Assembly (NCBI GenBank): GCA_020352555.1
Contig: CP070680.1
Coordinates: 2,819,521-2,859,221 of the forward strand
DNA from: Caldifarciminota bacterium
GTDB lineage: Bacteria; Hydrothermota; Tepidihabitantia; Tepidihabitantales; Tepidihabitantaceae
Length of the DNA: 39,701 nucleotides
Reading direction: 5' to 3'
A program made the position numbers and the translations under genes. Positions 1 to 39,701 of the stretch are shown here, piece after piece. How positions within the stretch are numbered: the stretch's first letter is position 1; each line of letters opens with the position of its first letter. The notes under the pieces were generated by a model that was not told the DNA's origin, ran no database searches, and saw only the letters and a program-made list of their open reading frames with translations.

Positions 1-83
1 CTGCCTGTTCTGTTGTCCGGTACACGTGCGGGAGGATCCGACGGCCTTCCCAACCGGGCCGCTCCGCAGTTGTGAAACACAAA

Positions 84-114
84 GAGAAGGGGCGGCATTG
101 CCGCCCCGTCTCTC
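84..114 (-). terminator. Probable intrinsic terminator of the giant secreted protein gene
   Basis: A near-perfect stem: GGGGCGGCA pairs with TGCCGCCCC around one base, extended by GAGA/TCTC after a mismatch. It lies 12 bases past the stop codon at 127. On the minus strand it is followed by a T-rich stretch (TTTGTGTTT). Bases 1-83 hold nothing else I recognise. Confidence 0.8.
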
Positions 115-126
115 AGGTCTTTGGTC

Positions 127-3100
127 CTATTGCTGAACGACCAGCTTGCGAGTCTCCTCGAAGCCGTCGCCGTTCAACCTCACGAGGTAGATACCGGCGC
201 TCAGCGAGCGCAGGTCGAGGTTGACAGCTCCGGTCCGCGACGCCAGCAGCTTGCGGCTGCTCACGCCGCGGCCGGCGACATCGAAGATGCTGATCGATAC
301 CGGTCCGGCCTTGGGCAGACTGTAGCGAACCGTGGCGACCTTGCCCGAGAGCGGGTTGGGCATGACATCGAAGCTGAAGTTGCCTGTCGGTGTCACGCTG
401 CCCGCGATGCCGCTGCGCGACGGCTTGGCCGAGTACGCAGTCGGCGGCTCGTAGTAGCCCCAGAATTCGACGGTCTTGTTGCCCTTGGCGGTGAAGAAGA
501 GCGGCGCCCCAGCACCCCAGTGGACCACATCGGCACCATACTTGACCCGCTTCTTGCGGCCGGTGGAGCCGAAGGCGGGCATGGTTTCCTTCTCGGTCCA
601 GGTGTTGGTAGCGATCTCGTACTTCCACCACTCCTGGGTGTTGCCGCCCTTGAGCGCCCAGATGAAGCCGTCGTAGTAAGCGGCGGAGCCGCCGTCCTTG
701 GACTTCTTCTTGCGTCCCATCATGCCGATGAACGGCATGCCGGCAAGGGAGGAATCCCAGCTCTGCGTTGCCAGGTCGTACCGGTACAGCTCGTGGTACT
801 TGGCCTTGTGGGCGTACAGGTACCGGTCACCGTCCCAGACGAGCCAGGAGCCCTTGTCGTACTTGTTGCGCACACCGGTGGGCGCGTCTTCCAGAGGCTC
901 CCAGGTCATGTTCATGAGGTTGAACCGGTAGAACTCGGTCTTGTAGCCCTTGAGACAGTAGACGAAGCCCGTGTCACCGGGTACATAGACGAGGTCGGTC
1001 CCGCCCTTGATCTTCTTGCGGTTCACGCCGAGCGGCACGTCGGCCAGGAACTCCCAGCTGTCGGCGTTGACGTCGTATGCCCACCAACCGAGGGAGTTGT
1101 TGCCCTGGGTGACGTAGATGATGTCGCCGTTGTCGGCTCCGCCTGCTATGGCAGCACCCTTGGCGCCCTTGCGAGGAGGCTTGGTGGGCCACCTCGGGTG
1201 GGTCTGGAACGGCATGCCGGAGAGCGTGGTCCAGGTGCCCTTGACCGTGCCTTCCCACACCGGGTTGTAGGAGTAGAAGTCGTTCGTCTTGTACCCCTTG
1301 CCGACGTAGATAAGGTTGTTGCCCTGGTGGCTCACAGCCCAGCCGCCGCGCTTGACCGGCCTGCCGGACGGCGCGGTCGGCATCTGGGCGACCTCGAACC
1401 AACCGGGCGGGTACGGAGGGACGAACGACATCTGGAACGTCCCGGTCACCAGGTTGTTGGTCCAGTTCTGGTCAGTGGACAGGAACGTGGAGCAACGCGT
1501 GGTGTACCAGCCGAGCACGTTGAGGTCGGCCTGGGGGAACGTGAGTTCCCTGCTGCTGCCGGCCGTGAGGTCGAGTACCTCCTGCGACTCGCTGTAGACC
1601 AGGGCATTGGTCTCGTCGAAGATGCTGAAGTAGGTCCAGAAGGTCTCGGCGAAGAGGCCGTTGTTCCGGACCGTGGCTTTGACATCCAGCATCCCGGTGG
1701 TGTCGTTGTTGGTCCCGGTCGGAGAGATGATGCCGAGGGCTTCGACGTCGTGCTCGATTGTTCCGACCACCCAGAAGGTGTCGTACATCACGTTGTTGCC
1801 CGGGAACGGGTCGGCCGGGTTCGGGAGGACCTCGGCACGGCTGAGCCAGACACCGGGTGACGACAGCCAGCTGTCGCTGAACACCACGGTCTCGCTCATG
1901 CCGCCGACCAGGCCGACTACGGTCTCACGCGTGGAGAACAGGCCGATGTCGAACTGCACCTCGAAGGTCTCGACGGTGTTGCCGTAGTTGCTGACCTCGC
2001 AGGACGGCTCGATCATGGTCGCGTCAGGCACGGTGTCCTTCGGCGAGAGGATCGCGGACACGCCGAGGTCTCGCTTCCGGACCGTGAACGGCTTGACCAC
2101 GGTGTCGTTGCCCGGGTTCTCGTCACCTGAGAGCAGTGTCCACGCGGCCGCGGTGTAGCTGCCTGGCGGGAACGCCGCTTCCCAGTTCGTGAACGAGAGG
2201 GTGTCGTACATGCCGACAGGGAGGTCGGTGAGTTCGAGCGAGTCCAGATACCCCGGTAGTTCGAAGTAGGCCCAGAACGTCTCGACCCACTGGCCGGCAT
2301 TGAATATCACGGCCTGCGGGGTCAGGACGACGCCGGAGTCGACCAGGCTGGCCGGGACCAGGATGGCCGATACCAGCACGTCGTGCTGGGCGCCGGTGCC
2401 CACCCGGAAGTCCTGGTGGATGGCGTTGTTGAGCCAGTTCTGGTCAGCCGCCAGGTGGATCGAGCAGGCTACCGCGTACGGACCTTCGACCGTCAGGGTG
2501 CACGGTGTGTACGCGACGGTCGCGGATTGCTCCGGGGCGAGCGTGATCGGGGAGTCGTCCCAGTATACGACAGCGTCGGTGACGGTGTCTTCGATCCAGC
2601 AGTAGGTCGTGCACGTTTCAGTGCTGGTGCCGAAGTTGGCGTATTTCCCCTGAGGCGTGAACGGTGTCGTGTCCATCACCCCGGTAGGGACCGGGATTTC
2701 GGTGCAGGCGACGTCGTTGTTGATGGTGCCGCGCACGTAGAACACGAACGATGAGTCGTTGTTCTCCGGGTGCAGGTCACCGGCGACCTGAGCCCTCAGG
2801 TTGCAGAGCCAGACTCCTGCGGTCGCGGTCCACGGGTTCAACGCCGTGACCGTCCGGGCGCCGCCTGCCAGCAGGTTGACGACCCAGACTGTGTCGAAGT
2901 ACGCACCGATGTTGAAGATCATCGGGAACGTCATCGTCAGGTTGCCGTAGTTGAAGATCTCTACCTGCGGGTAGACCGTACCAGGGTCGATGGTGTCGCC
3001 AGGAAGCGGGTTGTTGACCGCGGTCAGGGCGACATCCCTGACCCGCACCAGGAACCTCGCGCGCATGGTGTCGTCGCGGAAGACCGAGTCACCCAGCCAG

Positions 3101-4359
3101 AAGTTCCATGTCACGCAGCCCATGCTGTCGCGGCCGACCGGGACCCAGGGTGTGAACGCGACGGTGTCGGATGAGCCGCCCGGCATGTTGAGCAGGTACG
3201 TGCTGTCGTGGTAGATCACCACATCCATCTCGTTGTCGATCAGGAAGTGAACGTCGACACTGTCGGCAGCATCCTCGGACATGTTGCGGTAGACCACACG
3301 CGGAGTGATGGTCTGGCCGCTGTCGACGACGCCGACCGGCGACAGGATCTGGGTCGGGCGCACGGTGAATCTGTTGACCGAAGGCAGCAGGCCCCAAGTC
3401 AGGCCGATTGAGATCTTCTGGAAGTAATTGCTCGCGTTCGAACCAATGAGGTAGGCGAATACGGTGTCGGTGATATTGATGATTTCCGGTACCCAGACCG
3501 CCCAGTCCGCAGGTCCGATTGAGGACGAGACCTGCGCGAGCTGATACCCGGTCGAGTCTCGTTTGCGGATGTTAGCGGCGTTCCAGCCGCCTGTCAGGAT
3601 ATACGCGCTGTCCCACGGAACCAGGGCGCAGGCACGCTCCGAGGTCTGGTCACCGTATGCGACCCGGCCGTAGTCGGTTTTCGTGTACGGGTCGAACTTG
3701 TCGACGTAGTTGCCTGTGCTCGGTGAGGAGTGGACCGGCGCCACGCAGAACATGCCTCGGTCGATCCATTTCTCCATCCCGGCGGCCCACAGCATTGACA
3801 GGCCGCCGCCGTTGGACCCGTTGCCGATCAGCCACGAGTCGCGGGCAGCACCGGCCCAGACCCAGTTCGTGCCGTTCCAGATGTAGCGGACCAAATAGCA
3901 GCCGCCGTAGACGTTGTTGTCCAGGATGTTGGACATCCAGAAACAGGCGGTGTCATCGTCCCAGGCGAAGCCCCACGGGATGTCGGTCGTGCTGCTTCCC
4001 CAGTTGATGAAAGTCCATGGTACCGCTGTGATCGACCCGGCAGGGTCGCTGGGCAGGAGCTTCCAGACCCGCGGCGAGCCCGCGTAGCCCTGGTCCATGA
4101 GGAAGAACTTGCCCGAGTCCCTCTGCCAGGTGACGCCCGAGCCGGCGTAGGAACCGGACATCGTGAGGGACCACTGCTGCATGACCGTGCCGAACGGCGG
4201 CTGGTCGCCGGCCGGGGGGACCGGTACCTCGTAGCCGCCGGGGGCACCGGGATCAGCGGGTATCCGAGGGGCATCTGGGTCACTCACCCAATAGACATCA
4301 TTCCCGGCAAAGGCAACGATGGTCAAGGGCAAGATGACCAGCAGAAGCTTCTTGGACAT
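127..4359 (-). CDS. Giant secreted protein with CARDB-like and kelch-like repeats and a C-terminal sorting tail
   Basis: A 1410-residue protein. The ATG at 4359 is chosen because AAGGAGG lies five bases upstream and a signal peptide (MSKKLLLVILPLTIVAFA) follows; the frame is open further upstream to 4458 without such support. Residues of roughly 20-330 look like a beta-propeller (many W, G and D). About six to seven Ig-like units of roughly 95 residues follow, each opening with D(V/L)xxxxIxxP and containing NxGxxxETF, like CARDB domains. Roughly 1010-1310 are kelch-like units (WExLxxxPxG, YRFNLxxxxW). The last 85 residues form a Por-secretion type tail (MPNPLSGKVATVRYSLP, FDVAGR, LSAGIYLVRL). 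Probably exported by a type IX-like route and displayed at the cell surface. The ligand is unknown. Monocistronic, with its own promoter and terminator. Confidence 0.85.
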   Translation of the reverse strand: MSKKLLLVILPLTIVAFAGNDVYWVSDPDAPRIPADPGAPGGYEVPVPPAGDQPPFGTVMQQWSLTMSGSYAGSGVTWQRDSGKFFLMDQGYAGSPRVWKLLPSDPAGSITAVPWTFINWGSSTTDIPWGFAWDDDTACFWMSNILDNNVYGGCYLVRYIWNGTNWVWAGAARDSWLIGNGSNGGGLSMLWAAGMEKWIDRGMFCVAPVHSSPSTGNYVDKFDPYTKTDYGRVAYGDQTSERACALVPWDSAYILTGGWNAANIRKRDSTGYQLAQVSSSIGPADWAVWVPEIINITDTVFAYLIGSNASNYFQKISIGLTWGLLPSVNRFTVRPTQILSPVGVVDSGQTITPRVVYRNMSEDAADSVDVHFLIDNEMDVVIYHDSTYLLNMPGGSSDTVAFTPWVPVGRDSMGCVTWNFWLGDSVFRDDTMRARFLVRVRDVALTAVNNPLPGDTIDPGTVYPQVEIFNYGNLTMTFPMIFNIGAYFDTVWVVNLLAGGARTVTALNPWTATAGVWLCNLRAQVAGDLHPENNDSSFVFYVRGTINNDVACTEIPVPTGVMDTTPFTPQGKYANFGTSTETCTTYCWIEDTVTDAVVYWDDSPITLAPEQSATVAYTPCTLTVEGPYAVACSIHLAADQNWLNNAIHQDFRVGTGAQHDVLVSAILVPASLVDSGVVLTPQAVIFNAGQWVETFWAYFELPGYLDSLELTDLPVGMYDTLSFTNWEAAFPPGSYTAAAWTLLSGDENPGNDTVVKPFTVRKRDLGVSAILSPKDTVPDATMIEPSCEVSNYGNTVETFEVQFDIGLFSTRETVVGLVGGMSETVVFSDSWLSSPGVWLSRAEVLPNPADPFPGNNVMYDTFWVVGTIEHDVEALGIISPTGTNNDTTGMLDVKATVRNNGLFAETFWTYFSIFDETNALVYSESQEVLDLTAGSSRELTFPQADLNVLGWYTTRCSTFLSTDQNWTNNLVTGTFQMSFVPPYPPGWFEVAQMPTAPSGRPVKRGGWAVSHQGNNLIYVGKGYKTNDFYSYNPVWEGTVKGTWTTLSGMPFQTHPRWPTKPPRKGAKGAAIAGGADNGDIIYVTQGNNSLGWWAYDVNADSWEFLADVPLGVNRKKIKGGTDLVYVPGDTGFVYCLKGYKTEFYRFNLMNMTWEPLEDAPTGVRNKYDKGSWLVWDGDRYLYAHKAKYHELYRYDLATQSWDSSLAGMPFIGMMGRKKKSKDGGSAAYYDGFIWALKGGNTQEWWKYEIATNTWTEKETMPAFGSTGRKKRVKYGADVVHWGAGAPLFFTAKGNKTVEFWGYYEPPTAYSAKPSRSGIAGSVTPTGNFSFDVMPNPLSGKVATVRYSLPKAGPVSISIFDVAGRGVSSRKLLASRTGAVNLDLRSLSAGIYLVRLNGDGFEETRKLVVQQ

Positions 4360-4494
4360 CTTAACCTCCTTCAGTTGCTTGTTGGAGCTGAATATGCGAC
4401 CGAAATTCGGCGTACCCCACCCTGCTCCTGGAGGTGGGCGCTTTTCCGTTTGTTGCACGGAGTACAGAGCCTAACCCTAAGCCCTGACTCTTGG

Positions 4495-4522
4495 ATTATA
4501 GACCCCCCCTGGGGGCTGTCAA
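4495..4522 (-). promoter_or_regulatory. Consensus sigma70-type promoter of the giant secreted protein
   Basis: On the minus strand TTGACA (4517-4522) and TATAAT (4495-4500) match consensus at all 12 positions with a 16-bp spacer. The spacer contains CCCCC-A-GGGGG. Transcription should start near 4488, leaving a leader of about 130 nt before the ATG at 4359. Confidence 0.8.
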
Positions 4523-4605
4523 CAAGGTTTTTGCGTCATCTTGTCTGGGGCCGGTGGGGGACGATTCCGGGCTGCTTCGGACCCGGAGCCGGGTCGCGAT
4601 GGCTG

Positions 4606-5943
4606 CTAGATCGCTTCGTCGAGCGTGCCGGTGGTGACTTGGCCGCGAAGAAACCGGCCGCTCTTCACCAGGCGCCGGTGCAGGCTGACGGTGGTGGCGA
4701 CCCCGCTGATCTCGGTCTCGGCCAGAGCCCGAGACATCCTGGCAATGGCCTGTTCTCTGTCGCGGCCGTGAGAGACCAGCTTGGCGACCAGGGGGTCATA
4801 GAAGGGCGGTATCCGGTATCCGGCCGTGATGTAGGAGTCCACCCTGATGCCGGGTCCGCCCGGAAGCCGAGCCTCGGTGACCAGGCCCGGGCATGGCTCG
4901 AAGTCGGCGTCCGGGTCCTCGGCATAGATGCGGCATTCTATCGCGTGGCCGCGCGGTTCAATCCCGCCCGCCGGAAGGTCGAGCTTCTCGCCGGCCGCGA
5001 TCAGCAGCTGTTCCCGGACGATGTCGACACCGGTGACTTCTTCGGTGACAGGATGCTCAACCTGGAGCCGGGCATTGGTCTCCATGAAATAGCAGCTATG
5101 GTCCCTATCGACGATGAACTCGACCGTGCCGGCATTGGTGTAGCCGGCTGCCCGGGCCGCAGCGACCGCCCAGTCCCCCAGTCTGCGACGCAACGCCGGG
5201 TCGACAATCGGGGAGGGCGATTCTTCAAGCACCTTCTGATGCCGGCGCTGGGCCGAGCAGTCGCGTTCTCCGAGGCTGGCGACGTTGTCATGCCGGTCGG
5301 CCAGGAACTGGATTTCGATGTGGTGTGCGGCGGCGATGTACTTCTCGACGTAGACCCGAGGGTCGCCGAACGACGCCTTGGCTTCGGCCTGGCACATACG
5401 GAAACCGCTCTCAAGGTCCTTCTCGCGTCGGATGACCCGCATGCCCTTTCCGCCGCCGCCGGACGCGGCCTTGACGAACACAGGATAGCCGAGTTTCTTG
5501 CACAGCCGTGCGGCTTCCTTGGCGTCACGGACTTCGCCTTCAGAGCCCGGGACAACGGGCACGCCCGCCTGTGCAGCTGACCGGCGGGCCTGGATCTTGT
5601 CTCCCAGCAGTCGCATCGTGGACGCGGTCGGGCCGATGAAGGCCACTCCGCAGGACTCAGTCGCCTCAACGAACTCGGGACTCTCGGACAGGAAACCGTA
5701 GCCGGGGTGGAGGGCTTCACACTTGGTGATCTCCGCTGCGGACAGGACCCGAGAGACGTTGAGGTAGCTGTCTTGGGCCGGAGGGGGACCGATGCAGACA
5801 GCCTCGTCCGCCACGAAGGTCGGCAGGGATTCGGCGTCGGCTTCGGAGTACGCAATGACGGTCTCGATACCGAGGTCGCGACAGGCGCGGATGATGCGCA
5901 GAGCGATCTCGCCGCGGTTGGCGACGAGGAGCTTCCTGAACAT
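4606..5943 (-). CDS. accC: Acetyl-CoA carboxylase biotin carboxylase subunit
   Basis: A 445-residue ATP-grasp enzyme that carboxylates the biotin of biotin carboxyl carrier protein, the first half of the acetyl-CoA carboxylase reaction in fatty-acid synthesis. Visible: N-terminal KLLVANRGEIALRI, HPGYGFLSE, the ATP-binding loop GGGGKGM near residue 165, the RRHQKVLEESPSP segment, and ETNARLQVEHPVTE with the catalytic-region NAR. Length is normal for AccC. The ATG overlaps the stop of a 23-codon frame (TGATG) and has no Shine-Dalgarno sequence of its own, so translational coupling is likely. A biotin-carrier gene normally lies between efp and accC; none is here. A role as the A subunit of another biotin carboxylase is possible. 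Confidence 0.95.
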   Translation of the reverse strand: MFRKLLVANRGEIALRIIRACRDLGIETVIAYSEADAESLPTFVADEAVCIGPPPAQDSYLNVSRVLSAAEITKCEALHPGYGFLSESPEFVEATESCGVAFIGPTASTMRLLGDKIQARRSAAQAGVPVVPGSEGEVRDAKEAARLCKKLGYPVFVKAASGGGGKGMRVIRREKDLESGFRMCQAEAKASFGDPRVYVEKYIAAAHHIEIQFLADRHDNVASLGERDCSAQRRHQKVLEESPSPIVDPALRRRLGDWAVAAARAAGYTNAGTVEFIVDRDHSCYFMETNARLQVEHPVTEEVTGVDIVREQLLIAAGEKLDLPAGGIEPRGHAIECRIYAEDPDADFEPCPGLVTEARLPGGPGIRVDSYITAGYRIPPFYDPLVAKLVSHGRDREQAIARMSRALAETEISGVATTVSLHRRLVKSGRFLRGQVTTGTLDEAI

Positions 5944-6014
5944 CAGGCCAAGGAGGAAGCGGCAGTTGCCAGGTACAGACTGCGGTCCGGACGTGCCAGT
6001 CCTCTGACCTTCAT
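5943..6014 (-). CDS. Putative 23-residue leader peptide overlapping the accC start
   Basis: This frame starts at ATG 6014, preceded by GAAAGGACAAG as a Shine-Dalgarno region, and ends in a TGA that shares its A with the accC ATG. The peptide begins MKVRGLARPD and ends in SSLA. It has no biotin-attachment motif (EAMKM), so it is not a remnant of the AccB end that can be recognised. The start region is made of AAGGAC-type 7-bp units. It could be a coupling peptide or merely a spacer that happens to be open. Confidence 0.4.
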   Translation of the reverse strand: MKVRGLARPDRSLYLATAASSLA

Positions 6015-6026
6015 CTCTTGTCCTTT
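5999..6026 (-). repeat. 7-bp array, type RAAGGAC, efp-accC junction
   Basis: Four heptamers on the minus strand (AAAGGAC, GAAGGTC, AGAGGAC and a variant). They supply the ribosome-binding site and first codons of the 23-residue leader frame. Confidence 0.6.
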
Positions 6027-6033
6027 CTTCGGC

Positions 6034-6591
6034 TCAGGCTCTTTCGACGTAGGAGTTGTCGCGGGTGTCGACCTTCACCCTGTCCCCGACCTTGACGAAG
6101 AAGGGTACTGTGATCCTGAGGCCGGTGGTGAGGAGTGCGGGTTTGCCTCCACCCGCCGCGGTGTCGCCCTTGAAATCGGGTTCGGTCTCGGCGACCTCCA
6201 TTTCGAGGAACATCGGCGGTTCGACGGTCACCGGTCTACCCTCGACATAGAGTACGTCGGTCTCGACGTTCTCAACCAGGTAGAGTGCCCTGTCGCCAAT
6301 CGCTTCCGGTGACAGCGCGAACTGGTCGTAGGTCGCCATGTCCATGAAGTGGTACCCCAACTCGTCGGAGTACATGTACTGGCTGCGCCGGCGTTCGACA
6401 TCGGCCGGCTCCAGCTTGAGTTCGGATTCAAAGCTTTCCTCGATGAGCGCGCCGGTATCGATGTTTCTGATCTTGGCAACGACCCGAGCGCGGCGCTGGG
6501 CGGTCCGCTGGCGGTAGCAACTCAGGACTTCGAAGATGCCGTCTTTGCGCTTGAATATCGTGCCGGCCTTGAATTCGTTGGGGGTAATCAC
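6034..6591 (-). CDS. efp: Translation elongation factor P
   Basis: A 185-residue EF-P, the factor that binds between the P and E sites and rescues ribosomes stalled on polyproline. Three domains are visible: N-terminal KOW-like (NEFKAGTIFKRKDGIFEVL), the middle OB domain (YMYSDELGYHFMDMATYDQF) and the C-terminal signature (KGDTAAGGGKPALLTTG, ending VDTRDNSYVERA). The start is GTG at 6591, sharing a GTGA overlap with the end of a 25-codon frame; no Shine-Dalgarno precedes it. The domain I tip that usually reads PGKG, with a modifiable lysine, here reads RTAQRR, so the tip residue aligns with Q32 and no lysine is available. Encoded between the M24 peptidase and accC, a common neighbourhood. Confidence 0.95.
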   Translation of the reverse strand: MITPNEFKAGTIFKRKDGIFEVLSCYRQRTAQRRARVVAKIRNIDTGALIEESFESELKLEPADVERRRSQYMYSDELGYHFMDMATYDQFALSPEAIGDRALYLVENVETDVLYVEGRPVTVEPPMFLEMEVAETEPDFKGDTAAGGGKPALLTTGLRITVPFFVKVGDRVKVDTRDNSYVERA

Positions 6592-6665
6592 ATCTGGGCC
6601 AAGGACGAAGTGTCAAGTACAGAAGACAAAGCGGAACTCGGCCGTTCTGGTACTTTGTCCTTCAT
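6588..6665 (-). CDS. Putative 25-residue leader peptide overlapping the efp start
   Basis: ATG at 6665 lies 18 bases after the peptidase stop and directly follows a run of AAAGGAC-type heptamers that acts as a Shine-Dalgarno region. The frame ends in TGA at 6588-6590, inside the GTGA that also starts efp. The peptide begins MKDKVPERPS and ends SSLAQM, close to the SSLA end of the second leader frame before accC. Coding potential cannot be shown from composition; the paired architecture is the main argument. Confidence 0.4.
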   Translation of the reverse strand: MKDKVPERPSSALSSVLDTSSLAQM

Positions 6666-6677
6666 CCTTTGTCCTTT
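6643..6677 (-). repeat. 7-bp array, type RAAGGAC, peptidase-efp junction
   Basis: Five heptamers on the minus strand (AAAGGAC, AAAGGAT, GAAGGAC, AAAGTAC and a variant), supplying the ribosome-binding site and first codons of the 25-residue leader frame. Confidence 0.7.
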
Positions 6678-6683
6678 CCTAGA

Positions 6684-7745
6684 CTAGAGTTGTATCAGCT
6701 TCTTCGGGCTGCGGGTGAAGTTGCGACAGCCGTCACGGGTCACCAGCACCATATCCTCGATCCGTACACCGCCAAACCCTGGTAGATATATGCCGGGTTC
6801 GACCGTGACCACATCGCCTGCTGTCAACGTCTGCTTGCTGGTGTGCGCGACAGCGGGTGCTTCGTGAACGTCGATTCCGACCCCGTGGCCGAGGCCGTGG
6901 CCGAAATACGGGCCGTACCCCGCGTTGCGGATGAAGCCACGGGCGGCTTCATCGGCATCACGACAGGCCAATCCGTGCCGGACCGCAGCCAGGCCCCGGA
7001 GCTGGGCCTCAAGCACGATGTCGTACACCTGCCTCAAGTCCGGGTCGATCCTGCCCACGAACACGGTCCGGGTCATGTCACTGCTGTAGCCATTCCTTTG
7101 GCAGCCGATGTCAAAGGTCACCGCGTCGCCCTTTCTCAGTTTCCGGTCCGTTGATCCCGCGTGGGGTTTGGCGCCGTTGGGCCCGGACGCAACGATGGGC
7201 CGGAACGCGTTCTCACCACGCAGGCTGAACCGATAGGTGATTTCGGCGGCCAGCTCTCGCTCACTGATCCCGGGTCTGATGATACCGAGGATGTCGTTGA
7301 AGACCCTGTCGGTGACCCGCTGGGCCGCCTCGATGGCCTTGACCTCGTCCGCATCCTTGCATCTTCGCAGTTCGAGCACCAGGTCTGTCTTGAGCGGGAC
7401 CAGACGCACTCCCTTGAGCCGCCGCTTGAGCGCATTGTGGACCGCCAGCGTCAAGTTCGCGGATTCGACTCCCAGCCGCTTGATGCTCCTGGTGTGCTCG
7501 ACCGGGAAGTCAGTGAATAGGCCCCGGGAGATGGTCTTGACCCGGCAGCCTCTGACTTCGGTCTTGACCTGTTCCTGGTACCGGAAGTCGGTGTAGAACC
7601 AGGATGTGTTCGGCGCAACCAGCATCGCCCCGTTCGACCCCGAGTAGCCGCACAGATACCGGACGTTGGAGAGGTCGGTCACGAGCAGGCTGTCGACGCC
7701 GCTCCGCTCGAGCAGCCGGCGCAACCTGCGAACCCTGCTGGTCAT
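6684..7745 (-). CDS. M24 family Xaa-Pro aminopeptidase/dipeptidase
   Basis: A 353-residue cytoplasmic metallopeptidase that cleaves peptides next to proline. It has the creatinase-type N-terminal domain ([19 protein letters not shown]) and a complete pita-bread catalytic domain with all five metal ligands: D in FDIG, D in SSDMTRT, H in [15 protein letters not shown] in VEPGIY and E in GVRIED. First gene of an operon with efp and accC, the usual pepP/pepQ-efp-acc association. There is no Shine-Dalgarno before ATG 7745. The promoter at 7756-7783 would give a leader of only about four bases, so the message is probably leaderless. Confidence 0.93.
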
Positions 7746-7755
7746 GATTCAGCGG

Positions 7756-7783
7756 ATTGTAGACGGCCTGCGCGGACGGTCAA
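7756..7783 (-). promoter_or_regulatory. Promoter of the peptidase-efp-accC operon
   Basis: Minus strand TTGACC (7778-7783), a 16-bp spacer and TACAAT (7756-7761). The predicted start near 7749 lies only about four bases before the ATG at 7745. Confidence 0.65.
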
Positions 7784-7802
7784 GAGAGGTCAGGAGCGGG
7801 CG

Positions 7803-8903
7803 TCAGGGGTCCTGGTGCGCAGACCCTGAAGCCTCCGAATACTGTGCCTCCGGGGCCGAGCGCAGAGTGAAGCTGAACGCGCTGCCTTCGTTGACTCTGC
7901 TGCTGACTCCGACCTCGCCGCCGAGTCGGCGGACGATGCGCTGGACAATCGACAGGCCGAGGCCGTGGCCTTTGGCCCGGACTTCGTCAAGCCGGGTGTG
8001 GGGCTTGAATAGTCGCGCTTGGTCTTCTTCGGACAGGCCTGGTCCGTTGTCTCTGACCCAGAACCTCACCAACCCGTTCGGCTGGACTTCGGCACCGAGC
8101 TCCACGCTGGGCGGGTCGCCGCCGTATTTGACCGCGTTGCTGATGTAGTTGGCCCAGACTTCCTCGACCCAGGGCGCGTGGCCGAGCGCTGCCGGCCAGG
8201 TATCGGGTACGGTTACGGCGGCGTTCCGGTCGCGGATCATGTAGTCAAGCCTGTTCAGGGCCTCGCGGACAACGGCCGCCATGTCGACCGGCCTGAGCTC
8301 GACCTTCTGCTTGCGGACTCCGGCGAGCAGGAGCAGTTCGTGGATGATGCGGTTCATCCGGGTGCCGCTCTGGACCACCTGGTCCAGGAAGCGCTCACGT
8401 TTCTCTCTGCTCAGGTCGTCGAACTGGGTCCTGAGCAGCTCGGTGAACCCCATGATACCGGTCAGGGGGCCTTTCAGGTCGTGGGCAACGGTGTGGGCGA
8501 AGGCGTCCAGTTCCTGGATCAGCTCCGCCTGCCGTTCCTGAAGCAGCGCCAGCTCGCCCGCACGCTGCTGGAGCAACACCCGCTGGCGCTCCTCGACCTT
8601 GGAGTCCAGCATGATGATCCAGTCACCCTCTTTGCCAGGGAACAGGTGGATCTCGGCCGGCCAGTGGGATGTAGTGAACACGCACGGCAGCACGACCGGA
8701 TCATCTTCCAACGGCAGCATGCCCTCGAGGAACCACGCACGTTCGGTGATGGCCATGTCGGGCTTGAGCCCGTAGAGGCCGTAGTCCAGGGTGTTGTGCC
8801 AGGACACAAGGCGTCCCTGTTTGCTGACCAGCAGGCAGGCGGGCGACCGGCGCCTGATGGTCAGGTCGGACAGGTAGTCGAGAACAGGCTGGGGCAGCGG
8901 CAT
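7803..8903 (-). CDS. Soluble sensor histidine kinase
   Basis: A 366-residue kinase without membrane segments. Residues 1-105 form a PAS-like sensor region (SPACLLVSKQGRLVSWHN) that I cannot assign to a named family. A coiled coil (about 108-140, rich in Q, E and L) leads to the HisKA box AHTVAHDLKGPLTGI with the phospho-accepting H near 147. The HATPase domain follows with N box NYISNAVKYGG, G1 DNGPGL, and GHGLGLSIVQRIV. It lies downstream of a Ras-like GTPase gene, separated by a spacer made of 8-bp repeats. No response regulator is adjacent. The input may be cytoplasmic, possibly the GTPase; that is inference. Confidence 0.88.
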   Translation of the reverse strand: MPLPQPVLDYLSDLTIRRRSPACLLVSKQGRLVSWHNTLDYGLYGLKPDMAITERAWFLEGMLPLEDDPVVLPCVFTTSHWPAEIHLFPGKEGDWIIMLDSKVEERQRVLLQQRAGELALLQERQAELIQELDAFAHTVAHDLKGPLTGIMGFTELLRTQFDDLSREKRERFLDQVVQSGTRMNRIIHELLLLAGVRKQKVELRPVDMAAVVREALNRLDYMIRDRNAAVTVPDTWPAALGHAPWVEEVWANYISNAVKYGGDPPSVELGAEVQPNGLVRFWVRDNGPGLSEEDQARLFKPHTRLDEVRAKGHGLGLSIVQRIVRRLGGEVGVSSRVNEGSAFSFTLRSAPEAQYSEASGSAHQDP

Positions 8904-8913
8904 CTACGAGGAA

Positions 8914-8961
8914 GTGGTCGAGCGACTGAACGACCGAGCGGCCGAGTGACCGAGCGGCCCG
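8914..8961 (+). repeat. Degenerate 8-bp tandem array, type GTGRYCRA
   Basis: Six consecutive octamers without indels, for example GTGGTCGA and GTGACCGA, filling most of the spacer between the GTPase and kinase genes. The same octamer family recurs at 33435-33474. Confidence 0.75.
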
Positions 8962-8986
8962 GCCGCGGAGCGGCAACGGATGCGGG

Positions 8987-9517
8987 TCACTGCTCTGCGC
9001 GCCCCAGGATTGCGCGGCCGAGGGTGGTGAAGGCCTCGGTGACTCCTTCGCCGGTGCGGGCGCTGGTCTTCAAGACGGTGAGGCCGCGCCTCTCCAGCTC
9101 GTCGAGCCGGGAAGGTTCCAGCCGCCAGTCTTCAGCCAGGTCGGCTTTGTTGAGCAGCAGTACGCAAGGAGTATCACGGGAGCTTGTTTCGGTCAACCCC
9201 ATTATCTCGAACGCGCCGTCGAGAGACGGCGGCCTGGTCCCGTCGACGACCAGCAGGTAGCCGGCAGCGCCACGCAGATAGGACTTGAGGATTTGGCGGA
9301 AGTCTTCTTCGCTGTGGAGGTCCCATACGATCATGTTCATCCTGCGTCCCTCGAGCTCGACCATGCACTTGTCGATGCGGACGCCGACCGCGACGCGGGG
9401 ATGTTGGGAGAACGTGTTGCGGACCAGCCGGTCGACGAGACTCGTCTTGCCGACCCCGAACGCGCCCAGCATGCAGATTTTCTTCTGTATAGGGTCTCTC
9501 CCGCCACCAATCGGCAT
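8987..9517 (-). CDS. Prokaryotic Ras-like small GTPase
   Basis: A 176-residue GTPase. G1 is GAFGVGKTS, G4 is NKAD and G5 is TSA, all as in Ras/Rab-type switches. G3 is WDLHSEED rather than the canonical WDTAGQE, so the conserved switch II glycine is missing, which may lower intrinsic hydrolysis. Start chosen at ATG 9517; an in-frame upstream extension to 9568 runs through a strong hairpin and looks non-coding. No lipid-anchoring cysteine end is seen. Small GTPases of this kind usually act in polarity or signalling with roadblock partners; here the partner in the operon is a histidine kinase. Confidence 0.85.
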   Translation of the reverse strand: MPIGGGRDPIQKKICMLGAFGVGKTSLVDRLVRNTFSQHPRVAVGVRIDKCMVELEGRRMNMIVWDLHSEEDFRQILKSYLRGAAGYLLVVDGTRPPSLDGAFEIMGLTETSSRDTPCVLLLNKADLAEDWRLEPSRLDELERRGLTVLKTSARTGEGVTEAFTTLGRAILGRAEQ

Positions 9518-9527
9518 CAGGCTATGC

Positions 9528-9564
9528 CCCCGGCGCTTTCCGGCGGGCCGTGCCCGCGCCGGGG
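9528..9564 (-). promoter_or_regulatory. Strong hairpin upstream of the GTPase start
   Basis: CCCCGGCGC (9528-9536) pairs perfectly with GCGCCGGGG (9556-9564); the loop contains a second possible stem CGGGC/GCCCG. It ends about 11 bases before the ATG. A nearly identical right half recurs at 24190-24208. Confidence 0.5.
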
Positions 9565-9724
9565 CCATACTGGCAGGTTGCTCGACAGACCCCTCCGGCG
9601 TTCTCTCGTGCCGGTGCAGTCGCAGCTGCGGTCAACAGACCCGCGTTCACCGCCCAAGCTACAGTCCGGCATACAGCAAGTCAAGCGAGCAGAAGGCGCC
9701 GACAGCAGAGAGCGGCATTCCCTT

Positions 9725-9743
9725 CTGCCTTCCGAACCGGCAG
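9725..9743 (+). repeat. Single copy of the CTGCCAG/CTGGCAG palindrome family
   Basis: CTGCCTTCCGAACCGGCAG matches the dispersed element best seen at 25097-25114 (CTGCCAGAGGACTGGCAG). The stretch 9565-9769 holds no gene I can support. Confidence 0.45.
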
Positions 9744-9769
9744 GGGGATGTCGCTGAGGATGCGGGTAG

Positions 9770-11194
9770 CTAGGAAGCTTCCGGTTCGGTCCTCTCGGTC
9801 GCGGGGTATCTTCCTTCGTAGAAGTGCTTGAGGTCCAGGGCCTCGGGGTCGTCGGGATACAGCTTGAGCCATTGGTCCAGCGCCAGCTTCATGCCGTCCA
9901 CCAGTCCGGCGTGCTCGGAGGAGTGATACATGTCGTGCAGGTAGCGGCGAGCCTCCTGCTGGTCACCCGCCTCAGCGAAATGGTCGGCAAGCAAGCTGTT
10001 GATGTGGAAATGGTTGTAGGCGAGCGGGGTCAGATGGCGGGTTATCGGCGACAGATTTTCGATCCACGGCTCCAGGGCGCCGGGCACGTCCATCCGGTAC
10101 TTCTGTCGAACGTTACTGGCTAGCCGGTCGATGTCGACTGGTCTGGAAACGGGCCTGTCGGCGACCCGGTACACAAAACCCTCGAGCACAAGCCTGTCCT
10201 GGTACGGGTCCAGCCGGTCCTTGTACACGGTGATCGCGAAATAGACCGGGCGCCCGGCCGCCGGCGCGTGCTCGATGATGTCGGCCACGAGCCGGTCCGA
10301 CGGGGTGACCACTGAGCCGTCTCCGCCCTTCCGAGCCTTGAGACCGGTGAGCTCTTCGTCGGTTAGCGATATCGGAACATCGAATGAGTCGCGCCACAGT
10401 GCGGCCACCGTCTCGAGATTGAGCAGGCTGAGATTGACGACACTCACATCGCTCCTGAACCCCTCGGCCTGCTGCAGAGCGTAGAGCGGGTAGGTGTCGT
10501 TGTCACCGTTGGTGAAGATCACGGCGTTGCTGTCCAGATCGACGAGCATGTTGTTGGCCATGCTCAGCAGCGCAGGGGGGAAGTAGTGCGCGCGTCCCAA
10601 CTCGGCAATCTGTTCGCGGGCCCTGGTCAGCTGGCCGGTTGCCATGTAGTTGCACCAGAGCCCGGTGCGGGCATAGGCGGCCAGCCTGTGGCTTGACTGC
10701 AATGCCTTCTTGAAGTACTCCTCGGCCTTGGCGAACCTCTCCTCATCTGACATCGGCTTCAGAGTCTTTGCGCCCCGGTACGGAGTGATGAGGTCGGCGT
10801 AGTTGCAGAGCGAGGCGACCGCGTCCGGGTCCAGCTCCAGCGCCCTGCCGCATTCGACCAGAGCCGAATCGACGTTGCCGGTGTAGCGGAGCGCCATGCT
10901 CAGGCCGAGATGGGCCTCGGCGCTCGCGGGAAACTCGGCTGCGAGCTCGCGGTAGGCATCGAGCGCATCCTCGAACTTGCGCTCGTAGAGTACGCGGTGG
11001 GCTGCGGCGAGGCGCGTTTCGGCGGTAGCCGGCGCCAGGGCCTTGGATATTCCCCAGCGTTCGGAAGGGAAAACGGCACCGGCCTGCTGCTGAGCCGGCG
11101 GGCATCCGGCGGACAAGAGCAGCATGACGAAAGGGACTGCAACGGGAACGGCGAGTCGGATCAGTCCCTGCTTGAAAGATCTCCTGCGGTCCAT
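9770..11194 (-). CDS. TPR lipoprotein with a DUF2723-tail-like domain
   Basis: A 474-residue exported protein. ATG 11194 is chosen because GGAGG lies four bases upstream; the longer frame to 11230 lacks this. The lipobox LLLSAGC gives a lipidated cysteine. Residues of about 60-200 are TPR units (ALDAYRELAAEFPASAEAHLGLSMALRYTG in outline, then ALVECGRALELDPD). A segment around residues 225-260, FTNGDNDTYPLYALQQAEG then VSVVNLSLLN, resembles the soluble part of DUF2723 membrane proteins, but no membrane domain is present. A further TPR-like end follows. Likely a periplasmic or outer-membrane scaffold; function unknown. Confidence 0.82.
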   Translation of the reverse strand: MDRRRSFKQGLIRLAVPVAVPFVMLLLSAGCPPAQQQAGAVFPSERWGISKALAPATAETRLAAAHRVLYERKFEDALDAYRELAAEFPASAEAHLGLSMALRYTGNVDSALVECGRALELDPDAVASLCNYADLITPYRGAKTLKPMSDEERFAKAEEYFKKALQSSHRLAAYARTGLWCNYMATGQLTRAREQIAELGRAHYFPPALLSMANNMLVDLDSNAVIFTNGDNDTYPLYALQQAEGFRSDVSVVNLSLLNLETVAALWRDSFDVPISLTDEELTGLKARKGGDGSVVTPSDRLVADIIEHAPAAGRPVYFAITVYKDRLDPYQDRLVLEGFVYRVADRPVSRPVDIDRLASNVRQKYRMDVPGALEPWIENLSPITRHLTPLAYNHFHINSLLADHFAEAGDQQEARRYLHDMYHSSEHAGLVDGMKLALDQWLKLYPDDPEALDLKHFYEGRYPATERTEPEAS

Positions 11195-11338
11195 AGAACC
11201 TCCATGTTCTTTGATGAGGTCACCCGTCACGGGCCCGGGCCGGCCTCTGTGGACTCTGAGTTGTGCAATCTGGCATCAGTAGAGAGACGGTTCGGCTGGC
11301 TGCCGGGTTGTCACGCATCAGGTATGACGGCACTCAGC

Positions 11339-11366
11339 AAGATAGGCGCAGCGCTGATTGTGTCAA
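11339..11366 (-). promoter_or_regulatory. Promoter of the TPR lipoprotein
   Basis: Minus strand TTGACA (11361-11366), 16-bp spacer, TATCTT (11339-11344). The leader would be about 138 nt. Confidence 0.55.
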
Positions 11367-11368
11367 GG

Positions 11369-11430
11369 GCACCGTCCGGGGCCGGCAGGTGACAGACTGA
11401 CTCCGGCCGCTTGCCTGCGAGGGACGGTGC
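11369..11430. other. Large inverted repeat between divergent promoters
   Basis: GCACCGTCC (11369-11377) pairs perfectly with GGACGGTGC (11422-11430); inside, GGCCGG can pair with CCGGCC. It abuts the -35 box of the TPR gene. The spacer 11195-11914 (about 720 bp) otherwise holds the two divergent promoters and the palindromic repeats at 11702-11838; I see no convincing gene in it. Confidence 0.5.
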
Positions 11431-11611
11431 GCACTTCGCCATCAGGGTCTGGCGTTCCGCGTCTGGTTGGGGTACAATATGGTGGAGGTTGGCGGCGTCA
11501 GGCCGCTGGAGGGTCGGCCGGGGAGATGCGGCACGCAGCTCTGGCGACGTCTGCCGGGGCAGTGGAGGCTCAGAGTCCGCGCAGCAGCGCCGCCTGCGCC
11601 AAGGAGAATGC

Positions 11612-11639
11612 TTGACACCGCACCGAGAAGTTCTAGATT
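11612..11639 (+). promoter_or_regulatory. Promoter of the surface operon 11915-22393
   Basis: TTGACA (11612-11617), 16-bp spacer, TAGATT (11634-11639). The leader would be about 270 nt and would carry the palindromic repeats at 11702-11838. Confidence 0.55.
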
Positions 11640-11701
11640 CTCCTGACTCCGGGAAGACGACACCGTCATCTCGGAAGGACAATGTCCGAGCAGGCGTGGT
11701 G

Positions 11702-11838
11702 CTGCCAGAAGGACGGCAGTGCGACGTTGCCGCAGAACCGGCAGTTTCTCAAGACTGCGAGACACCGGCAGGCTGCCCATCCGAGCCTGAGGCCTTCCGG
11801 AGCGTGCGCGAGCATGTGTGCTGCCTGAGAACTGGCAG
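11702..11838 (+). repeat. Cluster of four CTGCCAG/CTGGCAG-type palindromes
   Basis: Degenerate copies start at 11702, 11728, 11755 and 11821; the first three are spaced 26-27 bp, the same period as the duplicated copy at 25097-25141. Examples: CTGCCAGAAGGACGGCAG and CTGCCTGAGAACTGGCAG. They lie in the predicted leader of the surface operon and could each form a short hairpin. Confidence 0.5.
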
Positions 11839-11914
11839 GTCAGTTTCTGAGCGCTGGAGTGCGCCCGTACTGGGGCACACAGCGGCAGAGATATAGATCC
11901 AATAAGGAGGCAAG

Positions 11915-13105
11915 ATGAGAGCTAGCGTTCTGCCATCTGATGGCAGTGTCCGCTTCGCTCCCAATCGTGGAAGCCGGCCGCGGGTCGGGTCTGTAGCGCG
12001 CAGCCGCATTGCGGCGGCCGCGCTCGGGTTGCCCCTGGCCGTCGCCGTGCTTTTCTTCGGCTGCGGGAGAGTTCCCCCAGAGGCTTTCTGGGAGGCGAGT
12101 GCAGAGGACTCGGCCGCGATTCAGGCGGTCGTCGACGAGCACTTGGCCGATTTCCTTACCGATTTCGACCAAATCTCGGCCCCCGAATCGTTGAAGATCG
12201 AGGGCCTGATTGTGATCGACACGTCACTGACGAACGAACAGGGCACCAGGCTGCAGGATGAGATGGAGGAGAACCCCTACCGTCAGCGTTTCCGGGTCGA
12301 CGCGCTGCAGCATGTGTTTGAGAAGACCGACCAGGGCGGCTACTTCTTTGAACAGAGGCTGTACGCCCATCTCGACACGCTGCGGGAGGATACCTTCTGC
12401 ACGGTGCTCTTTGTCGAATCCATCCCCGGGTACCTCGACATGCATGTCTACGAGTACACGCAGTATCTGAAAGACACGCTGATTTTCCCTTCGCCGGGCG
12501 AAACGCTCGTGCTTCGGATGTTTGACTCACAGTTCTCGGACACGAGTTTCAAGCTGCAGAAGGAGTTCCTTGCCCACACTTCCAATGGCCTCTTTCTGCA
12601 GAAGGAAAGCGGTGAGTGGAAGTTCAAGAAGACGATGGGCGGGTCGCGCTTCTATACCCCGAACCCGAACGACGCTCCCTACCTGCTGCTGCTCTACCTG
12701 AAGGAGTACGGTGCCGAGGAGGTCGACACCATTTGGCTGCGGCCTGACACGCTGGAAAACGGCATCCAGCGGCTGTACGCTGCAGGCGAGCTGCCGACCT
12801 ACGCGGCGGGCGAAACGCTCCAGGTGCAGATATCGCCGTACACCGACGTGCCGGACGCGGATTTCTACGCCTACCTGGACGGCAAGCGCTACGACTTCAG
12901 AAACGCGACTACTTCCTGGGAAATCCCGCTGCCGGCAGACATCGAACCCGGAATTCACAGGCTATACGTTGAACAGACGCCTATCCCGGTCTACTACGAG
13001 GCGTCCGGCAAACCCTTCGAGAAGAGGGAACCGGATGACACCGAAGAGGGCCGGTACGTCTCTGCAGTCTGGGGTATCGCGATAAACATCGAGGGAGGTG
13101 AGTAA
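11915..13105 (+). CDS. Lipoprotein of unknown function, first gene of surface operon
   Basis: A 396-residue protein. AAGGAGG stands five bases before ATG 11915. After a long basic N-terminus, a hydrophobic stretch ends in LFFGC, a plausible lipobox with the cysteine near residue 50. The rest is soluble, acidic and rich in aromatic residues, with no family I recognise; a GWTF-like beta-rich C-terminus (ADFYAYLDGKRYDF, then EPGIHRLYVEQ) suggests an Ig-like end domain. The stop is four bases before the TonB-dependent receptor gene, so the two products are probably made together; by analogy with SusD or PorU partners it may sit on the receptor, which is inference. Confidence 0.8.
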   Translation: MRASVLPSDGSVRFAPNRGSRPRVGSVARSRIAAAALGLPLAVAVLFFGCGRVPPEAFWEASAEDSAAIQAVVDEHLADFLTDFDQISAPESLKIEGLIVIDTSLTNEQGTRLQDEMEENPYRQRFRVDALQHVFEKTDQGGYFFEQRLYAHLDTLREDTFCTVLFVESIPGYLDMHVYEYTQYLKDTLIFPSPGETLVLRMFDSQFSDTSFKLQKEFLAHTSNGLFLQKESGEWKFKKTMGGSRFYTPNPNDAPYLLLLYLKEYGAEEVDTIWLRPDTLENGIQRLYAAGELPTYAAGETLQVQISPYTDVPDADFYAYLDGKRYDFRNATTSWEIPLPADIEPGIHRLYVEQTPIPVYYEASGKPFEKREPDDTEEGRYVSAVWGIAINIEGGE

Positions 13106-13108
13106 ACC

Positions 13109-16009
13109 ATGAAATACTCTTCTACCTCCAGATCCAGCGCCGTTCTTGTCGCGGTATTCACCGCGGCCGGCTTCGCGCTGGCCGGAGTGACCGGCTCGGT
13201 CGACGGCAAGGTCACCGAGAAGGGCACCGGCGAAGTGCTGGCGGGCGCAAGCGTCGTGCTGATCCAGCAGGACAACCCGACCGACTACGGCACCGCGACC
13301 GACGCGATCGGCCGGTACCAGATCATCAACGTCCCGGCCGGCTACTACGACGTCGAGTGCAGCTTCATGGGGTATGTCACTGAGAAGGTAACCGGCGTGC
13401 TGGTGATTCAGGACCAGAGTGTGACAGTCGACTTCAAGCTCGGCACCGAGATCATCGAATCCGGGACCGAAGTCAACATCGTGGCCAAGAAGGTCGATCT
13501 GGTTCGGATCGAAGAACCGTTCACCCAGCGCATCATCACCGACGACGAGTTCAAGCGGCTGCCGGTTGACCAGCTGTCCGATATCGTCGGGCTGCAAGCC
13601 GGCGTTAGCCAGACCACGACCGGCTGGACACACATCCGCGGCGGCCGGTACGACGACGTCGCCTATTTCGTCGACGGCGTGGCGGCCCAGGATGCGGTCT
13701 ACGGCACGCTGTGGTCGAGCCCGCGGCCGACGACCGATGCGTTGCAGTCGGTGGTGGTCCTGACCGGCGGATTCGATGCCGAGTACGGGTCCGCGATGTC
13801 GGGTGTCATCAAGGCTGTGACCAAGGAAGGCGGCAGCAAGACTTCCGGCAGGCTGAGGTACTACACCGACGAGATGTTCCCGGACCCGGACCTGAACTTC
13901 GGGTACAACCGGGCCTCTTTCAGCATCGGCGGTCCGCTGGTCGATAAGCTGCGGTACTTCGTTTCCGCCGAGCTATTCAAGACCGACGACGATCGGAACA
14001 TCCAGTACCAGGTCCACGCGCCGCGCGGCGAGTACACGGGCGAAGGCAAGCTGACCTACACGATGCCCAAGTCCTTCCCGTTGACCCGCGAAGGACTGAA
14101 GTTCACTTTCGACGGCCACCATTCGAACTACCAGTGGCAGAGCTTCGCCAACTCCTACAAGTACCTGCAAGAGGCCCTCTACGCCAACCGGGTGCGGTCG
14201 ACCAAGGCCAACTTCACCATCAACCACATGCTCAACGAGACGACGGTGTACGAGGCCAAGGTCGGGATGTTTTCGACCGCTTTGATGCGTGCCGTGCGCA
14301 ACTACTCGGCCGAAGCGGCGGACACCACAGGGTTCTGGGGTTTCCTGCGCGGAGCCGGGATCTGGGACCGCTACTTCTTCCGTGCCGAAGACTGGGTGTT
14401 CGACTGGGAGAAGTACCGGGCAGAGCAGCTCGAAAACGACGACCCTGACCCGATCACCGACCAGGAGGACGCGGTGCTCAAGCTCTACCGGTCTTACTGG
14501 CTCGACGCCGACGGCAACCGGGTGTACGCCCACCGGTTCGACCGCAACTTCCTGCAGACCAACACGGTCACAATCAACAACCCGCACGGTGTGTACGAAG
14601 GCCTGTTTGTGGGCGAAGGCGACACCCGTTCCTGGCACTACCGGGCGACCGACCACCTGCTGGGCAAGTTCGATTTCACCAAGACCCTGAACAAGGTCCA
14701 CGAGATCAAGACCGGTGTGCAGCTAACCTCATACACGATATCGGTCTACGAGAACTCGCTGCCCTGGGATCCAAACCCGTTCTGGGACGCCTATTCCTAC
14801 GATCCGCTGGTCGCGGCGGTATACCTGCAGGACAAGGCCGATTTCGAGGACCTGGTGGTTCGCGCCGGACTGCGGTTCGACTACCTCGACTCCAAGGCCG
14901 AAGTCCGGGTGTTCCCTGAGAGCCTAGGCTCCAGCCCCGAGATCGCCGACAGCCTGGTCATCGTCGACCCGAAGTACCGGTTCTCGCCCAGGCTCGGGCT
15001 GTCCTACCCGATTACCGAGCGGGTCAAGTTCCGGTTCAGCTACGGACATTTCTTCAAGAACCCGAGTTTCAACGACCTGTTCAGCTACGCTGACCGTACC
15101 GCGGCCGAGCTGCGCTCGCGCGGCAACATCGTGGTCGGCAACGCCGACATGGCGGCCGAGAAGACGATCGCCTACGAACTGGGGTTCGACGCCCAACTCA
15201 CGGATATCTTCGCCTTCGACCTGACGATGTTCTACAAGGACGTGTTCGACTTGTCAGGGCTGCGGCCGGTGCAGGCGCTACCCCAGCCCTACACGATGTA
15301 CTACAACGTCGAGTACGCCCGGATCCAAGGGTTTGAGGCAACGATGACCAAGGTCCTCGACCAGTACTGGTCCTTGCGGGCGGGCTACACGTTCCAGATT
15401 GCGAGAGGCACGGCCTCTACCGCCTTCGACCAGTACATGCGCTCGACCCCGCTTCAGGTCGACTACTACCTGGACCAGGACCAGCGCCACTCGGTCAACG
15501 CGGACCTGACGTTTGCGCTCCCGGGTGAGTTCACCTTCGTGCCGCTGCGCGACTTCGACATCGCGACGGTGTTCACCTACGGGTCGGGCGGACCCTACAC
15601 TCGCCAGGACGACCGGGGCGATCGCATCGGCAAAGAGAATGAGTACCGGATGCCGGACAGCTACAACGTCGACATGCGGATTGCGAAAGACTTCCGCTTC
15701 GCCGGCATGGGCTTGGCCGTCAACTGCGACATCTCCAACCTCCTCGGCAACGAAAACATCCTCTACGTCCACCCCACCACGGGAGAGCCCGACAGAACGG
15801 GCCGGGAGCCGAAGCCGACCCAGTTCGGCGGCGGCCTGGCGGTTGGCGATCCGTACTACCACTCGAACCGCGACTACAACCACGACGGCTACATGACGCG
15901 GAGCGAGGCCTACGCCTCCTACATGATCGCCTACCGGGACCGCAACGATTCGCCGAGCAACTACGCTGCTGGCCGCAAGGTGCGGTTCGGCGTCACGCTA
16001 TCGTTCTAA
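13109..16009 (+). CDS. TonB-dependent receptor with N-terminal regulatory-like domain
   Basis: A 966-residue outer-membrane protein. A signal peptide (about 1-25) is followed by a carboxypeptidase-regulatory-like Ig domain (VDGKVTEKGTGEVLAGA, AIGRYQIINVPAGYY, about 30-105), then a TonB plug (about 130-245, VGLQAGVSQTTTGWTHIRGG, GGFDAEYGSAMSGVI) and a long beta-barrel ending in VTLSF with a terminal phenylalanine. Typical of SusC/Oar-like receptors in the FCB group. The substrate is unknown. Shine-Dalgarno GGGAGG lies upstream. The gene downstream encodes a tailed secreted protein and then a PorV-like protein, so it may serve protein export or surface assembly rather than nutrient uptake. Confidence 0.93.
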   Translation: MKYSSTSRSSAVLVAVFTAAGFALAGVTGSVDGKVTEKGTGEVLAGASVVLIQQDNPTDYGTATDAIGRYQIINVPAGYYDVECSFMGYVTEKVTGVLVIQDQSVTVDFKLGTEIIESGTEVNIVAKKVDLVRIEEPFTQRIITDDEFKRLPVDQLSDIVGLQAGVSQTTTGWTHIRGGRYDDVAYFVDGVAAQDAVYGTLWSSPRPTTDALQSVVVLTGGFDAEYGSAMSGVIKAVTKEGGSKTSGRLRYYTDEMFPDPDLNFGYNRASFSIGGPLVDKLRYFVSAELFKTDDDRNIQYQVHAPRGEYTGEGKLTYTMPKSFPLTREGLKFTFDGHHSNYQWQSFANSYKYLQEALYANRVRSTKANFTINHMLNETTVYEAKVGMFSTALMRAVRNYSAEAADTTGFWGFLRGAGIWDRYFFRAEDWVFDWEKYRAEQLENDDPDPITDQEDAVLKLYRSYWLDADGNRVYAHRFDRNFLQTNTVTINNPHGVYEGLFVGEGDTRSWHYRATDHLLGKFDFTKTLNKVHEIKTGVQLTSYTISVYENSLPWDPNPFWDAYSYDPLVAAVYLQDKADFEDLVVRAGLRFDYLDSKAEVRVFPESLGSSPEIADSLVIVDPKYRFSPRLGLSYPITERVKFRFSYGHFFKNPSFNDLFSYADRTAAELRSRGNIVVGNADMAAEKTIAYELGFDAQLTDIFAFDLTMFYKDVFDLSGLRPVQALPQPYTMYYNVEYARIQGFEATMTKVLDQYWSLRAGYTFQIARGTASTAFDQYMRSTPLQVDYYLDQDQRHSVNADLTFALPGEFTFVPLRDFDIATVFTYGSGGPYTRQDDRGDRIGKENEYRMPDSYNVDMRIAKDFRFAGMGLAVNCDISNLLGNENILYVHPTTGEPDRTGREPKPTQFGGGLAVGDPYYHSNRDYNHDGYMTRSEAYASYMIAYRDRNDSPSNYAAGRKVRFGVTLSF

Positions 16010-16018
16010 GGAGGACGG

Positions 16019-19009
16019 ATGCTACCGAGACCGAGCAGGCACTCTACCGTCGGCGTGCTGTTGATGCTGGCCCTAGCGTTCGGCGTCGGGGCGGCCAGGA
16101 CGGCGACCCCGCCGCCACCCGCCGAGCGCATCTACGACATGCAGTGGCTCGATATCAACAAGTGGTACTGCCCGTTCTACAACGACGGCCGGTACGCGCT
16201 CGACATCACGATCGGAACGGGTGAGGCCGGCGGTTCCTGGCCACAGCCCTATCTCAACAAGTACATTTTCGGAGCCGGGCTCTGGTTCGGCACACTAAAG
16301 CCCAGGGCAGACGATCCGGAGAAGGTCGATACCCTGGTGACTTTCGGCTACAACCCGAACTCGGGCGGCACCGAGATGACGCCGACCGACGCCGCGCATG
16401 CAAGCGAAGGTGCGGGCAACACCCAAGACCGGATCTACAGGTTCCCGGACGAGTGGCCCCCGCCGCTCTCGCGCTTCACCACCGAGGGCTGGCGGTTCGG
16501 GGCCAACCGGCGTGACACGATCGAGGCCGAACTGGTCCCGCAGGAGAACTTCTCTCTCCAGGACATGTGGTGCGTGTACTGCGACCTGGGCGAGGACAAC
16601 CACGTTTCCCCGGGCCAGCCGCAAGGCATCGAGGTGTACCAGACCGTCTATGCCTGGAACTACCCGTCGAACGAGGACATCTTCTTCATCATATACAAGA
16701 TGCGCAACGCGACCGACGTACTGTTGGGCGGCGAAGGGGTCACCCTGCGCCGCTGCTTCGCGGGAGCGCTGATGGACCCCGACATCGGTGCGCACGCTGA
16801 CGACATGGTCGGCCTGCTGCTCGACGACTCTGTCGCGATGCCGACCGGTGACACGGTCGTGGTCCAGAACGTCGGTTTCGCAGGCGACGACGACAACCAC
16901 GAGGTGCCCAACGCCCGCGGCCAGTGGGAGAATGAGGACATCGTGCCGGGGGTGGTCGCCTACAAGTTCCTTGAGAGCCCCTTGAAGGACAGCACACTGC
17001 CGAGCGGCGAGGATACGCTGGTCCAGCTGGGTATGACGTCGTTCAAGAAGTTCACCATCGACATCGACCCGGTCACCGACCCGACCCAGTACCTGACCAT
17101 GGCCGGGTTTGACTACCGAACCGGCGTACTGTCCAACTACGACTCGCTCGATGAGTCTCCTGCCGACAAGCGGTTCGTCCAGTGCTCGGGTCCGTTCGAC
17201 CTCGCCCCTGGGCAGGTCGAGATACTGACCGTGGCCTGCATCGCTGCGATGTACGGGGTCGAGAATCAGACCTGGGAAGAACGCCGTACGCTTTACAACG
17301 ATACACTCTGGCAGCTCGCGGCGGTGGCCAACAACGCCCAGTTCATCTACGACCAGGGCTGGCTGCTGCCCGGTCCGCCGCCGTCGCCCAACATCACCTT
17401 GGTGCCGGGCGACAATTCGATCCGAATCGTCTGGGACGACCTGCCCGAGCGGTCGCCCGACCCCTACTATCGCAAGGTGGCAAGCGATCCCGAATCGCCG
17501 GGCCACGACCCGAAGTACCTCGAGTACGACTTTCAGGGCTACATCGTGTACAAGTCGTCGGACGGCTCGACCTGGGACCTGATGACTCAGTGCGATATCG
17601 GAGACGATATCCCGGCCGAGTCGACTCTGTCCTACCCGCCTGGCGGCGACTCGTCCCTGCCCGACAGCATGTGGATTGAGATGGCCAACACCGGGCTGTT
17701 CTACAACGTGCTCGACGAGGAGGTAATCAACGGGTTCAACTACTACTACTCGGTCACCGCCTATGACTGGAACTACATCACCGACAGCGTCGTCGGAAGC
17801 GATACCTTCTTCCATCCTCTCATCCTGCGCTCCGGCATCGTCAGCAACTACTTCACTATGCCTCGCTGGGACCCTGTCAACTACGTGGACCCGATAATCG
17901 AAGTCGTGACGATGAAGGGCGATACTATCGCGCCGGCGATCAGGTGGTATCCGCAGGTGGTGGTGCCGTTCGAGGTCACCGACGAGGTCTACAAGGTCAC
18001 GTTTCTCGGGCCCGGGCGCATCAGCAACGCGAAGACCCGGATCGGGTACGTGCTGGAGAACAAGACCACCCCGGACACGATCCTCGACACCATCATGTTC
18101 GACTACTCCATCGGCGATACCTACGCATTCTCGGCCGGGGTATTCAACGGCATGGAGCTTGCCTGCACGCTCAACGTCGAGGTCCCGGACAAGGCCCACG
18201 ACAGCGTCTGGATCGAGAGCACTCCTGGCAACTACCCGGTGGAGAAGCTGAAGCTCTCGGAGAGTTTCACGCCACAGACCGCCTGGGCGTACAGGGGTTC
18301 GGACTACAAGATAGTCTGGACCGACGAGCCCGGGTACATGACGGTCAAGGTGTACGATATCTCCAAGGGCGAGATGGAGCTCGGGTTCAGACCGTTCGTG
18401 ACCCGGGGAACCGGGCCTGAGGAAGCCGAGGGCTGGTGTTTCGCCAACAAGCTGTTCGGCCATCCGACCGACTCGCTCTGGGACAGCACAGCCCAGTTCT
18501 ACCTATGCGGAGGCTACATCGCGTTCAACTACGACACCGCGAACCGCCGCGGACTTGAAATAGGTCCGGACATGAACGAGATAAAATCCGGCGACGTATG
18601 GATGGTCAGGGGCAGCAAGGAAGGCGGGACCGCACCTTACTACAACGTCTACGAGGTGCGGTCCACCCCGGGCCGGGAGGACTCGACCACGCAAAGAGAG
18701 TTCGTGGTCAAGGTAGTGCCGAACCCTTACATCGTGTTCGACGCCTGGGAGTCGAACTCCGAGGAACGGGTGGTGAAGTTCACCCACCTGCCCAGCCGGG
18801 CTACGATACGTATCTTCACTCTCTCCGGTGACTTGGTGAGAGTAATCAACCACCACCACGCGAGCGAGGACCAGGAGTTCGAGTACGGCGGAACGGCCAA
18901 CTGGGACTTCCTGAACGACAACCAGCAGCTCATAGCGGCCGGGGTATACGTCTACCACGTCGAATCCGACGTCGGGGAGTACACCGGCAAGCTGGTATTC
19001 ATCCACTGA
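16019..19009 (+). CDS. Large secreted surface protein with C-terminal sorting tail
   Basis: A 996-residue protein following the receptor by nine bases, with AAGGAGG before ATG 16019. Signal peptide about 1-26 (VGVLLMLALAFGVGAA). No catalytic motif is recognised. A fibronectin type III-like region is visible around 460-610 (PNITLVPGDNSIRIVWDDLPE, then GYIVYKSSDGSTWDL). The last 95 residues resemble a FlgD/Por-type tail (VKVVPNPYIVFDAWES, IRIFTLSGDLVRV, GVYVYHVESDVGEYTGKL). Likely cargo exported with help from the PorV-like protein encoded next. The same gene order in FCB genomes usually marks paired receptor, cargo and PorV modules. Confidence 0.87.
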   Translation: MLPRPSRHSTVGVLLMLALAFGVGAARTATPPPPAERIYDMQWLDINKWYCPFYNDGRYALDITIGTGEAGGSWPQPYLNKYIFGAGLWFGTLKPRADDPEKVDTLVTFGYNPNSGGTEMTPTDAAHASEGAGNTQDRIYRFPDEWPPPLSRFTTEGWRFGANRRDTIEAELVPQENFSLQDMWCVYCDLGEDNHVSPGQPQGIEVYQTVYAWNYPSNEDIFFIIYKMRNATDVLLGGEGVTLRRCFAGALMDPDIGAHADDMVGLLLDDSVAMPTGDTVVVQNVGFAGDDDNHEVPNARGQWENEDIVPGVVAYKFLESPLKDSTLPSGEDTLVQLGMTSFKKFTIDIDPVTDPTQYLTMAGFDYRTGVLSNYDSLDESPADKRFVQCSGPFDLAPGQVEILTVACIAAMYGVENQTWEERRTLYNDTLWQLAAVANNAQFIYDQGWLLPGPPPSPNITLVPGDNSIRIVWDDLPERSPDPYYRKVASDPESPGHDPKYLEYDFQGYIVYKSSDGSTWDLMTQCDIGDDIPAESTLSYPPGGDSSLPDSMWIEMANTGLFYNVLDEEVINGFNYYYSVTAYDWNYITDSVVGSDTFFHPLILRSGIVSNYFTMPRWDPVNYVDPIIEVVTMKGDTIAPAIRWYPQVVVPFEVTDEVYKVTFLGPGRISNAKTRIGYVLENKTTPDTILDTIMFDYSIGDTYAFSAGVFNGMELACTLNVEVPDKAHDSVWIESTPGNYPVEKLKLSESFTPQTAWAYRGSDYKIVWTDEPGYMTVKVYDISKGEMELGFRPFVTRGTGPEEAEGWCFANKLFGHPTDSLWDSTAQFYLCGGYIAFNYDTANRRGLEIGPDMNEIKSGDVWMVRGSKEGGTAPYYNVYEVRSTPGREDSTTQREFVVKVVPNPYIVFDAWESNSEERVVKFTHLPSRATIRIFTLSGDLVRVINHHHASEDQEFEYGGTANWDFLNDNQQLIAAGVYVYHVESDVGEYTGKLVFIH

Positions 19010-19020
19010 GGGAGGCTGAC

Positions 19021-20061
19021 ATGACACGCAACTCTGTACTGTGCGTCCTCCTTGCCGGCCTCCTGGTGGCGAGCACCGGGCTGGCGGCGTTTTCCAAAGT
19101 TGGCACGACCGGAGCGAGCTTCCTGAAGATAGCCTACGGCCGGGCCACAGCGATGGGCGACGCATTCGTGGGTGTGGCCGACGACCCTTCGGCTTCGTAC
19201 TTCAACCCGGCCGGGCTGGCACGGGTGGGCCGTTCGATCCAGCTCAACCACAGCGAGTGGATCGCCGACATCCGCCACGAGAATGTGGCGGTCGTGCTGC
19301 CGGCAAGCTGGGGCACGGTCTGCCTTGCGGCGACTGCGCTGACGATGGGCGACATGGAAGTGACGCTCATCGACGACCCGACCACGGACGAGCGCGAGGA
19401 CGAGGGCATCGGGCTGATGTTCGGGGCGAGCGACATCGCGGTGGGGGCCAGCTACGCCCGGATCATCACCGACAAGCTGTCGTTCGGGCTGACCGCCCGT
19501 TACGTGCAGCAGACGGTGTGGCGGATGACGGCCGCCGCGGTCGGAGCCGACCTGGGCTTGCACTACAACACCGGTTTCCGTTCGTTGCGCATCGGCGCGG
19601 TGGTCAACAACTACGGGAGCCGGCTGTCGTTTTCGGGCCGGGACCTCGAGTTTGGCTTCAACTGGCCGGACTCCGGGCCCTCGAGTCTCATCGGGATGTA
19701 CAAGACCGAGGGAGTGCCGCTGCCGACGACGTTCCGGTTCGGCATCGCCTACGACCTGGTCGACGTTTCGCCGAGCAGGCTGACGGCCGCGGTGGACCTG
19801 GTCCACCCGTCGGACATCAACGAGACGGTCAACTTCGGGCTCGAATACGGGTACAACGACCTGTTCTACCTGCGCGGTGGCTACATCCTCAACACGGACG
19901 TCGACTATCAGGCCGACATCGGCTGGATGACAGGTCTGTCCGCGGGCGTGGGGCTGAACACCAAGCCGACCGAGTTGTTCTCAATCGGGCTTGACTACAG
20001 CTTCCGCTTCTTCGAGTACCTCAAGCCCACTCACCGTCTGCTGCTGACGTTGGGGTTCTAG
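19021..20061 (+). CDS. PorV/PorQ-like outer-membrane protein
   Basis: A 346-residue outer-membrane beta-barrel of the PorV/UPF0164 type. Signal peptide about 1-22. The hallmark N-terminal segment is present: FLKIAYGRATAMGDAFVG, then DPSASYFNPAGLARVG. Amphipathic strands run to a terminal phenylalanine (LLLTLGF). PorV-family proteins shuttle tailed cargo from the type IX translocon to the attachment machinery. It sits directly behind a tailed protein and before a tailed protease, which fits that job. Shine-Dalgarno GGGAGG precedes ATG 19021. Confidence 0.9.
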   Translation: MTRNSVLCVLLAGLLVASTGLAAFSKVGTTGASFLKIAYGRATAMGDAFVGVADDPSASYFNPAGLARVGRSIQLNHSEWIADIRHENVAVVLPASWGTVCLAATALTMGDMEVTLIDDPTTDEREDEGIGLMFGASDIAVGASYARIITDKLSFGLTARYVQQTVWRMTAAAVGADLGLHYNTGFRSLRIGAVVNNYGSRLSFSGRDLEFGFNWPDSGPSSLIGMYKTEGVPLPTTFRFGIAYDLVDVSPSRLTAAVDLVHPSDINETVNFGLEYGYNDLFYLRGGYILNTDVDYQADIGWMTGLSAGVGLNTKPTELFSIGLDYSFRFFEYLKPTHRLLLTLGF

Positions 20062-20074
20062 CCGGCTACGCCAG

Positions 20075-22393
20075 GTGACTTGCCTTTCGCGGGGCACCCG
20101 GAAGGGTGCCCCGCAGGCTCTGCTCCTCCTGTTCGTCTGGACGGGCGTCACGCCCGGCGCGCAATGGACTGTCGGGGTCTACATGTGCGCCGACAACGAG
20201 CTCCTGAACAACCGTGCGTACGAGGACTTGGCCGAGATGACGACGACGGGATCGACCCAGGATGTCGACATCATCGTGCAGGTCGACAACGTTGCCCGGG
20301 ACACCCATCCTGGATGCCGGCGGTATCGAGTCGCGCCGGACCGGCTCGAGCCGCTAGGCGAGCTGGGCGAGGTCGACATGGCCGATTCTGCCACACTGCG
20401 CGGCTTTGCCGAGTTCCTGCACAGGAGATTTCCTGCACGCAACTACTTCTTCGTGCTCTGGGACCACGGCGACGGCTGGCGCGAGGGGTATGGGCCGGAG
20501 GAGAGCAAGAATGACAGAAGACAGAGGGCCGGGTGGCGAGGCCGAAGCCGGGGCGATGCCCGGACCCAGGCCATCATCATCGACGATTCGCACGAGCACA
20601 TGATGGGCGTGTCGGGCGGCGAGTTCAGACGGGCGCTGGCCGGGGTGAAGGAGGCCCTGGGCAGCAAGGTGCGGGTTCTGGGAATGGACGCTTGCATGAT
20701 GCAATCGGTAGAGGTCGCGTGGGAGGCGCGCGATGCCTGCGAGTATATTCTGGCCTCAGAGGCGACCGTGCCGGCAACCGGCTGGCCGTACGACAAGCTC
20801 TTGGCACTGCTGACTCGGAATCCCTTGATGGAGGTACAGGACTTCCTCGTCCAGGCATGCTCGGCGTATGTCGCCCACTACTCGAATCAGAGCGAGTGCA
20901 TGTCGGCGATCAACGTGGAGCGCCTGGCCGACGCGGTCGAGCAGCTTGGGGCCGAACTGGAGTCAGGGTTGGACCCGGGCGAAGCCGGATTCCGCGAGGC
21001 GAGGGCAGAGGTCCAGACCTTCACGAGCAGCGGCCGGCCGTGCCCGGCCGACGACCAGATCGACCTCATTCATTTCTTCGAACTCGCGCCAGGTGGGGAT
21101 GCGGACCGGGTTGAGCAGGAGTTCCGGCGGGCGGTGAAGGCCAACGCCGCTTCCGGCGACCTTGCCAATGCCCGCGGGCTTTCGGTCTGGTTCCCGGACC
21201 AGTACTTGGACTTCAAGTACTCGCTCAGCTCCTACTCCGGGCTCGAATTCGCTCGGAAGGCCCCGACGGGCCAGGTCCACGCCGCATGGCCCGGTTTTCT
21301 TGGCGCCTACTTCGGGTACGACGACAACAGGCCGTCTTCTGTTACGATACTGGGGCACGGATCGAAGGGAAACGACCTGACACTGTGGTGGCGACGGGCG
21401 TTCGACCCTTCGTCGGTCACGTACAGCCTATACCAGTTCTCTTCCCGCAGTGAGGTGTTCAGCGACGCCTGCGACAGTGTCGGCGCGCAGTGGGACACAG
21501 CCGGCTGGACTGCGAGCGGCCAGCACTACAAGAGCAGCCCGAAGTCGTTCTATTCCGGTTCAGGCGAGAACCTGGACAACCGGTTGACCTTGAAGCAGGC
21601 GTTCGGTTTCGACAATGCCGGCCTGCTGACCTTCAGCGCCTTCTACGATACCGAGGAATCGCAGGACTCCGGCGGGCCAGGCCCGTACCGCGCCACCGGC
21701 GGCTTCAAGCGGGATGTCTGCTATGTTGAGTGGTCGACCGACACGCTGGATGGACCTGCCGGCGAGTGGCGTGCGCTGGACTCACTGTACGGCAGGTCAG
21801 ACGGGTGGTTGAATCTCGGATACCTCCTTCCCAAGGTCGACCGGCTGCACCTACGGCTCCGGTACAAGACCGATGGCTCGGTGAGCCGACTGGGCGTGTT
21901 CGTCGACGATATCAGCATCGAAGACCTGGGTCGACCTCACCGGTCCGGTGGTCTGGTTGCGGGAAATCTCCCCGACACGGTGCTCGCCCTGCGTGAAGTA
22001 GCGCAGGGCGAGTGGTGGTTCTGTGTAGCCGCAGAAGATCAGTACGGGAACCGGTCGTCAGTGACCGAGCTGTACGGTGTGACGGTGGAGCAGTATGCCG
22101 AGCCGTATTCGCTGCCCGCTCCGTTTCAGGACAGCTGCGGGATTGTCGTCGATTTCCCGCCTGGGACTGGGGTTGAGGTCAGGATTCACACTCTGTCCGG
22201 GGCGCTGGTGCGGACCCTGAAGCCGGACCCGGCCGGGTCAAATCCCTGCCGGGACTTTCTGCAGCCCGGAGACGCCGTGGCCTGGGACGGTCGAAACGAA
22301 GCGGGCAGCGAGGTCGCGGCCGGACTTTACCTCGTCGTGGTCAGGGGTGACGGCTTCAGCAGGGTCGGTCGGATAGCGAAGACCGGCCGCTGA
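20075..22393 (+). CDS. Clostripain-family (C11) secreted cysteine protease
   Basis: A 772-residue protease. GTG 20075 gives a good signal peptide (basic RGTRKG, then ALLLLFVW, cleavage after PGA). The C11 catalytic domain spans about 33-400: TVGVYMCADNEL, the histidine in LWDHGDGW, and the cysteine in MDACMMQS, followed by ASEATVPATGWPY. This family usually cuts after arginine. Residues of about 420-620 are beta-rich and accessory. The C-terminal 80 residues resemble a FlgD-like sorting tail (IHTLSGALVRTL, VAWDGRNEAGSEVAAGLYLVVV). Last gene of the surface operon; converges with the oxidase gene after 18 bp. A perfect hairpin (20089-20114) lies inside the signal-peptide codons. Confidence 0.88.
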   Translation: MTCLSRGTRKGAPQALLLLFVWTGVTPGAQWTVGVYMCADNELLNNRAYEDLAEMTTTGSTQDVDIIVQVDNVARDTHPGCRRYRVAPDRLEPLGELGEVDMADSATLRGFAEFLHRRFPARNYFFVLWDHGDGWREGYGPEESKNDRRQRAGWRGRSRGDARTQAIIIDDSHEHMMGVSGGEFRRALAGVKEALGSKVRVLGMDACMMQSVEVAWEARDACEYILASEATVPATGWPYDKLLALLTRNPLMEVQDFLVQACSAYVAHYSNQSECMSAINVERLADAVEQLGAELESGLDPGEAGFREARAEVQTFTSSGRPCPADDQIDLIHFFELAPGGDADRVEQEFRRAVKANAASGDLANARGLSVWFPDQYLDFKYSLSSYSGLEFARKAPTGQVHAAWPGFLGAYFGYDDNRPSSVTILGHGSKGNDLTLWWRRAFDPSSVTYSLYQFSSRSEVFSDACDSVGAQWDTAGWTASGQHYKSSPKSFYSGSGENLDNRLTLKQAFGFDNAGLLTFSAFYDTEESQDSGGPGPYRATGGFKRDVCYVEWSTDTLDGPAGEWRALDSLYGRSDGWLNLGYLLPKVDRLHLRLRYKTDGSVSRLGVFVDDISIEDLGRPHRSGGLVAGNLPDTVLALREVAQGEWWFCVAAEDQYGNRSSVTELYGVTVEQYAEPYSLPAPFQDSCGIVVDFPPGTGVEVRIHTLSGALVRTLKPDPAGSNPCRDFLQPGDAVAWDGRNEAGSEVAAGLYLVVVRGDGFSRVGRIAKTGR
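20089..20114 (+). promoter_or_regulatory. Perfect 11-bp hairpin with GGAA tetraloop at the protease start
   Basis: GCGGGGCACCC (20089-20099) pairs fully with GGGTGCCCCGC (20104-20114) around GGAA, a GNRA loop. It lies 28 bases after the PorV-like stop and 14 bases into the protease frame. No U-run follows, so it is more likely a processing or translation-control hairpin than a terminator. Confidence 0.6.
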
Positions 22394-22411
22394 CAGGCCG
22401 GGATTTTGCCT

Positions 22412-23803
22412 TCAGGGCAGGATCTTTCCTGGATTGAGGATGTTGTCGGGGTCAAGGGCGCGCTTGAGGGCGCGCATCGCATCCAGCTCGGATGACCCGA
22501 GTGCCTTGGGCATGAGGCGTTTCTTCTCAGTCCCGATGCCGTGTTCGGCTGATATCTGGCCGCCGGATCCGAGCACGTAGTCCACCAGTTCGTCCACAAA
22601 GGCATCGCATGTCTTGCGCCACGACGACGGGTCGGTGCCGTGAGTTCGGCAGATGTCGACGTGGATATTGCCATCCCCGATGTGGCCAAACGGTACGACT
22701 GTCAGTCCGTGCTTCTTCTCAAGCCGTGCTATCCGCTCGACTGTCGCTGGCAGTCGGGACAGAGGAAGTACGATGTCCTCGGCCACGACTTCGGGATAGA
22801 TGTCCTTGAGCGTCTCGGCGAGTTTGCGTCGGGCGGTCCAGAGCCGGTCCTGGTCCGCAGGGTTGTCTGCCACGAGCGGCTCCTCGGCCCCGAGCTCCAT
22901 CGCAATCCCGCCGAGCCGGACGCAGTTGTCAAGGACTTGGTCCAGGTTGTTGCCTTCGAGCTCAACAAGAACCTGGACCCGGGCATCCGGGAAGGGCAGT
23001 TCTGAACCCAGTTTCTCGTTGCAGGCCCGGATGCCCTTGCGTTCGATGAATTCTACCACTGCGGGAACCAGCCGGGTGTCATGGACCACACGCAATACGA
23101 GCTCAACGCCCTGAGCCAGGCGCTCGAATGGGATGAGTATGTCGACCCGGTGCCTGGGCTTCGGCACGAGCCGAAGCGTGACCTCGGTCACGATGCCGAG
23201 CGTGCCTTCGGACCCGACCAGCAGCGCGTTGAGGTCATAGCCGGTTGCGTTCTTGCGCAGCTTGCCCCCGTAGTTGATGATTCTCCCGTCGGCCGTGACC
23301 GCCTGCAGCCCGCGCACGTAGTCGCGGGTCACGCCGTACTTGAATGCACGGGCTCCGCCCGCGTTGGTGGCTACGTTGCCGCCGATCGAGCAGGTGTCCA
23401 ATGAGGCGGGATCGACCGGGTAGAACAGGCCCTCCTGCTCGCAAGCCTGCTGGAGTTTCTCGACCACGACCCCGGGCCGTGTGCGGACCACGAGGTTGTC
23501 GACGTCGACTTCGACTACCTGGGTCATCAACTCGGTGGACAGCACGACCCCACCATGTATCGGAACCGCGCCGCCGGCGAGGCCGGTGCCCAGGCCACGC
23601 GGCGTGACAGGAATACGCTCGTCGCGGCAGAGCTTCACTGCCGCGACGACTTCGTCGACCGACTTGACGCGGATCAGGGCCTCGGGCAGAAACTCCGGGC
23701 CCGGGCTCTCGTCTCGGCCGTAGTCGACAAGCGCGGCCGGGTCGGTTGTGACCCGGCCGGGTTCGGCAATTTCGTTGAACTTCCTGAGGACGGCCGGTGT
23801 CAC
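22412..23803 (-). CDS. FAD-binding oxidase of the GlcD / D-lactate dehydrogenase type
   Basis: A 463-residue flavoenzyme oxidising a 2-hydroxyacid such as glycolate or D-lactate. PCMH-type FAD domain about 35-215 (PVTPRGLGTGLAGGAVP, DTCSIGGNVATNAGG). The C-terminal oxidase domain carries GHIGDGNIHVD and AEHGIGTEKK, both conserved in GlcD/DLD enzymes. The start is GTG 23803, 13 bases after the thioredoxin stop, inside a 9-bp palindrome (CGGCCGGTG/CACCGGCCG). No GlcE or GlcF partner is next to it, so the electron acceptor is unknown. Confidence 0.92.
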   Translation of the reverse strand: MTPAVLRKFNEIAEPGRVTTDPAALVDYGRDESPGPEFLPEALIRVKSVDEVVAAVKLCRDERIPVTPRGLGTGLAGGAVPIHGGVVLSTELMTQVVEVDVDNLVVRTRPGVVVEKLQQACEQEGLFYPVDPASLDTCSIGGNVATNAGGARAFKYGVTRDYVRGLQAVTADGRIINYGGKLRKNATGYDLNALLVGSEGTLGIVTEVTLRLVPKPRHRVDILIPFERLAQGVELVLRVVHDTRLVPAVVEFIERKGIRACNEKLGSELPFPDARVQVLVELEGNNLDQVLDNCVRLGGIAMELGAEEPLVADNPADQDRLWTARRKLAETLKDIYPEVVAEDIVLPLSRLPATVERIARLEKKHGLTVVPFGHIGDGNIHVDICRTHGTDPSSWRKTCDAFVDELVDYVLGSGGQISAEHGIGTEKKRLMPKALGSSELDAMRALKRALDPDNILNPGKILP

Positions 23804-23816
23804 CGGCCGGTACGAG

Positions 23817-24143
23817 CTATGTGAGATGGGGCTCGATCTTCTCGACCAAAGCCTGCTCGGGTATGAAACCCACCATGCGTTCGGCTTCCGACCCGGACTT
23901 GAACACGATCAGGGTCGGGATCCCGTGAATGTTGTACCTGCCCGGGGTCTCGGGGCTCTCGTCGGTATTCACCTTGCAGACCTTGAGTTTGCCCTCGAAG
24001 CGCTCGGCGAGCTTCTCGAGTACCGGTTCAATCATCTTGCAGGGACCGCACCAGGGCGCCCAGAAGTCAACGAGCACAGGGCCTTCGGCTTTCAAGACCT
24101 CGGCATCGAAATTGTGGTCGGTCACATGCAGCAAGTCTGCCAT
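23817..24143 (-). CDS. trxA: Thioredoxin
   Basis: A 108-residue thioredoxin with the active site WAPWCGPCK, the cis-proline segment IHGIPTLIVF, and the normal length. No signal peptide, so cytoplasmic. AAAGGAG stands eight bases before ATG 24143. It is first in a two-gene unit with the FAD oxidase; the pairing does not by itself imply a shared pathway. Thioredoxins reduce disulfides in enzymes such as ribonucleotide reductase and peroxiredoxins. Confidence 0.95.
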   Translation of the reverse strand: MADLLHVTDHNFDAEVLKAEGPVLVDFWAPWCGPCKMIEPVLEKLAERFEGKLKVCKVNTDESPETPGRYNIHGIPTLIVFKSGSEAERMVGFIPEQALVEKIEPHLT

Positions 24144-24169
24144 TTCAGGGCTCCTTTCACTCGATCACT

Positions 24170-24202
24170 GCGGGCACGTTTCCTCTAGACGGGCGTGCCC
24201 GC
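24170..24202. other. Inverted repeat upstream of trxA
   Basis: GCGGGCACG (24170-24178) pairs perfectly with CGTGCCCGC (24194-24202). It lies between the DUF4097-type gene's stop (24278) and the trxA start and could end transcription or control trxA. Its right side resembles 9544-9564. Confidence 0.45.
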
Positions 24203-24277
24203 ACCGGGGTGCGCCAGTCAAGGCGAGGGGTCTTGACCGAGGGAGGAAGTCCTGTCGGCCTTCCTCCAGCTTCTGGC

Positions 24278-25150
24278 TCACCTGGCTTTCAGCTCTATGT
24301 TGCCGTTCGAGGTCTTGAGCTCGATTTCCGATGCGCCCGAGCCGAGGGTACCCTTCTTGTGCGTCGGTTCGTTGACTTCGTACTGCGCGTTGCTGAAGCC
24401 CGAGACAGTCACCCGGCCGTTCGAAGTCGAGGCGTCGAACCGGGCCGATACGCCGGATGGCACCAGGAGGTCGATCGCGCCGTTCGAGGTCTTGAGTTCG
24501 ACGTCCTCACCGGGTGGGAGTTCGGCGACATCTGCCGATATCGCACCGTTCGAGTTCTCGGCCTGGACCGGGCCGTGGTGAACCTTGAGTTTCACCGCGC
24601 CGTTGCTGGTGTGCAGTTCGGCCCGACCTTCAGTGTTTGTGAGCTCGATCAGGCCGTTGCTGGTCCGGACCCGGACATTTGCCTTCAGGTCGACGACCTC
24701 GACACGGCCGTTGGAGCCGTGAAGGTCAAGATCAAGATCTGCGGGTACGAGGCCGGTGAAAGACGCACCGTAGTTGCGGCCGCCGGATGCCGGCATTTCG
24801 GCTTCGACCCTCAGCCGGCCAGACTCGACGGTGTCGATGATCTTGACCCGGTCGATGTATTTCTCGGCGTCGGCTCTGGAGCGGCCGTAGCAGACCCGGG
24901 TGACGTCGAGGCGGACCGCGGCACCGAAGTCGGCTTCGAGCCCTATCGAGCCGTTCGCGGTCACGACCTCGAGCGCGGACAGCCCGGTCGCGTCCCAGGT
25001 GCGCGTCGGGTCTTCGACCTCCAAGCGGTAAGTGTAGACGCAGGAGCCAAGCAGAGCCACAAGGGCCAGGACCGCGACAACAAGTAGGCTGTGCTTCTGC
25101 CAGAGGACTGGCAGGCTTCGCACTCTCCAAGAGACAGGTAGGCTTCGCAT
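24278..25150 (-). CDS. DUF4097-type beta-helical lipoprotein
   Basis: A 290-residue protein. The N-terminus holds a ninefold-residue duplication (MRSLPVSWR then VRSLPVLWQ), followed by a hydrophobic segment and lipobox LLGSC, so the protein is probably lipidated near residue 37. From about 60 to the end it consists of short beta strands with eight (T/G/N)SNGxxxx turns (TSNGLIEL, TSNGAVKL, TSNGAIDL, TSNGNIEL), the hallmark of DUF4097 putative adhesins. Its ATG overlaps the preceding stop by one base (TAATG), indicating coupling. The N-terminal duplication is encoded by two copies of the 27-bp repeat at 25097-25141; a true start downstream of it cannot be excluded. Confidence 0.85.
   Translation of the reverse strand: MRSLPVSWRVRSLPVLWQKHSLLVVAVLALVALLGSCVYTYRLEVEDPTRTWDATGLSALEVVTANGSIGLEADFGAAVRLDVTRVCYGRSRADAEKYIDRVKIIDTVESGRLRVEAEMPASGGRNYGASFTGLVPADLDLDLHGSNGRVEVVDLKANVRVRTSNGLIELTNTEGRAELHTSNGAVKLKVHHGPVQAENSNGAISADVAELPPGEDVELKTSNGAIDLLVPSGVSARFDASTSNGRVTVSGFSNAQYEVNEPTHKKGTLGSGASEIELKTSNGNIELKAR
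25097..25141 (+). repeat. Two tandem 27-bp units of the CTGCCAG/CTGGCAG family, in coding sequence
   Basis: Core CTGCCAGAGGACTGGCAG (25097-25114) and a degenerate core at 25124-25141, each followed by GGCTTCGCA. They encode the duplicated N-terminal peptide of the DUF4097-type lipoprotein. A 28-bp near match lies at 33504-33521 and its flank. Confidence 0.7.
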
Positions 25151-25869
25151 TACTTCGCCCTCCGACGTTGCAGCGGTGTGCTGTTGGCGGCGGTCTGGGC
25201 TGCGGGCATGATGAGAACCCCGAGCGAGAAGAACGGACCACCGAGGTTGCCGTTCGGCGGATTCAGGATCCGGGCGCCGTTGGCCAGGTGCCAGCCGACG
25301 TTCACCGGCGAGTACAGGTACCCGGCCCGGGCCGCGACGCCGTACCGGCCCCCGCCGGTATTGACAGAAAGCCCAAGCTCAAGGGCGGCCAGGCCGGCGA
25401 GCTTCATGCCCGACCGGATGCTGGCGTTCTGGCCTGGGTTCCCCAGCAACTCGCCGAGTTCGATGTCGCGGCTTTTCCTCCGGAAGTTGAAGGACTCGGA
25501 CAGGCCGCCGACAGCCAGCATCGGAACGATCGTCAGCAGAGGCAAGGGCGAGATTCTGTACCCGACTTCACCGAAGATCCCGGTAGCATCGGTACGCAGC
25601 TGCCAGGAATCGGTTTCGGCGTCGTCCCAGGTCCGGAAGAACAGCGGCCCGACAAGTAGTCCGCTGACCAGAGACCTGACTTCCACACCCCAGCCGAAGT
25701 GGCGAGCGCGGGACTCGGGGAGGTTCTCTGCCTTGAACGCTGCGTTGAAGCCAGTGACATTGGGCTGGTAGGCTGCCGCGAACGGGATGACCCAGCCTTC
25801 GGGCGAGTCCTGGGCACTGAGCCAGGAACCGGTCAGGCTGATGACTACAAGTACAGCAAGTTTCCGCAT
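25150..25869 (-). CDS. Small outer-membrane-like protein of unknown function
   Basis: A 239-residue protein. ATG 25869 is preceded by AAAGGAG at four bases and starts a clear signal peptide (MRKLAVLVVISLTGSWLSAQ). The mature part is rich in glycine and alternating hydrophobic residues (GLLVGPLFFRTWDDAE, RYGVAARAGYLYSPVNVGWHL), suggesting an 8- to 10-strand beta-barrel, although the basic C-terminus (PLQRRRAK) lacks the usual terminal aromatic residue. Transcribed with the DUF4097-type lipoprotein. I cannot assign a family. Confidence 0.72.
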   Translation of the reverse strand: MRKLAVLVVISLTGSWLSAQDSPEGWVIPFAAAYQPNVTGFNAAFKAENLPESRARHFGWGVEVRSLVSGLLVGPLFFRTWDDAETDSWQLRTDATGIFGEVGYRISPLPLLTIVPMLAVGGLSESFNFRRKSRDIELGELLGNPGQNASIRSGMKLAGLAALELGLSVNTGGGRYGVAARAGYLYSPVNVGWHLANGARILNPPNGNLGGPFFSLGVLIMPAAQTAANSTPLQRRRAK

Positions 25870-25980
25870 AATGCTCCTTTTCGGGGCAGCTGACTCCCCG
25901 TGGTGGAGTATAGGCACAAGCACGGGCCAAGTAAAGCTGTTGACCGGGGCGAACGCACGTCTCGATAGGGCGCGGAGCAG

Positions 25981-26009
25981 TTGACCCGGTCAGGCGTGGG
26001 TCATACACT
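25981..26009 (+). promoter_or_regulatory. Promoter of the two-component system
   Basis: TTGACC (25981-25986), 17-bp spacer, TACACT (26004-26009). Transcription would start at about 26015-26016, at the GTG that opens the kinase frame. Confidence 0.45.
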
Positions 26010-26014
26010 GCAGG

Positions 26015-27019
26015 GTGCGGCCCATGAGGCAGCCAGAGTTCTGGATCATCGTCGCGGCCGGCGCGGTGCTGACCGTGGGCCACTACACAGCGCCCACTGA
26101 CGATCCCTTTTGGCACGACCTCTTCCGCAGGCTCTATTACCTGCCCATCATCCTGGCCGGCCTGCGATACGGGCTGAAGGGTGGGCTTATCACCGCGGCG
26201 GCGATATCGTTCGCGTTCATGCCCCATGTTCTGATGACGCGCCAGACGCTATATGTGCAGGCCAGCGAATCCAGGTTCGAGATGCCGCTCTATTTCCTGG
26301 TCGGCATCGTGACCGGCATCGTGGCCGACCGGCAGCGCCGGGCGAGCGAGTCGCTGCGCCGGGCCGAGCGGCTCAAGACGATCGGCGAGATGGCGGCCGG
26401 AATGGCGCACGAAATCAAGAACCCGCTCGCCGGAATTCGGAGTTCGGCACAACTCTTGGCATCGCGAACCAGGGGAGGGGATGCAGAACTTGTCGACATC
26501 ATCGTCGGCGAGGTAGACCTGCTGAACAAAGTGGTCAACGATTTCCTACAATACGCACGGCCCGCACCGCTCAAGCGCGGCCCGGCAAGGCTCGGCGATA
26601 TCATGGAATCGGTCAAGACACTGCTCGACCCGGTCGCGGCCGGGAGGCGGGTCGAGATCGAACTCGACCGGCCCGACTCTGAGCCCGAAGTCTCCTGCGA
26701 TGCGGATCAGGTACGCCAGGTGTTGATCAACCTGGTCCTGAATGCGGTGCAGGCTTCGCCTGAAGGTACCGCAGTACGGCTCAAGATCGATGGGCACGGT
26801 GACCGGGTACGGGCATCGGTCATCGACTCCGGACCAGGGATACCAAGAGACAGACTGCGCGCGGTGTTCGAGCCGTTCTTCACGACCAAGGAAGGTGGGA
26901 CCGGACTCGGGCTGTCAATCGCCCAGCGCATCGTCGGGGAGCACGGTGGCTCACTCCGTCTCGAACCGAGTCCGGGCGGCGGAACCAGGGCGACAGTGGA
27001 GCTGTCCAAGAGCCGATGA
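26015..27019 (+). CDS. Membrane sensor histidine kinase, NtrB-like
   Basis: A 334-residue kinase. Three to four hydrophobic segments lie in residues 8-105 (FWIIVAAGAVLTVGHYT, LYYLPIILAGLRYGL, LYFLVGIVTGIVAD) with no large periplasmic loop, so it senses within or near the membrane. HisKA: GEMAAGMAHEIKNPLAGI, phospho-accepting H near residue 130. HATPase: NLVLNAVQASPEG, DSGPGI, GGTGLGLSIAQRIVGEHGG. The stop overlaps the regulator's ATG (ATGA). GTG 26015 fits a leaderless start; ATG 26024 is the alternative. It probably controls the metal/redox cluster downstream. Confidence 0.9.
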   Translation: MRPMRQPEFWIIVAAGAVLTVGHYTAPTDDPFWHDLFRRLYYLPIILAGLRYGLKGGLITAAAISFAFMPHVLMTRQTLYVQASESRFEMPLYFLVGIVTGIVADRQRRASESLRRAERLKTIGEMAAGMAHEIKNPLAGIRSSAQLLASRTRGGDAELVDIIVGEVDLLNKVVNDFLQYARPAPLKRGPARLGDIMESVKTLLDPVAAGRRVEIELDRPDSEPEVSCDADQVRQVLINLVLNAVQASPEGTAVRLKIDGHGDRVRASVIDSGPGIPRDRLRAVFEPFFTTKEGGTGLGLSIAQRIVGEHGGSLRLEPSPGGGTRATVELSKSR

Positions 27020-28362
27020 GAGCGAAGCATCAGGTACTGGTAGTTGACGATGACGCAGGGCTCGCCAGAGTAGTCAGGTTGCTGCTTGAGGAACAAGGAT
27101 GCGCCGTGACCCTGGCGGCGAATGTCAGGGACGCCAAGGCCGCGCTTCTGGCCCGGGGGTTCGACCTGGCGGTGACCGACCTCCAGCTTCCGGACGGGGA
27201 CGGGCTCGAGGTGCTCGATGCAGTGAAGCGGGCGAGTCCTGGCACCCAGGTGGTGATGATCACGGCGTTCGCGACCGTGCCGACCGCAGTCGAGGCGATG
27301 AAACGGGGTGCGTTCGACTATCTGACCAAGCCTTTTGACAACGACCGGTTCACGACTCTGGTCGGGAACGCGCTCCGACTCCGGGACTTGGCACAGGAGA
27401 ACGTCAGGCTGCGCTCCGAGGCCGAGCAGCGTTACGGGCTGTCGGCCATCGTGGGTTCGAGCTCGCAGATGGAGAAGGTGCGCGAGCAGATAAGGCTCGC
27501 CGCGGGGAGCGACGCCGCGGTGATGATCCAGGGCGAGACCGGCACGGGCAAGGAGCTGGCCGCACGTGCCATCCACCTGCTCGGGGAGCGGGCCGGCGAG
27601 CCGTTCGTTGCCGTGAACTGCGGCGCGATACCCGAGAACCTGGTCGAGAGCGAGCTGTTCGGGCACAGCAAGGGCGCGTTCACCGGCGCGGTCCGGGACT
27701 TTGACGGCCGGTTTGTCCAGGCGGACCGGGGAACCATCTTCCTCGACGAAGTCACCGAGATGAAGCCGGACTCCCAGGTCAAGCTGCTGCGGGCGATCGA
27801 GGCGATGGAGGTCCAGGCGGTCGGTGCGACCGACGCGCGCACGATAGACGTGCGGGTCATCAGCGCCACGAACCGGAACCCGGCCGAGTGCATCAGGAGC
27901 GGCGGCTTCCGCGAGGACCTGTACTACCGGCTGAACGTGTTCGTGCTAAGGCTGCCGCCTCTGCGCGAGCACCGCTCCGACATACCTGAGCTGGTGGAAC
28001 ACTACCTGGCCGGTCGCGGCTTCAGCCGGGAGATGGCAGGAGACGACGTTCTTGACCTGCTTGCCGAGCACGATTTCCCGGGCAATGTCCGCGAGCTCGA
28101 GAATGTCATCGAGTCCGGACTGATACTGAGCCGAGGTCGAACTCTCAGACCTGAGCACATCGCGGACCGGCTCATGCCTTCCGCTCCCGGACCTTCGGCC
28201 CGACCTGAGATACCCGAGCACGGCATCTCGCTTGAGGACGTGGAGAAGAACTATCTGGTCGAGGTCCTGAAAAAGGCCGGAGGCAACAAGTCCCACGCCG
28301 CCCGGCTGCTCGGGATCTCTCGAGCCACGCTTCTCTACCGAATCAAGAAACACGGGCTCTAG
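27016..28362 (+). CDS. NtrC-family sigma54-dependent response regulator
   Basis: A 448-residue activator. Receiver domain 5-115 with the phospho-acceptor D55 in VTDLQLPDGDG and K near 105 in YLTKPF. AAA+ domain about 143-380: Walker A GETGTGKE, sigma54-contact loop GAFTGA, Walker B GTIFLDEV, arginine-finger region FREDLYYRLNVF. A Fis-type helix-turn-helix forms the C-terminus (NKSHAARLLGISRATLLYRIKK). Partner of the upstream kinase by the 4-bp overlap. A GG-N10-GC element 130 bp downstream of its stop could be its sigma54 target. Confidence 0.95.
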   Translation: MRAKHQVLVVDDDAGLARVVRLLLEEQGCAVTLAANVRDAKAALLARGFDLAVTDLQLPDGDGLEVLDAVKRASPGTQVVMITAFATVPTAVEAMKRGAFDYLTKPFDNDRFTTLVGNALRLRDLAQENVRLRSEAEQRYGLSAIVGSSSQMEKVREQIRLAAGSDAAVMIQGETGTGKELAARAIHLLGERAGEPFVAVNCGAIPENLVESELFGHSKGAFTGAVRDFDGRFVQADRGTIFLDEVTEMKPDSQVKLLRAIEAMEVQAVGATDARTIDVRVISATNRNPAECIRSGGFREDLYYRLNVFVLRLPPLREHRSDIPELVEHYLAGRGFSREMAGDDVLDLLAEHDFPGNVRELENVIESGLILSRGRTLRPEHIADRLMPSAPGPSARPEIPEHGISLEDVEKNYLVEVLKKAGGNKSHAARLLGISRATLLYRIKKHGL

Positions 28363-28448
28363 GTCTCCCAGCCCTCGATCTACTGCAGCATAACAGACAA
28401 CCCCTGTAGCATTCCAGACACCTGCGAAAGGACGTTCTGATCGGCCTT

Positions 28449-28466
28449 CTGCCAAGACACTGATAG
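28449..28466 (+). repeat. Degenerate copy of the CTGCCAG/CTGGCAG family
   Basis: CTGCCAAGACACTGATAG in the spacer between the response regulator and the small membrane protein gene. Weak on its own; included because it matches the family's core spacing. Confidence 0.3.
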
Positions 28467-28493
28467 TCAGTTACTTGGCTTCTCGGCCACTGT

Positions 28494-28508
28494 CGGCACG
28501 CGACATGC
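28494..28508 (+). promoter_or_regulatory. Candidate sigma54 (-24/-12) promoter of the metal/redox cluster
   Basis: CGGCACG (28494-28500), four bases, then ATGC: the GG (28495-28496) and GC (28507-28508) are separated by 10 bases as sigma54 requires. Consensus is TGGCACG-N4-TTGC. The start would be near 28520, just before the second Met codon of the small membrane protein at 28523. It follows an NtrC-type activator gene. Confidence 0.45.
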
Positions 28509-28651
28509 ATTCCATTTTCTCGATGTGTGGCTACTACTCCTCTTCCTGGCTGCTGAACGTAGGCGTTCTGCTGGTGTTCGGGGCTTTGCTCTTTGTGGGC
28601 GTGGTGCTGGTACTCCGGCGTTTCGGACCGAAGGACACGCACAGAGGGTAG
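28505..28651 (+). CDS. Small single-pass membrane protein (48 residues)
   Basis: ATG 28505 to TAG 28651, in the gap before the outer-membrane barrel. The product starts MHSIFSMCGYY, has one hydrophobic segment of about 22 residues (WLLNVGVLLVFGALLFVGVV) and a basic end (RRFGPKDTHRG), consistent with an N-out, C-in topology. The second Met (28523) would give 42 residues and fits the candidate sigma54 start better. It lies five bases before the barrel gene and so is the first gene of the cluster. Small membrane proteins often stabilise transporters or sensors; its role here is unknown. Confidence 0.6.
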   Translation: MHSIFSMCGYYSSSWLLNVGVLLVFGALLFVGVVLVLRRFGPKDTHRG

Positions 28652-28655
28652 GGAA

Positions 28656-29645
28656 GTGAGCATCAGGCGTCTGCTCGTCGGAATGCTTCTGATTGCAGCC
28701 ATTGCGGCCGGCGGGCTGCGCGTGGACGTGGGTGGGGCCATCTTTCCCCGCTTCACGGTGGACGCGGAGAAAAGCTCCTTCTTCCTGATGGGAGCCGAAG
28801 CCAATGTCAGAGCCCAGGTCACGAGCAGGACCCGCGACATCCTCACCGCTGCCGTGCAGGTCGGTGCGGGCAGTGCGATGCAGGGCTGGACCAGCGGATT
28901 CCATTTCGGCGAGGCCTACATCCTGTTTCCGACCGGGCTGCGGCTGCCGACCGTCCGCATCGGACAGGCGGTGATTCCGTTCGGCCTGATGGCAGACTAC
29001 GACATCCATTCGCAGATCGTGCAGACGTCTTTCGCCCGGTCACTGGGCCTGCGCCTGGACCCGGGCATCGGAATACTTGGTTCGCTCGGCCCGGCCGATT
29101 ACTGGCTCTGGGTCTCCAACGGGAACGGTCCCTACGTCATGGACAATGACGTAGACAAAGTAATAACAACGAGGATTGCGCCCACGTTCCTCTTGGGTGA
29201 CGCAGAAGTCACGGCCGGGCTGAGCGGCCTTTTCGGTTCTCTTCCGCACTGGAGCCTTGACAGCCTGAGCGCGATGATGAGCGGCCCCCGGGACTACGCT
29301 ACGAAGTACCGGCTTGGGCTCGACAACACGACTGACTGGGGGCCGCTCACTCTCCGGCTCGAAGGCGTCATCGGCAAGGACTCGACGCTCAGCCACCCGC
29401 TGGTTTTCGGGTACTACGGCGAGGCGAGGTATTCGTTCGCCTACTGGATACAGGCGCTCGGCAAGTACGACGGCTGGCACACCGAGGAGGGCAGCGCCCG
29501 GAACCTGGGCGCGGGTGTCAATCTGAGGCTGCCCGATGTGTCGATGGTGGACTTTCAACTACTGTACGAGATCGATTTCGTGAATACGGGAGCACATGAT
29601 GAACAGGACTGGTCGGTTGTCTCACAGGTGGCGGTCAACTTCTAG
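28656..29645 (+). CDS. Outer-membrane beta-barrel, porin-like
   Basis: A 329-residue protein starting at GTG 28656 (the AGAGGGTAGGGA before it can serve as ribosome-binding site). Signal peptide about 1-20 (LLVGMLLIAAIAAGG). The remainder is alternating amphipathic strands (EAYILFPTGLRLPTVRIG, YGEARYSFAYWIQALGKYDG) ending in VVSQVAVNF with a terminal phenylalanine, as needed for BAM insertion. It resembles phosphate-selective-porin/OprO-type barrels in style, but I would not name the family. Its end overlaps the FMN-binding-like gene by 50 bases. As the only outer-membrane part of the cluster it could admit the substrate of the ABC system. Confidence 0.8.
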   Translation: MSIRRLLVGMLLIAAIAAGGLRVDVGGAIFPRFTVDAEKSSFFLMGAEANVRAQVTSRTRDILTAAVQVGAGSAMQGWTSGFHFGEAYILFPTGLRLPTVRIGQAVIPFGLMADYDIHSQIVQTSFARSLGLRLDPGIGILGSLGPADYWLWVSNGNGPYVMDNDVDKVITTRIAPTFLLGDAEVTAGLSGLFGSLPHWSLDSLSAMMSGPRDYATKYRLGLDNTTDWGPLTLRLEGVIGKDSTLSHPLVFGYYGEARYSFAYWIQALGKYDGWHTEEGSARNLGAGVNLRLPDVSMVDFQLLYEIDFVNTGAHDEQDWSVVSQVAVNF

Positions 29646-30363
29646 CCTGCGTGTCCTGAGCGTACTGGCAGTGGCTCTGCTGGTGAGTGGCGCATCGGCG
29701 TCACTGTGCGTCTGGCGGTCCCCGGACACCGATATCGCCGAGATGTTCGACGCCGGCTCATACAAGACCGTGTTCGAAGACATCGATGACGCGCGGCAGC
29801 TCAAGATCGAGGAGCAGCTGGGCGCAGAGCTGGACCCTGACGAGACCCAGTTCAAGTTCTTCCCGGTCTTCCAGGGAGATGAACAGGTCGGGACCGTGAT
29901 GACACACGTCGGCAAGGGCCAGTTCGGGGCAATCGAAGTGGTTGTCGCGGCCGTCGACACTGACTCGGGCCCGGTCGTCAAGGCGGTCCGGATCCAGCGC
30001 GACCGGGAGAAGGCCAAGCAGGCTTTGAGAAGCAGCGAATTCCTGGGCCAGTTCCAGGGCAAGGGCGTCGACGAACCGTTTGTGGTCGGCGAAGACCTTG
30101 AACCAGCGGCCGAAGGAGCGGATGTCGCATCTCAGGCTGTGGCGACAGCGGTCCGCAAGCTGCTGGTGGTCTACGACGAGTTCTACGGAAAGGGTGAGCC
30201 ATCAGATGGCACCCGCGAGCCCGCAGAGACAAGGGTCCAAGGGGTCGAGGGTCCGAGTGGCGAACTGGAGCCTGGAGGCCCGAGTCCCGCGGCGCCGCGT
30301 TCGTCCTTTCGCTCCTCCCCTGGAACCCTAGAACCCTCGAATCCTCGAACCCTCTCCCAGTGA
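29596..30363 (+). CDS. Exported FMN-binding-domain-like protein
   Basis: A 255-residue protein. N-terminal signal segment about 18-36 (RVLSVLAVALLVSGASA). Residues of about 85-200 resemble the FMN_bind domain of RnfG/NosR: VGTVMTHVGKGQFGAIEVVVA, VKAVRIQRDREK, SSEFLGQFQGKG, and ASQAVATAVRKLLVVYDEFY. The position of the flavin-accepting (S/T)GA(S/T)x(S/T) motif reads EGADVAS, lacking the acceptor threonine, so covalent flavinylation is doubtful. The last 50 residues are low-complexity and encoded by two opposed 8-bp arrays (30233-30264 and 30321-30352). It probably passes electrons in the periplasm to the ABC permease system encoded next, whose GTG start overlaps its stop. Confidence 0.7.
   Translation: MMNRTGRLSHRWRSTSSLRVLSVLAVALLVSGASASLCVWRSPDTDIAEMFDAGSYKTVFEDIDDARQLKIEEQLGAELDPDETQFKFFPVFQGDEQVGTVMTHVGKGQFGAIEVVVAAVDTDSGPVVKAVRIQRDREKAKQALRSSEFLGQFQGKGVDEPFVVGEDLEPAAEGADVASQAVATAVRKLLVVYDEFYGKGEPSDGTREPAETRVQGVEGPSGELEPGGPSPAAPRSSFRSSPGTLEPSNPRTLSQ
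30233..30264 (+). repeat. 8-bp array, type GGGTYCRA, left arm
   Basis: Four octamers such as GGGTCCAA and GGGTCCGA. A 27-bp stretch (30231-30257) is identical to 32724-32750. Confidence 0.75.
30321..30352 (-). repeat. 8-bp array, type GGGTYCRA, inverted arm
   Basis: Four octamers on the minus strand (GGGTTCGA, GGATTCGA and similar). It can pair with 30233-30264, allowing G-U pairs, to form a long imperfect hairpin just before the permease start at 30360. Confidence 0.7.
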
Positions 30364-31556
30364 ACTTCTTCCGCTTCGCACTCAAGAACCTCTTCGCGCA
30401 CAGGACGCGGACTCTGCTGACACTCGTCAGCATGACGGTCGCGGTCGCCGTCCTGTTCACCCTGCTCTCGTTCAACCGCGGCTACGAACGCGGGCTGAAG
30501 GAACAGCTGCAGGCGATGGGCATCCACATGCTGGTGGTGCCTGTCGGCTGTCCGTACGAGGCTGCTTCGCTGATAATCAAGGGAGGGAAGATACCGAATT
30601 TCCTTCCCGGCTCGGCACTGGACGAGGTTCGGGCGCTGCCCCAAGTCGACATCGCCGCTCCATCGCTGATGAGTGGCATAGTCCGGCCGGAGGAGGGTAG
30701 GACCGACATCTACCTCGGCATCGACTCGACGACCCTGGAGCTGAAGAACTGGTGGAAGCTCAAAGGCAGGTTCTTCGAGAAGCCCAACGAGATGATCCTC
30801 GGGTACGACGTGACGCTGATCGAGCTTTCCCATGTCGGGGACCAGATCTACGTGCCCGAGCTGGACATGACGTTCGATGTGGTCGGCGAGCTAGAGCCAA
30901 CCGGTACTGAGGACGACGGTTTCTTCTACGTGCCGCTCGAGACGGCGCAGGAGATGTTCTTGCGGCTCGAAGGGGACTCGGGCGCGGCGTCGGTCGCAGG
31001 CATCGACCGTCTGACGGCAGTTTCGATCCGGCTGAAGAACCCGGACGACGCGCCGGTCGTGACCCCCAGGCTTTCGGAAATCAAGGGCGCTGAGGTGATC
31101 ACGATGGGTGAACTGCTGGGCACGATGATGAGCCTGATGGGTTCGGCCAAGACCCTGCTCCTTTCCATCGTGATGATAATCATCGTCATTTCCGCGCTCG
31201 GTGTTCTCAACACGGTGCTGATGTCGGTCTTCGAGCGGACCAAGGAGATCGGCGTCATGCGGGCGACCGGAGCCAGTGAGCTGCACGTATTCTCGCTGGT
31301 CTGGCTCGAGACCGTCATCCTGAGCCTGCTCGGCGGGGCCGGGGGACTTGGGCTGGCAGTGGTCGGCGCCCGGGCAATCGAGGGCGTGGTGAAGAGGTTC
31401 CTGCCGCTCGCCCCCAAGGGAAGCGTGGTGGCGCTGGAGCCGGCTTCGTTCTTGCTGGTACTGGCTTTCGTGCTCGGCATCGGGCTGGTGGCCGGGTTCT
31501 ACCCGGCCCTGCGTGCCGCGAGGGCCAAGCCGATCGAGGCACTCAGGAGCGAATGA
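30360..31556 (+). CDS. FtsX/MacB-type ABC permease 1 with GCPYEA motif
   Basis: A 398-residue inner-membrane permease. GTG 30360 overlaps the previous stop (GTGA). One N-terminal membrane segment (about 18-38) is followed by a periplasmic MacB-like domain (about 40-255) and three C-terminal segments: LLLSIVMIIIVISALGVLNT, ETVILSLLGGAGGLGLAVVG and FLLVLAFVLGIGLVAGFY. GCPYEA (C64) lies just after the first segment and is repeated in the second permease; from memory this motif is shared with the permeases of P19/Fet iron clusters. FtsX-type permeases usually do mechanical work or move lipid-like or peptide substrates rather than ions; the motif cysteine could bind metal or take part in redox chemistry. 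Confidence 0.88.
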   Translation: MNFFRFALKNLFAHRTRTLLTLVSMTVAVAVLFTLLSFNRGYERGLKEQLQAMGIHMLVVPVGCPYEAASLIIKGGKIPNFLPGSALDEVRALPQVDIAAPSLMSGIVRPEEGRTDIYLGIDSTTLELKNWWKLKGRFFEKPNEMILGYDVTLIELSHVGDQIYVPELDMTFDVVGELEPTGTEDDGFFYVPLETAQEMFLRLEGDSGAASVAGIDRLTAVSIRLKNPDDAPVVTPRLSEIKGAEVITMGELLGTMMSLMGSAKTLLLSIVMIIIVISALGVLNTVLMSVFERTKEIGVMRATGASELHVFSLVWLETVILSLLGGAGGLGLAVVGARAIEGVVKRFLPLAPKGSVVALEPASFLLVLAFVLGIGLVAGFYPALRAARAKPIEALRSE

Positions 31557-32715
31557 TGAAGTGGTTCTACCTGGCGTTCAAGAACCTTGTCCGGCGTCGC
31601 GTCAGGACGACGCTGACCGTGCTCGGGGTCGCGATCGCCATCGCTGTGTTGTACTCGCTCTTTCAGTTCCAGCGCGGCTACCAGTCCAGATTGAAGGACG
31701 AACTCGGCGCGCTCGGTGCCCACGTGCTGGTCGTCCCGAAGGGCTGCCCGTACGAGGCCGCGACCATTGCGCTGCACGGCGGCAAGTGGCCCCGGTACAT
31801 GGACGAGGGGCTGCTCGACAAGGTGCAGCAGAACCCGGGCGTGGCCCAGGCAGCGGGCGTGATCATGGACGCGGTGTTTCTGCCCGACGGCCGGAACGTC
31901 ATCCTGCTCGGGATCGACGAGGAGTATGCGAGGCTCAGGCCGGCCTGGAAACTGACCGGACAATGGTTTGAGTCGGACTCATCCGTGATTCTGGGTTCGA
32001 GCATGGCCGGCGAGGCGGGTGTTGGGCCGGGCGACGAATGGACCATACCGGGCCGCGACGTCACGCTGAAGGTCTCGGCAGTGCTCGAGCGGACCAAGAC
32101 CCAGGACGACGGTTTCGTGTTTCTGCCGCGCCGTACTCTGCAGAAGATATTCGGCCTCGAAGGAAAGCTGGTGACGATCCTGATCAAAGCTAGGAACGTG
32201 GACAGGACCGATGAGCTGGTCGCGTCGCTGCGTGCGGACGAGGTGGACATGAACGTGTTTCCCCTGACCGAGCTGCTGAACACCATCGGCGACCTGATGG
32301 CGAGCACACGGGTGTTCGTGTCCGCAGTCATCGTCATCGCCCTGATTATCGGCACGGTGGGCGTGCTCAACACCGTGCTGATGGCGGTGTTCGAGCGCAC
32401 GCGCGAGATCGGGATGATGAAGGCGATGGGCGGGTCTCGAAGCGACATATTCAGGCTGGTCTGGGCTGAGACGATGCTGACGACTCTGGCCGGCGGACTT
32501 GTCGGAGTGGCGGTCGCCATCGCGTCCTCCCGGCTGGTCGAGGCGTTCATCCGCGGCATGATTCCATTCGCGCCCGAAGGATCGCTGATCGGGTTTTCGC
32601 TGCCGACTCTGGCGGCGTGCGTGGGATTGTCCCTGGCACTGGGCCTGTTCGCCGGCTTCTACCCGGCCTGGCGGGCTTCCGGCGTGCGGCCGGTCGAGGC
32701 GATAAAGGCGGATTG

Positions 32716-32716
<1 letters not shown>
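31553..32716 (+). CDS. FtsX/MacB-type ABC permease 2 with GCPYEA motif
   Basis: A 387-residue paralogue of the preceding permease, with which it shares an ATGATGA overlap. Same topology: a first segment about 18-38 (TLTVLGVAIAIAVLYSLF), a periplasmic domain, and three C-terminal segments (VSAVIVIALIIGTVGVLNT, TMLTTLAGGLVGVAVAIAS, LAACVGLSLALGLFAGFY). GCPYEA is at C65. The pair probably forms a heterodimer, consistent with two different ATPases encoded next. ERTKTQDDGFVFLP matches permease 1's EPTGTEDDGFFYVP, a shared periplasmic loop. Its TGA overlaps the first ATPase's ATG. Confidence 0.88.
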
Positions 32717-33421
<705 letters not shown>

Positions 33422-33438
<17 letters not shown>

Positions 33439-34207
33439 CCTAGTGACCAAGTGGTCGAGTGATCAAGTGGCGGAGACGGACACCGGAGTCCTTGATGCGC
33501 AGCCTGCCAGTCCTCTGACAGAACCTCGACCCCTTCTTTGTGTCCGTGACCTCTGGCGGACGTATCGGCGCGGCAGCGAGGAGATCCATGCCCTGGCCGG
33601 GGTCGGGCTCGACCTGCGACCGGGTGAGATAGTGTCGATAGTCGGGCGGAGCGGTTCGGGCAAGACAACGATGCTGAACCAGGTCGGATGTCTGGACCGA
33701 CCCAGCAGCGGCAGCATCCTGGTCGACGGCACCGACGTGACCAGGCTGCGCGAGAAGGACCTGGTCGCTTTTCGTCGCGACCACATAGGATTCATCTTCC
33801 AGCTCTTCTACCTCATCCCCACCTTGACCGTGGAAGAGAACATCAGGCTGCCGCTGGTGTTTGCGCGGCGGCAAGACGACGAGCGGGTGGATGAACTCAT
33901 CGAACGGGTCGGGCTGACAAAGGAGAGACGGTCTTTGCCCAAGCAGCTCGACGGCGGGGCCATGCAGCGGGTGGCGATAGCGCGCGCGCTCATCAACCGG
34001 CCCAGGATTCTGCTGGCAGACGAGCCCACTGGCCGGCTCGAGAAGAAGTCGCGCGCCGCAGTACTCGACATTTTCCGCGAGCTCGCAACCGACGGGCTCG
34101 CGATACTGATGGCGACCCACGACCTGGAGCAGGCCGGAGAGGCGGATCGGATAATCGAATTCTCGGACGGCAAGGTCGTCCGTGAGACACAGAACAGGAG
34201 GAAGTGA
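33422..34207 (+). CDS. ABC transporter ATPase 2 with degenerate signature motif
   Basis: A 261-residue ATPase. ATG 33422 is six bases after GGAGG and overlaps ATPase 1 by 17 bases. The first 38 residues are low-complexity and encoded by the octamer array (33435-33474) and a palindrome copy (33504-33521). Walker A GRSGSGKTT, Q-loop IFQLFYLIP, Walker B ILLADEPTG and switch H in ATHDLE are intact. The signature reads LDGGAMQR instead of LSGGQ/E, so the conserved serine is aspartate; in heterodimeric exporters such changes mark a non-consensus ATP site. It presumably pairs with ATPase 1. Confidence 0.9.
33435..33474 (+). repeat. 8-bp array, type GTGRYCRA
   Basis: Five octamers without indels (GTGACCAA, GTGGTCGA, GTGATCAA and similar), the same family as 8914-8961, translated out of phase in the N-terminus of ATPase 2. 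Confidence 0.8.
33504..33521 (-). repeat. Copy of the CTGCCAG/CTGGCAG palindrome family
   Basis: CTGCCAGTCCTCTGACAG; with its flanks it matches the minus strand of 25097-25120 at about 26 of 29 positions. Confidence 0.65.
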
Positions 34208-34208
34208 T

Positions 34209-34589
34209 ATGAAATATCTGTCAATTGCGACAGTTGTGCTGGCATCCGTGCTGGTCGCGGTCCTGGCCACCGGTTGCGGCAGCGCCAAGCAGGCGCCTGT
34301 GTACGGGCGCGAGATACCGGCCGGCATGCCGGTGACCACTGCGGCCGAAATACTGGCCAGCCCTGAAGCGTTCGAAGGCAAGGATGTGCTGGTCAGCGGC
34401 AAGATAACAAGCGAGTGCCCTTCGGGCGGGTGGATATGGGTGCGTGACGGGTCTGGCGAAATCTACGTCAACATGCACCCGACCAACGTGTTCATCCCAC
34501 AGCGTGTCGGCAGCAATGTCCGGGCCATGGGCAAGGTCGTGCTTGAGTCCGGTTCGGCCCAGGTAGTCGGGTACGGGCTCGAGTTCTGA
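34209..34589 (+). CDS. OB-fold lipoprotein
   Basis: A 126-residue protein with AGGAGG seven bases before ATG 34209. Signal segment and lipobox LATGC give a lipidated cysteine near residue 23. The mature domain (about 45-126) resembles small OB-fold/DUF4920-like exported proteins: GKDVLVSGKITSECPSGG, WIWVRDGSGEIYVN, VRAMGKVV. The exposed C in SECPSGG could bind a metal. Same operon, one base after the ATPase 2 stop. Likely a periplasmic accessory factor of the transport system. Confidence 0.82.
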   Translation: MKYLSIATVVLASVLVAVLATGCGSAKQAPVYGREIPAGMPVTTAAEILASPEAFEGKDVLVSGKITSECPSGGWIWVRDGSGEIYVNMHPTNVFIPQRVGSNVRAMGKVVLESGSAQVVGYGLEF

Positions 34590-34660
34590 GAGCCGTCCGG
34601 CGATTGACGGCCTGGTTCGATGACCGTTCACATGCATCTGACAAGACAAAGGAGAATCAA

Positions 34661-35335
34661 ATGAAGGTATTCATGGCAATAGCGACAGTGCTTGCACTGG
34701 CAGTGTCAGTTGCTTCTGCCCAGTGCGGCGGGTGCGGGACCGCCAAGGCGAGCGAGCCGTCGTGCCACTCTTCGGCATCCAAAGCCGGGCCGGCAGACCT
34801 GGCGCTGGTATCGGCTGACGGCGACACGTTTCAGCTCTCGGAGCAGAAAGGCAACCCGGTCGCGCTGGTTTGCATCAAGACCGGGTCCGAGACCGAAGAC
34901 ATCGCGATGGCGGTCCAGGCAGCGCATGAAGCGGAACCCGGTTTCGCTGTGTGGGCGATCTCATGCGGCGGGACCGAGCCGGCCGCTGACTTCGCCAAGC
35001 GGCTGAAGCTCGACTACCCGATCCTGCTCGACCAGGGCTGCGGCATGATGAAGTCGCTGGGCGTCGAGAAGTGCCCGGCTGCGGTGTTCGTCAGCTCGGA
35101 CGGCAAGGTGGCGCGGGTAGAAGATGAGATTACGGAGGAGACCATGAAAGAAGGGATGCAGGCGGCATCCGAGCAGAACGAGTTTGTCGACCCGGTGTGC
35201 AAGATGACGGTCACCAAGGAGAGTGCGGCCGCCACGTACGAGCACGACGGCAAGACCTACTACTTCTGCAGCGTCGGGTGCAAGGAGAGGTTTGCCAAGG
35301 ACCCGGCCGGGTTCCTGGCAGGCGCTGAAGAATGA
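34661..35335 (+). CDS. Secreted thioredoxin-like protein with C-terminal YHS metal-binding domain
   Basis: A 224-residue protein; AAAGGAG precedes ATG 34661. Signal peptide 1-20. A Cys cluster follows (QCGGCG, then C35). Residues of about 45-165 have an AhpC/TlpA-like fold (DTFQLSEQKGNPVALVCI, VWAISCGG, PILLDQGCGMMKSLG, CPAAVFVSSDG) but lack a CxxC active site. Residues 178-220 are a YHS domain (DPVCKM, then YYFCSVGCKERF, then DPAGFL), a metal-binding module seen in copper and mercury handling proteins. Last gene of the cluster; the combination suggests periplasmic metal capture with redox chemistry. Confidence 0.85.
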   Translation: MKVFMAIATVLALAVSVASAQCGGCGTAKASEPSCHSSASKAGPADLALVSADGDTFQLSEQKGNPVALVCIKTGSETEDIAMAVQAAHEAEPGFAVWAISCGGTEPAADFAKRLKLDYPILLDQGCGMMKSLGVEKCPAAVFVSSDGKVARVEDEITEETMKEGMQAASEQNEFVDPVCKMTVTKESAAATYEHDGKTYYFCSVGCKERFAKDPAGFLAGAEE

Positions 35336-35356
35336 GCCGTGCCGTTGCGGCACGGC
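35336..35356 (+). terminator. Hairpin at the end of the metal/redox cluster
   Basis: GCCGTGCC pairs with GGCACGGC around five bases, directly after the stop codon. Only a weak T tract follows, so termination may be partial. Confidence 0.5.
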
Positions 35357-35361
35357 CGTTG

Positions 35362-35391
35362 TTGACAGCATACGGGGTTTGCCGCTAGAAT
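35362..35391 (+). promoter_or_regulatory. Promoter of the interrupted secreted protein
   Basis: TTGACA (35362-35367), 18-bp spacer, TAGAAT (35386-35391). The leader would be about 93 nt. Confidence 0.6.
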
Positions 35392-35490
35392 TAGTTGGGC
35401 AAATCCACGTTGCAAGTCTGAAGTTTGTAGAACCCGCCGCAGGAGTCTGCTGCGGGCAGGTTTCGCTGCATGATGCAGCAGGAGGTTGTG

Positions 35491-36063
35491 ATGAAGAAGA
35501 GCCTGATGGTTGCGGCCCTGGTGCTGACTGCGTTCGGCGCAGCGCAGGCCGACAACCTGCTGACCAACGGCGACTTCGAACTCCCGCTGGACCAGGGCTG
35601 GACCCAGGACGTGTACTCGCTGGCCGGCAGCTACCGGTTCGAGCGGGCCGATACGTTCGGCCAGCAGACGCCGGGCCAGGCGGCCAAGGTCTACAAGTAC
35701 CTGGCGTACTACGCTTCGCTGAGCCAGACCGTCGACGTACCGGATGCGGACGTGCAGCTGAGCTTCGACGGCCGGTTCATCATCATCGGCGGGTCGAGCA
35801 CGTGCTGGCCCGTGGCAGCGGTGTTCGTCCACTACCTGGACATGGCGGGCTCGCCGCTCGGCCGGACGGTCTTCTATCTGCCCAGCCCCTACTGCAACTG
35901 GGTCGAGAGCGACTCGGTGCATCTCAGGCTGATGAACGCAGGTGTCTGGGAGGAACACGTCCTCTACGTCGCGGAGGAAATCCGCGACAACCTACCCGCG
36001 GTCAGTGCAGGCGACGTGCGCAAGATCAAGGTCGAGATGTTCGCCTATGACAACGGTACCTGA
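35491..36063 (+). CDS. Secreted PEP-CTERM-like carbohydrate-binding-fold protein, cut off by TGA before its tail
   Basis: A 190-residue protein with AGGAGG five bases before ATG 35491 and a signal peptide (MKKSLMVAALVLTAFGAAQA). It begins NLLTNGDFELPLDQGW, the usual start of galactose-binding-like jelly-roll domains, and ends YDNGT. In the same frame, directly after the TGA, the sequence continues SGGQAEVSADNFVL, which is how such domains normally close (GxAxxDNFxL), and then a sorting tail. The stop therefore removes the last strand and the tail. Nonsense mutation, readthrough or sequence error are all possible. Confidence 0.75.
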   Translation: MKKSLMVAALVLTAFGAAQADNLLTNGDFELPLDQGWTQDVYSLAGSYRFERADTFGQQTPGQAAKVYKYLAYYASLSQTVDVPDADVQLSFDGRFIIIGGSSTCWPVAAVFVHYLDMAGSPLGRTVFYLPSPYCNWVESDSVHLRLMNAGVWEEHVLYVAEEIRDNLPAVSAGDVRKIKVEMFAYDNGT

Positions 36064-36408
36064 AGCGGCGGACAGGCAGAGGTCTCTGCCGACAACTTTG
36101 TCCTGACTCCTATGACCGGTATCGAGGAACCCGAACAGCCGGTCAGGTCCGAGATTCCGCTGCTTCTCACGCCCAACCCGACCCAGGGCAAGACCTTGGT
36201 CCGCTACCAGCTCACCCGGGCCGAGCCGGTCAGCTGCGTTGTGTACGACGCAACCGGCCGGACGGTAGACGTGCTGTTCGACGGTATGCAGGACCCAGGC
36301 GCGCACAGCCTGTCGTGGGATGCGTCCCGGCTCAGCCCGGGCGTGTACCTGTGCCAGGTCGTCTCCGCGACCGGGTCCAGCTTCTCAAGATTGGCAAAGA
36401 CGCGCTAG
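36064..36408 (+). pseudogene. In-frame continuation after TGA: last strand plus sorting tail
   Basis: Same frame as the preceding gene. After SGGQAEVSADNFVL comes a complete Por-type sorting tail: LLLTPNPTQGKTLVRYQL, VVYDATGRTVDVLF, GAHSLSWDASRLSPGVYLCQV, ending SRLAKTR. An isolated start at ATG 36112 would give 98 residues without a signal peptide, so it is better seen as the 3' part of one gene. Confidence 0.7.
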
Positions 36409-36428
36409 AGAAAGCCTTCTCACAAACC

Positions 36429-36462
36429 GGGCCGCAGGCTTCAGCCTGCGGCCCATCTTCTT
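36429..36462 (+). terminator. Intrinsic terminator of the interrupted secreted protein
   Basis: Perfect 11-bp stem GGGCCGCAGGC / GCCTGCGGCCC with loop TTCA, followed by ATCTTCTT, 20 bases after the tail's stop codon. Confidence 0.85.
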
Positions 36463-36516
36463 CCCAGAGTGTTTGTGGCGGCGGTCGGGGAATGGTGGGT
36501 CCTCTTCGTCCCCAGC

Positions 36517-36544
36517 TTGCAGGTCGCCTGGGTCAGGCTACGAT
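36517..36544 (+). promoter_or_regulatory. Promoter of the cupin gene, leaderless arrangement
   Basis: TTGCAG (36517-36522), 16-bp spacer, TACGAT (36539-36544). The -10 box ends seven bases before ATG 36551, so transcription would begin at the start codon. Confidence 0.5.
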
Positions 36545-36550
36545 AGGACA

Positions 36551-36892
36551 ATGCTCACCGGACACTACACAGACGTCGAGGCGGTCGCTCCCGGGATGCC
36601 GGACGCGCAGGCGACCATCCGCTGGCTCATCACGCGTGAAAAAGGCGCGCGGCATTTCGCGATGCGGGTCATCGAGATTGCCGGGAAAGGTGACCGGATA
36701 CCGCTGCACGCGCACGACTACGAGCACGAGGTCTTCGTGCTCGAAGGGACCGGCCGCGCGCTGACCGAAACCGGCAGCCGCGACCTGGTGCCGGGCGACT
36801 ACGTCTTTGTAGAGCCGGGGGAGAAGCACGGGTTCGAGAACACCGGCACAGCTCTGTTCCGGTTCATCTGCGTCATACCGAATCCTGCCTGA
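36551..36892 (+). CDS. Single-domain cupin protein
   Basis: A 113-residue cupin, cytoplasmic. Motif 1 is present as PLHAHDYEHEVFVLEGTGR (metal ligands H, H, E) and motif 2 as PGDYVFVEPGEKHGFENTG with the fourth ligand H, so a metal site is likely. Small cupins of this type include sugar isomerases, quercetinase-like dioxygenases and sensory proteins; the sequence does not decide. A longer in-frame extension upstream crosses the terminator and is rejected. It has its own leaderless-type promoter. Confidence 0.85.
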   Translation: MLTGHYTDVEAVAPGMPDAQATIRWLITREKGARHFAMRVIEIAGKGDRIPLHAHDYEHEVFVLEGTGRALTETGSRDLVPGDYVFVEPGEKHGFENTGTALFRFICVIPNPA

Positions 36893-36917
36893 CCGCACAG
36901 CCGACCGCCGGCCGCAC
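36890..36917 (+). repeat. 7-bp array, type NNNCCGC
   Basis: Four heptamers such as TGACCGC directly after the cupin stop; the same family as 36992-37026 and 39365-39399. Confidence 0.5.
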
Positions 36918-36920
36918 GCT

Positions 36921-36972
36921 GGTCATCCTGAGTGGAGCGCCCTCGGGGGCGCGGAATCGAAGGATCTCTCAG
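36921..36972 (+). repeat. CATCCTGAG...GAAGGATCTC-type dispersed element
   Basis: It opens GTCATCCTGAGTGG and ends TCGAAGGATCTCTCAG, matching a very widespread intergenic repeat known from many bacterial genomes (from memory). A short hairpin GCGCCC/GGGCGC lies in the middle. It runs into the stop codon of the tail remnant at 36969. Confidence 0.55.
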
Positions 36973-36991
36973 CGCTGTATGACCACCTTGC

Positions 36992-37026
36992 GGACCGCTG
37001 ACCGCACACCGCTTTCCGCTGTCCGC
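36992..37026 (+). repeat. 7-bp array, type NNNCCGC, inside the tail remnant
   Basis: Five heptamers (GGACCGC, TGACCGC, TTTCCGC and similar) encode the linker between GVYF and KVVIQR of the tail remnant. Confidence 0.75.
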
Positions 37027-37151
37027 GACGATGCGGAGCCTGCCGTCGGACGGCAGAAGTAGACTCCGGGCGCGATGTGTTGGATGTCATTGGGGCCGGG
37101 CCGCAGGGACATCACGACGCGGCCGGAAGCGTCCAGCAGCTTCGCTCCGCT

Positions 37152-37203
37152 CTGGAGTGCAATGTCTCCGACATTGCGCAACGACAGAGTCGTTGCACTC
37201 CAG
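37152..37203. repeat. Perfect three-way-junction palindrome
   Basis: Outer stem CTGGAGT (37152-37158) with ACTCCAG (37197-37203); hairpin 1 GCAATGTC-TCC-GACATTGC (37159-37177); hairpin 2 GCAACGAC-AGA-GTCGTTGC (37178-37196). All 46 stem bases pair and no base is unpaired at the junction. It lies in the linker of the tail remnant. Confidence 0.85.
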
Positions 37204-37320
37204 ACCAGCACATCTTGTACAATCGTCGGCTCCGGCATTGGGCTTGGGGTCCGGCTCGGTCCGACAGTTGTCAATGGTTGTCTGCCCGACAGGATGCGGT
37301 CCGGCATGCGACCGGCCAGG

Positions 37321-37620
37321 TGACTTGGGGAGCGTATCAGGAAGTGACTTGGAGAGCGGCGAGGGAAGTGACGAGGAGAATGCCTTGGAGAGCGTCCTAG
37401 GAAGTATCTCGGGAAGTGCCTCTGGGAACGTCTTGGGAAGTGTCCTGGACTGTGCCTCAGAAGATGTATCGAGGAGTGCCTGGGCAGATGCCTGGCAGAA
37501 TGGATTGGGAAGTGGCTGCAGGAATGGCGCAGGCTGTGGCTTCTGGAGTGACTTCAGGAGTGACTTGGAATGTAACTTCCAGAGTGACCTTCCCCATCAC
37601 CCTGGAAACCACCCAGGAAG
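37321..37620. repeat. 300-bp array of degenerate 12-bp units
   Basis: Twenty-five units in strict 12-base register without indels, approximate consensus TGACTTGGGAAG (last five units weaker). Positions 7-12 are purine-rich throughout. The plus strand is open in one frame (a four-residue GSxL-like repeat) until TGA 37630, but without homology or a supported start. The stretch 37204-37789 holds no gene I can support apart from the start of the tail remnant. Confidence 0.85.
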
Positions 37621-37731
37621 CGGGGGGTGAGAGTCAGTTTCAGATCCGTGATTCCGAGGCTAAGCGCTTAGTTTGCTGTATATATAGGGTTATGGGCGGC
37701 TTGTGGCCTTGCGGATGGTCTGCCCAAGAGG

Positions 37732-37753
37732 TTGTTGACTAATGAGTCAACAA
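37732..37753. other. Perfect 9-bp inverted repeat
   Basis: TTGTTGACT and AGTCAACAA around AATG. It lies 37 bases beyond the stop of the minus-strand gene at 37790; possible operator or weak terminator, no T-run. Confidence 0.5.
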
Positions 37754-37789
37754 TGCTGTACACCAGACTGTCGGCCTGGGCAGACTCTG

Positions 37790-38914
37790 CTACCGGACGA
37801 TGACGACTCTCGTGACCGCGGGAGATTGCTCCCTCGCCCCTTGAGGGAGAGGGCCGGGGTGAGGGGTCGCCATGAAGTACACGCCAGGGGCGAGGCTGCC
37901 GAGGTCATTTTCACCAGGGTGCAGGTCGAGGACTTTGCGGCCGGTCGGGTCGAAGAGCGCGGGCTTGGGACACGATCCGAAATCCAGGGTGGGATTTCGG
38001 TCATGTCCCGCGCCGAGCCGGAGCGAGCCGCGGACGATGGTCGGGGTACACGCTGCCGGTCTCTTGGCGCGGCGCGGGGAGATTGTGGTGATGCCGACCG
38101 TACCGGACGTGTCGACAAAGGCTCCGAGTATGTCGAATCCTTCTTCGGCCAGCTCTGACCAGACGACAAAGAACCGTTCTCCGTCGTTCGCAATGTCAGC
38201 GCTACGCTGTACGGCCGGTGCAGCACTGACCGGGAAGCCGTTCGGGTCGAGCACGGTTCCGTCGGCCAGGATGAGCGCAGCGTAGATGTCAGGTTGCGCG
38301 GCCATGCCTTCCCAGACCGCGCAGTAGCGGTCGCCCAGGAAACTGACCCGAACGTTCACCAGGCCGTACGAGCTGCGGGCAACAAGGACCGGGACCGAGT
38401 CGAGCACCGTGCCGTCGGCGCTGATCCGGCGGAAGCAGAGGTCGGCACCCCTTGCGCCAGGAGTCTCGCCGGTCCAGAGCACGATGTAGTCGCTGCCGTC
38501 GCTTCCCACCACGACATTGTCCAGGCCGAGCGAGTCGGAACAAAGCTCGAATGCGGTCGTGTCGATCACCTCGCCTTCGGCCGAGACCCGGGTCGCCCGG
38601 ACCGTCATGCCGCGGAGCCGGTATTCGACCCAGGCAAGCAGGTAGCTGTCGCCATTGCTGCCCACCCCAACCATCCCCTGGTACCCGGTCGTGTCCGCGC
38701 AAGGCAGCTCGATTCCTTCCGGGTTCAAGACGGTACCGTCAGCGGTCACCTGGGTGTAGAACACGTGCTCGGGCGCGACCCGGCGGTCGTGCCAGGCCAC
38801 GAGATAGCGCTCGCCGTTGAACGCCAAGTCTGGGACAAGCTGGTCCTGCGTTTCGACGTTGACGTCGATGCTGTCGATGATGCTGCCGTCAGGCGCCACC
38901 CGGGCGCCTCTCAC
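37790..38914 (-). CDS. Secreted repeat protein with short sorting tail, 3' part of an interrupted gene
   Basis: A 374-residue frame without a signal peptide, starting at an internal Met (RGARVAPDGS). It consists of about five beta-propeller-like units of some 50 residues with the pattern DxxRxxxxxADGTVLDxxGxxL and (D/G)GxxYLVxWxD, as in secreted integrin-like or WD40-like FCB proteins. The end is a short tail: ALFDPTGRKVLDLHPGEND, LAPGVYFM, VTRVVIVR. The same frame upstream, past one TGA at 38927-38929, encodes a signal peptide and the first repeat. Two repeat elements interrupt the tail: a hairpin (37967-38009) and a dispersed element (37831-37866). Probably one gene of about 484 codons. Confidence 0.75.
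   Translation of the reverse strand: MRGARVAPDGSIIDSIDVNVETQDQLVPDLAFNGERYLVAWHDRRVAPEHVFYTQVTADGTVLNPEGIELPCADTTGYQGMVGVGSNGDSYLLAWVEYRLRGMTVRATRVSAEGEVIDTTAFELCSDSLGLDNVVVGSDGSDYIVLWTGETPGARGADLCFRRISADGTVLDSVPVLVARSSYGLVNVRVSFLGDRYCAVWEGMAAQPDIYAALILADGTVLDPNGFPVSAAPAVQRSADIANDGERFFVVWSELAEEGFDILGAFVDTSGTVGITTISPRRAKRPAACTPTIVRGSLRLGAGHDRNPTLDFGSCPKPALFDPTGRKVLDLHPGENDLGSLAPGVYFMATPHPGPLPQGAREQSPAVTRVVIVR
37831..37866 (+). repeat. Dispersed CCCTCACCCC/GGGGCGAGGG-type element inside the tail
   Basis: The minus strand encodes TPHPGPLPQGARE, a translation typical of a repeat very widespread in bacterial genomes (from memory). It opens the linker between GVYFM and VTRVVIVR without breaking the frame. 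Confidence 0.65.
37967..38009. repeat. Long hairpin in the tail linker
   Basis: GGGACA/TGTCCC outer stem and CCGAAATCC (37977-37985) with GGATTTCGG (37992-38000) inner stem. It occupies the linker between TIVRGSLRL and the ALFDPTGRK part, the same place as the three-way-junction element in the paralogue. Confidence 0.65.
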
Positions 38915-38926
38915 GTCCCGGGTGAA

Positions 38927-39241
38927 TCAGCAGCCTTCCTGCCAGATGACGAAGACGTCGGATGTGCCAGGGCAGTTCCGCGAGACCATCTGCTCTTCCC
39001 GGCCGCCCGCAATGCGGATGCCGTCCGGGTCGAGCACAATGCCGCTGCGACCGACCCGACAGGCGTAGATATTGGCCGAGGTGTCGGTCCCGAGGTCCCG
39101 GGTGTCGGTCCAGCTCACCACGAAGTCGGTGCCGTTGAAGCAGACAGCAGGATGAGTCTGGTCGGTGGTCTCGCGGCACACGGGCACGTAGTCGACCCAA
39201 AGTCCTGTCAGCAGGGCAGCACAGACCAGAGTACTGACCAT
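38927..39241 (-). CDS. Signal peptide and first repeat of the interrupted secreted protein
   Basis: A 104-residue frame from ATG 39241: signal peptide MVSTLVCAALLTGLWVDY, then CFNGTDFVVSWTDTRD and VGRSGIVLDPDGIRI, the same repeat unit as in the gene downstream. It ends at TGA 38927-38929 in the middle of a unit (VIWQEGC, stop, FTRDVRGARVAPDG). An extended -10 box (TGCTACAAT) ends seven bases before the ATG, predicting a leaderless message. Alone it would be a 90-residue secreted fragment. Confidence 0.65.
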   Translation of the reverse strand: MVSTLVCAALLTGLWVDYVPVCRETTDQTHPAVCFNGTDFVVSWTDTRDLGTDTSANIYACRVGRSGIVLDPDGIRIAGGREEQMVSRNCPGTSDVFVIWQEGC

Positions 39242-39247
39242 ATGGCC

Positions 39248-39256
39248 ATTGTAGCA
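39248..39256 (-). promoter_or_regulatory. Extended -10 promoter, leaderless arrangement
   Basis: Minus strand TGCTACAAT (39248-39256); no good -35 box. Start predicted at the A of ATG 39241. Confidence 0.45.
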
Positions 39257-39341
39257 CAGCTTGCCGGGTTTGGAAAGCGCGGGCGGGTGCCGGCCCTGCG
39301 GGCCGGATGTCAGTGGCGCAGTGCAGTGGGCAGTCTGGCCG

Positions 39342-39701
39342 CTAGTGCTGTATGACCACCTTGGTGACCGCTGACCGCGTACCGCCTTCGGTTGACCGTA
39401 GGAAGTAAATTCCTGGTGCCAGGTGCCTGATGTCATTCTGTTCCGGCGCCAGCTCCATGACCTTCCGTCCTGTGACGTCCAGCAGCCATGCCCTGTCTAC
39501 CGTTTCCCGACTACCGTCTGCCAGCCTCAGTACTCCCCGACAAACGGTCTGATTTGTCCTCTGTCCTTCGTGCTTTGGACTTTCCTCTGCCACTCCTGTC
39601 CTCCACGGAGCGTTCCAGTACATGTGAAGCAGCCCCTCGCCGGTGAATATCGCGCCTCCGCCCGGCCCTGCTCCAGGCGAGTAGCACAACTTCGGCCTGA
39701 C
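39342..39701 (-). CDS. C-terminal part of a secreted protein with short sorting tail, cut by the window edge
   Basis: The frame is open from the window end (no stop between 39701 and 39342), so the 5' part lies outside. Visible: GAIFTGEGLLHMYWNAPWRT, then a low-complexity linker, TVCRGVLRLADG, AWLLDVTGRKVMELAPEQND, LAPGIYFLRS and the end VTKVVIQH. The tail matches those at 36969 and 37790. Its linkers are made of three 7-bp arrays (39365-39399, 39494-39521, 39549-39583). Function unknown; likely surface-attached. Confidence 0.75.
   Translation of the reverse strand, partial: VRPKLCYSPGAGPGGGAIFTGEGLLHMYWNAPWRTGVAEESPKHEGQRTNQTVCRGVLRLADGSRETVDRAWLLDVTGRKVMELAPEQNDIRHLAPGIYFLRSTEGGTRSAVTKVVIQH
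39365..39399 (+). repeat. 7-bp array, type NNNCCGC, in tail linker
   Basis: Five heptamers (TGACCGC twice, GTACCGC and variants) encoding the linker between IYFLRS and VTKVVIQH; the same site and family as 36992-37026. Confidence 0.7.
39494..39521 (+). repeat. 7-bp array, type CCGNNTN, in tail linker
   Basis: Four heptamers (CCGTTTC, CCGACTA, CCGTCTG and a variant) in the linker between RGVLRL and AWLLD. Confidence 0.5.
39549..39583 (-). repeat. 7-bp array, type RAAGGAC
   Basis: Five heptamers on the minus strand (GAAGGAC, AGAGGAC, AAAGTCC and variants), the same family as at the starts of the two leader frames at 5999-6026 and 6643-6677. Confidence 0.65.

Follow-up and report, generated by a model that had tools for sequence, protein, structure and literature searches.

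The window analysed here, a stretch of 39,701 nucleotides, comes from a genome of 3.26 Mb that consists of a single contig and belongs to a family most of whose named members are listed as candidate division WOR-3 bacteria. On its minus strand, an M24 family peptidase gene is followed by efp and then by accC, and each of the two gaps between these genes harbors a short frame (hereafter, bridge frame) led by a Shine-Dalgarno (SD) sequence. The features, from upstream to downstream, are as follows.

6684..7745, minus strand: M24 family peptidase, the upstream cistron (Pfam PF00557, PF01321)
6592..6683, minus strand: M24-efp gap, 92 nt, a heptamer-built inverted repeat with arms at about 6650-6676 and 6601-6620
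6588..6665, minus strand: efp bridge frame, read from the sequence, 25 codons, SD AAAGGA, stop overlapping the efp GTG
6034..6591, minus strand: efp, elongation factor P (Pfam PF09285, PF01132, PF08207)
5944..6033, minus strand: efp-accC gap, 90 nt, a second, more degenerate copy, as judged from alignment and fold
5943..6014, minus strand: accC bridge frame, 23 codons, SD AAAGGA, stop and accC ATG with one common base
4606..5943, minus strand: accC, biotin carboxylase (Pfam PF02786, PF00289, PF02785)

The efp bridge frame (MKDKVPERPSSALSSVLDTSSLAQM) runs from ATG AAG to a TGA at 6590-6588, which lies within the efp start GTG (6591-6589), giving an overlap of +4. The accC bridge frame (MKVRGLARPDRSLYLATAASSLA) ends with a TGA at 5945-5943, and accC starts with the ATG at 5943-5941, giving an overlap of +1. 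Both frames start with MK, end in SSLA, and have AAAGGA 6 bases 5′ of their ATG. They begin at +18 and +19 from the upstream stop, without overlapping it. An SD-like 4-mer was absent from the usual place for efp and for accC. Thus, the preliminary description of this locus, in which both genes lack an SD of their own and are overlapped at their starts by SD-led MK frames of 25 and 23 codons, was accurate. Nevertheless, the missing SD is ordinary here, since only 212 of 431 sampled co-directional genes of the source genome have an SD-like 4-mer. The same description had suggested an EF-P-sensitive control, which we do not retain: a search for a PP pair found none in either bridge peptide, and the same arrangement stands before numerous unrelated genes (rpsF, selB, ktrA, and others). 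The bridge peptides look unconserved among relatives, and Rfam gave 0 matches within the window.

Two features of the genes themselves are recorded here as side observations. The canonical EF-P loop motif is PGKG; the sole EF-P found in the source genome (6034-6591) has RTAQRRAR at the loop, a sequence common to all 18 family members, while order-level relatives have AQRRAF. Besides, accB commonly lies between efp and accC in bacteria, and it is absent from 5944-6033.

Heptamer repeats inside and outside the two gaps

Both gaps are composed of degenerate AAGGACR-type heptamers. In the efp gap, one arm per strand forms a single long stem with an RNA fold of -35.8 kcal/mol (z -2.97), and the fold of the accC gap (z -0.76) is not clearly above shuffles. 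When at most 2 mismatches were allowed, the pattern AAGKAYRAAGKAYRAAGKAY matched 86 times in the source genome compared with once for the reversed control, which confirms that the arms are heptamer-built. A looser palindrome pattern, AAGKRC N10-39 GYMCTTB, was useless, since its reversed control matched more often (235 times) than it did (164 times). The AAGGACR pattern had 38 to 265 matches per genome in all six genus g3 genomes and 58 in the family member G011, and ten other family members had 0 to 8 matches each; in G001 and G007, the numbers were 0 and 1. Among AAGGACR arms that touch genes in the source genome, 26 of 29 lie on the coding strand. The gaps of relatives are filled by other heptamer types, which differ even at one and the same junction.

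By end-to-end alignment, in which 60 of 85 columns are identical, the efp gap and the accC gap are homologous; the alignment score was 30, whereas shuffled sequences gave 8.0 ± 1.6 and 0 of 500 shuffles reached 30. The efp gap is, however, just as similar to a further, third junction at L043 878-1006 (score 32), and therefore the two gaps are better regarded as two members of a family of dispersed repeats. Of the duplicated leaders proposed earlier, the homology of the gaps thus stands and the private pair does not.

Repeat gaps make up 24 of 189 gaps in the source genome and 108 of 302 in genus g3. As the repeats are present only in this minority of source-genome gaps, the period-7 autocorrelation averaged over all of its gaps is weak (z 3.9 for co-directional, 4.8 for convergent, and -1.3 for divergent gaps). 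At an equal threshold, the sampled source genome contained 20 period-12 stretches (16 intergenic) and 10 period-7 stretches (8 intergenic). Within the window, further heptamer-like stretches, CGGTCGCT-like and CCGCTGA-like, lie at 8904-8986 and 36983-37032. Locus L033 (7433-7729) carries a ~33-bp tandem array of AAGGACRAAGCAA-like heptamers with an inverted copy at its end. In L052, L061, L065, L067, L073, and L078, AAGGACR heptamers occur inside genes, on the coding strand and near the locus centre, directly before an apparent C-terminal domain that we take to be a sorting domain, and a second heptamer type often lies further on. The intragenic repeats appear to act as linkers within proteins. 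In L070 and L080, a heptamer array lies directly behind or across the start codon; that of L070 encodes an N-terminal tail (MNKDEVQRTKDK), and that of L080 supplies the SD and ATG.

Closing frames in the source genome and its relatives

In the source genome, SD-led closing ORFs were found in 9 of 114 gaps of 60 to 150 nt, counting only out-of-frame ORFs with an ATG start, at least 15 codons, and an end at -6 to +12 of the next start; dinucleotide shuffles gave 1.6 ± 1.2, and 0 of 100 reached 9. Since an array of pure AAGGACA has no stop in any of the six frames, openness alone is uninformative, and each gap was therefore compared with its own frame-shifted copies. In these copies, one or two mid-gap bases were removed or repeated, so that composition, starts, and stops were kept and the register was changed. 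A bridge frame had to open at -6 to +40 of the upstream stop and close at -10 to +5 of the next start, in gaps of 45 to 260 nt. Gene starts came from a codon-based caller made for the analysis, which may have absorbed in-frame cases as longer genes and so lowered the control counts somewhat; the efp, accC, rpsF, and ktrA junctions were placed by homology.

Closing frames were present in 49 of 132 repeat gaps of the source genome and genus g3, compared with 18.4 (range 16 to 20) in frame-shifted copies. When 7-mers were shuffled within each half of the gap, the count was 19.7 ± 3.7, and 0 of 200 shuffles reached 49; without look-alike junctions, 46 of 124 gaps closed against 15.7. The stops of these frames gather at +4 (22 of 49) and -2 (8 of 49), and 16 of the 49 frames start at -4 of the upstream stop. 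An upstream [AG]TGA occurred at 55 of 152 repeat gaps and at 70 of 370 others (p 4.4e-5). Non-repeat gaps of the same genomes closed in 56 of 310 cases compared with 33.1 (range 27 to 38), a signal that missed genuine small genes may inflate. The repeat-gap excess was not replicated in a further sample of 382 kb (G016 and G011), in which 4 of 20 repeat gaps closed compared with 3.1 in the controls; by eye, one of these 4 frames resembles a tRNA gene. The other gaps of that sample closed in 15 of 60 cases against 4.7; hence, the signal is not confined to repeats.

Pooling all co-directional gaps of 45 to 260 nt gave 132 closing frames in 581 gaps against 65.6 (range 60 to 71), the 581 including gaps of middling period-7 score (0.50 to 0.57; 21 in the source genome, 28 in g3) that belong to neither class. 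Furthermore, frames open up to the next start favor the closing register over the other out-of-frame register, both in the pooled gaps (112 vs. 32, p 1.3e-11) and in repeat gaps only (41 vs. 12, p 8e-5). The same pipeline gave no excess in 400 kb of E. coli K-12 (9 of 118 against 10.6; registers 6 vs. 8). The codon usage score of bridge frames was -0.09, with +0.21 for genes and -0.27 for random gap frames.

Most relatives have tight junctions at this locus, -4 to 41 nt for M24-efp (11 of 18 genomes) and -1 to 15 nt for efp-accC (8 of 18 genomes, with one more, G005, cut by a contig end). Wherever the gap exceeds 45 nt in the family, a bridge frame is present, in 7 of 7 genomes at M24-efp (stops at -2 to +7) and in 9 of 9 at efp-accC (stops at -10 to +8). 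Their lengths in codons, with G000 denoting the source (index) genome, are given below.

M24-efp: G000 25, G011 55, G005 35, G003 52, G008 43, G001 34, G007 29
efp-accC: G000 23, G011 208, G003 23, G013 39, G017 46, G002 47, G008 28, G015 28, G016 32

Together, all 16 long gaps have a frame that closes at the next start, compared with 0.9 of 16 for frame-shifted copies, although shared ancestry of the six g3 genomes and some shared stop-start ends (TAGCCATG) make the 16 fewer independent events. In G011, with its likely ATG, accC is overlapped by 8 nt, just outside the -10 to +7 window of the frame-shift comparison. Its efp-accC gap (L002) measures 632 nt and is open in one frame for 208 codons, with 11 stops in each other frame. 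In sequence, repeat type, and length (23 to 208 codons), the orthologous bridges are unrelated. The check proposed in the preliminary description, a search of relatives for frameshifts in these stretches beside intact genes, brought no refutation, and the comparative evidence from the 16 gaps lends support to the coupling that it had put forward. Of two long efp-accC gaps from outside the family, neither has a bridge frame.

At ychF-rpsF, a 21-codon frame that opens at +1 and closes at +4 is present in 6 of 6 genus g3 genomes, and among four genomes compared its differences spread nearly evenly over codon positions (50, 51, and 60 of 96). For rpsF, 17 of 18 loci were analysed (G006 is cut by a contig end); 8 others have gaps of 10 to 15 nt, and 3 were unplaced. 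At ktrB-ktrA, two of three gaps above 45 nt have a frame (the index genome and G001), and the 93-nt gap of G008 has no bridge frame; 12 of 15 genomes with a match were used here, three of 34 to 36% identity being left out. The atpD junction adds nothing, as only one of three loci (G013) was properly placed.

Probable bridge cistrons and the competing explanations

We consider it probable (roughly 0.7), on the sequence comparisons above, that the frames before efp and accC are bridge cistrons, which maintain translational coupling over gaps widened by repeats. The M24 peptidase, efp, and accC genes would form one operon with a common transcript, whose ancestral junctions were probably tight, as in most relatives, and two of these would have been widened to about 90 nt by heptamer-built DNA. 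Because one of its frames remains open, such an expansion would be tolerated. A ribosome may start at the ATG right after the upstream stop, by reinitiation or via the frame's own SD, and read through the repeat hairpin, which this translation would open, making a peptide that does not itself matter. It would then halt on the next start codon and reinitiate there without an SD. Stop and start lie within a few bases of each other here, as termination-reinitiation coupling requires, and coupling, rather than another benefit that needs translation, is the presumed gain. By the comparison of orthologous gaps, the kept feature is an open register ending on the next start and not a peptide.

One could argue that the frames are only a by-product, as stop-free AAGGACR arrays bring AAGGA SDs and GGATGAAGG starts, and closing would follow by chance. 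The openness of a pure array in all six frames fits this explanation, as does the GTGATT at the conserved EF-P start, which gives one frame a stop in any case. However, frame-shifted copies retain these array features and close far less often, both among the 132 repeat gaps and at the 16 orthologous ones, and frames recur in TGA-containing repeat types (AATGACC) as well as in repeat-free gaps. On the frame-shift and 7-mer block-shuffle controls, we dropped this explanation as improbable. Translation of the gap might instead shield the operon against mRNA decay or Rho-dependent termination, with the nearness of stop and start being secondary. Frames that stay open across long gaps, such as the 208 codons in G011, agree with such protection, but protection alone would allow stops further upstream, and those of the repeat-gap frames cluster on the start; we thus hold it to be very improbable as well. 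Most improbable is a split ribosome-binding site, in which the hairpin brings an SD on the left side of the palindrome's base beside the start on the right side: the efp gap has the fitting layout, with a stable fold, AGGAAAGGACA immediately to the left of the stem, and the start immediately to its right, but the accC gap does not fold clearly better than shuffles and, in many relatives, the gap lacks an SD on the left. Split sites of this kind have been described for T4 genes 38 and 25 (PMC3014915), where the SD lies outside a structure that shortens the spacing. The RNA structure right before the start is similar here, whereas an open frame runs through it.

The open-licence literature that we searched held no description of bridge cistrons of this kind. 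A review (PMC12548453) treats short ORFs that deliver ribosomes, with NTGA as the commonest spacing, engineered bicistronic designs with a short leader cistron, and mycobacterial interspersed repetitive units (MIRUs; Supply et al. 1997), whose insertion occurs at starts and which carry a coupled ORF. The leader ORF of iraD is a natural short upstream ORF coupled to the next gene (PMC5574718). Like the iraD leader and the bicistronic designs, the bridge frames are short leader cistrons whose stop overlaps the next start; those are single regulated leaders or constructs, whereas here many gaps within operons are concerned and no sequence is kept. The likeness to MIRUs goes further, as these are depicted as repeats between operon genes with an ORF coupled to the next gene (by a -4 overlap) and little harm from insertion, and the end of the small ORF overlaps the next start as it does here (+4 for efp, +1 for accC). 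The start of the MIRU ORF overlaps the upstream stop (DTGA). MIRUs are, however, one kind of unit, and here heptamers of many types and lengths are involved, together with gaps without repeats. The mobility sign of the MIRU type, target duplication, was not seen here, as ATGA-type sequences at both ends occur at the expected rate (5 vs. 3.7 expected and 16 vs. 15.1). Hence, the best reading is that the bridges are MIRU-like in logic and not bound to one element.

Heptamer repeats as such have precedents. Those of Beggiatoaceae (TAACTGA; PMC4679880) are intergenic, near starts, and mostly without SD, and those of Xanthomonas (GGGAATC; PMC4692102) are intergenic and partly in inverted pairs. The heptamers described here are likewise intergenic, whereas each of those studies concerns one heptamer type. 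Moreover, forward TAACTGA arrays carry stops and cannot be read through, in contrast to the arrays kept open here.

Whether this extends to the whole family is evenly balanced in our judgment: operon spacers of this WOR-3 family may generally be held open as bridge cistrons without a kept sequence, with selection favoring unbroken translation and contact between stop and start and being indifferent to the peptide and the DNA. If true, many types of heptamer repeat, and other DNA too, can spread into operons, which would account for repeat invasion of operons without breaking expression and would amount to a lineage-wide rule of spacer evolution rather than the work of one mobile element. It would also define a class of short ORFs in which translation matters and the product does not, and would therefore caution annotators of small proteins. 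Finally, it would make translational coupling a measurable comparative signal in uncultured lineages.

Follow-up and report, generated by a model that had tools for sequence, protein, structure and literature searches.

Palindromes that lie in frame within protein-coding genes are already known as intragenic REPs and as Rickettsia palindromic elements (RPEs), RPE-4 and RPE-6 being classed as CGTC REPs (PMC3733652), so that an in-frame palindrome is not in itself new. GTAG- and CGTC-tagged REPs are small palindromes that occur as monomers or dimers, some of them in frame in scattered host genes (PMC3733652), and in REPINs and BIMEs two inverted REPs form a unit with a GT[AG]G tag at each outer foot and a long spacer between them (PMC3116915, PMC2817692, PMC6006769). 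RAYT genes bordered by such repeats constitute the REPtron arrangement (PMC2817692, PMC6006769). The element described here resembles REPINs and BIMEs in its paired, inverted and outwardly tagged units, the compensatory changes in its hairpins, its multi-copy and intergenic occurrence in relatives and a RAYT gene bordered by repeats, but differs in its tag, GGAG(TGC), in the 0–3 nt between its hairpins, which give a perfect three-way junction, and in being wholly intragenic in the genome of the window. It shares small size, monomeric and dimeric forms and in-frame copies with GTAG- and CGTC-tagged REPs, whereas all its tested copies in the window's genome lie in one duplicated C-terminal domain. 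Like RPEs, it is a palindrome in frame in protein genes, but it has another tag, its intragenic copies share a single site in a paralogous domain, and its intergenic relatives flank a RAYT gene. What is new is its tag, its spacer-less junction and the way in which it was amplified through a sorting domain.

The window is the whole 39,701-nt stretch of DNA that was analysed. At 37152–37203 it reads CTGGAGT-GCAATGTC-TCC-GACATTGC-GCAACGAC-AGA-GTCGTTGC-ACTCCAG, 52 bases that match exactly, with the following features:

37152–37203, no strand assigned: whole element, read as a REP doublet with a predicted perfect three-way junction (sequence, fold, repeat copies, compensatory changes)
37152–37158, plus strand: 5' side of the outer stem, CTGGAGT, with the GGAGT tag at 37154–37158 (sequence, fold, tag conservation)
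37159–37177, plus strand: predicted hairpin 1, GCAATGTC-TCC-GACATTGC (fold; compensatory changes in 6 of 8 pairs)
37178–37196, plus strand: predicted hairpin 2, GCAACGAC-AGA-GTCGTTGC (fold; compensatory changes in 7 of 8 pairs)
37197–37203, minus strand: 3' side of the outer stem, ACTCCAG, with the inverted second GGAGT tag at 37197–37201 (sequence, fold)
36972–37229, minus strand: host C-terminal sorting-type domain, PTIVQDVLVW...KVVIQR, with its stop at 36969–36971; the element encodes WSATTLSLRNVGDIALQ between the first two predicted strands

The predicted minimum-energy structure is a three-way junction of 7, 8 and 8 bp in which only loop bases are unpaired, and with a 20-nt flank at either end the element folds at −35.3 kcal/mol, compared to −21.3 kcal/mol for shuffled sequences (z −4.36; none of 200 shuffles equalled it). 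The first-pass annotation had described this Y-shaped palindrome, with its 7-bp outer stem, two 8-bp hairpins and 3-nt loops, from the letters of the window; its sequence proved exact and its fold agrees with prediction. Its placement in a protein linker with the frame intact was likewise borne out, the minus strand reading LVWSATTLSLRNVGDIALQS within the open frame of the C-terminal domain. The GCAA...TTGC ends that it pointed out on both hairpins are present, and belong to a conserved tag, TGGAGTGC...GCACTCCA. In Rfam scans covering the window and four related loci, nothing scored above the gathering threshold of any family, and a tRNA scan found no tRNA. Openness in all six frames was discarded as evidence: the window copy is open, but this holds for only 16 of 51 copies, and for 7.5% of random Ys of the same shape.

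In a 60-nt search, the single 3.26-Mb contig of the window's own genome yielded about 14 copies and one half copy. With a covariance model the copy number was similar, and the near reverse symmetry of the element made most copies score on both strands. Among 60 relatives searched at the DNA level, copies whose stem letters differ turned up in several further genera and families, and across the phylum the covariance model detected the element, with a patchy distribution, in 29 of 147 genomes. Among 37 distinct copies, 97.1% of pair cells were standard pairs and 15 of the 22 pairs had changed on both sides, compared to 4.5 in shuffles. As a partial hold-out we took copies from families outside the class, unused in building the model: the 14 distinct copies were 100% paired, a percentage biased upwards by their choice as high model scorers, and eight pairs had changed on both sides, with stems that were new and fully compensated (GCTGTGAC/GTCACAGC, GCAAAAAC/GTTTTTGC and GCATTAAC/GTTAATGC). 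The first-pass annotation had let its reading depend on a second copy with compensatory changes, and there are many copies and many such double-sided changes. The outer letters TGGAGTGC...GCACTCCA are almost invariant, with GGAG at the 5' foot in almost all aligned copies, and the stems vary with compensation; in these alignments the element appears as a sequence tag plus a structural hairpin. In many sister copies with complementary loops, the folding program favours one long rod. This alternative fold was rejected, with 81–82% of cells paired and seven or three double-changed pairs, no excess over shuffles, and the covariation supports the predicted Y rather than the rod. The 3-nt loops (alignment columns 16–18 with 37–39) are often reverse complements (TCC/GGA, TGC/GCA) and partly co-vary, pointing to a possible loop–loop contact or a trace of inverted-repeat origin. 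A match of a 21-nt pattern in a Hyphomicrobiaceae sequence (L053) comprised hairpin 1 only, in another gene, at 24.6 bits, and was taken as chance.

Variants of the element were also met. A 31-nt one-hairpin form (TGGAGTGC...GCACTCCA with a single hairpin; L219:1462–1492) and half elements are common, with many short matches of these types in G030, G036, G038 and G044. In G049, G052 and G054 (L102–L109, L116–L118, L122–L130), the Y is nested in a larger conserved repeat with about 45 nt of common flank per side, extra hairpins and GGAGTAG/CTACTCC ends. In an Anaerolineales genome, a copy whose second hairpin differs lies in the reading frame of a 4-alpha-glucanotransferase gene, where the solved relatives are shorter by about 11 residues; this genome also has a second, longer relative (L237:880–952) with an outer stem TGCGGAGT...ACTCCGCA and long hairpins.

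A linked Y1 or REP-type transposase, which the first-pass annotation had suggested looking for, is present in relatives, with element copies on both sides of its gene. A Y1_Tnp search of the relatives yielded many RAYT-like genes. In G030, an element ends 15 bp before the start of one of them (184 aa; L196:1665–2219) and more elements follow the gene, an arrangement similar to that in G036; the gene is flanked by the element on both sides, as a REPtron, in G030, G036 and G044, the homologue in the last being bordered by the one-hairpin form and a doublet. In G049 the repeats that border the homologue are doublets with an 8-nt linker; in G017, G011, G002 and G005 they are hairpins tagged with GGAGTGC or doublets with about 12 nt of spacer. 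The L196 protein matches Pfam Y1_Tnp and, with 109.5 bits (cut-off 80), NCBIfam REP_Tyr_transpos NF047646, and has an HUH-type histidine motif and a catalytic-tyrosine motif by alignment to 4er8, E. coli TnpA-REP, the only solved relative found. To this protein it aligns over residues 21–157, with YIYFNPVKHGY for YIYINPVKHGW, but its histidine motif reads NHYH where TnpA-REP has EHMH, and its cognate tag is different. By these sequence criteria, the linked protein is assigned as a RAYT (TnpA-REP). The RAYT protein is identical in L196 and L197 (G030 and G036), with neighbouring genes visibly more different, which suggests recent exchange or strong constraint. The window's own genome, in an assembly that is 89% complete and has masked stretches, yielded no close homologue of the G030 RAYT (best 21% identity), and four other RAYT-like genes there have no long hairpins nearby.

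None of the 19 copies in G030 and G036 lie in ORFs of at least 150 codons, where about half would be expected at random positions. Beside the RAYT gene, these two genomes differ by element segments, and one orthologous site carries the full element in G036, half of it in G030, G038 and G040, and none in G044. The comparisons recovered no transposition event, and a search for a clean empty site with exact ends found only half-elements and rearranged loci. Half elements coincide with altered neighbouring sequence, which suggests breakpoints at the junction.

We best read the element as a REP/REPIN in the wide sense, a RAYT-associated palindromic repeat presumably mobilised by the RAYT, because its copies are dispersed and show compensatory changes, its tag is nearly invariant, RAYT genes are bordered by it and its copies in G030 and G036 are intergenic. 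Against this stands the tag, GGAG: the GT[AG]G tetranucleotide of the GTAG superfamily was not found at the 5' foot, nor the CGTC of CGTC REPs, RPE-4 and RPE-6, the outer tag being TGGAGTGC. The mobile REP/Y-type repeat proposed at first sight is upheld by the copies, the compensatory changes and the RAYT bordered by the element in relatives. Two short palindromic hairpins, inverted, 0–3 nt apart and each tagged GGAGTGC at its outer foot, would together with the tags form the perfect three-way junction. The presumed mobiliser is the short RAYT (HUH/Y1 transposase) of some relatives, where the position of the gene is observed; by analogy with TnpA-REP, the enzyme would recognise the tag and hairpins in single-stranded form, then cut and rejoin the DNA.

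In the window's own genome, the 11 further copies that were tested all lie in long ORFs and share one orientation, frame and position: they occupy the loop that joins strands one and two of a C-terminal domain that is present about 150 times in this genome. TIGR04183 (T9SS type A sorting domain, cut-off 23) scored 23.7 bits in one element-free paralogue and 20.8, 17.4 and 14.7 bits, under the cut-off, in element-bearing ones; we describe the domain as T9SS-like. The loop that carries the element naturally varies in length among domains, and in a structure prediction (mean pLDDT 70.8) the inserted residues fall in a low-confidence stretch, at about 50, between two strands. In a tree built from 75 nt downstream, leaving out the element, the 11 element-bearing domains form one clade (support 99/97), and since the host domains group in this way, we infer a single insertion that then spread with the domain; the copies in this genome are apparently not independent insertions. 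The inserted copy would have landed in the loop of the sorting domain, read through without a stop and been tolerated there as a loop that is probably exposed; duplication or conversion of the domain, rather than fresh transposition, would then have carried it to about 14 genes. This reading as a whole, a REP doublet of a RAYT-linked family inserted once in a sorting-domain loop and multiplied with the domain, is in our judgement very probable. It adds a differently tagged, almost spacer-less REP doublet, patchy across its phylum and with matching RAYT genes in several relatives, and it outlines a route by which a selfish palindrome may become protein sequence, by entering a permissive loop of a duplicated export tag and being amplified with that tag.

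The identity of the copies at the DNA level provides a testable case for palindrome maintenance within coding sequence. Third codon positions of nine near-identical copies diverge by 1.4% in the element, 25–44% downstream and 41–60% upstream, stepping abruptly at both element ends (Fisher p 4e-4 for the number of variable third positions). The same 14 copies came back whether domains were sought by their flank or by the peptide, with no hidden decayed class, so this low divergence is not mainly a selection artefact. One old insertion alone is insufficient for near-identity amid such widely differing flanks; the alternatives are constraint on the DNA itself and some process by which the element is rewritten exactly. 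An active process with exact boundaries might keep the palindrome identical among paralogues, making it a homing palindrome in a protein domain, for example through hairpin-triggered cutting and copying from a sister gene or through a RAYT acting in trans, a proposal that we put forward as speculative and rather doubtful. That the element, still a REP, was inserted or rewritten many times at one site of the sorting-domain genes, by homing or exact replacement, would fit the contrast in third positions with its steps at both ends, and also the case of G005 and L021, where the domain that carries the element is of another subtype and the junction is slightly different. Such repeated arrival is nonetheless unlikely given the common orientation and frame of all copies, the single clade of host domains outside the element and the failure to find a close RAYT in this genome.

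Conservation that is greater in the DNA than in the protein, and the strong fold, would also be expected of a functional RNA element (an mRNA structure, attenuator or binding site) selected in its carrier genes. The RNA signal that the first-pass annotation had listed among its options does not fit as the primary nature of the element, which is nearly strand-symmetric, matches no Rfam family, adjoins a transposase gene and in relatives is mostly intergenic and patchy, and we consider this explanation very improbable. Short, non-coding and with inverted ends, the element could superficially pass for the end product of a DDE-transposon MITE instead of a REP, but no constant target duplication is visible in the flanks of the copies, the linked gene is a Y1/HUH RAYT and the internal hairpins co-vary, leaving this origin little credence. 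Although the decayed copies L021 and L083 retain a similar peptide, a palindrome arising as by-product of selection on the peptide WSATTPSLRNVGDIALQ in the domain can be dismissed almost entirely, as it is contradicted by intergenic copies, with the same DNA structure and other stem letters outside genes in other genomes, and by synonymous sites that are frozen as well.

Other repeats occur around the host domain. Just upstream of it, window positions 37340–37566 hold degenerate tandem repeats (a 36-nt unit and others), and since these read Ser/His/Arg/Pro-rich in frame, the window's copy of the domain may be part of a decayed or orphan gene. Another palindromic repeat, unrelated to the first, is intergenic at window positions 37825–37868 (CCCTCACCC..GCCCTCTCCC..CAAGGGGAGAGG) and has 13 copies in the genome; several genes carry it in frame within the last loop of this sorting domain (e.g. 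VITPSPLPSPPQGER; loci listed for this repeat are L015, L011, L010 and L050). About six of its 13 copies fall in or beside listed sorting domains, for which reason sorting-domain loops may be general landing pads for repeats. Another shared insert-like stretch, EGPRGQGSEGPS (GGTCCGAGGGGTCAAGGGTCCGAGG), is found in the last loop of many paralogues (L018, L036, L039, L045, L046, L048, L051 and L052).
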